Source: Asanoa ishikariensis
Lineage (GTDB): Bacteria; Actinomycetota; Actinomycetes; Mycobacteriales; Micromonosporaceae
Length of the DNA: 64,000 nt
Reading direction: 5' to 3'
Assembly: GCF_900107455.1 (NCBI RefSeq)
Contig: NZ_FNQB01000002.1
Location: 186,001 to 250,000 of the forward strand
Every line of letters begins with the position of its first letter. Within the stretch, counting starts at the first letter, position 1. The position numbers were made by a program, and so were the translations under genes. This document shows, piece after piece, positions 1 through 64,000 of this stretch. Below the pieces are notes generated by a model, which did no database searches, was not told the DNA's origin, and was given only the letters and a program-made list of their open reading frames with translations.

Positions 1-561
1 CGCGAGCAGCAGGCCGGCGGCGCCGCCGAGGACGGTCGAGCCGAACATCCGTCGGGCGACCCGGACCATGATCAGCACGGAGACCGTGCCGGCGACGGCG
101 GCGGAGAATCGCCAGCCGAGCTCCGGGGCGGCGGTCCACAGGTGGCCGGCGGCGCGGACGTTGCCGTCGGCGTCCTGGTAGCCGAACAGCCACTCGCCGA
201 TCGAGATCAGCCACTTGCCGAGCGGCGGGTGGACGACGTACGAGGCGACGTTGTCCTTGTAGTTCCACTCGACGCCCTTGCTCAGCAGGCCGTAGGCGTC
301 TTTGGCGTAGTAGGTCTCGTCGAAGATCTTGCCCGGCGGGTTCGACAGGCCGATGAACCGGACCAGCGCGGCGACGGCGACGACGAAGCCGGTGACCGCC
401 CAGGACCACGGATCGCGACGCGCGTCGAACGGCAACAGCCGGCGTCGGACGGTGTCGGGGACCGCGCTGTTTCGCGCCGGTATGGCAGAGGGGAGCTCCG
501 GTGCCTCGGCCTCGTCGGGCCCGGCCTCGGGGCTCGCTACGCTCGTCGCCGCCAGGGTCAC
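1..561 (-). CDS. Protein O-mannosyltransferase (PMT family), C-terminus outside window
   Basis: This is the N-terminal 187 residues of a membrane glycosyltransferase that moves mannose from polyprenyl-phosphate-mannose to Ser/Thr of exported proteins. After an acidic cytoplasmic tail (1-50) comes a first membrane segment (about 53-70). The PMT signature follows: the acidic pair in KIFDETYYAKDAYG (about 78-91), which is the catalytic loop of the family, then YVVHPPLGKWLISIGEWLFG. The GTG at 561 is chosen because upstream sequence has no better start; the reading frame stays open to base 1. It is divergent from rsmI, as Rv1002c is from Rv1003 in M. tuberculosis. Family assignment is firm; the exact start is less so. 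Confidence 0.9.
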   Translation of the reverse strand, partial: MTLAATSVASPEAGPDEAEAPELPSAIPARNSAVPDTVRRRLLPFDARRDPWSWAVTGFVVAVAALVRFIGLSNPPGKIFDETYYAKDAYGLLSKGVEWNYKDNVASYVVHPPLGKWLISIGEWLFGYQDADGNVRAAGHLWTAAPELGWRFSAAVAGTVSVLIMVRVARRMFGSTVLGGAAGLLLA

Positions 562-646
562 CCCGCGATCGTAGGCTGCCAGGACCGAATTGGGGTGTTC
601 GGCAGGCAGGCTTAAAGCAGGCCGGTTGCGTACGAGGGGGAATGAG

Positions 647-1498
647 ATGCCGGAAGACGGCCGGAACGGTCGGTTGATCCTGGTTGGTGCGCCACTCGGC
701 AACCCGGCCGACGCGTCCACCCGGATGCGTGACGCGCTGGCGGAAGCCGACGTCGTGGCCGCCGAGGACACCCGGCGGCTGGTCCGACTGGCCCGTGACC
801 TGGGCATCACCGTAGCCGGCCGGATCGTCTCCTACTTCGAGGGCAACGAAGAGCGGCGTACCCCGGAGCTTGTCGAGACCCTCCGCGACGGCGCCGTCGT
901 CGCACTGGTCACCGACGGCGGGATGCCGAGCGTCTCGGACCCCGGCTACCGGCTGGTCCGCGCCGCGCTCGACGCCGGCCTGCCGGTCACCGTCGCACCC
1001 GGTCCGAGCGCCGTGACCACGGCCCTGGCCCTCTCCGGGCTGCCCACCGACCGGTTCTGCTTCGAGGGCTTCCTGCCCCGCACGGGCGGCGCTCGCCGGA
1101 CCCGGCTGGCGGCGCTCGCCGCCGAGGAGCGCACGCTGGTGCTCTTCGAAGCGCCGCACCGGCTGGCGGCGATGCTCGCGGACCTGGCCACGGCGTTCGG
1201 CGCCGACCGGCCGGCCGCGGTCTGCCGGGAGCTGACCAAGACCTACGAGGAGGTCGTCCGCCGGCCGCTGGGCGGGCTCGCCGAGTGGGCCGCCGAGGCC
1301 GGGCCGAAGGGCGAGATCACGCTGGTGGTGGCCGGTGCGCCGCCGGCGGCGGCCACCCGACCGCCGGACGAGGCGCTGCGGGCTGAGGTCGCCGAGGCGG
1401 AGGCCGCCGGTAGCTCACGGCGCGACGCGATCGCGGCCGTCGCCGAGCGCCACGGCGTCCGCCGACGCGAGGTGTACACGATCGTTCACGCGCAGTAG
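647..1498 (+). CDS. rsmI: 16S rRNA (cytidine1402-2'-O)-methyltransferase RsmI
   Basis: RsmI 2'-O-methylates C1402 in the decoding centre of 16S rRNA using SAM. The 283-residue protein shows the tetrapyrrole-methylase-type fold motifs of the family: LILVGAPLGNPADAS near the N-terminus, VAAEDTRR, the SAM-site loop TDGGMPSVSDPG, then PGPSAVTTALALSGLP and FEGFLPR. The ATG at 647 follows a purine-rich stretch (GAGGGGGAATGAG) that serves as ribosome binding site. An in-frame start further upstream at 590 would add an unlikely basic leader. It is divergent from the mannosyltransferase gene. Confidence 0.96.
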   Translation: MPEDGRNGRLILVGAPLGNPADASTRMRDALAEADVVAAEDTRRLVRLARDLGITVAGRIVSYFEGNEERRTPELVETLRDGAVVALVTDGGMPSVSDPGYRLVRAALDAGLPVTVAPGPSAVTTALALSGLPTDRFCFEGFLPRTGGARRTRLAALAAEERTLVLFEAPHRLAAMLADLATAFGADRPAAVCRELTKTYEEVVRRPLGGLAEWAAEAGPKGEITLVVAGAPPAAATRPPDEALRAEVAEAEAAGSSRRDAIAAVAERHGVRRREVYTIVHAQ

Positions 1499-1501
1499 GG
1501 C

Positions 1502-2380
1502 TCAGTAGGCGGCGGCCAGGAACCCGATCGTGACCAGCAGGGGTGCGGCCATTCCGAAGGCGGCGGCCGTGCGCCGGGCCCGTCGGTCCTCGAGCCGCAG
1601 CGCTCCGGTCGCGAGCACGATGCCGAGGCCGCACAGCAGCACCAGCAGCAGGCCGAGCAGCCAGCGCAGCGTCATGACGGTGCCGTCCGTGAGGTAGGCG
1701 GTGGCGCTGCCCGCGTGCACCATCTCGGCCCGGATCTGCGTGCCGGGTGCGGTCTGCGCCCGGGTGGCACCGACCACGCGTACACCCTCGGTGGTGAACT
1801 GCCCGTCCGCCGAGGTGAACGAGCCCTTGCAGCGCTGGGTCAGGCCGGAGCCCACGCAGCCGGTGACGGTGGCCGTGCCGCTGTCGCCGCGTCCGACCGC
1901 GAGCCAGATCGGGTCGGCGGTGACCCAGGCGAAGAACGTGCCGGCCAGCGCGAGCACGACCAGCAGGGCGAGCGCGGCGCGAAGTCGGCGCGGTTTGCGC
2001 GGGCGGCGGCCGGGCCGGGCGGCGTGCCGGGTGGGCCGGGTGGCGGAGCGGGCCTTGGCGGCCAACCGCGCCGGTGACCACTCCCGGTCGACCTCCTCGG
2101 CGGTCAGCCCGTGCGCCGCCACCGGCGCCGGCGGCGTGGAGTCACGCAGCGACGCCTCGATCACCCCGCCGCTGCGGGCCCGGGCGGCGCCCTGCACGGC
2201 GGCGGCGAGGCCGTTGACCGAGGCGGGCTCGCGGGTGGGCGCCGGGATACTCGCGCGTCCGACCGCGTCCCGTGCCGGGTCAGACTCGTTGGCGGGTACG
2301 GCGATTTCCGACTCGTAGGCGAGCAGCTCAGGCTCGCCGGCGGTCTCAGGTCGTTCGGGCGTGGCGCTCACAAATCTCAT
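1502..2380 (-). CDS. Conserved membrane protein with long disordered N-terminus
   Basis: I do not recognise a named family. The 292-residue protein has a charged, proline/alanine-rich cytoplasmic N-terminus (1-110), a very basic stretch (about 115-133, RPGRRPRKPRRLR) and a membrane segment (about 135-157). An outer domain of about 75 residues contains two cysteines (GCVGSGLTQRC) that could form a disulfide. Two more hydrophobic segments at the C-terminus (about 235-258 and 275-292) follow. It lies between rsmI and metG, convergent with the former and divergent from the latter. The ATG at 2380 is used; a GTG at 2371 is an alternative. A role at the cell envelope is only inferred from topology. 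Confidence 0.75.
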   Translation of the reverse strand: MRFVSATPERPETAGEPELLAYESEIAVPANESDPARDAVGRASIPAPTREPASVNGLAAAVQGAARARSGGVIEASLRDSTPPAPVAAHGLTAEEVDREWSPARLAAKARSATRPTRHAARPGRRPRKPRRLRAALALLVVLALAGTFFAWVTADPIWLAVGRGDSGTATVTGCVGSGLTQRCKGSFTSADGQFTTEGVRVVGATRAQTAPGTQIRAEMVHAGSATAYLTDGTVMTLRWLLGLLLVLLCGLGIVLATGALRLEDRRARRTAAAFGMAAPLLVTIGFLAAAY

Positions 2381-2493
2381 TGGACAACGCCTCACGTCAC
2401 CCTTCGTGCAGGTAAAGGGCGTGTCGGCGGATAAATCCGGACAATGCGGCGGTGGGTGCTCGGGCTCGCTGGCCGGGCTCCCTCGGGGCTTAC

Positions 2494-2499
2494 TACCCT
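2494..2499 (+). promoter_or_regulatory. Candidate -10 box for leaderless metG
   Basis: TACCCT lies seven bases before the metG ATG at 2507. This is the spacing expected when transcription starts at the start codon, and metG has no Shine-Dalgarno sequence. No convincing -35 is visible. Confidence 0.35.
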
Positions 2500-2506
2500 T
2501 GCGCCC

Positions 2507-4300
2507 ATGAGTCACGTTCTCGCCGCGGTCGCCTGGCCCTACGCCAACGGCCCGCGTCACATCGGCCATGTTTCCGGCTTCGGCGTTCCCGCCGACGTGT
2601 TCAGCCGTTACATGCGCATGGCCGGGCACGACGTGCTCATGGTTTCGGGCACCGACGAACACGGCACGCCGATCCAGGTGCAGGCCGACAGCGAGGGGTT
2701 GACCCCCCGGGAGCTGGCCGACCGCTACAACCGGGTGATCGTCGAGGACCTGCACGGGCTCGGTCTCTCGTACGACCTGTTCACCCGCACCACCACCGGC
2801 AACCACTACCAGGTGGTGCAGGACCTGTTCGAGGGGCTCTACCGCAACGGCTACATCATCGCGAAGACCACCCTCGGCGCGATCTCGCCGTCGACCGGCC
2901 GCACCCTGCCCGATCGCTACATCGAGGGCACCTGCCCGATCTGCGGGTACGGCAGCGCGCGCGGCGACCAGTGCGACAACTGTGGCAACCAGCTCGACCC
3001 CGAGCAGTTGATCAACCCGAAGTCCCGGATCAACGGCGAGACGCCGGAGTTCGTGGAGACCGAGCACTTCTTCCTCGACCTGCCCGCGGTCGCCGACGCG
3101 CTCGCCGCCTGGCTGGACACGCGTGAGGGCTGGCGGCCCAACGTGCTGCGGTTCTCCCGCAACCTGCTCGACGACCTTCACCCCCGGGCGATCACCCGCG
3201 ACCTCGAGTGGGGTGTGCCGATCCCGCTGGACGGCTGGCGCGACCGCTCGGACAAGCGGATCTACGTCTGGTTCGACGCCGTGATCGGCTACCTGTCGGC
3301 GTCGATCGAGTGGGCCCGTCGCACCGGCGACCCTTCGGCGTGGAAGAAGTGGTGGTCGGCCGACGGCGAGGGCAAGGACGCCGCCGCGTACTACTTCATG
3401 GGCAAGGACAACATCGTCTTCCACTCGGTGATCTGGCCGGCGATCCTGCTGGGCTACTCGGGCCAGGGTTCCCGCGGCGGATCGCCCGGCGACCTCGGCG
3501 CGCTCAACCTGCCGACCGAGGTGGTCTCCAGCGAGTTCCTCACCATGGAGGGGCGCAAGTTCTCGTCGTCGCGGCAGGTCGTCATCTACGTGCGCGACTT
3601 CCTGGAGCGCTACGACGCCGACGCGCTGCGGTACTTCATCGCGGTGGCCGGGCCGGAGAGCCAGGACACCGACTTCACCTGGGCCGAGTTCCTCCGCCGC
3701 AACAACGACGAGCTGGTCGCCGGCTGGGGCAACCTGGTCAACCGGTCGATCTCGATGGCGGCCAAGAACTTCGGCGCGATCCCGCCCGCCGTGGACCTGA
3801 CCGAGGCGGACGAGGCGTTGCTGGCGGTGGCCAGGGTCGGCTTCGGCACGGTCGGTGGACTGATCGAGAAGCACAAGCAGAAGCAGGCGATCGGCGAGGC
3901 GATGCGGGTGGTCGCCGAGGCCAACAAGTACCTGTCCGACCAGGCGCCGTGGAAGCTCAAGGACGAGGCCGACAAGCCCCGGATGGGCACGATCCTGCAC
4001 GTCGCGCTCCAGGTCGTCAGCGACGCGAACACGCTGCTCACGCCGTTCCTGCCGCACTCCGCGCAGAAGGTGCACGAGCTGCTCGGCGGCACCGGCACGC
4101 ACGCTCCGATGCCGGCCATCGAAGAGGTTTCCGACCTCGACGGCGGCCCGGCGTACCCGGTGCTGACCGGCGACTACACGGTCGGCGCACGCTGGGAGTC
4201 GACACCGATCGAGGCCGGCCGCGCACTGGCCGCCCCGAAGCCGGTGTTCCGCAAGCTGGACCCGTCGATCGTGGACGAGGAGCTGGCGAGACTCGCCTAG
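2507..4300 (+). CDS. metG: Methionyl-tRNA synthetase
   Basis: Class I aminoacyl-tRNA synthetase that charges tRNA-Met. The 597-residue protein has the HIGH motif ([12 protein letters not shown], about 16-27) and a zinc-knuckle insertion with two CxxC pairs ([19 protein letters not shown], about 146-164). The KMSKS-equivalent loop is KFSSS (about 349-353), a usual variant. An anticodon-binding helical domain fills the C-terminus, and the C-terminal dimerisation domain of longer MetG forms is absent, as in actinobacteria. The ATG at 2507 opens the conserved [18 protein letters not shown]. Its stop overlaps the stop of the convergent downstream gene by three to four bases. Confidence 0.97.
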
Positions 4301-5607
4301 ATCTCGTACCGGTTGTCGACGATCTGGCGGTCGGTGACCTCGCTGAGCGGCGCCCAGGTCTCGTACACGCCGCGTTCGTAGCACTGGGCGCCCAGCCGGG
4401 CGACCGCCTCCGGGTCGGGGCGGCACAGCCGCAGCCGCAGCCACCCCGACTCCTGGCGGAGCACCAGGCAGGGTGAGTCGCGCCAGCGGCCGTACTCGTT
4501 GCGGCGGGCCAGGGTCTCCACCGGGTAGCGGGCCGCCCGGGTCATCGCCAGCACCCGGAACTCGCCCGGTGGGTCGGCGACCGCGACACACTCCTCGCCG
4601 CGGTACGTGCCGACCAGGTGCACCGCCGACTGCTGGTCGCCCAACTGCACGTACTCCTGGTCGGGTGGGATGCCCGGCAGTTCCGAGAGCAGCGGCCGCC
4701 AGCGCGGGCCGGCCATCCGCAGCCAGCCGCGCTGCTCCGGCTGGAAGGTGTAGAGCATCGCCTCGTCGCCGTCGGCGGTGTAGGCGACCAGGGTCGCGCC
4801 GGCCGGCATCGGCAGGTCGGTGAAGTTGCTGGTGACGAACTCGGGGATGACGTGGCGGCCGCTGGGCGCGAAGCCGGTGCCGAGCACGGGTGCGCCCATC
4901 CGGTCGTGGGCCGGCATGGTGACGAGGCCCGGGTAGCGGTCGTACGAGGGCAGGTCGAAGTCGGACGGGTCGACCGCCCGCCAGCGCAGCGCGAACGCGA
5001 TGTCCTCGCGGTCCCGCCCGTTGTCGGCCTCGGTGCGCAGCAGCGTCAGGTCGGCCGGGGTGCGCAGGTGGGCGACGTCGTACTCGCGGTAGCAGAACCC
5101 GTGCGGCAGCCGGCCGCGCAGGTAGGCGGCCACCTGCTGGGCCGAGAGGTGCTTGACCATCCGGGTGCCGCGCCGGATGTGCGCGCTCGCCCGCAGCGAC
5201 ATCAGGATCGGGTCGCCGGCCGCCGCCGGGTTCTGGCTGCGGGTGTGGATCTCGCGCCAACCGACCGCCCGGCTCAGCGGAAGGGTCAACGGGTCGTCCG
5301 GCTCTTCCGGGCCGTCGTGGTGCGCCCGGTCCGGGTGGTGCGGGTCGGCCGGCCGGCCGTTGACCGCGGTGACCTCGGTGACGTGGGCGTACCGGTGGAA
5401 GGGATGACGCGCGCCGGGCCGCGTGTCGGGCTCGAAGCCCTCGCCCCGGTCGGTGCTGAACAGCTCGTACGCGGCACCCCTGGCGATCTCCACCGCCGGG
5501 TACGTGATCTCGCCGAGGGTGACTCGCAAATCGGTAGTGGAGCCCGTGCGCTCCTGGGGGGTGACCGCCACCTGGCAGACCTTAAGTGCGCCGCGTGATT
5601 CGGCCAT
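4297..5607 (-). CDS. Uncharacterised actinobacterial protein
   Basis: A 436-residue soluble protein with no family that I can name. There is no signal peptide, membrane segment or low-complexity run. It is rich in Arg, Trp and Tyr and in short beta-type segments, and reads like repeated beta-sandwich modules ([65 protein letters not shown]). The N-terminus contains [22 protein letters not shown]. The ATG at 5607 is preferred to a TTG two codons upstream. It faces metG tail to tail and is divergent from tatD, from which 73 bases separate it. Codon use is like that of its neighbours, so recent transfer is unlikely. Function unknown. Confidence 0.8.
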
Positions 5608-5680
5608 GAACAATTCGTGAACTTCTGCCGCGCGGCGTCGCAGGTGGGGGCATGCCGTCTATGTGTGATGCTGACCGGCG

Positions 5681-6574
5681 ATGAGCGAGCAACCGAACGA
5701 GTCGCGCCAGGAACGTGCCGCCCGCCGTGCGGGGGAGTTCCCACCGCCGCCCATTCCGCTGGCGGTGCCGGTGGCCGACAGTCACACGCACATCGATATT
5801 ACGGTAAGCGAGGCCGGCGGCGGCGGACGCGACGTGTTCGGCCCGGACCCGGTCTCGGGGGCGATCGCGGCGGCGGCCAACGCCGGCGTGGACCGGCTCG
5901 TCCAGGTGGGCGTCGACGTCGAGTCGTCGCGCTGGGGACTGGCCGTGGCCCGCGAGCACTCCGCCGTGGTGGCGACGGTCGCGTTGCACCCGAACGAGGC
6001 GCCGCGGCTGGCCAACCTCGACGAGGCGCTGCGGATCATCGAGGGCCTCGCGGCCGACGAGCGGGTCCGGGGCATCGGCGAGACCGGCCTCGACACGTTC
6101 CGCACCGGCGACGAGGGCCGGCCGGCGCAGGAGGCCAGTTTCCGGGCGCACATCGCGATCGCCAAGCGGTACGGCAAGACGCTGGTGATCCACGACCGGG
6201 ACGCGCACGCCGACGTGCTTCGGGTGCTCGACGACGAGGGCGCGCCCGACACCGTCGTGCTGCACTGCTTCTCCGGTGACGAACAGTTCGCCGCCGAGTG
6301 CGTGCGGCGCGGTTACCTGCTGTCCTTCGCGGGCACCGTGACCTTCGGCAGCGCGACCGCGCTGCGCGCGGCGGCCGTGGTCACCCCGGCGGAGCAGATG
6401 CTGGTGGAGACCGACGCGCCCTACCTGACGCCGATGCCGTACCGCGGCCGCCCGAACGCGTCCTATCTGATCCCGCTGACCGTGCGAGCGCTGGCCGAGG
6501 CGAAGGGTGCCGACGTCGACGAGCTCTGCACCGCGATCTCGGGTGCGACCCGGCGGGCCTTCGGGCACTGGTGA
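5681..6574 (+). CDS. tatD: TatD-family metal-dependent DNase
   Basis: TatD proteins are TIM-barrel metallohydrolases with 3'-5' exonuclease activity, active on damaged DNA. The 297-residue protein carries all metal-binding motifs: DSHTHID (about 33-39), GIGETGLD, LVIHDRDA, LHCFSG and VETDAPYLTP. A 25-residue charged N-terminal extension precedes the barrel. The gene occupies the position of Rv1008 between metG and rsmA. The next gene starts one base after its stop, so the two are probably co-transcribed. Confidence 0.93.
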   Translation: MSEQPNESRQERAARRAGEFPPPPIPLAVPVADSHTHIDITVSEAGGGGRDVFGPDPVSGAIAAAANAGVDRLVQVGVDVESSRWGLAVAREHSAVVATVALHPNEAPRLANLDEALRIIEGLAADERVRGIGETGLDTFRTGDEGRPAQEASFRAHIAIAKRYGKTLVIHDRDAHADVLRVLDDEGAPDTVVLHCFSGDEQFAAECVRRGYLLSFAGTVTFGSATALRAAAVVTPAEQMLVETDAPYLTPMPYRGRPNASYLIPLTVRALAEAKGADVDELCTAISGATRRAFGHW

Positions 6575-6575
6575 C

Positions 6576-7148
6576 ATGACGCTGACGACCCTGGACGCGC
6601 GTACCGCGCTGGTGGTGATCGACCTTCAGCAGGGGATCGTCGCGCTGCCGACCGCGCCCTACGAGGCCGGCGAGGTGCTGGTGCGATCGGCGACGCTGGC
6701 CGACGCGTTCCGCGCGCACGGGCTGCCGGTGGTCCGGGTCCGGGTGTCGTACGCCCCGGACCTCGCCGACGCCGCACCCGGCCGCACCGAGTCAGGCCGG
6801 CCCGGGCCGCTGCCGCCCGACTGGGATCGCCTGGTCGACGAGTGGCCCGGCGACCTGGTGATCACCAAACGGAACTGGTCGGCGTTGTACGGCACCGACC
6901 TCGACCTGCAACTGCGCCGCCGGGGCATCACCCAGATCGTGCTGACCGGGATCGCGACGAGCATCGGTGTCGAGTCGACCGCCCGGGCGGCGTACGAGCG
7001 GGGCTATCACGTCACCCTGGCGGTGGACGCGATGAGCGACACCGACGAGGCCGCGCACCGGCACAGCGTCGAGCGGATCTTTCCCCGGCTGGGCGAGACT
7101 GGGACCACCGCGGAGATCATCGAGCTGCTGGACTGGACCCGCCCGTAA
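6576..7148 (+). CDS. Isochorismatase-like hydrolase with Cys-to-Gly at the nucleophile
   Basis: A 190-residue cysteine-hydrolase-superfamily protein. The catalytic aspartate (VVIDLQQG, about D15) and lysine (ITKRNWSALYGTDL) are present. At the position of the usual nucleophilic cysteine (consensus TxxCVEST) the protein reads TSIGVEST. Glycine there is typical of true isochorismatases such as EntB and PhzD, which use Asp/Lys chemistry without a thiolate, rather than of nicotinamidase-type amidases. No siderophore or phenazine genes are nearby, so the substrate is open. It begins one base after tatD ends, where mycobacteria carry rpfB. Confidence 0.85.
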   Translation: MTLTTLDARTALVVIDLQQGIVALPTAPYEAGEVLVRSATLADAFRAHGLPVVRVRVSYAPDLADAAPGRTESGRPGPLPPDWDRLVDEWPGDLVITKRNWSALYGTDLDLQLRRRGITQIVLTGIATSIGVESTARAAYERGYHVTLAVDAMSDTDEAAHRHSVERIFPRLGETGTTAEIIELLDWTRP

Positions 7149-7158
7149 GGCCGGAGCG

Positions 7159-7533
7159 TCACCGGTCGGAGAGCACCGAGAGCACGTTGCCCGCGGGGTC
7201 GGTGAACCAGGCGATGTCCGGCCCGTTGCCGCGCACGATGCCCTTCTCGTCGTGCGCCATGCCCTCGTAACGCTCGAACCTGATGCCCCGGCTGGCCAGG
7301 TCGTCGACCGCGGAGTCGATGTTGGCCACCGGGAAGTTGAGGATCGTGAACGTCGCCGGCCGGTGGTTGGCCTTCGGGTAGACCAGCACCTCGGCCCCGG
7401 CACCGATGTCGAGCATGAGCATCCCGTTGAGCTCCGAGACGGGCAGACCCAGCTTGTCGCCGTAGAACTGCTTGGCGGCGGGAATGTCGTCGACCGAGAA
7501 GCCACTGAACGGTCGGGTTGGTGTGAATGTCAT
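7159..7533 (-). CDS. VOC (glyoxalase/bleomycin-resistance) family protein
   Basis: A 124-residue single-domain member of the vicinal oxygen chelate superfamily. It shows the paired beta-alpha-beta-beta-beta layout: [32 protein letters not shown], then a second half ending in [20 protein letters not shown], whose FTDPxGNxL is the common VOC ending. The family includes glyoxalases, dioxygenases and antibiotic-binding proteins; the sequence does not choose between them. It is convergent with the isochorismatase-like gene (10-base gap) and divergent from rsmA. The ATG at 7533 begins the conserved [14 protein letters not shown]. Confidence 0.88.
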
Positions 7534-7601
7534 GAATAGACCTTCCGCCGAGTCGTCACCCCGATCGTCACACGCTCCGCCGGGGCGCGCAGGGCTTCCT
7601 T

Positions 7602-7607
7602 TAGGCT
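7602..7607 (+). promoter_or_regulatory. Candidate -10 box for leaderless rsmA
   Basis: TAGGCT is followed by seven bases and then the rsmA GTG at 7615, with no Shine-Dalgarno sequence. The same TAGGCT hexamer with near-identical spacing recurs before the mini-ORF ahead of ispE (8476). Confidence 0.4.
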
Positions 7608-7614
7608 CGGCGCC

Positions 7615-8478
7615 GTGACCGAACTGCTGGGACCGGCCGAGATCCGTGCGCTTGCCGGCCGGCTCGGGGTGGTTCCGACCAAGCGGCTCGGGCAGAACTT
7701 CGTGCACGACCCCAACACCGTGCGGCGGATCGTCGCGGCCGCCGACCTCGCGCCGGACGACGTGGTCCTCGAGGTGGGGCCGGGGCTGGGCTCGTTGACG
7801 CTCGGCCTGCTCGCGGCCGGGGCCCGGGTGCACGCCGTCGAGATCGACCCCGTGCTGGCCGGTGCGCTGGCCGAGACCGCGGCCCAGCACGGTGCGTCCG
7901 CCGGCGCCCTGACCGTGCACACGGCCGACGCGTTGCGGATCACCGCCGCGGAGCTCGACCCGGCGCCGACCGCGCTGGTGGCCAACCTGCCCTACAACGT
8001 CGCGGTGCCGGTCGTGCTGAACCTGCTGGCCGAGTTGCCCACCCTGCGGCACGGCCTGGTCATGGTGCAGAAGGAGGTCGCCGACCGGCTGATCGCCGGA
8101 CCCGGTGGCAAGGTCTACGGCATCCCGTCGGTCAAGCTGGCCTGGTACGCCGCCGCCCGCTCCGCCGGTCGCGTGCCGCCGAGCGTGTTCTGGCCGGTGC
8201 CCAACGTCGACTCGGGGTTGGTCGGGTTCACCCGGCGGGAGCCGCCGCGGGCCGACGTACCCCGCGCGGATGTTTTTCGGGTCGTCGACGCGGCCTTCGC
8301 CCAGCGCCGCAAGACGCTGCGGGCCGCGCTGGCGGGCTGGGCCGGTGGCGCCGACCGCGCCGCGCAGGTGCTGGTGGCCGCCGGTGTCGATCCCGGTGCC
8401 CGCGGCGAGGCGCTGGGTGTGGGCGCGTTCGCCGACATCGCGGCAGCGGCCAACGTGACCTCAACAGCGCCCGAGTAG
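7615..8478 (+). CDS. rsmA: 16S rRNA dimethyladenosine transferase (KsgA)
   Basis: Dimethylates A1518 and A1519 in the 3' hairpin of 16S rRNA with SAM during late 30S assembly. The 287-residue protein has the N-terminal [11 protein letters not shown], the SAM motif [12 protein letters not shown] (about 52-63), the acidic VHAVEIDP and the catalytic NLPYN (about 123-127). The C-terminal helical domain contains [13 protein letters not shown] start at 7615. Neighbouring tatD (upstream) and ispE (downstream) match the Rv1008-Rv1011 order. Its stop codon lies inside a TAGGCT box that may start the ispE transcript. Confidence 0.96.
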
Positions 8479-8481
8479 GCT
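8476..8481 (+). promoter_or_regulatory. Candidate -10 box upstream of ispE
   Basis: TAGGCT overlaps the rsmA stop codon. Six bases later a GTG at 8488 opens an eight-codon reading frame (MLSRDITP) that ends in the GTGA shared with the ispE start. The arrangement resembles a leaderless transcript with a coupled leader peptide. Confidence 0.3.
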
Positions 8482-8510
8482 GACGCCGTGCTGAGCCGGG
8501 ACATCACTCC

Positions 8511-9464
8511 GTGACCGAAGCGTGGGAGCCGGAGGACGACGAACGCCCTCGGCTGGGAGCATCCGGCCCGGTCAAGGTCAGGGTCCCGGCGAAGATCAAC
8601 TTGCACCTGGGTGTCGGCCCGGCGCGTGCGGACGGCTATCACGAGCTCAGCACCGTTTATCACGCGATCGCCCTGCACGACGAGCTGACCGCCCGCCGCG
8701 GTGACACGCTGACGCTGACCATGGAGGGCGTCGGCACCGGTGAGCTGGCGCTCGACGAGAGCAACCTGGCGATCCGGGCCGCCCGCGCGCTCGCCCGGCA
8801 GGCCGGCGTCCCCGCGCACGCCCGCCTCCACCTGCGCAAACAGATCCCGCTCGCGGCCGGGCTGGCCGGTGGCAGCGCCGACGCCGCCGCCGCGCTGGTC
8901 GCCTGCGACACGCTCTGGGGCACCGGGATGAGCCGCGACGACCTCGCCGCGGTCGCCGCCGAGATCGGCTCCGACGTGCCCTTCCTGGTGTACGGCGGCA
9001 CCGCGCTCGGCACTGGCCGGGGCGAGACGGTCAGCCCGGTGCTGGCCCGCCCGACCACCTGGCACTGGGTGGTCGCGATCGCCGACGGCGGCCTCGCCAC
9101 CCCCGCCGTCTACGCCGAGCTCGACCGGCTGCGCGCGCTGCGGGCCGCCCCGCCGCCGCTGGGCAGCACCGACGACCTGCTCGCGGCGCTCCGCCAGCGC
9201 GACCCCGAGGTGCTGGCCGGCGCGCTCGGCAACGACTTGCAGGCCGCCGCGCTCTCCCTGCGCCCGCAGCTCGCCGACGTGCTCAAGGCCGGCCGGGCCG
9301 CCGGCGCGCTCGCCGGCATCGTCTCGGGCTCGGGCCCGACCTGTGTCTTCCTGGCCTACGACGCGTCCGAGGCGAACATGATCGCCACGGCGCTGGAGCA
9401 GGCCGGCGTCTGCCGCGAAGCCCGCACCGCAACCGGCCCAGTGGCAGGAGCCCGGGTCGTCTAG
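8511..9464 (+). CDS. ispE: 4-diphosphocytidyl-2-C-methyl-D-erythritol kinase
   Basis: GHMP kinase of the non-mevalonate isoprenoid pathway; it phosphorylates CDP-methylerythritol at the 2-hydroxyl. The 317-residue protein has VRVPAKINLHLGVGPARADGYHEL near residues 22-45 (substrate site and catalytic Lys/Asp region). The glycine/serine-rich ATP loop is PLAAGLAGGSADAAAAL (about 109-125) and the third GHMP motif is IVSGSGPTCVFL. GTG start at 8511 overlaps the end of an eight-codon mini-ORF by GTGA. The protein continues the rsmA-ispE pairing found across actinobacteria. Confidence 0.96.
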   Translation: MTEAWEPEDDERPRLGASGPVKVRVPAKINLHLGVGPARADGYHELSTVYHAIALHDELTARRGDTLTLTMEGVGTGELALDESNLAIRAARALARQAGVPAHARLHLRKQIPLAAGLAGGSADAAAALVACDTLWGTGMSRDDLAAVAAEIGSDVPFLVYGGTALGTGRGETVSPVLARPTTWHWVVAIADGGLATPAVYAELDRLRALRAAPPPLGSTDDLLAALRQRDPEVLAGALGNDLQAAALSLRPQLADVLKAGRAAGALAGIVSGSGPTCVFLAYDASEANMIATALEQAGVCREARTATGPVAGARVV

Positions 9465-9625
9465 GTCCTATCCGATGAGTCAGAACGGCCTGCGACGGGC
9501 CCAGCCGCCGCCTGGCGGCGTCCCGGGATCACCCGGATACGACACCGGTATCCGGGCAATCCCGGGCCACCACCAAACGACGCCTGGACTCCGTCTCGGC
9601 TCGTCCCGACCCACCGGATAGGACC
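9464..9625 (+). promoter_or_regulatory. Structured leader of the ABC-F gene with inverted terminal repeats
   Basis: The gap between ispE and the ABC-F gene is bounded by a perfect 11-base inverted repeat: GGTCCTATCCG at 9464-9474 and CGGATAGGACC at 9615-9625. Inside lies a nested hairpin. CCCGGGAT (9522-9529) pairs with ATCCCGGG (9559-9566), and CCCGGATAC (9532-9540) pairs with GTATCCGGG (9548-9556), around a seven-base loop. The right terminal repeat contains the AGGA that would act as Shine-Dalgarno for the ATG at 9627. Pairing of the ends would therefore hide the ribosome binding site. A 48-codon reading frame runs through the leader (separate entry). Confidence 0.6.
9475..9621 (+). CDS. 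Possible leader peptide (48 aa) ahead of the ABC-F gene
   Basis: An ATG-started frame of 48 codons fills the leader and stops five bases before the ABC-F start. The peptide begins MSQNGLRRAQPPPGG; the Pro-Pro-Pro-Gly-Gly run is a known kind of ribosome-pausing sequence. Against a coding role, there is no Shine-Dalgarno, and by my count third-position GC is only about 70 percent, below the neighbouring genes. Palindrome constraints also shape the sequence. Ribosome passage over this frame would melt the terminal stem that masks the ABC-F ribosome binding site. Speculative. Confidence 0.25.
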   Translation: MSQNGLRRAQPPPGGVPGSPGYDTGIRAIPGHHQTTPGLRLGSSRPTG

Positions 9626-9626
9626 C

Positions 9627-11450
9627 ATGGCCAACATCGTCAACTTGGACCGCGTGTCCAAGGGCTACGGCGCGGCCGGGCCGCTGCTGTCCGGGGTGTC
9701 GGCCGGGATCGACGACGCCGACCGGATCGGCGTGGTCGGCCTCAACGGCGCCGGCAAGTCGACCCTGCTGCGGCTGATCACCAGGCAGGAGGAGCCGGAC
9801 GACGGGCGGGTGACACTGCGCCGCGACCTACGGATCGGCTCGCTCCCGCAGACCATGAGCTTCGCGCCCGACGACACCGTGCGGGACGTCGTGCTCGGCA
9901 CCGCCTGGCTCCCCGAGAGCCTGGGCGCCGAGCACGAATGGGCCGGTGACGCCGGCGTACGCGCCATCCTCGACGGTCTTGGCATGGGCCACCTCGGCCT
10001 GGACCAGCCCGTCGGCCCGATGTCCGGCGGCGAGCGGCGCCGGGTGGCGCTGGCCGCGCTGCTGGTGCGCCCGGCCGACCTGCTCGTGCTCGACGAGCCG
10101 ACCAACCACCTCGACGTCGCCGGCGTGGACTGGCTGGCCCGCCACCTGCTCGGCCGCAAGGGCGCGCTAGTGGTCGTCACCCACGATCGGTGGTTCCTGG
10201 ACGCGGTCTGCACCAGCACGTGGGAGGTCGCCGACCGGACCATCCGGGCGTACGAGGGCGGCTTCGCCGCGTGGACCCTGGCCCGGGCGGAGCGCGAGCG
10301 CGTCGCCGCGGCGACCGAGGCCCGCCGGCAGAACCTGCTGCGCAAGGAGATCGCCTGGCTGCGTCGCGGTCCGCCGGCCCGCACCTCGAAGCCGCAGTTC
10401 CGGATCGACGCCGCCAACGCGCTGATCGCCGACGTGCCGCCGCCGCGCGACACGCTCTCGCTGCGACGGATGTCCACCGCGCGGCTCGGCAAGCAGGTCT
10501 ACGACCTGGAGAACGTCTTCCTGACCGCCGGCGACAAGCCGATCCTGGACGACCTGACCTGGCAGGTCGGCCCGGGTGACCGGGTCGCGCTGCTGGGCGC
10601 CAATGGCGCGGGCAAGACCACCCTGCTGCGCCTGCTGGCCGGCCTGTCCACGCCGCACGCGGGGCGCTTCACCCGCGGCGCCACGGTCAAGCCGGCCTTC
10701 CTCTCGCAGGAATTGGCCGAGCTGCCGGGCGACCTGCGCGTGCTGGAAGCGGTCGAGGATGTAGCGCGGCGGGTCAACCTGGGCGGCCGCGAGCTCTCCG
10801 CCTCCCAGCTCGCCGAGGTGTTCGGCTTCGTCGACCGCCCGTCCGGCGGCGGCACCCGCACGTCGAGCCTGTGGACACCGGTCAGCGACCTGTCCGGTGG
10901 CGAGCGGCGCCGGCTCCAGATGCTCCGGCTGCTGGCCGGCGAGCCGAACGTGCTGCTGTTCGACGAGCCGACCAACGACCTTGACACCGACACCCTGGCC
11001 TCGCTGGAGGACCTGCTCGACTCGTGGCCGGGCACGCTGGTCGTCGCCTCCCACGACCGTTATCTGGTCGAGCGGGTCACCGACATCGTCTACGGGATGT
11101 TCGGCGACGGCCGGCTGGTGCACCTGCCCGGCGGCGTCGACGAGTACCTGGAGCGGGTCACCGGTCCGGGCGCGGCGCCGCCCCTGACCGCGCCGGCCGG
11201 TGCCGCGCCGGAGCGGGCCGGCATGTCGGCCGCCGAGGTCCGTTCGGCCCGCAAGGACCTGGTCCGGCTCGAGCGTGCCGTCAGCCGGCTGGACCAGCGC
11301 GAGACCGCGTTGCACGACGAGATGGCCACCCACGCCAGCGACTACGCCAAGGTCGCCGAGCTCGACGCCCAGCTTCGCGATCTGCGTGCCGAACGCGAGC
11401 GGACCGAGGAGGAATGGCTGGCGTTGGCCGAGCGGGTCGACGCCGGGTAG
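9627..11450 (+). CDS. ABC-F family ATPase (ribosome-associated)
   Basis: A 607-residue soluble protein with two ATP-binding cassettes and no membrane segments. Cassette 1 has Walker A GLNGAGKST (about 37-45), signature MSGGERRR and Walker B LLVLDEPTNHLD. Cassette 2 has GANGAGKTT, signature LSGGERRR and LLFDEPTNDLD. The inter-domain linker (about 210-300, rich in Arg/Glu, with RRGPPARTSKPQFRIDAAN) is the part that enters the ribosomal E site in this class. The C-terminus (about 530-607) is a coiled coil. ABC-F proteins either act as translation factors or protect ribosomes from antibiotics; the sequence alone does not decide which. The structured leader upstream favours regulated, possibly antibiotic-induced, expression. 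Confidence 0.93.
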   Translation: MANIVNLDRVSKGYGAAGPLLSGVSAGIDDADRIGVVGLNGAGKSTLLRLITRQEEPDDGRVTLRRDLRIGSLPQTMSFAPDDTVRDVVLGTAWLPESLGAEHEWAGDAGVRAILDGLGMGHLGLDQPVGPMSGGERRRVALAALLVRPADLLVLDEPTNHLDVAGVDWLARHLLGRKGALVVVTHDRWFLDAVCTSTWEVADRTIRAYEGGFAAWTLARAERERVAAATEARRQNLLRKEIAWLRRGPPARTSKPQFRIDAANALIADVPPPRDTLSLRRMSTARLGKQVYDLENVFLTAGDKPILDDLTWQVGPGDRVALLGANGAGKTTLLRLLAGLSTPHAGRFTRGATVKPAFLSQELAELPGDLRVLEAVEDVARRVNLGGRELSASQLAEVFGFVDRPSGGGTRTSSLWTPVSDLSGGERRRLQMLRLLAGEPNVLLFDEPTNDLDTDTLASLEDLLDSWPGTLVVASHDRYLVERVTDIVYGMFGDGRLVHLPGGVDEYLERVTGPGAAPPLTAPAGAAPERAGMSAAEVRSARKDLVRLERAVSRLDQRETALHDEMATHASDYAKVAELDAQLRDLRAERERTEEEWLALAERVDAG

Positions 11451-11528
11451 CCCCCGATTCGCAGGTGGCCAGCCGGTTGGGCCACAATCTCTTCTACCGA
11501 CGACATCGGCGCTGGAGGCAGGCGGACC

Positions 11529-11981
11529 ATGCACAACCCCATCAACCACCCCGCGCGCTCGACCTATCGAGTGCTGGCCGGGCTGATCGGGCTCTACCTG
11601 GTCGTCTTCGGCGGCATCGGTGTCGCCACGACCGGCGGCGACGGCCTGTTCACGCAGGACGCCGAGCGGGTCCTCGGCCAGGGCAGCAACCTGGCGAACG
11701 CGCTGATCAGCCTGGTGGTCGGCGCGATCGTGCTGATCGGCGCCGTGGTCGGCCGCAACATCGACGTGGTGCTCAACCGGGTGTTCGGCTGGGTGCTGAT
11801 GGCGCTGGGCCTGGCCACGCTGGCGACGCTGCGCACGGACGCCAACTACCTCGACCACACCCTGGCGAGCAGCATCGTGATGATGACGCTGGGCCAGATC
11901 CTCCTGCTGGCCGCGATGTACGGCAAGGTCGGCTCGGTGGACGAGCACCAGGCGTGGCAGCGGGCCCGTCTGGAGTTCTGA
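11529..11981 (+). CDS. DUF4383 membrane protein (first of a tandem pair)
   Basis: A 150-residue integral membrane protein with four predicted hydrophobic segments (about 15-32, 58-78, 84-103, 118-137). It opens HNPINHPARSTYRVLAGLIGLYLVVFGGIG, which fits the DUF4383 pattern of actinobacteria. The function is unknown. It and the next gene share the NHPxRxxYRxLAGLxGxY start and overall layout, so they are tandem paralogues. The ATG at 11529 is preceded by GGAGGC at a plausible distance. It lies 78 bases after the ABC-F gene on the same strand. Confidence 0.82.
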   Translation: MHNPINHPARSTYRVLAGLIGLYLVVFGGIGVATTGGDGLFTQDAERVLGQGSNLANALISLVVGAIVLIGAVVGRNIDVVLNRVFGWVLMALGLATLATLRTDANYLDHTLASSIVMMTLGQILLLAAMYGKVGSVDEHQAWQRARLEF

Positions 11982-12000
11982 GCCCGAAGAAAGCGGCTTA

Positions 12001-12016
12001 GCCCCACAATTGGGGC
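12001..12016 (+). promoter_or_regulatory. Hairpin covering the start region of the second DUF4383 gene
   Basis: GCCCCA-CAAT-TGGGGC forms a six-base-pair stem with a four-base loop directly before the ATG at 12017. It includes the only G-rich run that could bind the ribosome. It could limit translation initiation. Confidence 0.4.
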
Positions 12017-12499
12017 ATGGCGCACTTCCCGCTCAACCACCCGCTCCGGCCGCTCTACCGGACGCTGGCGGGGCTCACCGGCACGTACATCCTGATCTTC
12101 GGCTGTGTCAGCCTGACCAAGACGGTCGGCGAGACGCTGTTCGCGCGGGAGAGCAACTGGGCGCTGGGCATCCGTACCAACCTGGCGTTCGCGATCGCCT
12201 CGGTGGTCTGGGGCCTGATCGTGCTGGTCGCCAACCTGATCGGCGGCAACGTCGGGCACTACACGAACCTCGCCGGCGCCGTCGTCTTCATGGTCACCGG
12301 GATCTACATGGTGGCCTTCATGCAGACCGCGGGGAACTTCCTGAACTTCTCGGTCTCGACCGCGATCCTGTCGCTGGTCTTCGGCCTGGTGCTGCTCCTG
12401 GCCGGGATGTACGACAAGACCGGGAGCCCGCAGCGGGTACGGAGCGAACAGGCCTTCAAGACCGGCGGCTCGGCGCCGCGGACCGCGCCCCGGCGGTGA
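12017..12499 (+). CDS. DUF4383 membrane protein (second of a tandem pair)
   Basis: A 160-residue paralogue of the preceding gene. It has four membrane segments and the same opening (NHPLRPLYRTLAGLTGTYILIFG), plus a longer basic C-terminal tail (QRVRSEQAFKTGGSAPRTAPRR). It starts 35 bases after the first copy ends, so co-transcription is likely. It is convergent with the TetR gene, only three bases apart. The ATG at 12017 follows a small hairpin directly. Function unknown. Confidence 0.82.
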   Translation: MAHFPLNHPLRPLYRTLAGLTGTYILIFGCVSLTKTVGETLFARESNWALGIRTNLAFAIASVVWGLIVLVANLIGGNVGHYTNLAGAVVFMVTGIYMVAFMQTAGNFLNFSVSTAILSLVFGLVLLLAGMYDKTGSPQRVRSEQAFKTGGSAPRTAPRR

Positions 12500-12502
12500 C
12501 GC

Positions 12503-13150
12503 TCAGCGGTCCTTGACCACCAGGGCGGGCTTGGACTCGAGGTGGGACAGGCCGTTCCAGGCGAGGTTGACCAGGTGGCTGGCGACCACGTCCTTGCGCG
12601 GCTTGCGCACCTCCAACCACCAGCGGCCGGTCAGCGCGACCATGCCCACCAGCGCCTGTGAATAGAGCTCGGCCAGCTTCGGGTCGAAACCACGGGACTT
12701 GAACTCGGCGCCCAGGATGTGCTCGGCCTGGTGTGCCAGGTCGTTGAGCACGCTGCTGAAGTTGCCCGTCGACGACATCAACGGTGACTCGCGGACCAGC
12801 ACGCGGAAGCCGTCGGTCTCCTGCTCGATGTAGTCCAGCAGGGCGAGCGCCGCCTGTTCGAGCAGCTCGCGTGGGTGTCCGGCGGTCAGCGCGTTGGTGA
12901 TCCGGTCGAGCAGGGCGCGCACCTCGCGGTCGACGACGACCGCGTAGAGGCCTTCCTTGCCACCGAAGTGCTCGTAGATGACGGGCTTGGAGACCTTGGC
13001 CCGGGAGGCCACCTCTTCGATCGAGGTGGCGTCGAAGCCACGCTCCGCGAAGAGTTGACGCCCGATCGCGATCAGTTGCTCGCGACGCTGGGCCGCGGAC
13101 ATCCGGACACGGGACCGGCCGCCCGCCGGGTTGGTCGGGTCGGCTACCAC
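12503..13150 (-). CDS. TetR-family regulator, probably of the upstream desaturase
   Basis: A 215-residue repressor-type protein. The helix-turn-helix is TSIEEVASRAKVSKPVIYEHFGGKEGLYAVV (about 42-72), and the C-terminal ligand-binding domain is helical. The GTG at 13150 is used; an internal ATG at residue 17 (MSAAQRREQL) is possible. It lies 60 bases downstream of the desaturase on the same strand, so both are probably one transcript. A clustered palindrome upstream of the desaturase is the natural operator, making this a candidate feedback regulator of membrane unsaturation. That link is inferred from position only. Confidence 0.88.
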   Translation of the reverse strand: MVADPTNPAGGRSRVRMSAAQRREQLIAIGRQLFAERGFDATSIEEVASRAKVSKPVIYEHFGGKEGLYAVVVDREVRALLDRITNALTAGHPRELLEQAALALLDYIEQETDGFRVLVRESPLMSSTGNFSSVLNDLAHQAEHILGAEFKSRGFDPKLAELYSQALVGMVALTGRWWLEVRKPRKDVVASHLVNLAWNGLSHLESKPALVVKDR

Positions 13151-13210
13151 TTGTGCATCCTGCCAGCCGCCTGGTGCGGGCCGCTGACCCGCACCAGGAC
13201 GGTCATCAGA

Positions 13211-14179
13211 TCAGGCGTTCGTCTTGACGAGCTTCGCGGCGATCCGCTCGGGCTTCGGCCAGCGCACGTCGTACGCGGCGCCCACCTTCTCGAAGAGCCA
13301 GATCGTCCGGGCCGAGATGTCGATCTGGCCGCGCAGGACACCGTGCCGGGCACAGGTCGGGTCGGCGTGGTGCAGGTTGTGCCAGCTCTCGCCGAAGGAC
13401 AGGATCGCCAGCGGCCAGAAGTTGCTGGCCTTGTCGCCCTGGCGCACCTCGAACGGGCGCTCGCCGTAGACGTGGCAGACCGAGTTGATCGACCAGGTGG
13501 TGTGGTGCAGGATCGCGATCCGGACCAGGCCGGCCCAGAAGAACGCGGTCAGCGCGCCCGTCCACGACATGGTGACCAGGCCGCCGACCAGCGCCGGCGA
13601 GACCACCGAGATCACCACGAGCAGCGGGAACAGCTTGTCGACCCGGGCGATCGCCTTGTCGGCCAGCAGGTCGGGCGCGAAGCGCGCCCGGTTGCCGAGC
13701 TCGCGGGAGAACAGCCAGCCCACGTGCGCGAAGAACAGGCCCTTGGTCAGGCCCCAGACGCCGCCCCCGAAGCGCCATGGGGAGTGCGGGTCGCCCTCCA
13801 GGTCGGAGTAGGCGTGGTGCCGCCGGTGGTCCGCGACCCACTGGATCACGTTGCCCTCGATCGCGAACGAACCGGCCACCGCGAGGGTCACCCGCAGCCA
13901 CCGCTTCGCCTTGAACGAGCCGTGCGTGAAGTAGCGGTGGAAGCCCACCGTGATGCCGAGTCCGGAGACGACGTAGCAGACCAGTGCGATCGCCGCGTCG
14001 GTCCACGTGAGCCAGCCACCCACGACGGCGACCGGGATGGCCGCCAGTAACGCGAGGAACGGCAGGACGACGAAGAACCAGAGGGCGATGAGCACCCCGA
14101 GCGGCTGTTTGCCCTCGGTCAGTGGCTTCGGGCCCGTTGATGTCGTCGTCTGGTCGGGAGTCGCGGTGACGGTGGTCAT
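13211..14179 (-). CDS. Acyl-CoA/acyl-lipid delta-9-type fatty acid desaturase
   Basis: A 322-residue integral membrane di-iron desaturase that introduces a cis double bond into saturated acyl chains. The three histidine boxes are in place: HRYFTH (about 80-85), HRRHH (about 117-121) and HNLHH (about 266-270). There are two pairs of membrane segments, with WFFVVLPFLALLAAIPVAVV the first. The ATG at 14179 follows GGTGCC with weak ribosome-binding potential. The order desaturase then TetR, with an operator upstream, suggests autoregulated membrane-fluidity control. This is the FADS (stearoyl-CoA desaturase-like) class, not the soluble acyl-ACP class. Confidence 0.93.
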   Translation of the reverse strand: MTTVTATPDQTTTSTGPKPLTEGKQPLGVLIALWFFVVLPFLALLAAIPVAVVGGWLTWTDAAIALVCYVVSGLGITVGFHRYFTHGSFKAKRWLRVTLAVAGSFAIEGNVIQWVADHRRHHAYSDLEGDPHSPWRFGGGVWGLTKGLFFAHVGWLFSRELGNRARFAPDLLADKAIARVDKLFPLLVVISVVSPALVGGLVTMSWTGALTAFFWAGLVRIAILHHTTWSINSVCHVYGERPFEVRQGDKASNFWPLAILSFGESWHNLHHADPTCARHGVLRGQIDISARTIWLFEKVGAAYDVRWPKPERIAAKLVKTNA

Positions 14180-14211
14180 GGCACCTCGCAGCGGGTGGGG
14201 GAGATCAAGAA

Positions 14212-14249
14212 GTTACGCTTACGTCACCGTAACTTACGGGACCGTAGTT
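14212..14249 (-). promoter_or_regulatory. Clustered TTACG/CGTAA operator upstream of the desaturase
   Basis: Five half-sites of TTACG(G) or CCGTAA/G lie in 38 bases. The core is CCGTAA-C-TTACGG (14227-14239), a perfect palindrome about one base. GTTACG (14212-14217) mirrors CGTAAC (14228-14233), and TTACGG-GA-CCGTAG (14234-14247) is nearly symmetric. It lies 33 bases upstream of the desaturase start, as expected for binding of the TetR protein encoded downstream. Confidence 0.6.
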
Positions 14250-14333
14250 AGCACCTGGTGCAACGCATTATTTAGGTTGGGCTAACTCCCTAGAGGGAAC
14301 CCGTCACCGTGTGTCTGAAAGGGCGCGACAGGC

Positions 14334-14339
14334 TAGGAT
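14334..14339 (+). promoter_or_regulatory. Probable -10 box of the tRNA-Gln gene
   Basis: TAGGAT lies 12 bases before the first base of the mature tRNA. The matching -35 is weak (GTGTCT around 14311). Confidence 0.4.
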
Positions 14340-14351
14340 TACCCGGCTTGA

Positions 14352-14423
14352 TGGGACGTGGGGTAACGGCAGCCCGCCGGACTTTGAATCCGGAAGGTCC
14401 TGGTTCGAATCCAGGCGTCCCAG
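14352..14423 (+). tRNA. tRNA-Gln (anticodon UUG)
   Basis: A 72-base cloverleaf. The acceptor stem TGGGACG (14352-14358) pairs with CGTCCCA (14416-14422), and the discriminator is G. The D arm contains GGGTAACGGCAGCCC. The anticodon stem-loop is CCGGA-CTTTGAA-TCCGG with anticodon TTG. The T arm is CTGG-TTCGAAT-CCAG. CCA is not encoded. It stands alone between the desaturase and glmU. Confidence 0.97.
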
Positions 14424-14537
14424 CTCTCTTCGGGTCGCGAGGCCGACAGCCGTTCTTTCGGGTGACCACAGATCCCCAAGCGCGTGCCCGACTAACATGA
14501 GGCCGCACGCTGACCGCCGTCCGACGGGAGCCCCCTC

Positions 14538-16019
14538 GTGACCGAAGCCCGCACCGTAGTCATCCTCGCCGCGGGTGAGGGAAAACGGATGAAGTCGGCT
14601 CTGTCGAAGATGCTGCATCCACTGCTCGGCCGCACCGTGGTCGGCCACGTCCTGCAGGCGGCGGCATCCGTCGGCGCCGAGCGCACGCTGGTCGTCGTCG
14701 GCCACGCCGCTGACCAGGTCGAGGCGCATCTCGCGGAGGTCGCGCCGGACGCGATCTCGGTGCTCCAGGCCGAGCAGAACGGCACCGGTCACGCGGTGCG
14801 CATCGCGCTCGACGCGGTGCCCGACGCGACCGGAACGGTCGTGGTGCTCAACGGCGACGTGCCGCTGCTGCGCGGCGCGACGGTCGAGGCGCTGGTCGCC
14901 GCGCACGAGAGCGCCGGCACCGCGGCGACTGTGCTCACCGCCGAGATCGCCGACCCGACCGGGTTGGGCCGGATCGTCCGCGACCAGGCCGGTGGCCTCG
15001 AGCGCATCGTCGAGGAGCGCGACGCGAGCCCGGCGGAGAAGGCGATCCGCGAGATCAACGCCGGCATCTACGCCTTCGACGCCCGCCTGCTGCGCGCCGC
15101 CCTGGCCAAGCTGACCAGCGACAACGACCAGGGCGAGGAATACCTGACCGACGTGCTGGGCCTGCTCGCCGCCGCCGGCGAGCCGGTCGCGGTGCACGTC
15201 GCGGCCGACGCCCAGGAGACGCTGGGCTGCAACGACCGGGTCGAGCTGGCCGGCCTGCGGGCCCGGATGCGCGACCGGGTCAACGCCGAACTGATGCGCT
15301 CGGGCGTCACCATCCTCGACCCGGCCACCACCTGGATCGACGTGACGGCCACGGTCGAGCGCGACGCGGTGATCGACCAGAACACCCAGCTCCGCGGCGC
15401 GACCCGGGTCGGCCCGGGCGCCGTCGTCGGCCCGGACACGACGCTGATCGACACGGTCGTCGAGGCGGGTGCCACCGTGCTGCGCGCCCACGCCGTGCAG
15501 GCCGAGATCGGCCCGGGCGCGAGCGTCGGCCCGTACGCGTACCTGCGCCCCGGCAGCCGGCTGGCGGAGAAGTCCAAGATCGGCACGTTCGTGGAGACCA
15601 AGAACTCCGAGATCGGCAAGGGCTCCAAGGTGCCGCACCTGTCCTACGTCGGCGACGCCACGATCGGGGAGCACAGCAACATCGGCGCGGCCTCGGTGTT
15701 CGTCAACTACGACGGCGTCAAGAAGCACCGCACGGTCATCGGCAGCCACGCCCGCACCGGTTCCGACAACATGTTCGTGGCGCCGGTCGAGGTCGGTGAC
15801 GGCGCTTACACCGGGGCTGGCACGGTGGTCCGCCGTGACGTGCCTCCGGGTGCGTTGTCCGTTTCCGGCGGCCAGCAGCGGATCTTCGAAGGATGGGTCG
15901 AATCCCGACGTCCGGGCACAGCTGCGGCCGAAGCGGCCAGGCAAGCACGTGACCAACTGCACGCGACCGAAGACGGTCATGCCGCCGCCGACGCTCCGGG
16001 TGATACTTCAAGCGAGTAA
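14538..16019 (+). CDS. glmU: Bifunctional UDP-GlcNAc pyrophosphorylase / glucosamine-1-phosphate acetyltransferase
   Basis: Makes UDP-N-acetylglucosamine for peptidoglycan. The N-terminal uridyltransferase domain (about 1-230) begins [21 protein letters not shown] and contains the metal-binding LNGDVPLL. The C-terminal acetyltransferase is a left-handed beta helix (about 255-450) with hexapeptide repeats and the active-site run [22 protein letters not shown] disordered tail of about 40 residues follows. The 493-residue length fits actinobacterial GlmU. The GTG at 14538 has GGGAG eight bases upstream. Position 7 of the nucleotide loop is K where the consensus has T (LAAGEGKRM). It is followed 31 bases later by prs, as in mycobacteria. 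Confidence 0.97.
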
Positions 16020-16050
16020 ACATCCGCCGAACTCACGGAGCGCCTCACCC

Positions 16051-17031
16051 ATGGGCAGCATCGTCGCCGAAAATCGCAAGAGCCTGATGCTCTTCTCCGG
16101 CCGGGGGTTTCCCGAGCTGGTCAACGAGATCGGCGAGGTGCTCGGAGTGGCGCCCACGCCGACCGACGCCTACGAGTTCGCCAACGGCGAGATCTTCGTC
16201 CGCTACCGCGAGTCCGTCCGGGGCTCCGACGCCTTCGTCGTGCAGTCCGCCGGCGAGGGTGTCAACAAGTGGGTGATGGAAACGCTGATCATGGTCGACG
16301 CGCTCAAGCGCGGTTCGGCCAAGCGGATCACCGTCGTCCTGCCCTTCTACCCGTACGCCCGGCAGGACAAGAAGCACCGCGGTCGCGAGCCGATCTCCGC
16401 GCGGCTGGTGGCCGACCTGCTCAAGCAGGCGGGCGCCAACCGGATCCTGACCGTCGACCTGCACACCGCCCAGATCCAGGGCTTCTTCGACGGTCCGGTC
16501 GACCACCTGTTCGCGATGGACATCCTGGCGGGTTACGTCGAGCGCAAGTACGCCGGCCGCCCGATGACCGTGGTCGCGCCGGACTCCGGCCGGGTCCGGG
16601 TCGCCGAGCGCTGGACCGACCGGCTGGGCGGCTGCCCGCTGGCCTTCATCCACAAGACCCGCGACCCGCTCAAGCCCAACCAGGTGGTCGCCAACCGGGT
16701 GGTCGGCGACGTCGAGGGCCGGGTCTGCCTGATCGTCGACGACATGATCGACACCGGCAGCACGATCTGCAAGGCCGCCGAGATCCTGCACGACAGCGGC
16801 GCCGCCGACGTCGTGGTCGCGGCGACCCACGCGCTGCTCTCCGACCCCGCGACCGAGCGGCTCAAGAACAGCCGGATCAGCGAGGTCGTGGTCACCAACA
16901 CGCTGCCCCTCCCCCCGGAGAAGCGCCTCGACAAGATCACTTCGCTGTCGATCGCGCCGCTCTTGGCCAGGGCCATTCGCGAGGTCTTCGACGACGGGTC
17001 CGTTACTACCCTGTTTGGTGGGCTTAGCTAA
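16051..17031 (+). CDS. prs: Ribose-phosphate pyrophosphokinase
   Basis: Forms PRPP from ribose-5-phosphate and ATP, feeding nucleotide, His and Trp synthesis. The 326-residue protein has the flexible catalytic loop RQDKKHRGREPISA (about 107-120), the cation site DLHTAQIQGFF and the PRPP-binding motif VDDMIDTGST (about 230-239). The ATG at 16051 starts MGSIVAENRKSLMLFSGRGFPELV. The gene sits directly after glmU and before a double hairpin, then rplY. Confidence 0.97.
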   Translation: MGSIVAENRKSLMLFSGRGFPELVNEIGEVLGVAPTPTDAYEFANGEIFVRYRESVRGSDAFVVQSAGEGVNKWVMETLIMVDALKRGSAKRITVVLPFYPYARQDKKHRGREPISARLVADLLKQAGANRILTVDLHTAQIQGFFDGPVDHLFAMDILAGYVERKYAGRPMTVVAPDSGRVRVAERWTDRLGGCPLAFIHKTRDPLKPNQVVANRVVGDVEGRVCLIVDDMIDTGSTICKAAEILHDSGAADVVVAATHALLSDPATERLKNSRISEVVVTNTLPLPPEKRLDKITSLSIAPLLARAIREVFDDGSVTTLFGGLS

Positions 17032-17036
17032 CAGTC

Positions 17037-17076
17037 GGGTTGAGCTTGGGCTCAACCCGCCCTCGGCGGGTTGAGC
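17037..17076 (+). terminator. Two mutually exclusive hairpins after prs
   Basis: GGGTTGAGC (17037-17045) pairs with GCTCAACCC (17050-17058). That same segment extended, GCTCAACCCGCC (17050-17061), instead pairs perfectly over 12 bases with GGCGGGTTGAGC (17065-17076) around a three-base loop. Only one hairpin can form at a time. No long U tract follows, so this may be a Rho-independent terminator of the actinobacterial type or an attenuator for rplY. Confidence 0.55.
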
Positions 17077-17278
17077 TAGTTACGGCGGCCCCGGCGGTAG
17101 GGTGCGCCGCCAGTCCGGTAGAGTATTGAGGTTGCCACGGCGAGGGTGACCCAGCTGGTTCTCAATTGCAGCCACGGGCGCCGTCATCGACGCGGTGTCC
17201 GGGCCAGCCCGCGCGCCTCCTTCGCCCGGCACCGACGCCGCTTGCACGCAGCCCAGACCAAGATCCAGGAGTTCTCCC

Positions 17279-17935
17279 GTGTCCGAGGTAAAGATCGCCG
17301 CCGAGCCCCGCACCGAGTTCGGCAAGGGTGGTGCCCGCCGCACGCGCCGTGCCGGCCTGGTGCCCGCCGTCCTCTACGGCCACGGCGAGAAGCCCAAGCA
17401 CATCGCGCTGCCCGCGCGTGAGTTCGCCGCCGCGATCCGCCACGGTGGCGCCAACCAGCTCTTCGCGTTGGAGATCAGCGACGGCACCCAGGCTCTGGCC
17501 CTGCCGAAGGCGATCCAGCGTGACCCGGTGAAGGACACCTACGAGCACATCGACCTGCTGCTCGTCCGCCGCGGCGAGAAGGTCACCGTCGACATCCCGG
17601 TGCAGCTCATCGGCGAGGCGGCGCCCGGCACGCTGGTCGTGCACGAGAGCGACACCCTGTCGGTCAGCGCCGACGCCACCCGGCTGCCGGACCACTTCGA
17701 GGTCTCCATCGAGGGCCTCGAGGCTGGTTCCAAGATCACTGCCGCGGACATCGACCTGCCGGACGGCACCGAGCTCATCGCCGACCCGGAGACCACCATC
17801 GCCGTGATCAGCGTCGCGCCGAGCGCCGAGGCGCTCGAGGGCGAGACCGCTGAGGGCGAGGAAGCCGCCGAGGGCGAGGCTGCGGCCGAGGGCGAGGCCG
17901 CGGCGAGCGAGGAGACGGCTGCCGCCGCTTCCTGA
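17279..17935 (+). CDS. rplY: 50S ribosomal protein L25 (CTC/TL5 form)
   Basis: Binds 5S rRNA in the large subunit. The N-terminal L25 domain (about 1-92) begins VKIAAEPRTEFGKGGARRTRRAGLVPAVLYG. The C-terminal TL5/CTC beta domain (about 95-185) contains VTVDIPVQLIGEAAPG. An acidic Ala/Glu tail of about 33 residues (EGETAEGEEAAEGEAAAEGE) follows and is common in actinobacteria. The GTG at 17279 has CCAGGAG as ribosome binding site. Upstream in-frame sequence is basic and unlike L25. The total is 218 residues. Confidence 0.95.
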   Translation: MSEVKIAAEPRTEFGKGGARRTRRAGLVPAVLYGHGEKPKHIALPAREFAAAIRHGGANQLFALEISDGTQALALPKAIQRDPVKDTYEHIDLLLVRRGEKVTVDIPVQLIGEAAPGTLVVHESDTLSVSADATRLPDHFEVSIEGLEAGSKITAADIDLPDGTELIADPETTIAVISVAPSAEALEGETAEGEEAAEGEAAAEGEAAASEETAAAAS

Positions 17936-17956
17936 GCAAGATTTGGTCTGCGTGTG

Positions 17957-17992
17957 AAAGGCCCCTTCCGGCACGACCGGGAGGGGCCTTTT
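17957..17992 (+). terminator. Rho-independent terminator after rplY
   Basis: AAAGGCCCCTtCCGG and CCGGgAGGGGCCTTTT form a long GC-rich stem with a five-base loop and end in a T run. It is symmetric enough to stop transcription from both directions. Confidence 0.85.
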
Positions 17993-18027
17993 CGCTAACT
18001 AGCTGCTTCCTGGGGAGAATGTAGAGC

Positions 18028-18615
18028 GTGGAAGCGACAGCGCCCTTCCTCGTGGTCGGCCTTGGCAACCCCGGTCGGGAGTACGCCAAGAACCGGCACA
18101 ACGTGGGCTTCATGGTCGCCGACCTGATCGCCGAGCGAATCGGCGCGAAGTTCGGCCGGCACCGCCGCGCGGTCGCGGACGTCGCCGAGGGGCGGCTCGG
18201 CTTCGGCGGGCCTCGCCTCGTGCTGGTCAAGCCGCTGACCTACATGAACCTCTCCGGGGGACCGGCGGTCGCGCTGGCCCAGTTCTACAAGGTGCCGCCG
18301 GAGCAGATCATCGCGGTGCACGACGAGCTCGACATCCCGTACGGGCAGATCCGGGCCAAGCTCGGCGGCGGCGAGGGTGGCCACAACGGCCTGCGCTCGA
18401 TGTCGAAGTCGCTCGGCACCAAGGACTACGCCCGCGTGCGGTTCGGCATCAGCCGGCCGCCCGGCCGGCAGGACCCGGCCGACTACGTGCTCAACGACTT
18501 CTCCGCGACCGAGCGCAAGGAGCTCGAGTTCCTGGTGGACCGGGCCGCGGATGTCGCGGAGGCGGTCTCCAGCAAGGGCGTTGAATGGGCACAAAACGCT
18601 TATAACGGATCCTGA
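18028..18615 (+). CDS. pth: Peptidyl-tRNA hydrolase
   Basis: Releases peptides from drop-off peptidyl-tRNA. The 195-residue protein shows VVGLGNPGREYAKNRHNVGF with the catalytic histidine (about H23), then LVKPLTYMNLSG, the aspartate in HDELDIPYG and the GHNGLRS loop. GTG start at 18028. The rplY-pth order is conserved with Rv1015c-Rv1014c. The gene ends 68 bases before the sugar transferase. Confidence 0.97.
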   Translation: MEATAPFLVVGLGNPGREYAKNRHNVGFMVADLIAERIGAKFGRHRRAVADVAEGRLGFGGPRLVLVKPLTYMNLSGGPAVALAQFYKVPPEQIIAVHDELDIPYGQIRAKLGGGEGGHNGLRSMSKSLGTKDYARVRFGISRPPGRQDPADYVLNDFSATERKELEFLVDRAADVAEAVSSKGVEWAQNAYNGS

Positions 18616-18683
18616 TCAAGGGCCGTATCGCCTGCCCGGTTCCGCCCGTTGTGTCTTAGGCGGCACAACCGTGGGAGGCGCGG

Positions 18684-20291
18684 ATGGAACGTGGGCGGTT
18701 CGATCCGGCGGCAGTGCGCGACCTGATGGAACGCGGCCTCGACGCCCGCGAACGAGCCACCACCCGGCCACAGCCCCCGGTCCGGACCCGACCCCAGCGC
18801 GCCCCGCGTGGTGCCGAGCTGGAACGCCGCCCCCGCAGCCTCGAGCCGCCCCGTCGGTCCCTGCGCCGGATTCCCGGCCGGCACGCCGCCCTGTCCCGCC
18901 GGGCCGCCTGGGAGTCGCGTTACCTGCGTACCCTGCTGCTCGCCGATCTCCTGGTCGGCGCCGCCGCCGGTGGGCTCGCCTTCAAGCTGCGCTTCGGCGA
19001 CGGGGTCACCAGCTACAACCGTGACTACGTGGTGCTGTCGGCGCTGCTGCCGCTGGCCCTGGTCGCCTCGCTCGGCCTGGCCCGGGTGTACGAGGCGCGG
19101 TTCCTGTTCGTCGGCACCGACGAGTACCAACGGGTGATCCGGGCGGGGCTCGGGCTGATCGCCGGCGTCGCGATGGTCTCCTATGCGCTGGAGATCCCGC
19201 TCGCCCGCTCGTACGTGCTGATCGCCCTGCCCGCCGCCACCTTCGCCACCGTCGCGGTCCGGTTCGGCCTGCGCAAACGCCTGCATCGCGCGCGCAAACG
19301 GGGTGACTGCCTGCGCCGGGTGATCGTGGTCGGGCACGAGCTCGCCGTCATCCACCTCGCCCGCCAGTTGTGCCGTGAGCGCTACCACGGGCTCGAGGTG
19401 GTCGGCGCGTGCCTGCCGCCGCAGCACGACGGCGACATCGAGCTCCCGGTGCTCGGCACCTTCGACGACGTCGCGCACGCGGTCGACGCGTCCGGCGCCG
19501 ACACGGTGATCGTGCTGTCCTGCCCCGAGATCGACGGGCAGACCCTGCGCCGGCTGGCCTGGCGGTTGGAGCGCGACGAGATCGACCTGATCCTGGCCAA
19601 CGCGCTGATCGACGTCGCCGGTGACCGCACCACGATCCGGCCGGTCGACGGCCTGCCGATGCTGCACGTGGAGCACCCGCGGCTGGAGGGCGCGGCCCGG
19701 CTCGTGAAGGAGATCGTCGATCGGCTCGGCGCCGCGGTGCTGGTCGCGCTGCTGTCACCCGTGCTGCTGGTCGTCGCCCTCTGCATCCGGATCGAGTCCA
19801 AAGGCCCGGTACTCTTCCGTCAGGTACGGACCGGCCGCGACGGCCGGGAGTTCCTGATCTACAAGTTCCGCAGCATGTACCTCGACGCGGAGGCGCGGCT
19901 GGCGGAGCTGCGACACCTCAACGAGCACGACGGCGTCCTGTTCAAGATCCGCAACGACCCGCGGATCACCCCGGTGGGACGCCGGCTGCGCCGGTTCTCG
20001 CTCGACGAGCTACCGCAGCTGTTCAACGTGCTGCTCGGCCAGATGTCGCTGGTGGGACCGCGGCCCCCGCTGCCGCACGAGGTGGCGCTGTACGCCGACG
20101 ACGTGCGACGCCGGCTCGCGGTCAAGCCCGGGATGACCGGGCTGTGGCAGGTGTCGGGCCGGTCCGACCTGTCGTGGGAGGAGGCGGTCCGCTTGGACCT
20201 GCGCTATGTGGAGAACTGGTCGCTCTCCCTCGACCTGGTGATCCTGATGCGTACCCTGGCCGCCGTCGTGCGCCCCAGCGGCGCCTACTGA
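18684..20291 (+). CDS. Polyprenyl-phosphate sugar-1-phosphate transferase (exopolysaccharide priming)
   Basis: A 535-residue WcaJ-type priming transferase that puts a sugar-1-phosphate on undecaprenyl phosphate at the membrane. A charged N-terminus (1-75) precedes four membrane segments (about 79-200) and a nucleotide-binding-like region (about 210-310). The C-terminal bacterial sugar transferase domain starts at about 339 with a membrane hairpin. Its motifs are GPVLFRQVRTGRDG, YKFRSMYLDAE, DELPQLFNVLLGQMSLVGPRP and KPGMTGLWQVSGRS. No other polysaccharide genes lie next to it; instead cysQ follows after 20 bases. The ATG at 18684 is preceded by GGGAGGCGCGG. Confidence 0.93.
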   Translation: MERGRFDPAAVRDLMERGLDARERATTRPQPPVRTRPQRAPRGAELERRPRSLEPPRRSLRRIPGRHAALSRRAAWESRYLRTLLLADLLVGAAAGGLAFKLRFGDGVTSYNRDYVVLSALLPLALVASLGLARVYEARFLFVGTDEYQRVIRAGLGLIAGVAMVSYALEIPLARSYVLIALPAATFATVAVRFGLRKRLHRARKRGDCLRRVIVVGHELAVIHLARQLCRERYHGLEVVGACLPPQHDGDIELPVLGTFDDVAHAVDASGADTVIVLSCPEIDGQTLRRLAWRLERDEIDLILANALIDVAGDRTTIRPVDGLPMLHVEHPRLEGAARLVKEIVDRLGAAVLVALLSPVLLVVALCIRIESKGPVLFRQVRTGRDGREFLIYKFRSMYLDAEARLAELRHLNEHDGVLFKIRNDPRITPVGRRLRRFSLDELPQLFNVLLGQMSLVGPRPPLPHEVALYADDVRRRLAVKPGMTGLWQVSGRSDLSWEEAVRLDLRYVENWSLSLDLVILMRTLAAVVRPSGAY

Positions 20292-20311
20292 CAAATCGAG
20301 GAGACCCCCTC

Positions 20312-21100
20312 ATGACTCCGCCGGTGATTGACGGCGCGTTCGCCCGCTGGCTGGCTGGGCGCGCCGGGGACCTGCTGCTGCGTACCCGGGAAGAGGTCGG
20401 CTTCGCCGATCCGCACGCCTTGAAGGCGGCCGGTGACAAGCTGTCACACGAGTTGATCCGCACCGAGCTGGCCCGCTGGCGGCCGGGGGACGCGGTGCTC
20501 TCCGAGGAGGACGGGGACTCCCGTGGCGCCGGCACCGATCGGCTCGCCGCCGAGCGGGTCTGGATCGTCGACCCGCTCGACGGGACCCGGGAGTTCAGCG
20601 AGGAGGGCCGCGACGACTGGGCGGTCCACATCGCGCTCTGGGGTCGGCGCGGCACCAGCCCGCACAAGCTGCTCGCCGGCGCGGTCGCGATCCCGGCACA
20701 GCACCGCACGCTGGCGACCGACTTTCCGCCCGCGTACCCGCCGTTGGGTCCGCACCCGCGCCTGCGGCTGGCCGCGAGCCGGAGCCGCCCGCCGGCCTTC
20801 CTGGCCGGTCTGGCCGCGGATCTGGACGCCGAGCTCGTGCCGATGGGCTCGGCCGGCGTGAAGATCGCCGCGGTGGTCGGCGGCGAGGTGGACGCCTACG
20901 TGCACGGTGGTGGGCAGTACGAGTGGGACTCCGCCGCGCCGGTCGCTGTGGCGACGGCCACTGGTCTGCACGCTTCCCGGATCGATGGATCCGCGCTGAA
21001 ATACAACGAGACCGATCCCCGGCTCCCGGATCTCGTGGTCTGCCGGAAGGATCTCGCACCACGGTTGCTCGCGGCGCTGCGGCAACACCTCCCGGGGTAA
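20312..21100 (+). CDS. cysQ: 3'(2'),5'-bisphosphate nucleotidase (CysQ-like inositol monophosphatase family)
   Basis: A 262-residue metal-dependent phosphatase. The family motifs are VLSEEDGD (about 67-74, metal-binding Glu), VWIVDPLDGTREF (about 88-100) and the C-terminal EWDSAAPVAVATATGL. GTREF, rather than GTxNF, points to the PAP phosphatase branch. CysQ removes 3'-phosphoadenosine 5'-phosphate produced by sulfation and PAPS reduction. Its place 50 bases ahead of cysDN supports that role. The ATG at 20312 follows GAGGAG. An inositol monophosphatase activity cannot be excluded. Confidence 0.88.
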   Translation: MTPPVIDGAFARWLAGRAGDLLLRTREEVGFADPHALKAAGDKLSHELIRTELARWRPGDAVLSEEDGDSRGAGTDRLAAERVWIVDPLDGTREFSEEGRDDWAVHIALWGRRGTSPHKLLAGAVAIPAQHRTLATDFPPAYPPLGPHPRLRLAASRSRPPAFLAGLAADLDAELVPMGSAGVKIAAVVGGEVDAYVHGGGQYEWDSAAPVAVATATGLHASRIDGSALKYNETDPRLPDLVVCRKDLAPRLLAALRQHLPG

Positions 21101-21117
21101 GCTCGCTCGGGAAAAAC

Positions 21118-21132
21118 CTAGTGAACTACTAG
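21118..21132 (+). promoter_or_regulatory. Candidate operator upstream of cysD
   Basis: CTAGT-GAACT-ACTAG is a perfect five-base inverted repeat with a five-base spacer, 18 bases before the cysD ATG. TAGACAAT just after it could be part of a -10 region. It is a plausible site for a sulfur-responsive regulator; no regulator gene is adjacent. Confidence 0.4.
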
Positions 21133-21150
21133 ACAATCCGAAGGGGTTCC

Positions 21151-22056
21151 ATGCCGCCGGCTTACCGGGTCTCCCACCTCGCGGCGCTCGAGGCGGAGAG
21201 CATCTTCGTCATGCGCGAGGTCGTCGCCGAGTTGGAGCGCCCCGTGCTGCTCTTCTCGGGCGGCAAGGACTCGATCGTGATGCTCCGGCTCGCCGAGAAG
21301 GCCTTCGCCCCGGCGCGCATCCCGTTCCCGGTCATGCACGTGGACACCGGCCACAACTTCCCCGAGGTGCTGACCTACCGCGACCGGCGGGTCGCCGAGC
21401 TCGGTCTGCACCTGGTGGTCGCCAGCGTGCCCGAGGCGCTCGAGTCGGGTCTCGTGGTCGAGCCGAGCGATGGCACGCGCAACCGGATCCAGACGCCGGT
21501 GCTGCTCGACGCGGTGGAGAAATACCGCTTCGACGCCCTCTTCGGCGGCGCCCGGCGCGACGAGGAGAAGGCGCGCGCCAAGGAGCGGGTGTTCAGCTTC
21601 CGCGACGAGTTCGGCCAGTGGGATCCCAAGAACCAGCGGCCCGAGCTGTGGTCGCTCTACAACGGCCGCCACCACTCGGGCGAGTCGATCCGGGTGTTCC
21701 CGCTGTCCAACTGGACCGAGCTGGACGTCTGGCACTACATCGCGCAGGAGCGGCTCGACCTGCCGTCGATCTACTACGCGCACGAGCGCACGGTGATCTC
21801 CCGCGACGGGATGCTGTACGCGGTCAACGAGTTCATCGCACCGCGCGGCGCCGAGCAGCCGTTCACCGCGAAGGTGCGCTACCGGACCGTCGGCGACGCC
21901 TCCTGCACCGCGGCGGTCGAGTCCGCCGCGGACACGGTCGAAAAGGTGATCGACGAAGTGGCCGCCACCCGGATCACCGAGCGCGGTGCGACCCGCGGCG
22001 ACGACCGGGTCAGCGAAGCGGCGATGGAAGACCGCAAGCGGGAGGGCTACTTCTGA
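21151..22056 (+). CDS. cysD: Sulfate adenylyltransferase small subunit
   Basis: Catalytic subunit of ATP sulfurylase, converting sulfate and ATP to APS. The 301-residue protein has the PP-loop LLFSGGKDSIVMLRLAEKAF (about 33-52), HVDTGHNFPEVLTYRD and GGARRDEEKARAKER. It ends in the conserved ATRxxERGATRGDDRxSEAAMEDRKREGYF arrangement. The ATG at 21151 has AAGGGG seven bases upstream. Its stop TGA shares one base with the ATG of cysN, so the two subunits are translationally coupled. Confidence 0.97.
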   Translation: MPPAYRVSHLAALEAESIFVMREVVAELERPVLLFSGGKDSIVMLRLAEKAFAPARIPFPVMHVDTGHNFPEVLTYRDRRVAELGLHLVVASVPEALESGLVVEPSDGTRNRIQTPVLLDAVEKYRFDALFGGARRDEEKARAKERVFSFRDEFGQWDPKNQRPELWSLYNGRHHSGESIRVFPLSNWTELDVWHYIAQERLDLPSIYYAHERTVISRDGMLYAVNEFIAPRGAEQPFTAKVRYRTVGDASCTAAVESAADTVEKVIDEVAATRITERGATRGDDRVSEAAMEDRKREGYF

Positions 22057-23348
22057 TGTCGGCACCAACCATCGCTGCCAGCGAGCAGCGCGCCATGGAC
22101 CTGCTCCGGTTCGCCACCGCGGGCAGCGTCGACGACGGCAAGTCGACCCTGATCGGCCGGCTGCTGTACGACACCAAGTCGCTGTTCACCGACCAGCTAG
22201 CCGCCGTCGAGGCGGTCAGCGCGGCGCGCGGCGACGAATACACCAACCTGGCGCTGCTCACCGACGGGCTAAGGGCCGAGCGCGAGCAGGGCATCACGAT
22301 CGACGTCGCCTACCGCTACTTCGCGACGCCGCGGCGGAAGTTCATCATCGCCGACACGCCCGGGCACATTCAGTACACGCGCAACATGGTGACCGGAGCG
22401 TCCACCGCCGACCTGGCGCTGATCCTGGTCGACGCCCGCAAGGGGCTGGTCGAGCAGTCCCGCCGGCACGCGTTCCTCTGCTCCCTGCTGCGGGTGCCGC
22501 ACCTGGTGCTCTGCGTCAACAAGATGGACCTGGTCGACTGGTCGCAGGAGGTCTTCGACCAGATCGCCGACGAGTTCACCGCGTTCGCCGCCAAGCTCGA
22601 GGCGCCCGACCTCTCGGTGATCCCGATCTCCGCGCTCAAGGGCGACAACATCGCTTCGCGCTCGGAGAAGATGCCCTGGTACGAGGGCCCGTCGCTGCTG
22701 CACCACCTGGAGCACGTGCACATCGCCTCCGACCGCAACCTGGTCGACGTGCGCTTCCCGGTGCAGTTCGTGATCCGGCCGCAGTCGACCACGGTGACCG
22801 ACTACCGCGGTTACGCCGGCCAGGTCGCCTCCGGTGTGCTCAAGCCGGGCGACGAGGTGATGGTGCTGCCGTCCGGCCTCACCAGCCGGATCGCCGCGAT
22901 CGACACCGCCGACGGGCCGGTCGCCGAGGCGTTCCCGCCGATGTCGGTGACCGTGCGCCTGGAAGACGAGATCGACATCTCCCGCGGCGACCTGATCTGC
23001 CGGCCCAACAACGCCCCGGCGGTCGCCCAGAACATCGAGGCGATGATCTGCTGGCTCGACGAGAGCAAGCCGCTGCGGGTCGGCGGGAAATACGCGCTCA
23101 AGCACACCACGCGGTCGGTGCGGGCGGTGGTCCGCGACCTGCACTACCGGCTCGACGTCAACTCGCTGCACCGCGACGAAGAAGCGGGCGAGTTGAAGCT
23201 CAACGAGATCGGGCGGCTCAAGCTGCGCACGACAGCGCCGTTGCTCGCCGATGAGTATCGCCGCAACCGCACCACAGGTGGATTCATTCTCATTGATGAG
23301 ACCACCAACCGTACGGTCGCCGCGGGAATGATCGTCGAAGCCAACTAG
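22056..23348 (+). CDS. cysN: Sulfate adenylyltransferase large (GTPase) subunit
   Basis: EF-Tu-like GTPase that drives APS formation by CysD. The 430-residue protein has G1 GSVDDGKST (about 24-32), DTPGH (about 100-104) and NKMD (about 155-158), followed by two beta-barrel domains. It stops where the GTPase ends: the C-terminal APS kinase (CysC) found fused in mycobacterial CysNC is missing, so APS kinase or direct APS reduction must be encoded elsewhere. Start ATG at 22056 overlaps the cysD stop by one base. Confidence 0.96.
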   Translation: MSAPTIAASEQRAMDLLRFATAGSVDDGKSTLIGRLLYDTKSLFTDQLAAVEAVSAARGDEYTNLALLTDGLRAEREQGITIDVAYRYFATPRRKFIIADTPGHIQYTRNMVTGASTADLALILVDARKGLVEQSRRHAFLCSLLRVPHLVLCVNKMDLVDWSQEVFDQIADEFTAFAAKLEAPDLSVIPISALKGDNIASRSEKMPWYEGPSLLHHLEHVHIASDRNLVDVRFPVQFVIRPQSTTVTDYRGYAGQVASGVLKPGDEVMVLPSGLTSRIAAIDTADGPVAEAFPPMSVTVRLEDEIDISRGDLICRPNNAPAVAQNIEAMICWLDESKPLRVGGKYALKHTTRSVRAVVRDLHYRLDVNSLHRDEEAGELKLNEIGRLKLRTTAPLLADEYRRNRTTGGFILIDETTNRTVAAGMIVEAN

Positions 23349-24064
23349 GCGCGGCGGGTGGCGGCGTAGGTGAGGGCCGCGCCCAGTAACAGCGGTGGGC
23401 CGTGGATGTTGCGGGTGGCGGTCAGGGCGACCGCCACTCCTAGCGCGGCCAGCGCGACGATCCGGCCCAGCGTTCGGTTGCCGCGGCCCGTTTCGCCGCC
23501 CATGACCAGGGCGATCTGCACGGCTGCGCCACCTACGGCTCCGATGTAGAGGGCCAGCTCTGACGCCGTGCCGAGGAGGGCGACCGACCACCACGCCACC
23601 CCGGCGGGCAGCCAGAGGTGGCGCGGGCGTAGTTCCGTGCCGGTGGCGTCGGTGCGCCAGGCCGCGGATGGGCGCAGCGGACGGGCGAGCAGCGCCACCG
23701 TGAGGGCGCCGGCCAGGCCGCAGATGGCGATGGAGTTGCCGCCGCCGGTCGGTTGCCAGGCCACCGCGATCCCCTCGGCGGCCAACCCGCAGCCCAGGTA
23801 GCACGTCGCCCAGAGCCAGCGACGCACCGTGAGCTCGGCCAGCGCACCGACCAGCAGCAGGAACAACAGGTTCGAGATCGTGCCGAACCAGCCGCCGTCC
23901 TGTACGAGCAGCGACGTGACCAACCGCCACACCTGGCCGTCGCGGATGGCGGGCGTGCGCTGCAGCGAGGTCAGTACCGCCGGGAAGGCGAACTGCGACA
24001 GGCTGAACGCCGCCGTGACCGCGAAGACGGCCAAGGTGAGCGGGATCCGCCGCGCGGCGTTCAC
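23345..24064 (-). CDS. Rhomboid-like membrane protein lacking the catalytic histidine
   Basis: A 239-residue protein with about six membrane segments and rhomboid landmarks. It has WRLVTSLLVQDGGWFGTISNLLFLLLVGALAE, then GGGNSIAICGLAGAL, which aligns with the GxSGxxFGLxGA active-serine motif and keeps the serine. In the last core helix the expected histidine (HxGG) reads ALYIGAVGG, with tyrosine instead. It therefore looks like an inactive rhomboid, an inference that needs alignment. The GTG at 24064 overlaps the galK stop (GTGA), so it is coupled to galK. It ends overlapping the cysN stop. Confidence 0.72.
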   Translation of the reverse strand: MNAARRIPLTLAVFAVTAAFSLSQFAFPAVLTSLQRTPAIRDGQVWRLVTSLLVQDGGWFGTISNLLFLLLVGALAELTVRRWLWATCYLGCGLAAEGIAVAWQPTGGGNSIAICGLAGALTVALLARPLRPSAAWRTDATGTELRPRHLWLPAGVAWWSVALLGTASELALYIGAVGGAAVQIALVMGGETGRGNRTLGRIVALAALGVAVALTATRNIHGPPLLLGAALTYAATRRA

Positions 24065-25221
24065 CGCACGCGTTCCGCCCCGGCACCCGGGCGGGCGGCG
24101 AACCAGACCGGCTCGATGAAGCCCCGCCCGGCGTAGGCGGTGGCGACCGCGGCGGCCACCCGTTCGGTCTCGGTGGCGTCGACCAGCGCCAGCACGCAGC
24201 CGCCGAAGCCGCCGCCGGTCATCCGGGCGCCGTACGCACCCGCGGACAGGGCCGTCGACACCGCGAGGTCGACCTCCGGCACGGTGATCTCGAAGTCGTC
24301 GCGCATCGAGGCGTGTGAGGCGGTCAGCAGCGGGCCGATCTCGCGCACCCGGCCGCTGCGCAGCAGCGCGACCGTGTCCAGCACCCGCTGGTTCTCGGTC
24401 ACCACGTGCCGCACCCGGCGCCGCATCACGTCGTCGGACAGCGTCGCCAGCGCCTTGTCCAGGTCGTCCACGTCGCGCAGCGCCGGGACCCCGAGCAGCG
24501 CCGCCGCCTCCTCGCACGCGCGCCGCCGCGAGGCGTACTCGCCGCCGGCGTGCCGGTGCGGTGCGCGGGTGTCGACCACGAGCACGGCCAGCCCGGACGT
24601 GGCGACATCGAACGGGATCTGCTCGATGGCCAGCGTGCGGCAGTCGAGGAAGAGCGCGTGCCCGGCGACCGCGCGGATCGACGCGGACTGGTCCATGATC
24701 CCGCAGGGCATGCCGACGTAGTCGTTCTCCGCCCGCTGCGCGAGACCAGGGCGCTCGTCGACGGGCACCGACAGGTCGCCCAGGTCGGCGAGTGCGGTCA
24801 GCACGGCCGACTCCAGCGCCGCCGACGACGAGAGCCCGGCGCCCGCCGGCACGTCGGAGGCGACGGCCAGGTCCGCGCCCGGCACCTCGTACCCCTTGGA
24901 TCGCAGGGTCCACACCACGCCGGCGACGTAACCGGCCCAGCCCTCGACACGCCCGGGATCGTCGGCCTCCGCCGCACCGAACTCGACCGTCTCACCGGTC
25001 TGCTCCGACCACACCCGCCACCGCGTGTCTGGCCGGGCCGCCGCCGCGACCACCACGCGGTGCGGAAGTGCGAAGGGAAGCACAAAACCATCGTTGTAGT
25101 CGGTGTGCTCACCGATGAGGTTGACGCGTCCGGGCGCGGCCCACAGCCCGGCCGGTTGGGCGCCGAAAGCGGATGAGAAGCCCGCGGCGGCGCGGGAGGG
25201 GACGTCGGTCATGGGCTGCAT
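24061..25221 (-). CDS. galK: Galactokinase
   Basis: GHMP kinase forming galactose-1-phosphate, first step of the Leloir pathway. The 386-residue protein has the galactokinase signature PGRVNLIGEHTDYNDGFVLP (about 30-49), the ATP loop VPAGAGLSSSAALESA (about 124-139) and the C-terminal TGGGFGGCVLAL. The ATG at 25221 is used; ATG 25212 (MTDVPSRAA) is equally possible. galT and galE are not in the window. It is divergent from the CBS-domain gene and coupled to the rhomboid-like gene. Confidence 0.96.
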   Translation of the reverse strand: MQPMTDVPSRAAAGFSSAFGAQPAGLWAAPGRVNLIGEHTDYNDGFVLPFALPHRVVVAAAARPDTRWRVWSEQTGETVEFGAAEADDPGRVEGWAGYVAGVVWTLRSKGYEVPGADLAVASDVPAGAGLSSSAALESAVLTALADLGDLSVPVDERPGLAQRAENDYVGMPCGIMDQSASIRAVAGHALFLDCRTLAIEQIPFDVATSGLAVLVVDTRAPHRHAGGEYASRRRACEEAAALLGVPALRDVDDLDKALATLSDDVMRRRVRHVVTENQRVLDTVALLRSGRVREIGPLLTASHASMRDDFEITVPEVDLAVSTALSAGAYGARMTGGGFGGCVLALVDATETERVAAAVATAYAGRGFIEPVWFAARPGAGAERVR

Positions 25222-25271
25222 CCCATCACAAGGGTTCGGCGGTACGAGCAGGACGTGTCTACGATCGCTTC

Positions 25272-26290
25272 ATGCAGGACCAACCCGGCACAGCCGGGCC
25301 CCGTCGGCGCGTTCCGACGGGGCGTCCCCAACGTAATCCCGGTCCGGTCGCCCGGCGTCTGGCCCGCCTCGTCGTGCGGACAGCCGACGGGCTGACCGCG
25401 GCGCTCGGCGCCGATCCGTCGGCAGGGCGTGAGCAGATCAGCGAGGCCGACCTGCGGGACCTGGTCGCCGCCAACACGCGCCTGGACCCGGTCGAGCGCC
25501 GGATCATCGACGAGGTGCTGGTGGCCCGCGACACCATGGTCCGCGAGGTGATGCGGCCACGCACCGAGGTCACCTTCCTGTCCGCGCGGCAGACGCTGGC
25601 GGAGGTCGCCGAGCGGGTCCGGGTGGAGACACACACCCGCTATCCCGTGGTCGACGGCACGCAGGACGACGTGGTCGGCTTCGTGCACCTGCGCGACCTG
25701 CTGATCCGCCCGGACGGCGACGGCCGGCTGACCATCGGCGAGCTGACCCGCGAGGTGAAGCGGATACCGGCGAGCAAGCGGGTGCTGGTCGCACTGACGG
25801 AGATGCGGCGCGAGCGGCACCACCTGGCGGTGGTGATCGATGAGTACGGCGGCACCGCCGGCATCGTCACCCTCGAGGACCTCATCGAAGAGGTGGTCGG
25901 CGAGATCCACGACGAGTACGACGTCGAGCCGGATCCGATGCCGGGCCACGCGACCGACCTGGACGGCCGGCTCAACCTCGCCGACTTCGCCGAGCGCGCG
26001 GGCTTCGACCTGCCACCCGGCCCGTACGAGACGGTCGGCGGCTATGTGATGGCCAGTCTCGGCCGGGTGCCCCAGGTCGGCGACGAGGCCCGCGTCCCGG
26101 GCCGCGATCCCGACGAGGGCTGGGTGCTGCGCGTGCTGGAGCTGGACGGCCGCCGGGTCGCCCGGGTCGGCATCCGCGCGGCCGACCCACCGCCCCCGGT
26201 CGCCGAGCCGGCCCAGGTGATCGCGACGATCCCGATGCCGGTGCTGCCCGCCCGCCGCGAACCGGCGACCGAGCGGGCCACCGCCCGCGA

Positions 26291-26294
<4 letters not shown>
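25272..26294 (+). CDS. CBS-pair / CorC-HlyC domain protein (hemolysin-family, no membrane domain)
   Basis: A 340-residue soluble member of the UPF0053/CorC group. After a basic N-terminus (1-45) comes DLRDLVAANTRLDPVERRIIDEVL and the entry motif VREVMRPRTEVTFL (about 93-106). Two CBS motifs follow, including RYPVVDG...DDVVGFVHLRDLL and HLAVVIDEYGGTAGIVTLEDLIEEVVGEIHDEYD. A CorC_HlyC transporter-associated domain (about 220-300) and a proline-rich tail close the protein. The DUF21 membrane domain of CNNM-type transporters is absent, as in E. coli CorC. The role (magnesium/cobalt homeostasis by family) is not proven. Convergent with the BNR-like gene, overlapping by four bases. Confidence 0.87.
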
Positions 26295-29159
<2,865 letters not shown>

Positions 29160-29170
29160 CGCCCGCCACC

Positions 29171-29189
29171 GCGGATCGGCTAGATCCGC
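29171..29189 (+). promoter_or_regulatory. Small hairpin between trpS and the YihY gene
   Basis: GCGGATC-GGCTA-GATCCGC is a perfect seven-base-pair stem ending five bases before the ATG at 29194. It has no T run. It may dampen read-through or translation of the next gene. Confidence 0.35.
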
Positions 29190-29193
29190 AAGA

Positions 29194-30174
29194 ATGTCCC
29201 GTGTGAACGTCTTCGCGCGGCTCGAGGCCGGTATCAACCGTGGCCTCGACCGTGCGCGGGCCCGCTCGGGCGCGTTCGACCACTTCTACCGCACCGCCGA
29301 CCGGTTCGGTTACGTGCTGGGCGGCCGGCTGGCCGCGGCCATCGCGTACTACGGGTTCTTCGCGATCTTCGCCTTCGCCCTGGTCGGCTACGCGGTCTTC
29401 GGCTTCGTGCTCAACAACGGCCAGGTCAACGAGGCGGTCGTCAGCTTCCTCACCGACAACCTGCCGTTCCTCGACATCAAGAACGTCGAGGACGCGGTAT
29501 CCGGCGTGCAGACCACCGGGCGCCCGATCGGCATCGTCGGCCTGGTCGGCCTGGTCTTCACCGGCATCGGCTGGGTCGAGGCGATCCGCTCCTCGCAGCG
29601 GGCGGTGCACGGCTTCCAGCAGCAGCCCGGCAACCTGGTCATTCGCCGGATCATCGACGTCGGCGTGCTGATCGTGGTGCTGGTCATGCTGATCGTCTCG
29701 GTCGGCGCCGTCGACGGACTCAAGACCCTGCTCGTCTGGGCGATCGGGGACGGCGGCACCTGGTTGATGGCGCTCACCTACTTCCTGACCGTGCTGGTCA
29801 ACCTGGTGATCGCGTTCGCCCTGCTGTGCGCCATCCCGCGGATCCGGATGAGCCCGCGCCGCCTGTTGATCCCGCTGATCATGGTCGGTGGCGGCCTGAC
29901 CGTGCTCAACTCGGTCGGCCGGCTCTATGTGAACTGGGTGCGCGACAACGCGGCGTACGCCCTGATCGGCCCGGTCGGCTTGTTGATCTACCTGTACCTC
30001 TACAACCAGATCCTGATCTGGGCCGCCGCAGTGGCCGCCACCGACACCCACGGCACGGTGCAGGATCTGGGTGCCAACCCGCCCGAGCCACCACCGCCAC
30101 ACACGGTCTCGCCGGTCGACCATGACGAAGATGACCCGGAGAACGGGCACCCAGGGGCGGCCGGCAGCGCATGA
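29194..30174 (+). CDS. YihY/BrkB family inner-membrane protein
   Basis: A 326-residue protein with about six hydrophobic segments. It contains the family landmarks RLAAAIAYYGFFAIFAFALVGYAVFG, ERQ-like helical linker regions and the C-terminal WVRDNAAYALIGPVGLLIYLYLYNQILIWAAAVAA. An acidic, proline-rich cytoplasmic tail follows. The family was once called ribonuclease BN in error; its true role is unknown. It probably shares a transcript with trpS (34-base gap). ATG at 29194. Confidence 0.9.
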   Translation: MSRVNVFARLEAGINRGLDRARARSGAFDHFYRTADRFGYVLGGRLAAAIAYYGFFAIFAFALVGYAVFGFVLNNGQVNEAVVSFLTDNLPFLDIKNVEDAVSGVQTTGRPIGIVGLVGLVFTGIGWVEAIRSSQRAVHGFQQQPGNLVIRRIIDVGVLIVVLVMLIVSVGAVDGLKTLLVWAIGDGGTWLMALTYFLTVLVNLVIAFALLCAIPRIRMSPRRLLIPLIMVGGGLTVLNSVGRLYVNWVRDNAAYALIGPVGLLIYLYLYNQILIWAAAVAATDTHGTVQDLGANPPEPPPPHTVSPVDHDEDDPENGHPGAAGSA

Positions 30175-30181
30175 TGGTCGG

Positions 30182-30628
30182 ATGGGTGCACTGGTGACCT
30201 TGCGGCTGCCCGACGACTCGCCGCTACACGAGCTGCCATGGATCATCACGTTCGGCCCACTGGGTGACGACGAGGACTGGGAGCCGGTGGTGAGCGGGCC
30301 GTACGAGCGCCCGCACGCGCTCGCGCTCGCCCAATCGGTGGTCGCCGACGAGGAGCTGATGGCCGTCGTCGAGCCCTGCATGCCGCACATCTCGGCCGCC
30401 GAGATCCGCGGTGAGATCGAGGCGGCCCGGATCTCGGCCTTCCGCGACGACCGTCCGGCCGACGGCTCGCTGGACGACCTCGACCTGGAGGACGCCGACG
30501 ACGACGGCGAGACCTTCGGCGAGGACGCCGAGGGCTACGCGGCCGTGCCGCCCACCCCGGACCAGGTGATGGCCGGCTGGGGCCGGATCGCCGCCAAGCT
30601 CACCGCTCCCAGGGCCGACAACCCGTAG
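30182..30628 (+). CDS. Small acidic conserved protein of unknown function
   Basis: A 148-residue soluble protein. The first 90 residues look folded (TLRLPDDSPLHELPWIITFGPLGDDEDWEPVV, then SVVADEELMAVVEPCMPHISAAEIRGEIEAARI). A run of Asp/Glu (DDLDLEDADDDGETFGED) and a short C-terminus follow. I recognise no family. It starts eight bases after the YihY gene and ends before a strong hairpin, so it is the last gene of the trpS-side unit. ATG at 30182; the overlapping ATGATG at 30171 is in another frame. Confidence 0.78.
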   Translation: MGALVTLRLPDDSPLHELPWIITFGPLGDDEDWEPVVSGPYERPHALALAQSVVADEELMAVVEPCMPHISAAEIRGEIEAARISAFRDDRPADGSLDDLDLEDADDDGETFGEDAEGYAAVPPTPDQVMAGWGRIAAKLTAPRADNP

Positions 30629-30635
30629 AGACGGT

Positions 30636-30671
30636 GGTGCCCCGGCGGACCGAAGTCGACGCCGGGGCACC
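30636..30671 (+). terminator. Strong hairpin between convergent genes
   Basis: GGTGCCCCGGCG (30636-30647) and CGCCGGGGCACC (30660-30671) form a perfect 12-base-pair stem with a 12-base loop. No T run follows. It lies between the 148-residue protein gene and the alpha-glucosidase and can serve both. Confidence 0.7.
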
Positions 30672-30714
30672 GTACCCACCACACCCCCACCACAGGGGCC
30701 TCGTACGTCTTGGG

Positions 30715-32334
30715 TTACCCCAACGGCTCCTGTTTCAACCATGCCGCCGCGTCGACCGGCAGGAAATCTCCGTCGAGGGCGGCGCTGGCCACGATCGGGG
30801 TGCCGTAGCGGCGCACGTCGACCGGCTCCGTGCCCAGGTTGACCACGCAGGTCAGCTCGCCACGGCGGAACGCGAGCACGCCGGGCTCGGCCTCGGTCCA
30901 GGTCAGCTCGCCTCCGCGCAGTGCCGGCTCGGCGCGACGCAGTCGCAGGGCCGCCCGGTAGAGCTCCAGCGTCGAGCCGGACTCGCCTTCCTGAGCGGCA
31001 ACGGTGTGCGCGGTCCAGGTGGCGGGTGCCGGCAGCCAGGCACCGGCCGGGCCGAACCCGAACGGTGCCGTGTGGCCGGACCAGGGCAGCGGCACCCGGC
31101 AGCCGTCGCGGCTCTCGCCGGTGCGTCGGAACGCCGGGTCTTGGCGCAGCTCGTCGGGTAGGTCGAGGACCTCGTCCAGGCCGAGCTCCTCACCCTGGTA
31201 GAGGTAGGCGACACCGGGCAGGGCGAGCATCAGCAGCGCCGCGGCGCGGCCCCGGCGCAGGCCGAGCGCGCCGCCGCCGTACCGCGTGACGTGCCGTGGC
31301 TTGTCGTGGTTCGACAGCACCCAGGTGGTGGGCGCACCGACCAGCGTCGCCTCGGCCAGCGCGGTGTCGATCACCTTGCGGAACGAGTCGACGGACCAGG
31401 TGGCGTGCAGGAAGTCGAAGTTGAAGACCTGGTGCAGCTCGTCCGGGCCGACGTAGCGGGCCAGCCGCTCCGGGCTCGACGCCCAGGCCTCCGCGACCGC
31501 CATCCGTCCGCCGGGGTAGCTGTCCAGGATCTGCCGCCAGACGCGGTAGATCTCGTGCACGCCGTCCTGGTCGAAGTAGGGGAGCTTGGTGCCTTCGAGC
31601 AACCGGCTCTGGCGCTGGTTGCGGCCGGTCTTGCTGCTGTAGCCGACGTCGGGCAGGCCGGGCGCCTTGATGTTGCCGTGCGCCACGTCGACCCGGAAGC
31701 CGTCGACTCCCCGGTCGAGCCAGAACCGCAGGATCTCCTCGAACTCGGCCCGCACCTCGGGCAGCTCCCAGTTCAGGTCAGGCTGCTCGGGGTCGAAGAT
31801 GTGCAGGTACCACTGGCCGTCGGGGAGCCGGGTCCAGGCGTCGCCGCCGAAGATGGACTCCCAGTCGTTGGGCGGCTCGGCGCCGTCCGGGCCGCGGCCG
31901 GCGCGGAAGATGTAGCGCTCCCGCTCGGGCGAGCCGGGCGGTGCCGCGACGGCCGCCTGGAACCAGCGGTGCGCGCTCGACGTGTGGTTGGGCACCACAT
32001 CGATGATCACCCGCAAGCCGTACGCGTGCGCGTCGGCGAGCATCGCGTCGAAGTCGGCCAGGTCGCCGAACATCGGGTCGACCTGGCGGTAGTCGGTCAC
32101 GTCGTAGCCGCCGTCGACCATCGGCGACCGGTAGAACGGCGTCAGCCAGATGGCGTCGACCCCGAGATCGCGGAGGTAGGGCAGACGGTCACGAAGGCCG
32201 GCCAGGTCGCCGATGCCGTCGCCGTCCGAGTCGGCGAAGCTGCGCACGTAGACCTGGTAGACGACCGCGTCGCGCCACCAGCCTGCGCCTGCTTCATCCG
32301 CATTGATTGCGAATTGACCCCGTTCTTTTGGCAC
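30715..32334 (-). CDS. Alpha-glucosidase (glycoside hydrolase family 13)
   Basis: A 539-residue intracellular enzyme hydrolysing alpha-1,4/1,6-glucosides. It begins WWRDAVVYQVYVRSFADSDGDGIGDLAGL. GH13 motifs follow: DVVPNHTS, the nucleophile in DGFRVDVAHG, the acid/base glutamate in AVAEAWAS and the third acid in LSNHDKPR. No signal peptide. The GTG at 32334 is chosen because operator-like repeats lie just upstream; a TTG at 32370 would extend into them. It is preceded on the same strand by a LacI gene and is presumably its target. Confidence 0.92.
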   Translation of the reverse strand: MPKERGQFAINADEAGAGWWRDAVVYQVYVRSFADSDGDGIGDLAGLRDRLPYLRDLGVDAIWLTPFYRSPMVDGGYDVTDYRQVDPMFGDLADFDAMLADAHAYGLRVIIDVVPNHTSSAHRWFQAAVAAPPGSPERERYIFRAGRGPDGAEPPNDWESIFGGDAWTRLPDGQWYLHIFDPEQPDLNWELPEVRAEFEEILRFWLDRGVDGFRVDVAHGNIKAPGLPDVGYSSKTGRNQRQSRLLEGTKLPYFDQDGVHEIYRVWRQILDSYPGGRMAVAEAWASSPERLARYVGPDELHQVFNFDFLHATWSVDSFRKVIDTALAEATLVGAPTTWVLSNHDKPRHVTRYGGGALGLRRGRAAALLMLALPGVAYLYQGEELGLDEVLDLPDELRQDPAFRRTGESRDGCRVPLPWSGHTAPFGFGPAGAWLPAPATWTAHTVAAQEGESGSTLELYRAALRLRRAEPALRGGELTWTEAEPGVLAFRRGELTCVVNLGTEPVDVRRYGTPIVASAALDGDFLPVDAAAWLKQEPLG

Positions 32335-32362
32335 CGAAGAAGCATGCCGGATCAAAGGCTGA

Positions 32363-32402
32363 CTCTGCAAGGACCCGTCAAGGCTTGCGCAAGCTTCGCA
32401 AG
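32363..32402 (-). promoter_or_regulatory. Three CTTGC-type operator repeats upstream of the alpha-glucosidase
   Basis: On the minus strand the sequence reads CTTGCGAAG (32402-32394), CTTGCGCAAG (32393-32384, a perfect palindrome) and CTTGCAGAG (32371-32363). TTGACG between the second and third could be a -35. CTTGC repeats of this kind are bound by MalR-type LacI regulators in Streptomyces; the LacI gene lies directly upstream. Confidence 0.6.
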
Positions 32403-32411
32403 GAGGCCGGG

Positions 32412-33431
32412 TCAGTCCGTTCTGGCGATCGCGGTCGACGACCGGACGACCAGCTCAGGGCGGAACAGGTACTCCGAATGGGGTGCGGCGTGCCCTTCGA
32501 TCTCGTCGACCAGCGCTCGCACCGCTGCGACCGCCATCGCAGCGACCGGCTGGCGGACCGTCGTCAGCGGCGGGTCGGTGAACGCCATCAGGGGCGAGCC
32601 GTCGTAGCCGACCACGGATACGTCCTCCGGCACCCGCAGCCCGCGCCGGCGGGCACTGCGGATCGCGCCGAGCGCCATCATGTCGGAGCCGCAGACGATG
32701 CCGGTGACCCCGGCGTCGAGCAGCCGGTGGGTGGCCGCCTCGCCGCCTTCGACGCCGAACAGGGACAGCGAGATCAGCCCGTCCAGCTCCGCGTCGTCGG
32801 CACCCACCAGGGCGCGCATGGCCGCGCGATAGCCCGCGATCTTGCGGCGTACCGGCAGGAACCGGTCCGGCCCGCTGATCAGGCCGATCCGCCGGTGGCC
32901 GAGGCTGGTGAGATAGGACACCGCGAGCTCCGCGGCGGCCTGCTCGTCGGGTGAGACGAACGGGGCGGCGAGCCCGTCGACGAAGCCGTTGACCAGCACG
33001 ATGGGCAGCTCGCGGGCGACCAGGCGGCGGTAGCGCTCGGGGTCGCCGGTGGCGTCGGCGTGCAGGCCGGAGACGAAGACGATGCCGCTGACCTGGCGGT
33101 CGAGCAGGATCTCGACGTACTCGTCCTCGGTCGCCCCGCCCGGGGTCTGCGTGCAGAGCACCAACGTGTAGCCGCGCTGGGCCAGCGCCGACTCGATGGT
33201 CTGCGCGAACTCCGGGAAGATCGGGTTGTTCAGCTCGGGCACCACCAGGCCGACCAGGCCCGCGCTGCGTCTGCGCAGCCGGGCGGGGCGCTCGAGACCG
33301 AGCGCGTCGAGGGCCGCGAGGACGGACTCCCGGGTGTCCGGGGAGACGCCCGGCTTGTCGTTGAGCACCCGCGAGACGGTCGCCTCGCTGACCCGCGCGC
33401 GGAGCGCGATGTCGGACAGGCGGGCACGCAT
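32412..33431 (-). CDS. LacI-family regulator, probable controller of the alpha-glucosidase
   Basis: A 339-residue repressor. The N-terminal helix-turn-helix is RLSDIALRARVSEATVSRVLNDKPGVSPDTRESV (about 4-37), followed by the hinge helix. A periplasmic-binding-protein-like effector domain includes VGLVVPELNNPIFPEFAQ, GSDMMALGAIRSARRRGLRVPEDVSVVGYDG and PPLTTVRQP. ATG at 33431. It lies 77 bases upstream of the alpha-glucosidase on the same strand, with CTTGC repeats in the gap, so it probably represses that gene in the absence of a maltooligosaccharide-type inducer. Confidence 0.93.
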   Translation of the reverse strand: MRARLSDIALRARVSEATVSRVLNDKPGVSPDTRESVLAALDALGLERPARLRRRSAGLVGLVVPELNNPIFPEFAQTIESALAQRGYTLVLCTQTPGGATEDEYVEILLDRQVSGIVFVSGLHADATGDPERYRRLVARELPIVLVNGFVDGLAAPFVSPDEQAAAELAVSYLTSLGHRRIGLISGPDRFLPVRRKIAGYRAAMRALVGADDAELDGLISLSLFGVEGGEAATHRLLDAGVTGIVCGSDMMALGAIRSARRRGLRVPEDVSVVGYDGSPLMAFTDPPLTTVRQPVAAMAVAAVRALVDEIEGHAAPHSEYLFRPELVVRSSTAIARTD

Positions 33432-33506
33432 GGCTGCACGATATCCGCTGGTCTTTCGCGTCTTTCGGGCCCTTGCCGCCGGGCAATGAACTCGAAACAA
33501 ACTCGC

Positions 33507-34094
33507 CTACCGGATGAGGGCGCGTACGCCGTCCAGGTAGGCACCCCGGCCGGGGCCGCCGGCCAGAATGCGTTGCAGCGCGTAGCCCGGAACCATGCCG
33601 AACAGGACTGCGCCGACCGCCTCCACGTCGGTGTCGGGAGGCAGTTGGCCGGCGTCGCGGGCCCTGGTGGCCAGCAGCACGAAGTGGCCGCGCATCCGGC
33701 CGTAGGCGTTGGCGACGAACTCGGCCAGCGCCGGGTCATGCATCGCCTCGGCCCAGACCTGTAGGGCGATCCGCATCAGCCCGTCCGGGCCGGTCTGCCG
33801 GTCGACGAACAGGATCGCCCGGTCGACCGCTTCGGTGGGCGACAGCGGCGGCTCTTCCGTGGCGAGCTGCTCGAACATCGCGGACGCCTCGTTGATCACG
33901 GATTCGGCGATCGCGATGATCAGCTCGTTCTTGCTCTTGAAGTAGCGGTAGACCGCTCCGACCGACAGGCCGGCCTCGTCGATCACGTGCACCATCGTCG
34001 TGCCGTGGAAGCCCTGCTCGCTGAAGCAGCGCTGGGCGGCTTCGAGGATCTGCTGGCGCCGGGCGGCGAGGTGGGCTTCTGAGACGCGTGGCAT
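33507..34094 (-). CDS. TetR-family regulator of the divergent membrane protein
   Basis: A 195-residue repressor with helix-turn-helix GTTMVHVIDEAGLSVGAVYRYFKSKNELI (about 31-59) and a helical ligand domain. The ATG at 34094 has AGGAT at a usable distance; ATG 34103 would leave almost no spacing. Two AACGAACGTTCGTT-type palindromes fill the divergent promoter, so it most likely represses itself and the neighbouring membrane protein. The inducer is unknown. Confidence 0.92.
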   Translation of the reverse strand: MPRVSEAHLAARRQQILEAAQRCFSEQGFHGTTMVHVIDEAGLSVGAVYRYFKSKNELIIAIAESVINEASAMFEQLATEEPPLSPTEAVDRAILFVDRQTGPDGLMRIALQVWAEAMHDPALAEFVANAYGRMRGHFVLLATRARDAGQLPPDTDVEAVGAVLFGMVPGYALQRILAGGPGRGAYLDGVRALIR

Positions 34095-34108
34095 GGGCCA
34101 CATCCTAA

Positions 34109-34122
34109 AACGAACGTTCGTT
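34109..34122. promoter_or_regulatory. TetR operator 1 (perfect palindrome)
   Basis: AACGAACGTTCGTT is a perfect 14-base palindrome adjacent to the TetR start. Together with operator 2 it forms the ends of a larger perfect inverted repeat (CCTAAAACGAACG at 34104-34116 and CGTTCGTTTTAGG at 34173-34185). Confidence 0.75.
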
Positions 34123-34166
34123 CATTGACGACCTGACCCATCGATGGGATGCTCGATTCATAAAAG

Positions 34167-34180
34167 AACGAGCGTTCGTT
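34167..34180. promoter_or_regulatory. TetR operator 2
   Basis: AACGAGCGTTCGTT differs from operator 1 at one base and lies just upstream of the membrane-protein start. The paired sites suggest cooperative repression of both divergent promoters. Confidence 0.75.
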
Positions 34181-34199
34181 TTAGGACTAGGAGATGGTC

Positions 34200-35174
34200 A
34201 TGCCTCGCCAGGCTCGCCCGCCGCTGTTGATCGCCGTCCTGATCGGGGTCGGCATCGTGGTCGCGCAGGCTCTGCTCGTCCCGCTCTTCGCCGGACCCGC
34301 CGCCAACCTCGGCCCGCGGGACCTGCCCGTGGTGGTCGCCGGCCCGGCGCCCGCCGCAGACGCGCTCGCCGCCCACCTACCTCCGGGCGCGTTCGAGGTC
34401 ACCCGCGTGCCGGACGCGGCCGCCGCCGATGCGCTCCTGCGTGACAACCAGGCGTACGCGGCGTTCGTGCTGAGCCCGTCCGGGACGGCCGTGCACACCG
34501 CCAGTGGGGCCAGCCCGACCGTGGCCCAGCTCGTCGGCCAGGCCGCCGCCGGGATGAACGCCCAGGTCACCGACGTCGTGCCCGGCTCGCCGGACGATCC
34601 GCGCGGTGCCGGCTTCGCGTCCGGGTTCCTGCCGTTCGCGCTCACCGCACTGGCCGCCGGCGCGGCGCTCGCCCTGCTCGTCCGCGACCGTTGGGCCCGG
34701 TTCACCGGCGTGCTGGTGTTCGGTGTGCTCGCCGGGCTGGTCGGCCCGCTGGTCCTCCAGCAGTGGCTCGGCGTGCTGACCGGCGACTACCTGCTCAACG
34801 CCGCTGCCATCGGGCTGTTCGCGACCGCGGTCGCGGGCTTCGTGGCCGGGCTCGGTTCGCTGCTCGGCCGACCGGGCATCGCGCTCGGTGTGCTGACCGT
34901 GTTCCTCGTCGGCAACCCGCTCTCGGCGGTCAGCGCGGCGCCCGAGCTCCTGCCGCAGCCGTGGGGTGCGATCGGCCAGTACCTGCCGATCGGCGCCGGC
35001 GGCTCGCTGCTGCGGTCGACCGCGTTCTTCGACGGCGCGGGTGCGGCCGGGCCGGCCTGGGTGCTCGGCACGTACGCGGTAGTCGGCTTGCTGCTGGCGT
35101 TGGTCGGCGGCCTGCGCACCCGGCGGACCGCTCCCGTCACGGAGCCGGCCGACCGCGTGGCGGTCGCGGCCTGA
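34200..35174 (+). CDS. ABC-2-type membrane protein without an ATPase partner
   Basis: A 324-residue protein in the layout of ABC-2/YhgE-like permeases. One membrane segment lies at the N-terminus (LLIAVLIGVGIVVAQALLVPLF). An outer domain of about 110 residues follows (LPVVVAGPAPAADALAAHLPPGAF...), then five C-terminal membrane segments. No ATP-binding gene is adjacent. The ATG at 34200 fits the AGGAG ribosome binding site at the right distance; ATG 34194 is too close. Divergent TetR control suggests a drug or lipid stress response, by analogy only. Confidence 0.8.
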   Translation: MPRQARPPLLIAVLIGVGIVVAQALLVPLFAGPAANLGPRDLPVVVAGPAPAADALAAHLPPGAFEVTRVPDAAAADALLRDNQAYAAFVLSPSGTAVHTASGASPTVAQLVGQAAAGMNAQVTDVVPGSPDDPRGAGFASGFLPFALTALAAGAALALLVRDRWARFTGVLVFGVLAGLVGPLVLQQWLGVLTGDYLLNAAAIGLFATAVAGFVAGLGSLLGRPGIALGVLTVFLVGNPLSAVSAAPELLPQPWGAIGQYLPIGAGGSLLRSTAFFDGAGAAGPAWVLGTYAVVGLLLALVGGLRTRRTAPVTEPADRVAVAA

Positions 35175-35189
35175 GCGACATCCGTTAAC

Positions 35190-35231
35190 AAGGGTCCCTT
35201 CCTATGCGGAAAGCGTTAGGAAGGGGCCCTT
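35190..35231 (+). terminator. Terminator with AAGGGTCCCTTCCTA arms
   Basis: AAGGGTCCCTTCCTA (35190-35204) pairs with TAGGAAGGGGCCCTT (35217-35231) over 15 positions with one mismatch, around a 12-base loop, followed by CCTTACT. From memory, near-identical AAGGGGCCCTTCCT palindromes recur between genes in Micromonosporaceae genomes, which fits the host assignment. Confidence 0.8.
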
Positions 35232-35397
35232 CCTTACTGCGCGGGCGATTTCGTTCACTCGGAAGTCACGCCTGCGTAACGGCCATCCAACAGTTGATTC
35301 CGGGTTTTCGTTCCACGCGGTAGCTCGGCGTACGCTCCCGAGCAAAACGTGAACTCACCGCGTACCCCTTGCGGTGTGTAATGGGAGGGAGACCGTC

Positions 35398-36492
35398 TTG
35401 CGCGCTATGCGTGGGATGCGGATCGTCTCGATTCTCGCGGTGGGTGGCCTGATGGCGGGCCTGGCCGCGTGTGGTGACGCTCCGGAAAGCAGCAGTGGGA
35501 CCGGCGACAGCAGCGCCGCGCCCGCCGCTGGCACCTATAAGGCCTGCATGGTCACGGACATCGGCGGCATCGACGACCGGTCGTTCAACGCGTCGGCGTG
35601 GAAGGGTCTCGAAGAGGCCAAGGCTGACAGCGACAAGCTGGCCGAGCCCAAGAACGTCTCGTCCAAGGCCGAGGCCGACTACGTGCCGAACCTGACGCAG
35701 TTCGCCCAGCAGGACTGCAACTTCACCCTGGCTGTTGGCGGCCTGATGGGCGACGCCACCAAGCAGGTCGCGGCGGCCAACGCCGACAAGCAGTTCGCGA
35801 TCGTCGACGCGGCGATCCCGGGCGCGACGAACGTCTACCCGATGCAGTTCGACACCGCGCAGGCCGCGTTCCTCGCCGGCTACCTCTCGGCGGGTTACTC
35901 GAAGAGCAAGAAGGTCGCCACCTACGGCGGCCTGAAGATCCCCCCGGTGACGATCTTCATGGACGGCTTCGCTGACGGCGTCGCCTACTGGAACCAGCAG
36001 AAGAACGACAAGGTCCAGGTGCTCGGCTGGGACAAGGCCGGTCAGAAGGGCTCGTTCGCCGAGAGCTTCACCGACCAGGGCAAGGGCAAGGCGCTCTCGG
36101 ACGGTTTCGTGGCGCAGGGCGCTGACGTGATCATGCCGGTCGCCGGCGGCACGGGCCTCGGCTCGGCGGCCAACGCGGGCGACAAGTACGCGGTCGTCTG
36201 GGTCGACGTCGACGGTTGCGAGAGCGCGCAGCAGTACTGCAAGTCGTTCCTGACCACCGTCGTCAAGAACATCCCCGAGGCGGTCAAGGAAGCGGCGGTC
36301 AAGGGTGCGGACAGCACCGGCATGCTGACCGGGTCCTACCTCGGCACGCTCGAGAACGAAGGCGTCTCCATCGCGCCGTACCACGAGTTCGACACCAAGG
36401 TCAGCCCCGAGCTCAAGGCCGAGGTTGACAAGCTGAAGGCCGACATCATCGCGGGCACCGTCAAGGTGACCTCTCCGGCCCAGCCGAAGTGA
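35398..36492 (+). CDS. BMP-family nucleoside-binding lipoprotein
   Basis: A 364-residue solute-binding lipoprotein of the basic-membrane-protein (BmpA/PnrA) family, which captures nucleosides for an ABC importer. A lipoprotein signal (SILAVGGLMAGLAAC) is followed by a Ser/Gly/Ala linker and the mature domain: YKACMVTDIGGIDDRSFNASAWKGL, FAIVDAAIPGATNVYPMQFDTAQAAFLAGYLSAG, and VVWVDVDGCESAQQYCKSFLTTVVKN. Start TTG at 35398 has GGAGGGAG six bases upstream; ATG 35407 or 35416 are alternatives. It is the first gene of the nucleoside uptake operon and is followed by a strong hairpin. Confidence 0.93.
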   Translation: MRAMRGMRIVSILAVGGLMAGLAACGDAPESSSGTGDSSAAPAAGTYKACMVTDIGGIDDRSFNASAWKGLEEAKADSDKLAEPKNVSSKAEADYVPNLTQFAQQDCNFTLAVGGLMGDATKQVAAANADKQFAIVDAAIPGATNVYPMQFDTAQAAFLAGYLSAGYSKSKKVATYGGLKIPPVTIFMDGFADGVAYWNQQKNDKVQVLGWDKAGQKGSFAESFTDQGKGKALSDGFVAQGADVIMPVAGGTGLGSAANAGDKYAVVWVDVDGCESAQQYCKSFLTTVVKNIPEAVKEAAVKGADSTGMLTGSYLGTLENEGVSIAPYHEFDTKVSPELKAEVDKLKADIIAGTVKVTSPAQPK

Positions 36493-36505
36493 ACTAAGTC
36501 CGGCC

Positions 36506-36541
36506 GAACAGCCGGTCCCACCGTGGTGGGACCGGCTGTTC
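36506..36541 (+). terminator. Very stable hairpin between the binding-protein and ATPase genes
   Basis: GAACAGCCGGTCCCACC (36506-36522) and GGTGGGACCGGCTGTTC (36525-36541) are perfect reverse complements over 17 bases with two bases between. It probably ends most transcripts after the abundant binding protein, or protects their 3' end, while letting some continue into the transporter genes. Confidence 0.8.
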
Positions 36542-36599
36542 CCCGGCCGGGCCCGATCGTGAACAATTCTCCGCACCACACCGTCTGAAGGAGGTCACG

Positions 36600-38147
36600 C
36601 TGAGACTCGAACTGCGCGGCATCACCAAGCGCTTCGGCGACCTCGTGGCCAACGACGACATATCCCTGACCGTCGAGCCCGGCGAGATCCATGCCCTGCT
36701 CGGCGAGAACGGCGCCGGCAAGTCGACGCTGATGAACGTCCTCTACGGGCTGCTCCAGCCCGACGAGGGCGAGATCCTGGTCGACGACAAGCCGGTGCGG
36801 ATCCGCGGTCCGCGCGACGCGATCGCGGCCGGCATCGGCATGGTGCACCAGCACTTCATGCTCGTGCCGGTGTTCACCGTCGCCGAGAACGTGATGCTCG
36901 GCGCCGAGCAGACCACCGGCGGCCCGGTCGGCTTCCTCGACCGCAGGCGCGCCCGCAAGCTGGTCCGCGAGGTGTCTGACCGCTACCGACTCGCCGTCGA
37001 CCCCGACCGCACGGTCGAGGACCTCCCGGTCGGCGTGCAGCAGCGGGTCGAGATCGTCAAGGCGCTGACCCGCGACGTCGACCTGCTGATCCTCGACGAG
37101 CCGACCGCCGTGCTTACCCCCCAGGAGACCGCGGATCTGCTCGAGATCATGCGGACCCTCAAGGCCGCCGGCAAGTCGATCGTCTTCATCACCCACAAGC
37201 TCAAAGAGGTCCAGGCGATCGCCGACCGGATCACCGTGATCCGGCGCGGCCGCACCGTGGGCACCGCGGCGCCCGACACCAGCGAAGAGGAACTCGCCTC
37301 GCTGATGGTCGGCCGCTCCGTGCTGCTCCGCGTGGAGAAGGGCGCCGCCGAGGCCGGCGCGCCCGTGCTCGAGGTCGCCGGCCTCGCTGTGAACGACGAC
37401 CGGGGTCACCGGGCGGTCGACGGCGTCGACCTGACCGTGCACGCCGGCGAGGTGCTCGGCATCGCGGGCGTTCAGGGCAACGGCCAGACCGAGCTGATCG
37501 AGGCGATCATGGGCCTGCGCCCGGTGGTCGCCGGCAGCACCACGCTCGAGGGCCGTCCGACGCTGGGACTCTCGACCCGCGACATCCTCCGGGCCGGTGT
37601 CGGCTACGTGCCCGAGGACCGCAGTGTCGACGGCCTGGTCAAGGACTTCACCGTCGCGGAGAACCTGGTCCTCGACATCTACAACACCGAGCCCTTCGGC
37701 ACCCGCTGGGTGATCCGCCCGGACGCGATCGCCGAGTCCGCGCGGGCGCGGGTCGAGCAGTTCGACGTGCGCACCGACGCGTCCGGCCAAGCGGCCGTCG
37801 GCACGCTCTCCGGTGGCAACCAGCAGAAGGTGATCGTCGCCCGGGAGTTCTCCCGGCCGCTCAAGCTGTTCATCGCCTCCCAGCCGACCCGCGGCGTCGA
37901 CGTCGGGTCGATCGAGTTCATCCACCGGCAGATCGTCCACGAGCGCACGGAAGGCACCGCGGTGCTGCTGGTCTCCAGCGAGCTCGACGAGGTGCTGGCG
38001 CTCGCCGACCGGATCGCCGTGATGTACCGGGGGCGGGTGATCGCCGTGGTGTCGCCGGACACCCCGCGCGAGGAGATCGGTCTGCTGATGGCGGGCGTCA
38101 CGACGGAAGCCGCCGGCACCGCGAAGGACGGGCAATCCGATGACTGA
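36600..38147 (+). CDS. Nucleoside ABC importer, two-domain ATPase (CTG start)
   Basis: A 515-residue fused ATPase of the BmpDEFG/NupA type. Domain 1 has Walker [10 protein letters not shown] (about 37-45), signature-like [10 protein letters not shown] and [11 protein letters not shown]. Domain 2 has the degenerate Walker [10 protein letters not shown], signature LSGGNQQK and [14 protein letters not shown]. The first strand ([15 protein letters not shown]) is encoded upstream of the only in-frame GTG (36645). AAGGAGG ends at 36594, five bases before CTG 36600, so initiation at CTG is the best reading. The last eight bases overlap the first permease gene. Confidence 0.92.
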
Positions 38148-39432
38148 GCAGACGACGGCGACCGCGGAGGACCTCGCCGCGGCCGGTGCCGACCAGCTCC
38201 CGCCGCCGAAGACGTTCGCCGGGCGCTACCTGCGCAACTTGTGGACCGCGAACACGTTCACCGTGACCGTGCTGGCCGTGCTGCTGGCGCTGGTCATCGG
38301 CGGCATCCTGATCGCGATCTCCGACGAGAACGTCCGGGCCACCACCTCCTACTTCTTCAGCCGGCCGGGCGACTTCTTCAGCCTGTCGTGGGACAAGGTC
38401 AGCGACGCGTACGCCCAGTTGTTCAAGGGCTCGATCGTCGACCCCACCGCGGTGCAGGCGGCGGCCAACGGCACCGGCAAGTGGGAGCGGGTGTTCTTCC
38501 CGATCTCGGAGACGCTGACCTACGCGGCGCCGCTGGCGCTGACCGGTCTCGCGTTCGCGCTGGCGTTCCGCGGCGGCCTGTTCAACATCGGTGTGCAGGG
38601 TCAGGCGATCATGGGCGCTGTCGGCGCCGCGCTCGCCGGCTTCCTGCTGCCGCTGCCGGTCGGCATCCACCTGGTCGTCGCGCTGATCGTCGGTGCCGCG
38701 TTCGGTGGCGCCTGGGGCTTCGTGCCCGGCATCCTCAAGGCCCGCACCGGCGCGCACGAGGTCATCACGACCATCATGCTCAACTACGTCGCGCTGTTCT
38801 TCCTGGGCTGGCTGATCGTCCAGAAGGGCGTCCAGGACCCGGAGCGCAGCGACGCGATCAGCAAGCCGGTCGACGACTCGGCCCAGCTCACCCACCTGCT
38901 CGGCTTCGTCGGCCCCAGCCTGCGGGTCAACCTCGGCATCGTGGTCGCGATCCTGGTGGTCGCCGCGGTCGCCTGGCTGCTGCGCCGCTCGACGTTCGGC
39001 TTCGAGCTGCGCGCGGTCGGCCTCAACCCCGAGGCGTCGCGCACCGCCGGCATCGGCGTCGGCTCGACGTACGCCCTGGTGATGACCGTGGCCGGCGCGC
39101 TGGCCGGGTTGGGTGGCGCGACCATCGTGATGGGCACCGCGGTCAGCCTGACCGGGGCCGTGATCGGCAGCGTCGGCTTCGACGGCCTGCTGGTCGGCCT
39201 GCTCGGCCGGGCCAAGCCGTGGGGCGTGTTCTTCGCGGCGCTGCTCTTCGGCGCGCTCCAGGCCGGCGGCAACCGCATGCAGTCGTTCTCCGGGATCTCG
39301 CTCGAGCTGGTCGGCGTGATCCAGGCGCTGATCGTGATCTTCGTAGCCGCGCCCGCGCTGGTGAAGACCGTGTTCCGGCTCAAGCCGGCCAAGGTCAGCG
39401 GGCTCGGCACCGGCATGTCCAAGGGATGGTGA
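38140..39432 (+). CDS. Nucleoside ABC importer permease 1
   Basis: A 430-residue permease of the BPD_transp_2 (LivH/RbsC-like) fold, with about nine membrane segments. An insertion of about 60 residues after the first segment faces outside. Motifs include [45 protein letters not shown] and [18 protein letters not shown], which are usual for the NupP/YufP subunit. ATG at 38140 overlaps the ATPase gene end. It is followed four bases later by permease 2. Confidence 0.93.
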
Positions 39433-39436
39433 GACC

Positions 39437-40717
39437 GTGACGGCCAGCACCGTCGAGGCGGCCCGGGCGGTCGCCGAACCGGCCCACTACTGGACCCGGC
39501 AACGCAAGATCGGCGTGGGCCTGTCGGCCGTCGGCCTGTTGGCCGCCGTGCTGTTCGGCGCGCTCGCGTCCGCGCGCACTGCCGAGTTCACGCTGGCCGA
39601 GACGATCAGCGGAAGCGCGGTCGGGATCAACGGCCGGGTCGGCGCGATCGTGTTCGGTGTGATCGCCGCGCTCGCCGGCGCCGCCATGCTCGTCGCCGCG
39701 CGCCGCTGGTTCAACTGGCTGCTCGGGCTCGGCATCGTCGCCACGCTGGTCTCGTTCCTCTGCTGGCAGCTCTCGCAGGCGCCGGAGAACCTCAACACGA
39801 TCCCGCTCGGCAGCGTCGCACGAAGCTCCGTGACGCTGGCGTTGCCGCTGGTCCTCGGTGCGCTGGCCGGGGTGCTCTGCGAGCGCTCCGCGGTGATCAA
39901 CGTGGCCATCGAGGGTCAGTTCCTGATGGGCGCGTTCGCCGCGGCGATGTTCGCGACGCTGGCCGGCAGCGTGTGGATCGGCATCCTGGCCGCCGGCGTC
40001 GGTGGCCTGATCATCGGTCTGCTGCTGGCCGTGCTCGCCATCCGCTTCCTGGTCGACCAGGTCGTGCTCGGTGTCGTGCTCAACGTGTTCGCGCTGGGCC
40101 TGACCGGCTTCCTCTACGAACAGCTCATGGCCAAGGACCAGACCCGGTTCAACCAGCCGACGTTCGTGCCGGAGTGGGACATCCCGGGGCTGTCCAAGAT
40201 CCCCCTGCTCGGCCCGGCGCTGTTCAAGGGCAACATCTTCCTGTACGGCGCGATCGTGCTGGTGATCCTGATCCACGTCGGGCTCTTCTACACCCGGTGG
40301 GGCTTGCGCACCCGGGCCGTCGGCGAGCACCCGGCGGCGGCCGACACGCTCGGCGTGAAGGTCCTCGCCCTGCGCTACCGCAACGTGCTGATCGGCGGCA
40401 TCGTGGCCGGGTTCGGCGGCGCGTACTTCACGCTGCTGTCCACCACGAACTTCAACAAGAACATGACGTCCGGACTCGGCTTCGTGGCGCTGGCCGCGCT
40501 GATCTTCGGCCGGTGGAGTCCGATCGGCTCGATGCTGGCGGCGCTGTTCTTCGGTTTCTGCAGTGCGCTGGCGGTCAGTCTCGGCTCGATCAACAGCCCG
40601 ATCCCGAGCGCCTTCCTCAACATGCTGCCCTACATCGCCACGATCATCGCGGTCGCCGGTCTGGTCGGCCGGGTGCGCGCGCCCGCCGCGGACGGGACGC
40701 CGTACATCAAGGGTTAG
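39437..40717 (+). CDS. Nucleoside ABC importer permease 2
   Basis: A 426-residue partner permease (NupQ/YufQ type) with about ten membrane segments. Its motifs are LPLVLGALAGVLCERSAVINVAIEGQFLMGA, FLVDQVVLGVVLNVFALGLTGFLYEQ and TRAVGEHPAAADTLGVKVL. GTG start at 39437, four bases after permease 1. The next gene, cytidine deaminase, follows after nine bases, tying import directly to salvage. Confidence 0.93.
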   Translation: MTASTVEAARAVAEPAHYWTRQRKIGVGLSAVGLLAAVLFGALASARTAEFTLAETISGSAVGINGRVGAIVFGVIAALAGAAMLVAARRWFNWLLGLGIVATLVSFLCWQLSQAPENLNTIPLGSVARSSVTLALPLVLGALAGVLCERSAVINVAIEGQFLMGAFAAAMFATLAGSVWIGILAAGVGGLIIGLLLAVLAIRFLVDQVVLGVVLNVFALGLTGFLYEQLMAKDQTRFNQPTFVPEWDIPGLSKIPLLGPALFKGNIFLYGAIVLVILIHVGLFYTRWGLRTRAVGEHPAAADTLGVKVLALRYRNVLIGGIVAGFGGAYFTLLSTTNFNKNMTSGLGFVALAALIFGRWSPIGSMLAALFFGFCSALAVSLGSINSPIPSAFLNMLPYIATIIAVAGLVGRVRAPAADGTPYIKG

Positions 40718-40726
40718 GGTCTGCTC

Positions 40727-41419
40727 ATGGAGATCGACTGGGTGGTGCTGCGAGCCGCCGCCGTCGAGGTGATGGGCAACGCGTACGCGCCGTACTCGGA
40801 CTTTCCGGTCGGCGTCGCGGGTCTCGTCGACGACGGCCGGATCGTGGTCGGCTGCAACGTGGAGAACGCGTCCTACGGGGTGACCCTGTGCGCCGAGTGC
40901 GGCATGGTCTCGGCCCTGCACGCCTCCGGTGGGGGCCGGCTGGTCGCGGTCTCGTGCGTCGACGGCGCGGGCCAGCCCCTGATGCCCTGCGGCCGCTGTC
41001 GCCAGCTCCTCTTCGAGCACGGCGGTCCGGACTGCCTCGTCGAGGCCCTGCCCGAGCCCTTGCGGGTCGGCGACCTGCTGCCGCACGCGTTCGGCCCGGC
41101 CAACCTCGACCGTGGCCGCGGCGTGATCCCCGAGGTCCCTGAGCGGCTGGCCCGGTGGCGCGGCCGGGGCACCGTCTTCGTGCACACCGACAGCGCCGGC
41201 GGCACGCTGGTCTGGACCGGCTACTGGGAGCGGTCGGCCGGCGAGGGCGAGGAGAAGGGCATCCTCGAAGAAGCCCCGACCTGGTCCGCCGCCCGCGACG
41301 GCATCGCGTGGGCCCGCGCGCGTACGGCCCGCATCGTGGTCGTCGACGAGGCCGGCGACACCTGGTGGGCCGGCGAGGGCGAGCCGCCCTCCGAGATCGG
41401 GAAGCGGTGGGAGGCATGA
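40727..41419 (+). CDS. cdd: Cytidine deaminase with an extra C-terminal domain
   Basis: A 230-residue protein. Residues 1-130 are a complete zinc cytidine deaminase: AYAPYSDFPVGVAG, CNVENASYGVTLCAEC (catalytic Glu in CAE) and MPCGRCRQLLFEHG. Typical CDAs stop near there. Here about 90 more residues follow (RGTVFVHTDSAGGTLVWTGYWER, then WSAARDGIAWARARTARIVVVDEAGDTWWAGEG). They look like a separate alpha/beta domain I cannot name. The stop overlaps the deoA start by ATGA. It deaminates imported cytidine and deoxycytidine. Confidence 0.93.
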   Translation: MEIDWVVLRAAAVEVMGNAYAPYSDFPVGVAGLVDDGRIVVGCNVENASYGVTLCAECGMVSALHASGGGRLVAVSCVDGAGQPLMPCGRCRQLLFEHGGPDCLVEALPEPLRVGDLLPHAFGPANLDRGRGVIPEVPERLARWRGRGTVFVHTDSAGGTLVWTGYWERSAGEGEEKGILEEAPTWSAARDGIAWARARTARIVVVDEAGDTWWAGEGEPPSEIGKRWEA

Positions 41420-42693
41420 CCTTCGCCGCGGTCGACGTTATCCGGACCAAGCGCGACGGCGGGGTGCTCTCCGACGCCGCGATCGACTGGGTGGTCGACG
41501 CCTACACCAAGGGCGTGGTCGCCGACGAGCAGATGTCGGCGCTCGCGATGGCCATCCTGTTGCGCGGCATGACGCCTGCCGAGATCGCCCGGTGGACCGC
41601 CGCGATGATCGCCAGCGGCGAGCGGCTCGACCTCTCCGCGGTTGACCGCCCGACGGCGGACAAGCACAGCACCGGCGGTGTCGGCGACAAGATCACGCTG
41701 CCGCTCACCCCGTTGGTCGCCGCCTGCGGCGTCGCCGTGCCGCAGCTCTCCGGCCGCGGCCTCGGGCACACCGGCGGCACCCTCGACAAGCTGGAGTCGA
41801 TCCCCGGCTGGCGGGCCAGCCTCGACAACGCCGAGTTCATCGCGCAGCTACGCGACGTCGGCGCGGTGATCTGCGCGGCCGGCGACGGCCTCGCACCCGC
41901 GGACCGCAAGCTGTACGCGCTGCGCGACGTCACCGGCACGGTCGAGGCCATCCCGCTGATCGCCAGCTCCATCATGAGCAAGAAGATCGCCGAGGGCACC
42001 GGCGCGCTGGTGCTCGACGTCAAGGTCGGCTCGGGCGCCTTCATGAAGTCCCTCGACGATGCGCGCGAACTGGCCCGCACGATGGTCGACCTGGGCACCG
42101 CCCACGGGGTGCGCACGGTCGCGCTGCTCACCGACATGTCCACCCCGCTCGGTCTCGCCGTAGGCAACGCCGTCGAGGTCACCGAATCGGTCGAGGTGCT
42201 GGCCGGCGGCGGTCCGTCCGACGTGGTCGAGCTGACCCTGGCGCTTGCCCGCGAGATGCTCGACGCGGCGGGCCGGCCGGACGCCGACCCGGCCGCGGCG
42301 CTCGCCGACGGCCGCGCGATGGACGCTTGGCGGTCGATGATCCGGGCGCAGGGCGGGGATCCCGACGCGGCCCTGCCGACCGCGCGCGAGACGCACACGG
42401 TCACCGCCGAGTCCGACGGTTTCGTCTCCTCGGTCGACGCGTACGCGATCGGCATCGCGGCCTGGCGGCTCGGTGCCGGACGGGCGCGCAAGGAAGACCC
42501 GGTCTCCGCCGCGGCGGGCGTGCTGCTGCACCGCCGCCCGGGCGATCCGGTGCGCGCCGGTGAGCCGCTCTACGAGCTGCGCGCCGACGATCCGAGCCGG
42601 TTCGAGGCGGCGCTCTCGGCCGCCGCCGGGGCGGTGTCGATCTCGGCTGAAGCGCCGGCGCCGGTGCCGCTGGTGATCGATCGTCTCGCCTGA
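41416..42693 (+). CDS. deoA: Thymidine/pyrimidine-nucleoside phosphorylase
   Basis: A 425-residue enzyme splitting thymidine or uridine with phosphate to base and (deoxy)ribose-1-phosphate. It shows the family signature SGRGLGHTGGTLDKLESI (about 115-132), the phosphate loop KHSTGGVGDKITLPL and DVKVGSGAFMKS. The C-terminal barrel-sandwich domain ends with RKEDPVSAAAGVLLHRRPGDPV. ATG at 41416 overlaps the cdd stop by four bases. The enzyme acts on products of the cytidine deaminase encoded just upstream. Confidence 0.96.
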   Translation: MTFAAVDVIRTKRDGGVLSDAAIDWVVDAYTKGVVADEQMSALAMAILLRGMTPAEIARWTAAMIASGERLDLSAVDRPTADKHSTGGVGDKITLPLTPLVAACGVAVPQLSGRGLGHTGGTLDKLESIPGWRASLDNAEFIAQLRDVGAVICAAGDGLAPADRKLYALRDVTGTVEAIPLIASSIMSKKIAEGTGALVLDVKVGSGAFMKSLDDARELARTMVDLGTAHGVRTVALLTDMSTPLGLAVGNAVEVTESVEVLAGGGPSDVVELTLALAREMLDAAGRPDADPAAALADGRAMDAWRSMIRAQGGDPDAALPTARETHTVTAESDGFVSSVDAYAIGIAAWRLGAGRARKEDPVSAAAGVLLHRRPGDPVRAGEPLYELRADDPSRFEAALSAAAGAVSISAEAPAPVPLVIDRLA

Positions 42694-42765
42694 CATTCCG
42701 CTGGGCGCCCGGAACGGCTATCCTCGCTGGCCAGGGGGATCACCGACGCCAGAGGAACGAACGCC

Positions 42766-43446
42766 GTGTCCGTGTCTGCTCCCGACCCTCGACCCATCAG
42801 GGCCGCCAGCGTCGATGAGCTGCGCCGACTCCGGCTGCCGACGCCGCCGGCCGGCTTCCCGTTGGTGTGGGAACCCGGCGACGAGGTCGAGTTGCGGCAC
42901 ACCGGTGACATCGAGGCGCGCACCGCGATCCTGCACCTCGTGCTGGCTCGCTGCTTCGGCATGCCGCCCCAGGCGGCGATGAGCTGGCTGCTCACCTCAC
43001 ACCTGGTCGAGCTGGTCACGCCCCCGGAATGGCAGTTCGTGGTGGCCGAACGCGGTGACCGCCGGTCGTTCGTGCTGCACCACGACGCGATTTTCGCGCT
43101 CGCCTGGCTGCTCGGGATGAGCAAGCACCTGGATCCGACGGCGCCGACCGACGAGCGGCTGATGGATGCGTTGCCGCACCTACCGGAAGGCGAGACATTC
43201 CGGGCATGGCGCTCGCGGATCCTGGCCGCGCCCCGGGACGCCGCCGAGGCCGCCGCGATGCTCGACTTCTACTACTGCCTCGACTGGAGCTATCTGGAGG
43301 CGGAGCGCCGCGGGATCGACCTGCCCGGCGTGATCGACGCCAACGCGATCGGGCAGCGGCGCTGGGCACTGGAGTGGGCGGTGGTCTTCCGCGGCCCGTA
43401 CCACGACCCACCGGGCGGCTGGGAAGAAGTAGATCTCTCTACCTAG
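42766..43446 (+). CDS. DUF4272-like protein
   Basis: A 226-residue soluble protein. It matches the DUF4272 pattern: RTAILHLVLARCFGMPPQAAMSWL, an alanine/leucine-rich middle (HHDAIFALAWLLGMSKHL), CLDWSYLEAERRG and a C-terminal RRWALEWAV...WEEVDLST. The function of the family is unknown. GTG at 42766. TATCCT at 42719-42724 may be a promoter of its own. It overlaps the convergent methyltransferase gene by eight bases and interrupts an otherwise continuous nucleoside-salvage cluster. Confidence 0.82.
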   Translation: MSVSAPDPRPIRAASVDELRRLRLPTPPAGFPLVWEPGDEVELRHTGDIEARTAILHLVLARCFGMPPQAAMSWLLTSHLVELVTPPEWQFVVAERGDRRSFVLHHDAIFALAWLLGMSKHLDPTAPTDERLMDALPHLPEGETFRAWRSRILAAPRDAAEAAAMLDFYYCLDWSYLEAERRGIDLPGVIDANAIGQRRWALEWAVVFRGPYHDPPGGWEEVDLST

Positions 43447-44248
43447 GTGTCCACTCGTCCAGTCTGATCGCGGCGGTCACGTCGACCGGGGTCGGAAGGT
43501 CGATCGTGGCCGCGTCCCGGTGCCAGGCACTCGGTCCCATGCCCACCACCGTGGCGACCTCGTCCCGGTCCAGCCGCAGGGTCGAGCGCAGCGAGCGTCG
43601 CCGGGTCAGCGTGAAATGCGCGTCCAGGCTGGCCGCCAGCCGCTCCTCCTTGGCCGGGTCGACGCTCAGCAGGCCGAGCGCGGTGACGAGCTCGGCCAGG
43701 TGGTCCGGCTCCGGCGTGACCACCAGCAGCCGGCCGTCCGGCCGCAGGACCCGATGGAACTCCGCGCCGTTGCGCGGCGCGAACACGTCCAGCAGCACGG
43801 CGGTGTCGTGGTCGGCCAGCGGCAGCCGGCCCCAGGCGTCGGTGCGGACGGCCCCCGCCCGCTCGTGCACCCGGGCCGCCCGGCGCAGCGCCGGCTTCGA
43901 CGCGTCCAGCACCAGACCGTGCAGGGCGGGGTTGGCGTCGAGGACGGTCTTCAGATGCTGCCCGGTGCCCCCGCCGACGTCCACGGCGATCCCGGCGGCC
44001 CCGCCGGCCGCCTCGGCGAGCGCGGCTGAGACGAACGCGTAGTGCCCGCTCGCGAGGAACGCGTCGCGCGCGGCGACCATCTCCGGCGTGTCACCGGTGT
44101 GCGGTGAGCGGCCGGCGCTCAGGTCCGCGTACCCCTGCCGCGCCAGGTCGAAGCTGTGCCCCCGTGGGCAGCGCAGCGTCCGCTCCCGCACGTGCAGTGG
44201 TTCGCGGCACACCGGGCAACGCAGGTAGGCCACAACGTCGCGGTTCAT
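43439..44248 (-). CDS. 23S rRNA guanine-N1-methyltransferase, RlmA family
   Basis: A 269-residue SAM methyltransferase. The N-terminal zinc site is C11-x2-C14 and C27-x3-H31 (LRCPVCREPLHVRERTLRCPRGHSFDLARQGY). The Rossmann SAM motif AVDVGGGTGQH (about 89-99) follows, with FAPRNGAEFHRVLRPDGRLLVVTPEPDHL. In Gram-positives this family (RlmA-II, TlrB) methylates G748 in helix 35, and extra copies give tylosin resistance. Whether this is the housekeeping or a resistance copy is not decidable here. ATG at 44248, divergent from add by only 26 bases. Confidence 0.88.
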   Translation of the reverse strand: MNRDVVAYLRCPVCREPLHVRERTLRCPRGHSFDLARQGYADLSAGRSPHTGDTPEMVAARDAFLASGHYAFVSAALAEAAGGAAGIAVDVGGGTGQHLKTVLDANPALHGLVLDASKPALRRAARVHERAGAVRTDAWGRLPLADHDTAVLLDVFAPRNGAEFHRVLRPDGRLLVVTPEPDHLAELVTALGLLSVDPAKEERLAASLDAHFTLTRRRSLRSTLRLDRDEVATVVGMGPSAWHRDAATIDLPTPVDVTAAIRLDEWTPR

Positions 44249-44262
44249 CCATCCTCAGCCAC

Positions 44263-44268
44263 TAAAGT
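44263..44268 (+). promoter_or_regulatory. Candidate -10 box for leaderless add
   Basis: TAAAGT lies six bases before the ATG at 44275 in the 26-base divergent gap. No Shine-Dalgarno sequence precedes the start. Confidence 0.4.
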
Positions 44269-44274
44269 CTTTCC

Positions 44275-45348
44275 ATGGTCCCAATCGGCATGGAAGAGAT
44301 TGTCAAGGCCCCCAAGGCGCTGCTGCACGACCACCTCGACGGCGGGCTGCGCCCGGCGACGATCGTGGAGCTGGCCGCCGAGGTCGACCACACCCTGCCG
44401 ACCACCGATCCCGGGGAGCTCGGCCGGTGGTTCGTCGAGTCGGCCGACTCCGGATCGCTCGAACGTTACCTGGAGACGTTCGACCACACGGTCGCCGTGA
44501 TGCAGACCGCCGCGTCGTTGCACCGGGTCGCCGCCGAGTGCGCGCTCGACCTGGCCGCCGACGGTGTGGTCTACGCCGAGGTCCGGTTCGCGCCCGAACA
44601 GCATCTCGAGCGCGGTCTGACGCTCGACGGGGTGGTCGAGGCGGTGCTCGCCGGTTTCGCCGCCGGCACCGAGCAGGCGGCGGCCAAGGGCCAGCAGATC
44701 CGGGTGGGCACGCTGCTCACCGCGATGCGGCACGCCGCGCGGTCGCAGGAGATCGCCGAGCTCGCCGTTCGCTACCGCGACACCGGGGTGGTCGGCTTCG
44801 ACATCGCCGGCGCCGAGGCGGGCTTCCCGCCCACCCGGCACCTCGACGCGTTCGAATACCTCCAGCGGGAGAACTTCCACTTCACCATCCACGCCGGCGA
44901 GGCGTTCGGGTTGCCGTCGATCTGGCAGGCGATCCAGTGGTGCGGTGCCGACCGGCTGGGGCACGGCGTGCGCCTGGTCGACGACATCACCCCCGGTGGG
45001 GATCCGGTGCTCGGCCGGCTGTCCGCCTATGTGCGCGACAAGCGGATCCCGCTGGAGCTGTGTCCGTCGTCCAACGTGCAGACCGGCGCGGCGCCGTCGA
45101 TCGCGCAGCACCCCATCGGGTTGCTCCGCGACCTGCGCTTCCGGGTCACTGTCAACACCGACAACCGGCTGATGAGCGGCACGTCCATGTCGCGCGAGAT
45201 GGCGCTGCTGGTCGACGCGTTCGGTTACGGCTGGAGCGAGCTGCAGTGGTTCACCATCAACGCGATGAAGAGTGCCTTCATTCCGTTCGACGAACGGCTC
45301 AGCATCATCAATGAGGTGATCAAGCCCGCGTACGCCAAATTGGCGTGA
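44275..45348 (+). CDS. add: Adenosine deaminase
   Basis: A 357-residue zinc enzyme converting (deoxy)adenosine to (deoxy)inosine. Metal and catalytic motifs are [12 protein letters not shown] (HxH), [10 protein letters not shown] (His and Glu), [11 protein letters not shown] and [19 protein letters not shown]. The latter replaces the classical TDDP, as usual in actinobacterial Add. ATG 44275 is used because of the -10 box just before it; ATG 44290 (MEEIVKAPK) is an alternative. It completes the salvage set for the BMP importer upstream. Confidence 0.95.
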
Positions 45349-45723
45349 CGGCCGTCTTCGCCACGTGCGTATTCGGGCGTTTCGGAAGTCCAATCCAGAC
45401 TTAACGGCTTTTTCTCATCGTCCCTTCGTACTAATCCACCGTGCGCTTCCCCTATAAGGGGCATTGCGCCGCCGTCGAACTGGCGCCCGTGCACCGGAAG
45501 AAGTACGGACGGTCGGAGATCGACGCTCACCTAGGGTGACGCGGGGTGAACGCGTTGCTGACAAACGGACTGAACATCGCATCAGTACGGCGATCACGGA
45601 CAGGGTGGGCTTTCTCTTTCCCCGGCGGACGTGATGGAATGCCGGGGGTCCGACCCGCCCGGGTCGGCCGATCGGCGGTGCCCGTGCGCAATTTCCTGCG
45701 GCGCCGAACCGGAGGGCGGTGAC
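45349..45723 (+). promoter_or_regulatory. 375-base intergenic region upstream of the conservon-type operon
   Basis: No gene seen. It holds two hairpins: CCCCT-ATA-AGGGG (45449-45461) and CCGACCC-GCCC-GGGTCGG (45650-45667). The second lies in what is probably the kinase mRNA leader. No confident promoter was identified. GGAGGG just before the kinase GTG is its ribosome binding site. Confidence 0.5.
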
Positions 45724-48700
45724 GTGAGCAAGCGGCCGAAGACGGCGAATTCCTTCATGTCGCGTCTCCGCCGGCCCACCAGCCGGCTTCGTGATCTGCC
45801 GATCTGGTCGAAGCTCGGCCTCATCATGATCGTCCCGACCCTGGCGACGATCGTGGTTGGCACCAACGGCTTGATCGACCACATCGACACGTCGGAGAAC
45901 GCGGACCAGGCACGTGACCTCGCCGTAGTGGTGGAGGCGTCTGGGGACCTCGTCCAGAATCTGCAGAACGAGCGGGCCGCGGCGGCGATGCTGCTCGGTG
46001 CCGAGGGCAAGGGCGCCATCACCAAGTACAAGACGGCGTTCGAGAGCTCGCAGCAGGCGGTCGACCGAGTGGTCAACAGCTACTCGACGCAGCGCGCCTC
46101 GCTCAACGACCTGCCGACCAACTTCAACACCACGCTCGCGCAGATCGACGACGGTCTCCAGGGCCTGCCGGGCGTGCGCAGCCAGGTGACGAGCAACAAG
46201 TTCGCGTTCACGGACGCGGCCCGGGCCTACAACGCCCTTGTCGACAACCTGCTCAACCTCCGCGACGGCGCCGCTCAGCTGGCCGCCAACACCTCGCTGA
46301 GTGAGCGGATGCGTGCGGTCGCGGCCGTCGCACGGCAGAAGGAGTTCCTCTCGCAGGAGCGCCTCGTCGTGTTGCAGGCCTACAGCGCCGGCAGCATGAA
46401 CCAGAACCTCAAGAAAGAGTTCATCGCCTCGCAGACCGGCCAGCTACAGGCCGCCGAGACGTTCATCTCGGTCGCGACGGTGACCGAGGAAGAGCAGTAC
46501 AACCAGACCGTGGCCGGCTCGGACCTGCGGTCGTCGACCGCGTTCGCGGGCTGGATCACCGGCGTCATGCCCGAGAGCGGCGATCTCAGTCAGGCGCCGT
46601 TCAAGATTGACCCGTGGGACAGCGCGCTGCTGGGTCACAGCCGGTTGATCCGCAGCGTCGAGCGCCGCCTGGACAACACCGTGGTCGACACCGCCACGAC
46701 CCTGCGCGACGACGTGCAGCGTCAGGTCCTCATCGAGACCGGCCTGCTGCTCGCCATGCTGCTGCTGGCCATCCTCTTCGCGTGGTTGGTCGCCCGGTCC
46801 ATGGCGCGGTCGCTGCGCGAGCTGCGGCACGGCGCCCTCGCGGTCGCGCAATACGGCCTGCCGCAGGCGGTGGCCCGACTACGTGACCCGGCGCTGTCCA
46901 CCCAGATGTCACCGGCCCAGTTGGCCAACCAGATCGCCGAGCCGCTGCCGGTCCGGAGCAAGGACGAGTTCGGCCAGGTGACCGAGGCGTTCAACGCGGT
47001 CCACCTGGAAGCCGTCCGCACCGCGGCCGAGCAGGCCGCCCTGCGTGCCTCCGTCGCGACGATGTTCGTCAACCTCGCCCGCCGTTCGCAGATCCTGGTC
47101 GACCGGCTGATCGGTCACCTGGACCGGCTCGAGCGCGGTGAGGAAGACCCGGACCGCCTGGCCGAGCTGTTCCAGCTCGACCACCTGGCCACCCGGATGC
47201 GCCGCAACGACGAAAACCTCCTGGTGCTGGCCGGCGCCGACTCGACGCGTATTCAGCGTGAGCCGGCCGCCCTGATCGACGTGCTGCGCGCCGCGCAGTC
47301 CGAGGTCGAGCACTACACCCGGATCGAGTTCGGCGTCATCGACCGGGACATCGAGGTCGCCGCGCACGCGGTCAACGACCTCGTCCACCTGGTCGCCGAG
47401 CTGTTCGACAACGCGACCGCGTTCTCCCCGCCCGACTCGAGTGTCATGGTCGAGGCCCGGCGGATCGGCGAGCACTCCGTGCTCTATGTCGAGGACCGCG
47501 GCATCGGCATCACCGCCGACCAGCTCAACGACCTCAACGAGCGGCTCGCCACACCTCCCATGGTGGACGTGGCGGTCTCCCGGATGATGGGTCTGGTCGT
47601 GGTCGCGCGGCTGGCCGCGCGGCACGGCGTCAAGGTCGAGCTGCGTCCGGCTTCCGACCGCGGCACTGTCGCGGACGTCGCCCTGCCCACCTCGGTGCTC
47701 GTGCCTCGTGGACTGACGGGCCGTGGTGGGTACGAGCTGCCACCGCAGCACCCTGCCGCGCAGCCGCAGCCGCAGCAGCCCGCGCGTTCGCCGTTCCCGG
47801 CGCCGCTGGCGCTGGAGAGCGGGCCGATGACGCGGTCCGACCGGGAGCTCGCCGGCGCGAGTGGCGGTCTCGCCAGCGCGTTCGGTGGCCGCCCCGGCGA
47901 CGCGCCGTCCAACGGTTTCAACGGAGCCAACGGCAACGGCAATGGCAACGGCCGCCCCGGCGCGATGCCGGCCTGGTCCGACCTCACCGGTGCCGGTCCG
48001 CAGGGCGGGCGTCCCAACGACCCGTTCGGCGGCCCGCGCGACGAGTCGCTGCCGAATCGCCGTGCGACCGACGGCTGGGCGATGGAGGGTGAGGTGACCG
48101 CGGGTCCGCAGTCGCCCGCTATCCCGCGCCAGACGCCGCGCGACAACGGCGGCACGTCTCCGGTGTTCTCGGCCCCGCCGATGATCTCGGTGCCGCCGGT
48201 CATCTCCGTGCCCCCGTCGTCTCCCGGGCCGGCGGGCGCACCGCGCCAGCCCGAGCCCTGGGAGCAGGGTGGCCCGACGCTGCCGCCGAGCGCGCCGGCC
48301 GGCCCGCCGATCGCCATGCCGGACAGCCCGGTCGTCCCTGGTCGGTCCAGCGGCCTGCCGGGGCGTCCGACCGGTCAGCCGGAGAGCCCGAGCGTCCCGT
48401 TCGCCCAGCCGCCGGCGGCTTATCCGTCGCCCGCTGCGACACCGCAGCCGACGGCGTTTGCCGGAGGCAGTGGCTTCGCGGGCATGCCGTCGGGTGGTCA
48501 GGCGCCGCCGGCCTGGCCGCCGGTCGCGGCCGAGCCGCAGCCGGCCGTCGACCACCTCGCGGCCGCCGTCGACATGACCGCCGAGTTGCCCCGGGTCGAG
48601 CGCCCGGCGGCGGCTCCGCAGCAGCCCGCCGTCCCGCCGATCATCCCGGCCGCCAACAAGGCCCGGTTCGCCGACGAGACGATGGAACTGCCGATCTTCC

Positions 48701-49422
48701 GTGAGCTCGAGTCGGCGTGGTTCCGCACCCGTCGGGCCGCGGCGGAAGAGAGTTCGCTGACAGCCTCGACTCCGAGCACCGCGGAAGCTGCCCCCGCAGC
48801 CACTGCGGCGCCGGCGACCGCCGATGCCCGGATGGGCAGCGGCGCCACTGCGGCACCTACGCAGCAGTTCGCCACCGTCGAGGCCACCCAGCGGCTCACC
48901 AGCTCGCCGCAGTCGCGGATGGCTCCGGCCGGGGGCAGCCCCCTCGCCGGTGCGGCAGGCAGCGGCCTGCCGACCCGTCCGTCGACTCCGAGCCCGAGCG
49001 GGCCTACGCCGCAGCAGCCGCGCTCCAACGGCCTCTCCGACGCCACCAACGGCAACGGCAACGGCAACGGTGCTGCCCGTAGGCCGGAGCAGCAGGAGTC
49101 GTGGCAGACGGCTGCCGACGACGGATGGCGGGCAGCTTCCGCCATCTCGGAGATGGAAGTGAACGAAACCACGACGGCCGGCCTGCCCAAGCGGGTTCCG
49201 ATGGCGCAGCTTGTGCCGGGCGGGGTCGACAAGTCGGCCACCTCGGTCAAGCAGCGCTCGCCGGAAGCTGTTCGCGGGCTGCTCTCGGCATACCACCGAG
49301 GTGTGCAGCGCGGTCGCACCCAGCCCAAGGACGAAACTTCGGATACGACTCCGGCCGGGCAGCCCTCCCAAGCTGGCCACGGTCCGGGTGCCGGGAGCGG
49401 TCAGAAGGAGCACGAACGATGA
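45724..49422 (+). CDS. NIT-domain sensor histidine kinase with long disordered tail (CvnA-like)
   Basis: A 1232-residue membrane kinase. TM1 is at about 31-47 ([16 protein letters not shown]). An extracellular nitrate/nitrite-sensing-type helical domain (about 60-330) and TM2 (about 338-358) follow, then a HAMP-like linker. The phosphoacceptor region is around [19 protein letters not shown] (about 480-500). In the ATPase domain, [15 protein letters not shown] is the N box and EDRGIGIT the G box. Residues 680-1130 are low-complexity Pro/Ala/Gly with Asn-Gly repeats. The C-terminus holds [22 protein letters not shown] and [12 protein letters not shown] at 45724 follows GGAGGG. Its stop overlaps the Roadblock gene (ATGA). 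No response regulator is adjacent, as expected for conservons. Confidence 0.93.
47929..47952 (+). repeat. Asn-Gly codon repeat inside the kinase tail
   Basis: Four AAYGGC units in a row encode (Asn-Gly)4. The unit returns at 49048-49071 in the same gene. They mark flexible linkers. Confidence 0.85.
49048..49071 (+). repeat. Second Asn-Gly codon repeat inside the kinase tail
   Basis: Four AACGGC/T units encode (Asn-Gly)4 just before the conserved C-terminal motif of the kinase. Confidence 0.85.
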
Positions 49423-49823
49423 CAACCACGCAAGATCTCGGGTGGCTGCTCGCCAACTTCGCCGACCGCGTGCCGGGTGTCGCACACGCGATCGCGGTTT
49501 CCGCCGACGGTCTGCTCCTCGCCTCGTCGCGGGATCTTCCGCGCGACCGGGCCGACCAGTTGGCCGCGATCTCGTCCGGCCTGGTCAGCTTGACCCAGGG
49601 CGCGGCGCGCTGCTTCGAAGGCGGTGCGGTGCTGCAGAACGTGGTCGAGATGGACAACGGGTTCCTCTTCCTGATGTCGATCTCCGACGGCTCCTCGTTC
49701 GCGGTTCTGGCCGCTCGCAGTTGCGACGTCGGTCAGGTCGGCTACGAGATGGCGTTGCTGGTCGACCGGGTCGGTGACGCACTGACCCCGGCGCCTCGCA
49801 CCGCCGCGGGAATGCTCGGCTAG
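49419..49823 (+). CDS. Roadblock/LC7 domain protein (CvnB-like)
   Basis: A 134-residue single-domain Roadblock/LC7 protein: [35 protein letters not shown], then [22 protein letters not shown] and [19 protein letters not shown]. Such proteins regulate small GTPases, often as MglB-type activating or scaffolding partners. ATG 49419 overlaps the kinase stop. The gene is part of the fixed order kinase, Roadblock, DUF742, GTPase. Confidence 0.95.
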
Positions 49824-49921
49824 TCGTTCCGGCAACGGAACGGTGCACGACAACAACACACAGATCCGACAGGCTCCGAACGATCGGGCCTGCGGCACGG
49901 ATGCGAAGGGGGTGAATGGCG

Positions 49922-50299
49922 ATGACCGACCGGGATGAGCCAACCGGCGCGCTGGTACGGCCGTACGCCGTCACCCGCGGACGCACCAGGCCGAGGCTAG
50001 AGATCGCCCTCGAGGCTCTCGTCGAAACAACGGTCCGCGGCCGAACCGCCAACTCCACCAAGGGTGGGGGAGGCCGCGAGCACCAATACATCGCCGCGTT
50101 GTGCGACGGCCGGTTGCAGTCGCTCGCGGAGATCGCGGCTCGGATGCAGCTCCCATTGGGTGTTGCCCGGGTCCTGATCGCCGACATGGCCGCCGACGGA
50201 CTCGTCGCGGTCTACGAACCGACCTCACTGGAAGACACGAACGATGCGGTGGGCACTGAACTGCTGGAGAGGGTGCTGAGTGGACTTCGCAGGCTCTGA
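49922..50299 (+). CDS. DUF742 protein (CvnC-like)
   Basis: A 125-residue protein with the DUF742 pattern: DEPTGALVRPYAVTRGRTRPRLEIALEALVETT, then a winged-helix-like part LQSLAEIAARMQLPLGVARVLIADMAADGLVAVYEP. It may bind DNA or bridge the Roadblock protein and the GTPase; its role is unproven. ATG 49922 has AAGGGGG nine bases upstream; ATG 49916 is only three bases from it. It overlaps the GTPase gene by 20 bases. Confidence 0.93.
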   Translation: MTDRDEPTGALVRPYAVTRGRTRPRLEIALEALVETTVRGRTANSTKGGGGREHQYIAALCDGRLQSLAEIAARMQLPLGVARVLIADMAADGLVAVYEPTSLEDTNDAVGTELLERVLSGLRRL

Positions 50300-50885
50300 C
50301 GTGACGCACCGCCCGAGCGCTGGCCGTGTGACGTCGGCGAAGATTGTCATCGCCGGCGGGTTCGGCGTCGGCAAGACCACGCTGGTCGGGTCGGTGTCGG
50401 AGATCACGCCGCTGACGACCGAGGCAATCATGACCTCGGCCGGCGTCGGCGTCGACGACACCCGGCAGGTGCCGGGCAAGACGACGACCGTCGCCATGGA
50501 CTTCGGCCGGATCACGATCGACCGTGACCTGATCCTCTATCTGTTCGGAACACCTGGCCAGACGCGGTTCTGGTTCATGTGGGACGAGCTGGTGCGAGGT
50601 GCGATCGGGGCGATCGTGCTGGTCGACACACGCCGACTAGCCGACTGCTTCGCGGCGATCGACTTCTTCGAGCATCGCCGGCTGCCGTACCTGGTGGCCA
50701 TCAACTGCTTCGACGGGGTGCAGTACCACGACCCCCAGGACGTTCGCGACGCCTTGGCGATCTCCAGCGACGTCCCGGTCGTGGCCTGCGACGCCCGCAA
50801 CCGTGACTCGACCAAGCACGTTCTGATCAGCCTGGTCGAGTACGTGCTCAGCATGCGCCGGTCCCGCGCGGTCGCCCCGGCCTGA
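50280..50885 (+). CDS. Ras-like GTP-binding protein (CvnD-like)
   Basis: A 201-residue small GTPase. G1 is GGFGVGKTT (about 26-34), the switch region has DDTRQVPGKTTTVAMDFG, and G3 is LFGTPGQTRFWFMWDE (Thr-Pro-Gly-Gln in place of Ala-Gly-Gln). The base-recognition site is the weak NCFDG rather than NKxD, usual for this family. GTG at 50280 has GGAGAGGG upstream. It is the last gene of the conservon-type operon, before a perfect terminator. Confidence 0.95.
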   Translation: MDFAGSDVTHRPSAGRVTSAKIVIAGGFGVGKTTLVGSVSEITPLTTEAIMTSAGVGVDDTRQVPGKTTTVAMDFGRITIDRDLILYLFGTPGQTRFWFMWDELVRGAIGAIVLVDTRRLADCFAAIDFFEHRRLPYLVAINCFDGVQYHDPQDVRDALAISSDVPVVACDARNRDSTKHVLISLVEYVLSMRRSRAVAPA

Positions 50886-50916
50886 TCGGGCCGGTCCCGC
50901 ACCCACCCACAGCAGC

Positions 50917-50950
50917 AGAAAGCCCCACCGCTTCGGCGGTGGGGCTTTCT
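50917..50950. terminator. Bidirectional terminator with TTCG tetraloop
   Basis: AGAAAGCCCCACCGC and GCGGTGGGGCTTTCT form a perfect 15-base-pair stem with a TTCG loop, with A and T runs at the ends. It separates the convergent GTPase and binding-protein genes and can act for both. Confidence 0.93.
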
Positions 50951-50967
50951 AGCGTCGGTCGGGAGGA

Positions 50968-52176
50968 TCAGCTGATGCGGATCCAGGCGCCGCTGGTGAC
51001 CTCGAAGACGGCCAGCGAGTCGGCCGCCATGCCGCCGTGCGCAATCGGCGTGAACTCGTACGAGCCGGCGATGCCCTCGGCGGTGAGGTTCTCCAGGTAG
51101 ACCCGGATGCGACCGCGGTCGACGCTTCGGCCCAGCCGGGCGGCGTTGGCGAGCAGACGCACCGCGTCGGAGCTGTAGGGCGCGAAGCCGCGGAACGCGC
51201 CGTGCTTCTGGATGTAGCGGTAGATGAAGTCGCGCCGGTCGAGGTCAGCCATCGTCGTGTCGGTCAGTGACGTGCCGGCCAGGGACGCGGGGTGCACAGC
51301 CAGCGCACCCGAGGCCTGGGCCTGCTTGTCTTTGTCGGCAAGCGTGTCGTCGGCGACGCCGCCCGGGTCGAAGATGATCTGTCCGCCGTAGCTCGCACCG
51401 CGGAGGGCCGCCAGGGCCGCGCCGGAGTCAGGCGCTTGTGCCCAGATGATGACGGCTTCCGGGTTCTTCTCGACGATCTTTTCGGCGGCCGAGCTGAAGT
51501 TGCTGCCCGTGTTAGGAAGCTCGGACTCCACCTTGATGATGCTGCGGAGCTTGCTGCGCAGGGCACCGACGCCGGTTTTGCCGTACTCGCCGCCGGAGTA
51601 GATGACGCCGACCGTGTTGTGCTTGCGGGCGAGGAGCAGGTCGCTCATCATCTCGACGACGTCTTTGGCGTTGGGCTGCAGTTTGTAGATGTAGGTGCGG
51701 GCGGTGAGCGGCGTGACGATGTTGTCGGCCGACCCGAGGGAGATGAACGGCACCTGCTCGGTCTGAGCCACCGTCAGCATCGCCAGCGAGGTCTCGGCCA
51801 GCACGCCGCCGAGCATCGCGTGGACGCCCTCTTTCTGGATGAGCTCGGTCGCCTGCTGCTCGGCGGTCTCGGGACGGCTGCCGTTGTCGCGGTAGATCAT
51901 CTTGATCTTGCGGCGCAGGTTGCCGACCGGCACGCCCTCTTCGTTGAGCGTGTCGACGGTGATCCGCAGCGCCCGCTCCTGCAGCACGCCGTGCGCGGCG
52001 CCGGGGCCCGTCAGCTCAAGGCTGGCGCCGATGATGAGCTCTTCGGAGCCTCTGGTGGTGGGGCCGGGACTGTTGGTCTCGTCGGATCCGCAGGCGGCGG
52101 TCAAGAGGGTCCCAGCGGTGGCGACGAGGACTCCTCGCCGCGTCAGCTGGGTCCGGCCGATCGCCGGCTTCGCCAT
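50968..52176 (-). CDS. Branched-chain-amino-acid-type ABC substrate-binding lipoprotein
   Basis: A 402-residue receptor-family (LivJ-type, Peripla_BP_6) protein. A twin-arginine-like signal (LTRRGVLVATAGTLLTAAC) ends in a lipobox cysteine (about C32). The mature part has LIIGASLELTGPGAAHG, VHAMLGGVLAETSLAM, VPFISLGSADNIV and SGGEYGKTGVGALR. No permease or ATPase is nearby, so it may be a sensor-type binding protein rather than part of a transporter here. ATG at 52176 follows GAAAGGCGG. It is the last gene of the minus-strand group facing the conservon-type operon. Confidence 0.92.
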   Translation of the reverse strand: MAKPAIGRTQLTRRGVLVATAGTLLTAACGSDETNSPGPTTRGSEELIIGASLELTGPGAAHGVLQERALRITVDTLNEEGVPVGNLRRKIKMIYRDNGSRPETAEQQATELIQKEGVHAMLGGVLAETSLAMLTVAQTEQVPFISLGSADNIVTPLTARTYIYKLQPNAKDVVEMMSDLLLARKHNTVGVIYSGGEYGKTGVGALRSKLRSIIKVESELPNTGSNFSSAAEKIVEKNPEAVIIWAQAPDSGAALAALRGASYGGQIIFDPGGVADDTLADKDKQAQASGALAVHPASLAGTSLTDTTMADLDRRDFIYRYIQKHGAFRGFAPYSSDAVRLLANAARLGRSVDRGRIRVYLENLTAEGIAGSYEFTPIAHGGMAADSLAVFEVTSGAWIRIS

Positions 52177-52284
52177 CTGGTGCCGCCTTTCAACAGGCCG
52201 GCGACGCCCGTCGCCAGATACCACGCGGGTATGCTCCCGGGCCAATAGGCCCGCAGTCAAATCACAGTCATCCCTGTCGGGAAG

Positions 52285-55221
52285 TCACGACCGGGCCGAC
52301 CGGTACTCGTACTCCTGGCTTTCGTCGCGTCCACCGTGGTCACGGCTGAAGTCCCAGCCACCGGCCGCCTCACGACCCGGGCGACCGCCGACCGCGTAGC
52401 CGCCGATCTCCTGGCCGCGGCGCCAGCCACGGAAGTAGCCGGTGGTGTGCGCCGCGATGCTGGCGGCGTCCCGGACGATCCGCAGTGGCCGCTCGTCGCG
52501 CAACGGCGAGCCGGGCACCAGGTTGGCCTGCGGCACCCGCTTCGGCAGGCCCGACTGCGTCTCGAGGCCGATCGACGGCGAGGAGGCCTTCTCGGCCGCA
52601 CGCCAGCCGTTGTCGGCGACCGACGCCCAGGCGAGGTCTTCGCTCTCGTCGGGGTGACCGGTGAACCACGCGGACCGGGCCGCCGCGAAGATCAGCAGGC
52701 CTTCGTCGCCCTCGTCGTTGGAGACCGGCGGTGCGCTGATGCCGATCGGGAGCTGCGGGTGGCTCCCGGTGTCGGTCGCGGTCTCCACCAGACGCAACGG
52801 AGGCGTCTCGTAGCGCGCGGCATAGTCGTCGCGGTTGCGCCGGTCGTCGCGACCGCGCGACCGGTTCTCTCGCGAGCTGTCATCGCGCAGCGCGCGGTCG
52901 GCCAGCGGCGGGGGCTCGACCAAGCGCAGGATCGGCGGCTCCGGCGGCATGTCGTCGGCCAGCCACGGCGGCGGCACCCGGTCGTCGCCGATGGACGAGT
53001 AGGTGGGCCGGTCGAGCTCGCTCGGCGGCAGGTCGCTCAGGTCCGGGAAGCCGTTGGCCCGCTCGTCCGTGGTGTTGTCGACGAGCGGCCAGTTGGCCCG
53101 CGCGCCCGGCTCAGGGCGCGGTGCGGGCACCGGAACGCTGAGGTCGGTGGCCTGGAACCCGGTGACCGGCGGCTCGGGCGGAGGCGGCGGTGTGGCGGCC
53201 GGGCGGCCGTTGGCCCGCGGCGGGATCACGGTCGGGCGCTTGCGCTCGGCGCGGGCCGAGTTGATCGCCGCGTTGGTCAGCGTCGCCCGGAACGGCTCGC
53301 CGGCCTCGGCCGGCGGCACGGTGGGCCGCTGCGCCGGGATCGGCGTCATGCCGGGCGGCGGTGGCGGCGCGGAGATGGGCTTGTTGACCGGGCTGGCCGA
53401 CACCGGACGGCCGGGCAGCGGCACCCTGGTCGCGGCCGGCGAAAGCGGCGCGGCCGGCAGATGCGGAGCCGGCGGCAGGTGCGGAGCCGGCGGCAGGTGC
53501 GTCTCCGGCAGGTGCGGCGTGCCGGGCAGGCGCGGGGCACTGGGGAAGCGAGACGCGGCCGGCGACAGCGGTGCGGCAGGCGACAGCGGCGCGGCCGGCG
53601 ACGGCAGGTGCGGCGTGCTCGGGAAGCGGGACGCGGCCGACGAGCCCTCTGCCGCGGTCGACCCGGTGCGCAAACGTGCCGCGGCCGGCACGTGCGGCGC
53701 GGCCGGTGACGACGGCGCGGCCGGCATGGGCGCCGGCGGCTGGAAGGTGGCCGGGGTCGGCGGGTCCGATAGCTGCGGCAAAGCGGTTTCGCCGGTGGGC
53801 TGGTAGAGGCTGGTGCCGTCGAAGCCGGTGGACCAGGCATGGCCGGGGTTGCGCGAGGGCATCGGAGTGCCACCGGCCGGCGTGGGCGCGTTGAGCGCCG
53901 CCGCGGGCGGCTCCGCCGAACGGGCGGCACTGCGGGACTCGGCCGAACGAGCCGGTGTGCGTGGCTCGCCCGAGCGGCTCGTGGTGCGCGGAGAGGCCGG
54001 GTGGCGCGGCGCGTTCGGCGGCCGCGACGGGCTGGCCGCGCGCTGCGGCTCGGCCGGTTGCGACGGCTCGGCGAACGGCGCGGAGGCCGTCGTGGACAGC
54101 GGAGTCGGTGCGGTCGGCGGCGGCGCCACGGGAGCGGGAGCGACCGGCGGGGTAGTCAGCGCGCGCGGCGTGGTGGTCGCCGCGGCGGGCTCCGGGCGAT
54201 GCCGGCGGCCGGTGGTGCCGCGCTCGGGCAGCGGCAGCGGCAGCGCGTGCAGCCCGGCGGGTGTCGTCGTGGCCGGCTCGTTCGGCTCGTCCACCGCGGC
54301 ACGGCGCATCGTCCGGCGCGGCACAGCGGTGAGCGGGGTCGTGCGGGCGGCCAGCGTGGCCACCAACGCCGCGCAGCCTTCGTCACACGAACGCACGGCG
54401 GCGACGGCCTGCCGCACGGCATCGGCGGAGGCGCTGGCGAGGCTCTTGTTGACGGTGCCGCGGCGCGGTGTCTCGGCGATGGCGACCCGCAGCGCGGTGA
54501 TCGCCTCGGCGACGGTCGTCGCGTCGCCGACACCCTCGGCGGTCAGCCGTTTGGCGACGGCCTCGGCGGCCGGCGGCAGGTCACGGCCACGGGCTGCGGT
54601 GCCGGAGACCAGGCCGGGCTCGGGCAGCGCGTCGAGGACCGCGAGGGTCAGCGGCGCGGCCGGGTCGGAATAGGCGCGCAGGGCGGCGGGATAAAGCTCG
54701 CGGAGCACCTCCCGCAGGGTCGCCGCGGCGGAGTGCCGGCCGCCGGCGAGCGCGGAGTGCGCGGCCAGGATCGGCCGGTAGGGGACGAGGTCACGGGACA
54801 CCGGAAGGCCGACGGCGAAGATGGCACCCGCCTGCAGCGCACGGGCCAGCCCGACCGCGCGACGCTCGGCCGCGGAGGACTCCATCTCCTCTATCGACTC
54901 GTCGTCGGCGAACCGCTCGGCGAAGTCGTCGACCGCGTCGTCGTCGGCGATGGCCAGGGGGCGACCGGCCGCGCTGAGCAGCGAAGTCACCTCGTGGTCG
55001 TCGCTGTCGGCGGCGATCGCGGCGGAGCCTGGGCCGTTGGCCCGCTCGGCGAGCAAGGCGCCAAGCTGGGCGTAACCCGCCGGGTCGTCGGTGATCTCGC
55101 AGACGTCGAGCAACCGCCCGGCGTCGTCAACAACAGCAGCCGTCAGGCCGGTCCCGGCAACAGCCGGCCGACCCGTCGATTCCGCCGATGCGAGACCGCA
55201 GTACACCCGCACGAGCGCCAC
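52285..55221 (-). CDS. Degenerate IS110-transposase-like protein fused to a disordered linker and kinase-type tail
   Basis: A 978-residue protein. Residues 1-300 resemble IS110-family transposases: VRVYCGLASAES, VVDDAGRLLDVCEITDDPAGYAQLGALL, IAADSDDHEVTSLL, then LREVLRELYPAALRAYSDP and LDALPEPG. The acidic residue expected after GI/L in the first strand is alanine, so catalysis is doubtful. Residues 320-850 are Pro/Ala/Ser-rich. The C-terminus holds [23 protein letters not shown] and YFRGWRRGQ, closely matching the tail of the kinase at 45724. The GTG at 55221 has GGAGGA seven bases upstream and is preferred to GTG 55245. It looks domesticated, not mobile. Confidence 0.75.
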   Translation of the reverse strand: MALVRVYCGLASAESTGRPAVAGTGLTAAVVDDAGRLLDVCEITDDPAGYAQLGALLAERANGPGSAAIAADSDDHEVTSLLSAAGRPLAIADDDAVDDFAERFADDESIEEMESSAAERRAVGLARALQAGAIFAVGLPVSRDLVPYRPILAAHSALAGGRHSAAATLREVLRELYPAALRAYSDPAAPLTLAVLDALPEPGLVSGTAARGRDLPPAAEAVAKRLTAEGVGDATTVAEAITALRVAIAETPRRGTVNKSLASASADAVRQAVAAVRSCDEGCAALVATLAARTTPLTAVPRRTMRRAAVDEPNEPATTTPAGLHALPLPLPERGTTGRRHRPEPAAATTTPRALTTPPVAPAPVAPPPTAPTPLSTTASAPFAEPSQPAEPQRAASPSRPPNAPRHPASPRTTSRSGEPRTPARSAESRSAARSAEPPAAALNAPTPAGGTPMPSRNPGHAWSTGFDGTSLYQPTGETALPQLSDPPTPATFQPPAPMPAAPSSPAAPHVPAAARLRTGSTAAEGSSAASRFPSTPHLPSPAAPLSPAAPLSPAASRFPSAPRLPGTPHLPETHLPPAPHLPPAPHLPAAPLSPAATRVPLPGRPVSASPVNKPISAPPPPPGMTPIPAQRPTVPPAEAGEPFRATLTNAAINSARAERKRPTVIPPRANGRPAATPPPPPEPPVTGFQATDLSVPVPAPRPEPGARANWPLVDNTTDERANGFPDLSDLPPSELDRPTYSSIGDDRVPPPWLADDMPPEPPILRLVEPPPLADRALRDDSSRENRSRGRDDRRNRDDYAARYETPPLRLVETATDTGSHPQLPIGISAPPVSNDEGDEGLLIFAAARSAWFTGHPDESEDLAWASVADNGWRAAEKASSPSIGLETQSGLPKRVPQANLVPGSPLRDERPLRIVRDAASIAAHTTGYFRGWRRGQEIGGYAVGGRPGREAAGGWDFSRDHGGRDESQEYEYRSARS
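53445..53625 (-). repeat. Pro/Ala-rich coding repeats in the IS110-like protein
   Basis: GC-rich imperfect repeats encode tandem HLPPAP, PLSPAA and RFPSxP units. Tandem cggcaggtgcggagc-type units are visible at about 53457-53505. They form a disordered linker and are a likely place for length variation between strains. Confidence 0.75.
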
Positions 55222-55283
55222 GTTGTCGTCCTCCTCCCCGGGCACATCTCGTGTGCCAAGGACTGATGGTCCCTGGTTAGGGG

Positions 55284-56339
55284 TCAGTCGCGCCAGTCCA
55301 CAGCGGCAGAGATCTTGCCGATAATCGTGCGCCAGCCCAAACTTGCGGTTTGTGCCCCGATTTTCCGGAGTCGTCGGCGTGCCATGAAGCCGCTGATTCC
55401 GCCGTTGACCACGCCACGCAGTGCTTCGTCGAGGTCGTCGAGGCTGTTACCAGGTGACAGCATGTCGAGTACCGAGGGCAGGCGCAACGCGTACGACAGG
55501 TCGCGCGCGACCTCGCCGGCCTCGATGATGAGCGGCGGGTCCCAACTGTCGTGGCCGCCACGCAGGTTCTCCACCACGAGGTCGAGCTCGTAGGAGTCCT
55601 CGTCGAGCGGGGCGATGTTGACCGGCTCGACCCGTTCGGCCAGGGTCGCCCAGTTGTCGACCTGAGCGAGGTCGTGCGGCGCGCCGGAACGGATGAAGCT
55701 GACCAGGCCCTCGGCGCTGCGGAACAGCAGGAGCTTGCCGCGGTGGGTGAGGAAGACGGGGACCTCTTCGGACTCCTCTTCTTCCTCTTCCTCCTCGACT
55801 GCCTCGTCCTCGGCGTCAGCGTCGGCCTCGGCGGTCTCGTCCGCGTCCTCGTCGGCCGCGTCGTCGTCCTCGTCGCGGGCCTTGCGGCGCTCTTCCTTGC
55901 CGGCCGCCTCGGCCTGCTCGGCAAGCTCCTCGTCGGTGAAGAGGTCGGCGTCGTCTTCCTCTTCGTCCTGACGGGCGCGCGCGGCGAAAAGGTCGTCCTC
56001 TTCGCGGTCCGACGTGTCGGTCGGCGTCAGCTCGGTGGACATCCGGTACGCGCGCAGCGTGAAGCCGGTGCCCGCGGGCAGCGCGATCTCGACGGGGTCG
56101 ATCCGCAGCTCATCCCAGAATGCGCGCTGGTCCTCGGGGTCGACGCCGTCGTCGGCTTCGTCCGCCTCATCGGCGTCTTCGGTGTCGATCGGCTCGTCGA
56201 TCGCCTCGACCGGCTCGGTCGTCGCAGCCGGCTCGGGCGCCGCGGGCGCGTCGCCTTCGGCGGTGGTCGCCTCGACCTCGGCCGCTGGCTCGTCCTGGGA
56301 CGGCGACTTGGCCTTGGACCGGTTGGACTGGCGCGCCAC
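55284..56339 (-). CDS. Highly acidic conserved protein of unknown function
   Basis: A 351-residue soluble protein. Residues 1-65 and 105-195 are rich in Glu, Asp and Ala, including a run of eight glutamates. A folded C-terminal half (about 195-351) reads VPVFLTHRGKLLLFRSAEGLVSFIRSGAPHDLAQ, then LVVENLRGGHDSWDPPLIIEAGEVARDLSYAL and LDDLDEALRGVVNGGISGFMARRRLRKIG. I know no named family. GTG at 56339 has GGAGG six bases upstream. It lies 62 bases ahead of the IS110-like gene on the same strand, so the two are probably co-expressed. Confidence 0.82.
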   Translation of the reverse strand: MARQSNRSKAKSPSQDEPAAEVEATTAEGDAPAAPEPAATTEPVEAIDEPIDTEDADEADEADDGVDPEDQRAFWDELRIDPVEIALPAGTGFTLRAYRMSTELTPTDTSDREEDDLFAARARQDEEEDDADLFTDEELAEQAEAAGKEERRKARDEDDDAADEDADETAEADADAEDEAVEEEEEEEESEEVPVFLTHRGKLLLFRSAEGLVSFIRSGAPHDLAQVDNWATLAERVEPVNIAPLDEDSYELDLVVENLRGGHDSWDPPLIIEAGEVARDLSYALRLPSVLDMLSPGNSLDDLDEALRGVVNGGISGFMARRRLRKIGAQTASLGWRTIIGKISAAVDWRD

Positions 56340-56469
56340 GCTGACCTCCGGGAGTGGTGTGTTTCGGGCGTGCGATGGTGACTTCGCGCACGAACACCTT
56401 AGTGTGCGCCCGTCGGGTCCGGCGCCCGCACCCCGGGTGGTGATCCTGGCGTCGCCGCGTCCTTACGAG

Positions 56470-56475
56470 TAGCCT
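56470..56475 (+). promoter_or_regulatory. Candidate -10 box for the PadR gene
   Basis: TAGCCT is followed by eight bases and the ATG at 56484, with no Shine-Dalgarno sequence. This suggests a leaderless transcript. Confidence 0.35.
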
Positions 56476-56483
56476 TCCTACCT

Positions 56484-56810
56484 ATGAAGGCGCAGGCGCT
56501 GCACGGCCATCTCGACGCGCTGCTGCTCTCGGTGCTCGAGGGCGGTCCCTTGCACGGCTACGCCGTGATCGAGGCGCTCAAGGCCCGCAGCGGCGGCTCG
56601 CTCAACCTGCCCACCGGGACCGTCTATCCGGCGCTGCGCAGGCTGGAGCGGGCCGGTTTCGTCGACAGCACCTGGAGCACGGTCAACGGTCGCGAGCGCC
56701 GCACCTACGAGCTCACCGGCTCGGGCCGCGGCGCGCTGGCCGGCGAGCGGGCCAGTTGGACCGAGTTCAGCTCGACGGTCAGCCGATTCCTCGGCGCGGA
56801 ACCGACCTGA
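56484..56810 (+). CDS. PadR-family transcriptional regulator
   Basis: A 108-residue short PadR protein: LDALLLSVLEGGPLHGYAVIEAL (about 10-32), recognition region LNLPTGTVYPALRRLERAGFVDSTW and beta-wing NGRERRTYELTGSGRGAL, with a short dimerisation helix. Such genes usually accompany a permease-prefix-domain membrane protein. Here that partner is convergent and overlaps the end of padR by 32 bases. ATG at 56484. Confidence 0.93.
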   Translation: MKAQALHGHLDALLLSVLEGGPLHGYAVIEALKARSGGSLNLPTGTVYPALRRLERAGFVDSTWSTVNGRERRTYELTGSGRGALAGERASWTEFSSTVSRFLGAEPT

Positions 56811-57462
56811 CGGCCGTCGCGGCCGCCCGGGCGATCCAGCCGGCCGCGACCGTCATCACGACGCCGCCGACGATCATCGGTGGCCAGGTGAGCGCGCCGG
56901 TCCACATGTCCGCGGACCAGCCGAACAGCGCCAGCGCGCCGGCCCCGAGCAGGGTGAGCACCGCGACCAGGCCGGCCATCGCACCGCGGAGCAGGCGGGC
57001 CGGCACCGCGTGGCCGCGGCGGGTGGCCAACCACAGTGCGACGCTGCCGAGCACGGCGACGCCGATCGCGACCCGAGCGAGCCAGTCGACACTGTCCGAC
57101 AGCAGGAGGTAGGCCGCCGGTGGCCGCGGGCCCGACCAGGGCGCGCCCTGCCACATCAGGTCGCTGCAGAAGGCCGACACGGCGAACACGGCGATGACGC
57201 GCAACCCGAACACGCGAGCGGCCGAGGCGGCGAGCTCCGCCTGGAACGCGGGCGCCACCTCGTCGACCCCGCCGAACTCGGCGATCGCCTGGCGTTGCGC
57301 CGCGGCCGCCGGCTGGCCGGCCGCCCGCAGGTCCCGCACCGCGTCGTCGAGCCCGTCGCGGGCCTCGGCCAGCATCCGCCGCTTGAGGCCGCGTGGCCCG
57401 GAAAGGGCGCCGTCGAGCCGCCGGATGTGCTCGTCGACGAGGTTGGCGTAGCCGGACTGCAT
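56779..57462 (-). CDS. Permease-prefix-domain membrane protein, partner of PadR
   Basis: A 227-residue protein. Residues 1-80 form a helical cytoplasmic prefix (YANLVDEHIRRLDGALSGPRGLKRRMLAEARDGLDDAVRDL, then AIAEFGGVDEVAPAFQAEL), typical of permease prefix domain 1. Four membrane segments follow (about 88-105, 128-148, 160-182, 190-212). Genes of this kind are commonly PadR targets. It is convergent with padR and their coding regions overlap by 32 bases. ATG at 57462. Function unknown. Confidence 0.82.
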   Translation of the reverse strand: MQSGYANLVDEHIRRLDGALSGPRGLKRRMLAEARDGLDDAVRDLRAAGQPAAAAQRQAIAEFGGVDEVAPAFQAELAASAARVFGLRVIAVFAVSAFCSDLMWQGAPWSGPRPPAAYLLLSDSVDWLARVAIGVAVLGSVALWLATRRGHAVPARLLRGAMAGLVAVLTLLGAGALALFGWSADMWTGALTWPPMIVGGVVMTVAAGWIARAAATAVRSVPRRGIG

Positions 57463-57512
57463 GGCACCCACCCTCGCACCAGGCCGCCCCGAAACGCCTC
57501 CGGTGGTTGCCC

Positions 57513-59198
57513 CTAAGTGGCGATCGCGAGGTAGCCCTGCTGGGTCGACCACTGGTCCCGGTACCAGCCCGGCCGGGCGACCAGGTCCGCGTGGCGACCG
57601 CGTTGCACCACCCGCCCGGCGTCCAGCACCAGGATCTCGTCGAAGCCGTCGAGCCCGTTGAGTCGATGGGTGACGAGGACGATCGCGCCCGGGGTGGCGG
57701 CGAGCACGGCGGCCAGCACCGCGTCGGCGGCGCCGGGGTCGAGCCCTTCGGTCGGCTCGTCGAGCACCAGCACCTCGGGGCGCAGCAGGAGCGCCCGGGT
57801 CAGCGCGAGCCGCTGCCGTTGGCCGCCGGAGAGCTGACCGCCATCCTCGCCGACCTCTGTCTCCCAGCCGACCGGCTGGTTCTGGACCCAGTCGAGGAAG
57901 CCGGCGGCGGCGGCCGCCGCCGCGAGGTCGTCGTCGCTCGCGTCGGGCCGGGCGAGCAGCAGGTTGTCGCGCACCGGGGCGTGGAACACGTGCGCGTCCG
58001 CGAACAGGCCGCCCACCCGGTGCGGGTCACCCGCACCGACCACCGTGCCGCTGTCGGGCCGGACCGCGCCGGCCAGCACGGCCAGCAACGTGCTCTTGCC
58101 CGCACCGCTCGGCCCGACGACGGCCACCCGCCGCCCGGCCGGCAGCCGCAGCGTGACGTCGCGCAGCGCGGGCGCCGCGCCGGACCGGTAGGTGACCGAC
58201 ACGGCGTCGAGACCGGGCGTCCCGGTGACGGCCGCGACGCCGGCGTCAGGGGACGGGTCGGCCAGCAGAACGGAGACCCGGGACAGGGCGGTGCCGAGCT
58301 GGGTCCGCTGGCGGGCGGCGCCGACGAGCGCCAGGGCCGACTCGACCGCGGCGATGGTGCCGACGGCGAGCACGCCAACCAGCGTTCCGGACGTGCCGGC
58401 GTGCAGCGCGGTGAGCACCACCGCGGCCGCGGTGGCGCCGGCGAGCAGCACCCCGGCCCCGTCGACGGCCCAGCCGACCAACGCCAGCCGCCGCTCCAGC
58501 CGGGCGAGCTCGGCGGCCCGCCCCGCGGCCTTGGCCAGCGCCGCGTCGGTCGCGCCGAACGCGGCCAGGTCGGCCGCGCCGGCGGTCAGGTCGACCGCGT
58601 CGACGGCCAGTGCGCCACGCAGCGGCGCCACCTCGGCGGCCGTGCGTCGCGTCAGCGCCGACGCCAGCCACGGCAGGAGCACACCGGCGAGCAGCAGCCC
58701 GGCGGCCAGCGGCAGGGCGGCCGGCGGGCTGAGCAGCCCGGCGCCGAGCACCGCCAGCGCCGCGACCAGGCCGGCGGCGGCACCCGGGACGAGCACCCGG
58801 AGCAGCAGGTCCTGCACCGCGTCGACATCGGACACCAGCCGGCTGAGCGCGTCGCCGGAGCGGTCGGTGGCCCGCGTGGGGCGGCTGGACAGGGTTGCGA
58901 AGATTCGGGCCCGGACCTCGGTGATGATCCGGAGAACCGCGTCGTGGCCGGCCAGCCGTTCGGTGTAGCGCAGCACGCCGCGCGCGATCGCGAGCGTCCG
59001 GACCGCCACGATCGCCACGGTCAGCGCGGCGACCGGTGGTTGTCCGGCGGCCGTGATCAGCAGCCAGGTGGCGGTGGCCATCAGGGCCAGCCCGGCCAAC
59101 TCGGTGCCCGCGGCCAGCAGCCCGGCACCGACCAGCCGGCTCAGCCAGGGCCGGGCGATGCGGAGTACGACGCGTTCGGCGGCGGTCACGTCAACCAC
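57513..59198 (-). CDS. cydC: Thiol-reductant ABC exporter subunit CydC
   Basis: A 561-residue half-transporter: six membrane segments (about 1-310) and an ATPase domain with Walker A GPSGAGKSTLL, signature LSGGQRQRLAL and Walker B VLVLDEPTEGLDP. With CydD it exports cysteine/glutathione-type thiols and is needed for heme insertion into cytochrome bd. GTG 59198 overlaps the cydD stop by eight bases; GTG 59189 is an alternative. It is the last gene of the cyd operon. Confidence 0.94.
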   Translation of the reverse strand: MVDVTAAERVVLRIARPWLSRLVGAGLLAAGTELAGLALMATATWLLITAAGQPPVAALTVAIVAVRTLAIARGVLRYTERLAGHDAVLRIITEVRARIFATLSSRPTRATDRSGDALSRLVSDVDAVQDLLLRVLVPGAAAGLVAALAVLGAGLLSPPAALPLAAGLLLAGVLLPWLASALTRRTAAEVAPLRGALAVDAVDLTAGAADLAAFGATDAALAKAAGRAAELARLERRLALVGWAVDGAGVLLAGATAAAVVLTALHAGTSGTLVGVLAVGTIAAVESALALVGAARQRTQLGTALSRVSVLLADPSPDAGVAAVTGTPGLDAVSVTYRSGAAPALRDVTLRLPAGRRVAVVGPSGAGKSTLLAVLAGAVRPDSGTVVGAGDPHRVGGLFADAHVFHAPVRDNLLLARPDASDDDLAAAAAAAGFLDWVQNQPVGWETEVGEDGGQLSGGQRQRLALTRALLLRPEVLVLDEPTEGLDPGAADAVLAAVLAATPGAIVLVTHRLNGLDGFDEILVLDAGRVVQRGRHADLVARPGWYRDQWSTQQGYLAIAT

Positions 59199-60867
59199 CG
59201 ACCCCGGTCGGCAGGGCGGGCGCCGGGCGTAGAAGCTCGGTCACCACGCCGTCCTCGACCCGCAGCACCCGGTCGGCGACCGCGAGCAGCGCCGGCCGGT
59301 GCGCCACGAAGACGCCGGTGCGCCCGGCGAGCAGGTTGATCGTCGCCTCGACCACGGCCGCCTCGGACGCCGCGTCGAGCCGTGCGGTCGGCTCGTCGAG
59401 GAGCACCAACGACGCCTGGTCCCGCAGGAACGCCCGGGCCAGCGCGATCCGCTGCCGTTGGCCGCTCGACAGCCCGTACCCCCGCTCGCCCAGCGTGGTC
59501 TGCCAGCCCTCGGGCAGCGCGTCGACCACCTCGTCGAGCGCCGCGGCGGCGGCCGCCCGGGCGAGGTCGGCGTCGGCCGGTGCGCCGAGCCGGACGTTGT
59601 CGGCCACGGTCCCCGCGAACAGGTGCGCGCGTTGCGGCACCCAGGCCACGGTCCGGCGCCAGGCGTCGAGGTCGGCGGCGGCCAGGTCGACGCCGGACAC
59701 CAGCACCTGGCCGGTGGTCGGGCGCACGAAGCCGAGCAGCAGGCCGAGCAGCGTGCTCTTGCCCGCGCCGGACGGACCGACGATGGCCACCCGCTCGCCC
59801 GGCGCGATGGTCAAGGTGACGTCGCGCAGAGCGGTCGTCCGCTCGTACTCGACGGTCACGCCGGACAACACGATCGGCCCGGGCCGCGCCACCGCCGTGC
59901 CCACTACCGGCGCCGGCTCGGGAGGAAGCGCGGAGAGCGCCTCGTCCAGGGCGGTCAGCCCTTCGAGGCTCGCGTGGAACTTGCTGCCGGCGGCGCGCAG
60001 CGGCAGGTACGCCTCCGGGGTCAGCAGCAGCACGAGGAGCGCGACCTCCAGCGTCATGCCGCCGGACAGCAGCCGCAGCCCCACCGGCACCGCGACCAGG
60101 GCCACCGAGATGGTCGCCACCAGCTCCAGCACCAGGGCGGACAGGAACGCGATGCGCAGCGTCCGCATGGTGGCCGCCCGGTGTGCGTCGGCCATCCGGC
60201 GGACCACGTCGACCTGCGCCTGGGCCCGGCCGAACGCGCGCAGCGTGGGCAGCCCGCTGAGCATGTCGAGGAAGTGGCCGCCGAGCCGGGACAGGCGCCG
60301 CCACTGTCGCTCGGTGGCGACCTGGGCCTGCCAGCCGACCAGCGCGCCGAAGATCGGGATCAGCGGGATGGTCACCGCGACGATCAACGCCGAGGTCCAG
60401 TCGGCGAACACCAGCCGGGCGAGGACGGCGATCGGGATCGTGACGCCGAGCACGAGTTGCGGCAGGTAGCCGGTGAAGTAGGCGTCCAGCCCGTCGAGGC
60501 CACGGCCGGCCAGCGTCGCGAGCGAGCCACCGCGCTGGCTGGCGAGCCAGGCCGGGTCGCGGCGAGTGACCGAGCCGAGCAGCTCGACCCGCAGCGCCTG
60601 CTTGACCGCGGCGGCGCTCCAGGCGGTGACCGCCCCCTGTGCCCAGGCGAGACCGGCGCGGGCGGCGACCAGGCCGACGAAGAGACCGAGCGCGGTGCGG
60701 TCGAGCTGGCCACCGGCGGCCGCGGCGAGCACCGCCGCCAACGCGGTGGCCTGGAGCACGACGACGACCGCGGTCGCCACACCGCACAATCCGAGCACGG
60801 CGAAGTGGCGCCGGGTGGCAGGCACCCGTCGCAACAGTCGCGGGTCGAACGGTCGGCGGCGGCTCAC
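59191..60867 (-). CDS. cydD: Thiol-reductant ABC exporter subunit CydD
   Basis: A 558-residue half-transporter paired with CydC. The membrane domain starts RRHFAVLGLCGVATAVVVVLQATALAAVL and includes TLAGRGLDGLDAYFTGYLPQL, a CydD landmark. The ATPase domain has Walker A GPSGAGKSTLL, signature LSSGQRQRIAL and LVLLDEPTARLD. GTG 60867 overlaps the cydB stop (GTGA), so the genes are coupled. Gene order cydA-B-D-C is the usual actinobacterial arrangement. Confidence 0.94.
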   Translation of the reverse strand: MSRRRPFDPRLLRRVPATRRHFAVLGLCGVATAVVVVLQATALAAVLAAAAGGQLDRTALGLFVGLVAARAGLAWAQGAVTAWSAAAVKQALRVELLGSVTRRDPAWLASQRGGSLATLAGRGLDGLDAYFTGYLPQLVLGVTIPIAVLARLVFADWTSALIVAVTIPLIPIFGALVGWQAQVATERQWRRLSRLGGHFLDMLSGLPTLRAFGRAQAQVDVVRRMADAHRAATMRTLRIAFLSALVLELVATISVALVAVPVGLRLLSGGMTLEVALLVLLLTPEAYLPLRAAGSKFHASLEGLTALDEALSALPPEPAPVVGTAVARPGPIVLSGVTVEYERTTALRDVTLTIAPGERVAIVGPSGAGKSTLLGLLLGFVRPTTGQVLVSGVDLAAADLDAWRRTVAWVPQRAHLFAGTVADNVRLGAPADADLARAAAAAALDEVVDALPEGWQTTLGERGYGLSSGQRQRIALARAFLRDQASLVLLDEPTARLDAASEAAVVEATINLLAGRTGVFVAHRPALLAVADRVLRVEDGVVTELLRPAPALPTGVGG

Positions 60868-61862
60868 CAGTAGACCGGGGCCTTGCCGTCGATCCGCCCG
60901 CGGAAAACCCACCAGGACATCGCCTGGAAGCCTATAAGCACCGGAACGAACGGCACCGCCACCCAGGCGAGGAGCCGCAACGTCGCAGGTGCGGCGGCTG
61001 CCTCGGCCACGGTCAGCGTCGCCGCGGGGTCGACCGTCGACACCAGCGCGGCCGGGTAGCGACCCATCCCGACCAGCAGCACCGGTGCCAGCAGGGCCAC
61101 CGAGCTCGCGACGAATGCCCAGCCTGCCCGACGCGGTGCCAGGAGACGCGCCGCGAGCAGGGCAAAGGCCATGAGCAGCAGGGGTACGAGCACGCGCGGG
61201 TGCACCGCCGCCCGGACCTCCGCCGACAGCGATCCGAGCAGCGTGGCGAGCCCGACGGCGCCGAGCGCGACCGGCACGAGCCGCCGCACGAGGTCGGCCC
61301 GGGCCGTTGCCTGCCCCGCCGGCATCCGCAGCGACAGGAAAGTGGCGCCCTGCACTGCGACGAGGGTCACCAGTGTGATCGCGGTCGCGGCGACGAACGG
61401 GGTCGCGAGATGGCCGATGCCGGCGACGTGCCCGGAGGCGTCCAGCGGCAGTCCCTGGAGCAGCCCGCCGAGCACCGCACCCCAGCCGAGGGCGGCGAGT
61501 GCGCTGCCGGCCACCACCACCCGGTCCCACCGCGCCCGGGACGCCGGCTCTGCCGGGCGGCCGCGTAGCTGCACGCCGACGGTCACCAGGAGCACGCCGA
61601 CCAGCGCCGCGACCACCGCCGGGTAGTAGCCGGACAGCAGCTCACCCTCCAGCCGAGGGAACGCGCCGAACAGGATGCCGAGGGACGCGACCAGCCAGAC
61701 CTCGTTGCCGAGGAAGAACGGGCCAACCGCCGTGAGCGCGGCCCGCCGCTGCGCGTCGCCCCGGATGCCGGACAGCAACAGCCCGACGCCGTAGTCGTAG
61801 CCGCCGAGCACCAGGTAACCGGCGAAGACCAGCCCGAGGGCCGCGTACCAGGCGAGTTCCAT
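60864..61862 (-). CDS. cydB: Cytochrome bd oxidase subunit II
   Basis: A 332-residue membrane subunit with about eight segments. It starts MELAWYAALGLVFAGYLVLGGYDYGVGLL, the conserved quinol-oxidase subunit II opening, and has VGPFFLGNEVWLVA and the C-terminal IGFQAMSWWVFRGRI. ATG at 61862, eight bases after cydA. It supports CydA in oxygen reduction at low oxygen. Confidence 0.96.
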   Translation of the reverse strand: MELAWYAALGLVFAGYLVLGGYDYGVGLLLSGIRGDAQRRAALTAVGPFFLGNEVWLVASLGILFGAFPRLEGELLSGYYPAVVAALVGVLLVTVGVQLRGRPAEPASRARWDRVVVAGSALAALGWGAVLGGLLQGLPLDASGHVAGIGHLATPFVAATAITLVTLVAVQGATFLSLRMPAGQATARADLVRRLVPVALGAVGLATLLGSLSAEVRAAVHPRVLVPLLLMAFALLAARLLAPRRAGWAFVASSVALLAPVLLVGMGRYPAALVSTVDPAATLTVAEAAAAPATLRLLAWVAVPFVPVLIGFQAMSWWVFRGRIDGKAPVYW

Positions 61863-61870
61863 CCCATCTC

Positions 61871-63133
61871 CTATCGGGCCAGGGCCGGCTCGGGCCGGCG
61901 CTCGTCGTCTTCGGCGGTGACGTCGGCCAGGGAGCGGCCGAGTGCGGGGTCGGCGGTGCCTCGGGCGGCCCGCTTGGCGATCAGCACCCAGTTGGTGACG
62001 GCGAGGGTCAGCAGCAGTGCGGTGAAGCCGAGGAAGGACGCCAGCACCACACCGCCGCTGATCGGGCTGACGGCGTCTTCGACCTTGAGCAGCCCGTACG
62101 CCGCCCAGGGTTGCCGGCCGCCCTCGCGGGTGAGCCAGCCGAGGATCGCGGCGACGAACGGCAGCGGCAGACAGAGGCCGACGATGACGAGCGGGAACTT
62201 CAGCCGGACGATCCAGTCGCGGTAGAAGAGCGGCAGCATCACGAAGGACCAGGCCAGCGTGAAGCCGATCAGGATCATGAAGCCGAGGCTGACGTTGGCG
62301 TACGCCGGTGGCAGGTAGTCGCCCGGTCCGAACCGCGCGGTGAAGTCGGCGACCGCCTGCGCCTTGGCCGCGTCGTCGCCGAACTTGGTCGGCTGCACCG
62401 GGCCGACGGCGCCGAACTGCGCGAAGCCGAAGCCCATCAGCGGTACGCCGGCGACGGTCACCGTGACGAGGCCGATCCACAGCGACTTGCGCAGCAGCTC
62501 GTAGTCGGGGCTGCGGCGCAGCATGAGCCAGGCGCTGATGCTCGCGAGCACCATCCCGCCCGTCAGCAGCGCGGCGGACGTCACGTGGCCGAGCGCCATC
62601 GTGAAGGTCGGGTTGGTCAGCAGCGCGGTGAAGTCGGTGAGGTGGGCGATCCCGTCGCGGACCTCGTAGCCGACCGGGTGCTGCAGCCAGGCGTTGGCGG
62701 CCATGATGAAGAACGCCGAGAGGTACGCCGTGATCGCCACGCCGTAGAGCAGTGCCAGGTGCGCGCCGCGGCGCAGCCGGTGCCAGCCGAAGATCCACAT
62801 GCCGAGCAGGGTCGACTCGAGGAAGAACGCGAGCAGGGTCTCCAGCGCGATCGGCGCGCCGAACACGTTGCCGGTGTAGCGCGACAGACCGCTCCAGTTC
62901 AGGCCGAACTGGAACTCCATCACGATGCCGGTCGCGATGCCGAGCACGTAGTTGATCAAGTAGATGGTGCCCCAGAAGCGGACCATCCGCTCGTAGACGG
63001 GCTTGCGGGTGATGAACGCGGCGGTCTGGAGGTAGACCAGCAGCGTCACCAGCCCGAGCGTCACGAGGACGAACAGGAAGTGGATCGAGGTCGTCGTGGC
63101 GAACTGCAGACGGGCGAGCGGCAAGGGGTCCAT
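61871..63133 (-). CDS. cydA: Cytochrome bd oxidase subunit I
   Basis: The heme-bearing quinol oxidase subunit, 420 residues, about nine membrane segments. The low-spin/high-spin heme ligand region TTTSIHFLF places a histidine at about H18. GRQPWAAYGLL (about 340) is the conserved GRQPW motif of the quinol site region. The protein is shorter than E. coli CydA (522 residues), indicating the short Q-loop class. ATG at 63133 has GGAGGGG about nine bases upstream. The promoter carries BlaI-like palindromes. Confidence 0.96.
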   Translation of the reverse strand: MDPLPLARLQFATTTSIHFLFVLVTLGLVTLLVYLQTAAFITRKPVYERMVRFWGTIYLINYVLGIATGIVMEFQFGLNWSGLSRYTGNVFGAPIALETLLAFFLESTLLGMWIFGWHRLRRGAHLALLYGVAITAYLSAFFIMAANAWLQHPVGYEVRDGIAHLTDFTALLTNPTFTMALGHVTSAALLTGGMVLASISAWLMLRRSPDYELLRKSLWIGLVTVTVAGVPLMGFGFAQFGAVGPVQPTKFGDDAAKAQAVADFTARFGPGDYLPPAYANVSLGFMILIGFTLAWSFVMLPLFYRDWIVRLKFPLVIVGLCLPLPFVAAILGWLTREGGRQPWAAYGLLKVEDAVSPISGGVVLASFLGFTALLLTLAVTNWVLIAKRAARGTADPALGRSLADVTAEDDERRPEPALAR

Positions 63134-63169
63134 GACCAAGCCCCTCCGAGGGGATAGTGAGGTTCGCTT

Positions 63170-63175
63170 GTTATA
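63170..63175 (-). promoter_or_regulatory. Probable -10 box of the cyd operon
   Basis: TATAAC on the minus strand lies 37 bases before the cydA ATG. AGGGAT 17 bases further upstream is a poor -35. The spacer contains CTACGTGTAG, so a bound regulator would block polymerase. Confidence 0.5.
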
Positions 63176-63181
63176 GCGACT

Positions 63182-63191
63182 CTACACGTAG
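63182..63191. promoter_or_regulatory. GTAG/CTAC palindrome in the cydA promoter spacer
   Basis: CTAC-AC-GTAG is a short palindrome between the -10 and -35 positions of the cydA promoter. It resembles the half-sites of BlaI/MecI operators (TACTACA...TGTAGTA). Confidence 0.45.
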
Positions 63192-63215
63192 CATCCCTAC
63201 CTATTAGTCCTACGG

Positions 63216-63249
63216 CTTGTAGTAGTCATGGATATGACTCTACTACAAG
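63216..63249. promoter_or_regulatory. Long CTTGTAGTAG / CTACTACAAG inverted repeat upstream of cydA
   Basis: CTTGTAGTAG (63216-63225) and CTACTACAAG (63240-63249) are perfect 10-base arms. The inner part, TCAT/ATGA, continues the symmetry after a two-base bulge. The arms contain the TGTAGTA and TACTACA half-sites of BlaI-type repressors. It sits between the stop of the M56 peptidase gene and the cyd promoter. Confidence 0.55.
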
Positions 63250-63264
63250 CGGTCGTAGACGTGC

Positions 63265-64000
63265 TCAGGAGAGGAAGAGCGCGACCGGCAGCGCGGCCAG
63301 TGCGGTGGTGCTCGCCAGGGCGACCAGGGCCGCCAGCGGCGTGGGGCCGAGCGGTGCGCGGAGCCGGCGTACCCGGGCGACGATGTCGTGATCGGCGGCG
63401 GCGAGCATGCCCGCGGGGGTGACCCGCGACGGCGCGGTCGCGAACCGGGCCAGCGCGGCCGCCAGCAACTCGTCGGTGTGCAGGCGGCGGGCCCGGTCGT
63501 CGGCGCGCATCTCGACCAGCAGCGCGACGGCGGCCATGGCGCGGACCATCCAGCTCACCCCGGGCAGCGCGCGGACCAGCGCGGAGAACGGGAGCAGGAC
63601 GAGGTCGTGCCGCTCCTTGGCGTGTGCGTGCTCGTGGCTGAGCACCGCCGCGAGCTCGTCGCGGGGGAGCAGGCTGAGCGCGCCGGCACTGATCACGACG
63701 CGCGGGCGCAGCCCAGGCACGCAGTAGGCCGCGGCGCTCGGGTGGTCGAGCACCAGCGCGCCGGGTGCGGCCGGATCGGCGCGGGCGACCAGGGCGAGCA
63801 GGTCACGCTGGCGCTGGCGGGCCTTGGCGGCGTGCCGGAGGCTGGCGCCGGTCGACCAGAACAGCACGACGCCGATGCCGAGCCCGACGCTGATCAGCGC
63901 GAGGTGGCCGACGCCGAGCTCGGCTGGGAGTCGGCCGCCGGCGAGGTCGTTCACCAGGATCCGGAAGGCGGTGCCCGGCGGACGGCCGTAGGGAGCCAGG
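63265..64000 (-). CDS. M56 (BlaR1-type) membrane metallopeptidase, N-terminus outside window
   Basis: The last 244 residues of an integral membrane zinc peptidase. The active site is AAVLSHEHAHAKERHDLVLLPF (HExxH form HEHAH), with the third zinc ligand region VEMRADDRARR. Membrane segments flank it, and the protein ends with LVALASTTALAALPVALFL. A frame start at GTG 63954 exists, but the frame is open to the window edge and residues upstream (GRPPGTAFRIL) continue the domain. In actinobacteria this gene normally follows a BlaI-family repressor, expected just beyond 64000. It lies directly upstream of cydA. Confidence 0.88.
   Translation of the reverse strand, partial: LAPYGRPPGTAFRILVNDLAGGRLPAELGVGHLALISVGLGIGVVLFWSTGASLRHAAKARQRQRDLLALVARADPAAPGALVLDHPSAAAYCVPGLRPRVVISAGALSLLPRDELAAVLSHEHAHAKERHDLVLLPFSALVRALPGVSWMVRAMAAVALLVEMRADDRARRLHTDELLAAALARFATAPSRVTPAGMLAAADHDIVARVRRLRAPLGPTPLAALVALASTTALAALPVALFLS

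Follow-up and report, generated by a model that had tools for sequence, protein, structure and literature searches.

A conservon-associated protein of the Micromonosporaceae with a degenerate IS110 head and the C-terminal tail of CvnA kinases

The window analyzed here, i.e., the whole 64,000-nt stretch of Asanoa ishikariensis DNA taken from a genome of 9.09 Mb, carries a complete conservon with its kinase CvnA, Roadblock/LC7 protein CvnB, DUF742 protein CvnC, and Ras-like GTPase CvnD (Table 1). On the opposite strand and convergent with this operon, 2.9 kb from the kinase gene (about 3 kb in an earlier, sequence-only reading of the window), lies a gene whose product joins an IS110-like N-terminal head to a long Pro/Ala-rich linker and to a C-terminal tail that also ends the kinase. 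Two starts are possible for this gene, the first GTG giving a product of 986 aa (52285-55245) and the later one a product of 978 aa (52285-55221). The later start, which is the one chosen in the sequence-only reading, has a good ribosome-binding site, the Shine-Dalgarno-like GGGGAGGAGG located 8 nt before the GTG at 55221, and the open reading frame (ORF) itself is real with either start. Pattern scans returned one promoter match and two terminator matches, which were given no weight.

Table 1. Coordinates of the conservon, the IS110-headed gene, and the flanking genes in the window
Feature	Position	Strand	Basis and remarks
Conservon kinase CvnA (NIT, HAMP, HATPase_c)	45631..49422	+	Pfam; upstream start uncertain
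Tail motifs of the kinase	48688-48723, 49114-49137, 49180-49221, 49291-49317	+	Motif positions
CvnB, Roadblock/LC7 protein (MglB type)	49413..49823	+	Pfam PF03259, E=2.5e-21
CvnC, DUF742	49916..50299	+	Pfam PF05331, E=2.2e-29
CvnD, Ras-like GTPase	50280..50885	+	Pfam PF03029, E=2.2e-32; named by operon place
Periplasmic substrate-binding protein gene	50968..52260	-	Pfam PF13458, E=2.2e-31; directly downstream of the IS110-headed gene
IS110-derived, CvnA-tailed protein	52285..55221	-	978 aa (986 aa with upstream GTG at 55245); ORF, start site, orthologs
C-terminal tail common to CvnA kinases, four motifs	52288..52716	-	BLASTP and profile searches
Tail motif iv, YFRGWRRGQ	52411..52437	-	BLASTP alignment
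Tail motif iii, GLPKRVPQANLVPG, includes the LPxR motif of conservon kinases	52510..52551	-	Profile; PMC4316618
Tail motif ii, ADNGWRAA	52594..52617	-	BLASTP alignment
Tail motif i, LLIFAAARSAWF	52663..52698	-	Overlooked in the sequence-only reading
Pro/Ala-rich linker, about 530 aa	52717..54315	-	90-628 aa in 70 orthologous ORFs
N-terminal domain (stretch aligned), degenerate IS110 RuvC-like fold and helical (coiled-coil) part	54316..55236	-	IS110 alignment, hhalign, AlphaFold model, fold searches
Acidic protein with SatS-like C-terminal domain	55284..56339	-	Directly upstream of the IS110-headed gene, 80/80 named loci; weak SatS similarity

By profile and fold, the N-terminal ~300 residues hold as an IS110-derived domain that, like the IS110/IS1111 recombinases IS621 and ISCro4, consists of a RuvC-like part and a following helical part. 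A profile-profile comparison with IS110 transposases (hhalign) gave an E value of 1e-19, and HMMER was also positive, which bears out the transposase-like N terminus proposed in the sequence-only reading, where a profile search had been suggested as a check. When the head was modeled without IS110 sequences, a fold search ranked the ISCro4 and IS621 recombinases first, with modest scores, and in an unrooted tree of 24 rows, a single branch with support of 100/100 separates the heads from the IS110 transposases. A direct Pfam scan of the single window sequence yielded no IS110 domain match at E≤1, and a PDB sequence search with the N-domain profile returned chance-level rows only. Sixteen IS110-like ORFs were chosen by hand from weak search rows, and 5 of them were scanned by Pfam; the IS110 alignment (A4) omits L139 and L142, whose ORFs are short or cut, and the catalytic-site alignment omits L150.

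In the IS621 recombinase, the acidic residues D11, E60, D102, and D105, as well as S241, the serine of the Tnp domain, are each required (PMC11208158). The corresponding DEDD positions of the window protein read A (55191-55189), D (55008-55006), A (54870-54868), and R (54861-54859), so that three of the four acids are gone and the remaining one is a Glu-to-Asp change. In the alignment with 13 IS110 transposases, all 11 heads have Ala or Thr in place of the first Asp and Asp in place of the Glu; the replaced acid that had been noticed in the first strand of the transposase fold is thereby confirmed. The columns of the third and fourth acids shift by a few residues between hhalign and the main alignment, and there is no Asp at these positions in either. 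The C-terminal Tnp domain with the catalytic Ser (PF02371) was found by Pfam in all five IS110 controls and neither in the window protein nor in any of the three divergent relatives that were scanned. With the IS621-essential acids lost and the Tnp domain absent, the window protein, judged from its sequence, cannot be an active recombinase. A D-x-x-D-like stretch remains close to the third and fourth catalytic positions of the most divergent heads (L014; genus g18, represented by L153-L155; and G009), and its retention in genus g18 and G009 suggests that the decay of the active site may have gone stepwise. The gene is flanked by 62 nt upstream and about 25 nt downstream, which leaves little space for a bridge RNA to be encoded, and the locus has no Rfam match; an RNA could still be encoded elsewhere. 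An active or recently active IS110 element was rejected as an explanation, the site being dead, the gene being present in one copy, and its own genome having no PF01548 match.

The head was detected at E≤1e-20 in 197 of the 200 Micromonosporaceae genomes searched, covering 43 of 44 genera; of the 197, all but three have a single match (194 genomes), and G728, G741, and G743 have two each. The three headless genomes are fragmented assemblies of 360 to 780 contigs, of which one (G772) contains a short tail-bearing ORF, one (G715) a single 903-aa tail carrier, and one (G804) none. Comparison with four other genomes of the genus gave dN/dS values of 0.13 to 0.16 for the head and 0.11 to 0.16 for the tail. 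Signs of IS110-type mobility are absent, given the single match in nearly all genomes and an upstream neighbor, the acidic SatS-like gene, that is the same in all 80 named loci. Of these loci, 60 have enough flanking DNA, and all 60 contain the convergent conservon GTPase gene; the other 20 end before the conservon region, and matching kinase ORFs were identified at 54 of the 80 loci. Judged by sequence, the IS110-headed gene is domesticated: it is immobile, nearly always single copy, clade-wide, under purifying selection, and decayed in its catalytic site. Unlike the IS110/IS1111 recombinases, it is syntenic and nearly always present once, has no flanking noncoding bridge-RNA region, and encodes a protein that lacks the DEDD site and the Tnp domain and has a different C terminus.

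The linker, put at about 500 residues in the sequence-only reading and slightly longer by measurement, varies freely in length among the orthologs (90 to 628 aa, median 351, in 70 ORFs that are not species counts, as some genomes stand twice under two locus numbers, e.g., L017 and L057), whereas the lengths of head and tail do not. Several stretches, namely PPPPPG.TPI, GEPFRATLT, and PPWLADD.P.EPP.LRLVEPPPL, were seen by eye to recur in several orthologs from Asanoa and the Micromonospora clade and could possibly be further binding motifs.

A BLASTP comparison of the protein with the neighboring kinase aligned 82 residues at 37% identity (E=5e-11 in a single comparison), and the aligned region is the common tail. 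The sequence-only reading had described this tail as three motifs in the same order and spacing; the sharing itself and the order stand, as does the first spacing (14 residues by count between ADxGWRAA and GLPKRVP in both proteins), the second spacing differs (24 versus 23 residues), and the number of motifs has to be raised to four, motif i (L-[L/P]-IF-x4-SAWF) lying upstream of the other three in both proteins. Motif i is found in all 62 kinase ORFs and in 72 of the 74 orthologous ORFs that carry an LPxR-type motif, these being numbers of ORFs and not of species because of the duplicated genomes. A profile built from 10 tails of the window-protein type matched 82 kinase ORFs among 10,358 ORFs (E values of 9e-18 to 7e-8), whereas reversed and shuffled versions of the ORFs gave no match at E≤10; conversely, a profile from 8 kinase tails matched 77 orthologous ORFs (E values of 1e-13 to 7e-9), with the best decoy at 0.0088. 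As each profile matches the other side and the decoys are clean, the likeness is not due to chance, and the tail is, by these reciprocal searches, homologous to the conserved tail of the CvnA kinases, in agreement with its earlier description as a shared module. The window protein thus has the whole C-terminal tail of these kinases, with its four motifs including LPxR; unlike them, it has no NIT, HAMP, or HATPase domain (Pfam detected no histidine-kinase ATPase core), its head is transposase-derived, and it lacks a transmembrane-like stretch, the best 19-residue hydropathy mean being 1.55 versus 2.58 in the kinase. The LPxR motif has been reported at the C terminus of conservon kinases and was noted there because Group 2 MglA/MglB proteins lack the conserved arginine finger, its describers being cautious on its function (PMC4316618).

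Four tail-bearing ORFs are encoded in the genome of A. ishikariensis, namely the window protein and three others, each directly before a Roadblock gene, that score as conservon kinases. From a search of this genome together with a phylum sample of 296 genomes, a survey of the kind that the sequence-only reading had proposed, 32 tail loci were fetched: 2 of the window-protein type, 26 directly before a Roadblock gene (with a visible kinase core in 24), and 4 of neither kind. All 26 of the fetched loci with E<1e-4 other than those of the window-protein type directly precede a Roadblock gene, a cutoff that was set after the four weak matches had been seen and that L159 (E=9e-5), itself ahead of a Roadblock gene, narrowly passes. 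The four weak matches (L184-L187; E values of 1.5e-4 to 9e-4) come without Roadblock or kinase and were taken as chance.

In some members of the family, the IS110-headed gene has a Roadblock gene of its own. Such a second Roadblock gene was found in 18 of 32 family genomes, which were hand-chosen, mostly for their divergent heads, so that this fraction is not a family frequency. In all 18 loci that have it, the second Roadblock gene lies directly behind the tail of the IS110-headed protein (with a gap of 0 to 19 nt in 17 loci and of 125 nt in one), i.e., in the same place relative to it that CvnB occupies relative to CvnA. Among these genomes, four (G009, G012, G081, and G300) were noticed by this adjacency and supplied rows of the profile, so the independent test is the 14 of 14 loci that remain. 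The two second-Roadblock proteins detected first share 38 and 40% identity with CvnB. These tail-plus-Roadblock gene pairs occur in 11 genera and are kept even at a great distance from the best kinase-sized tail carrier (about 176 kb in G009, for example); tail and Roadblock thus pass down together, behind either of two very different heads. In the window, the gene that follows the IS110-headed gene encodes the substrate-binding protein, not a Roadblock, and a second Roadblock elsewhere in the genome was rejected: the best candidate there is the CvnB of the window at 38% identity, followed by four other Roadblock genes at 30 to 36%.

The second Roadblocks (L013, L014, L153-L155, and L188-L205) form a diverged MglB-type clade, with LGVYERSLSMLL at the start of the five that were aligned, and this clade may belong to the orphan MglB sequences of actinobacteria that PMC4316618 mentions. 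A natural single chain combining tail and Roadblock was sought among the named loci, and the candidates, in two Phytohabitans chromosomes (L117, 13681-14758, and L118, 13108-14472), have a broken Roadblock part; the frame changes in this kinase-tail/Roadblock stretch could be either sequencing error or real decay. In-frame neighbors occur in L013 and L014.

The two genes that flank the IS110-headed gene in the window differ in their constancy. The substrate-binding gene that separates it from the conservon was seen in 28 of the 80 named loci, those of Asanoa and of some others (in at least one of them as a fragment), and not in the rest; it was rejected as a part of the system and is probably a passenger. 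The constant upstream place of the acidic protein suggests that it is functionally linked to the IS110-headed gene. In NCBIfam, this acidic protein matches the mycobacterial export chaperone SatS with E values of 3.7e-9 for the whole protein (the best stretch is acidic and the score partly compositional) and 5.6e-5 for its C-terminal 162 residues, both scores being far under the curated cutoff, and Foldseek places SatS (6dnm) third, with an E value of 0.93. Among the proteins named as conservon accessories, CvnE is a P450 and CvnF a GAF protein (PMC13343842). Like them, the window protein is an extra protein beside a conservon; unlike them, it has no P450 or GAF domain, with no match to either in Pfam or NCBIfam, and an accessory of this type was rejected on that ground. 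Its gene, in addition, is convergent and lies outside the operon. CvnE and CvnF are, moreover, described as occurring overwhelmingly with kinases that lack a sensory domain (PMC13343842), whereas the kinase in the window has a NIT domain.

Taken together, the IS110 ancestry, the CvnA tail, and the adjacency of the second Roadblock support the proposal of the sequence-only reading that a transposase-derived protein has been recruited to conservon signaling, and they suggest that the old transposase now works as a signaling adaptor. We consider it probable that the protein consists of a catalytically dead, domesticated IS110 head and a long disordered tether that carries a CvnA-type tail engaging the Roadblock/Ras-like GTPase module. 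The tail would dock on the Roadblock protein, on CvnD (its Ras-like GTPase), or on both, placing the LPxR arginine near the nucleotide site, and would recruit or tune the G-protein switch, either competing with the membrane kinase or acting as its partner. The soluble head, probably dimeric via the IS110 coiled coil, would supply valency or a second input. The gene probably originated when part of an IS110 gene became fused to the tail-coding end of a duplicated cvnA beside its cvnB; the lineage that includes Micromonospora and Asanoa would later have lost the duplicate cvnB (ROB2), and there the IS110-headed protein would act on the neighboring conservon instead. RomY, which stimulates the GAP MglB in Myxococcus, offers a functional analogy only, as a separate protein that acts on a Roadblock GAP and a Ras-like GTPase (PMC9481161).

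Other readings of the same locus have been considered. We regard as already refuted the reading in which the tail likeness is accidental or that of a generic Pro/Ala-rich terminus and the gene is an unrelated pseudotransposase near a conservon: the empty single-sequence domain scans and the compositionally biased linkers would fit such a reading, and the reciprocal tail profiles with their clean decoys, the Roadblock gene directly behind the tail in all 18 loci with a second one (including the 14 loci independent of the seeds), the purifying selection, and the near-universal presence of the head in the family all speak against it. A tail of mere low complexity was rejected on the decoys and on the Roadblock adjacency in the tail loci and in the loci with a second Roadblock gene. 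A more substantial alternative, which we still regard as unlikely, is that of a competitor or decoy, in which CvnB (or CvnD) is bound up by the tail and so kept from the membrane kinase, the head being a stable soluble carrier only. The four motifs in the order of the neighboring kinase, the absence of a transmembrane-like stretch, and a linker free to vary in length between a head and a tail that do not are all consistent with it; a pure decoy, however, would need neither a dedicated second Roadblock gene nor the constraint seen in the dN/dS of the head.

Alternatively, the head might have kept nucleic-acid binding, the dead RuvC-coiled-coil unit holding RNA or DNA as in archaeal Nop5. The Nop5 protein of box C/D snoRNPs comprises a dead RuvC, a coiled coil, and an RNA-binding Nop part, and the comparison with the head is an analogy of architecture that implies no sequence relation. 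The tail would then bring the G-protein module to the nucleic acid, or the state of the GTPase would control binding, and the output would be on the nucleic acid; we think this doubtful. A particular form of it appears rather improbable, namely that the dead descendant of an RNA-guided recombinase serves as a nucleic acid-sensing or -tethered input, with its head on RNA or DNA and its tail on the Roadblock/GTPase pair, and gates the Micromonosporaceae conservon besides or instead of the membrane kinase.

Among the matches listed, the open-access literature on conservons, IS110 elements, and domesticated transposases held no description of an IS110-headed, CvnA-tailed protein, and the words "C-terminal," "tail," "proline," and "transposase" do not occur in the main text of PMC13343842. 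Conservons have been described as lacking a response regulator (PMC4316618), and the passage of the signal from their kinases to the Roadblock/GTPase pair as poorly understood (PMC13343842). A second, unrelated protein that carries the kinase tail alone isolates the part that likely passes this signal on, and the natural tail-plus-Roadblock pairs make the signaling directly testable with small soluble proteins. If the adaptor reading is true, the head of an IS110 bridge recombinase would have been turned into a signaling part and fixed in nearly the whole of a bacterial family.
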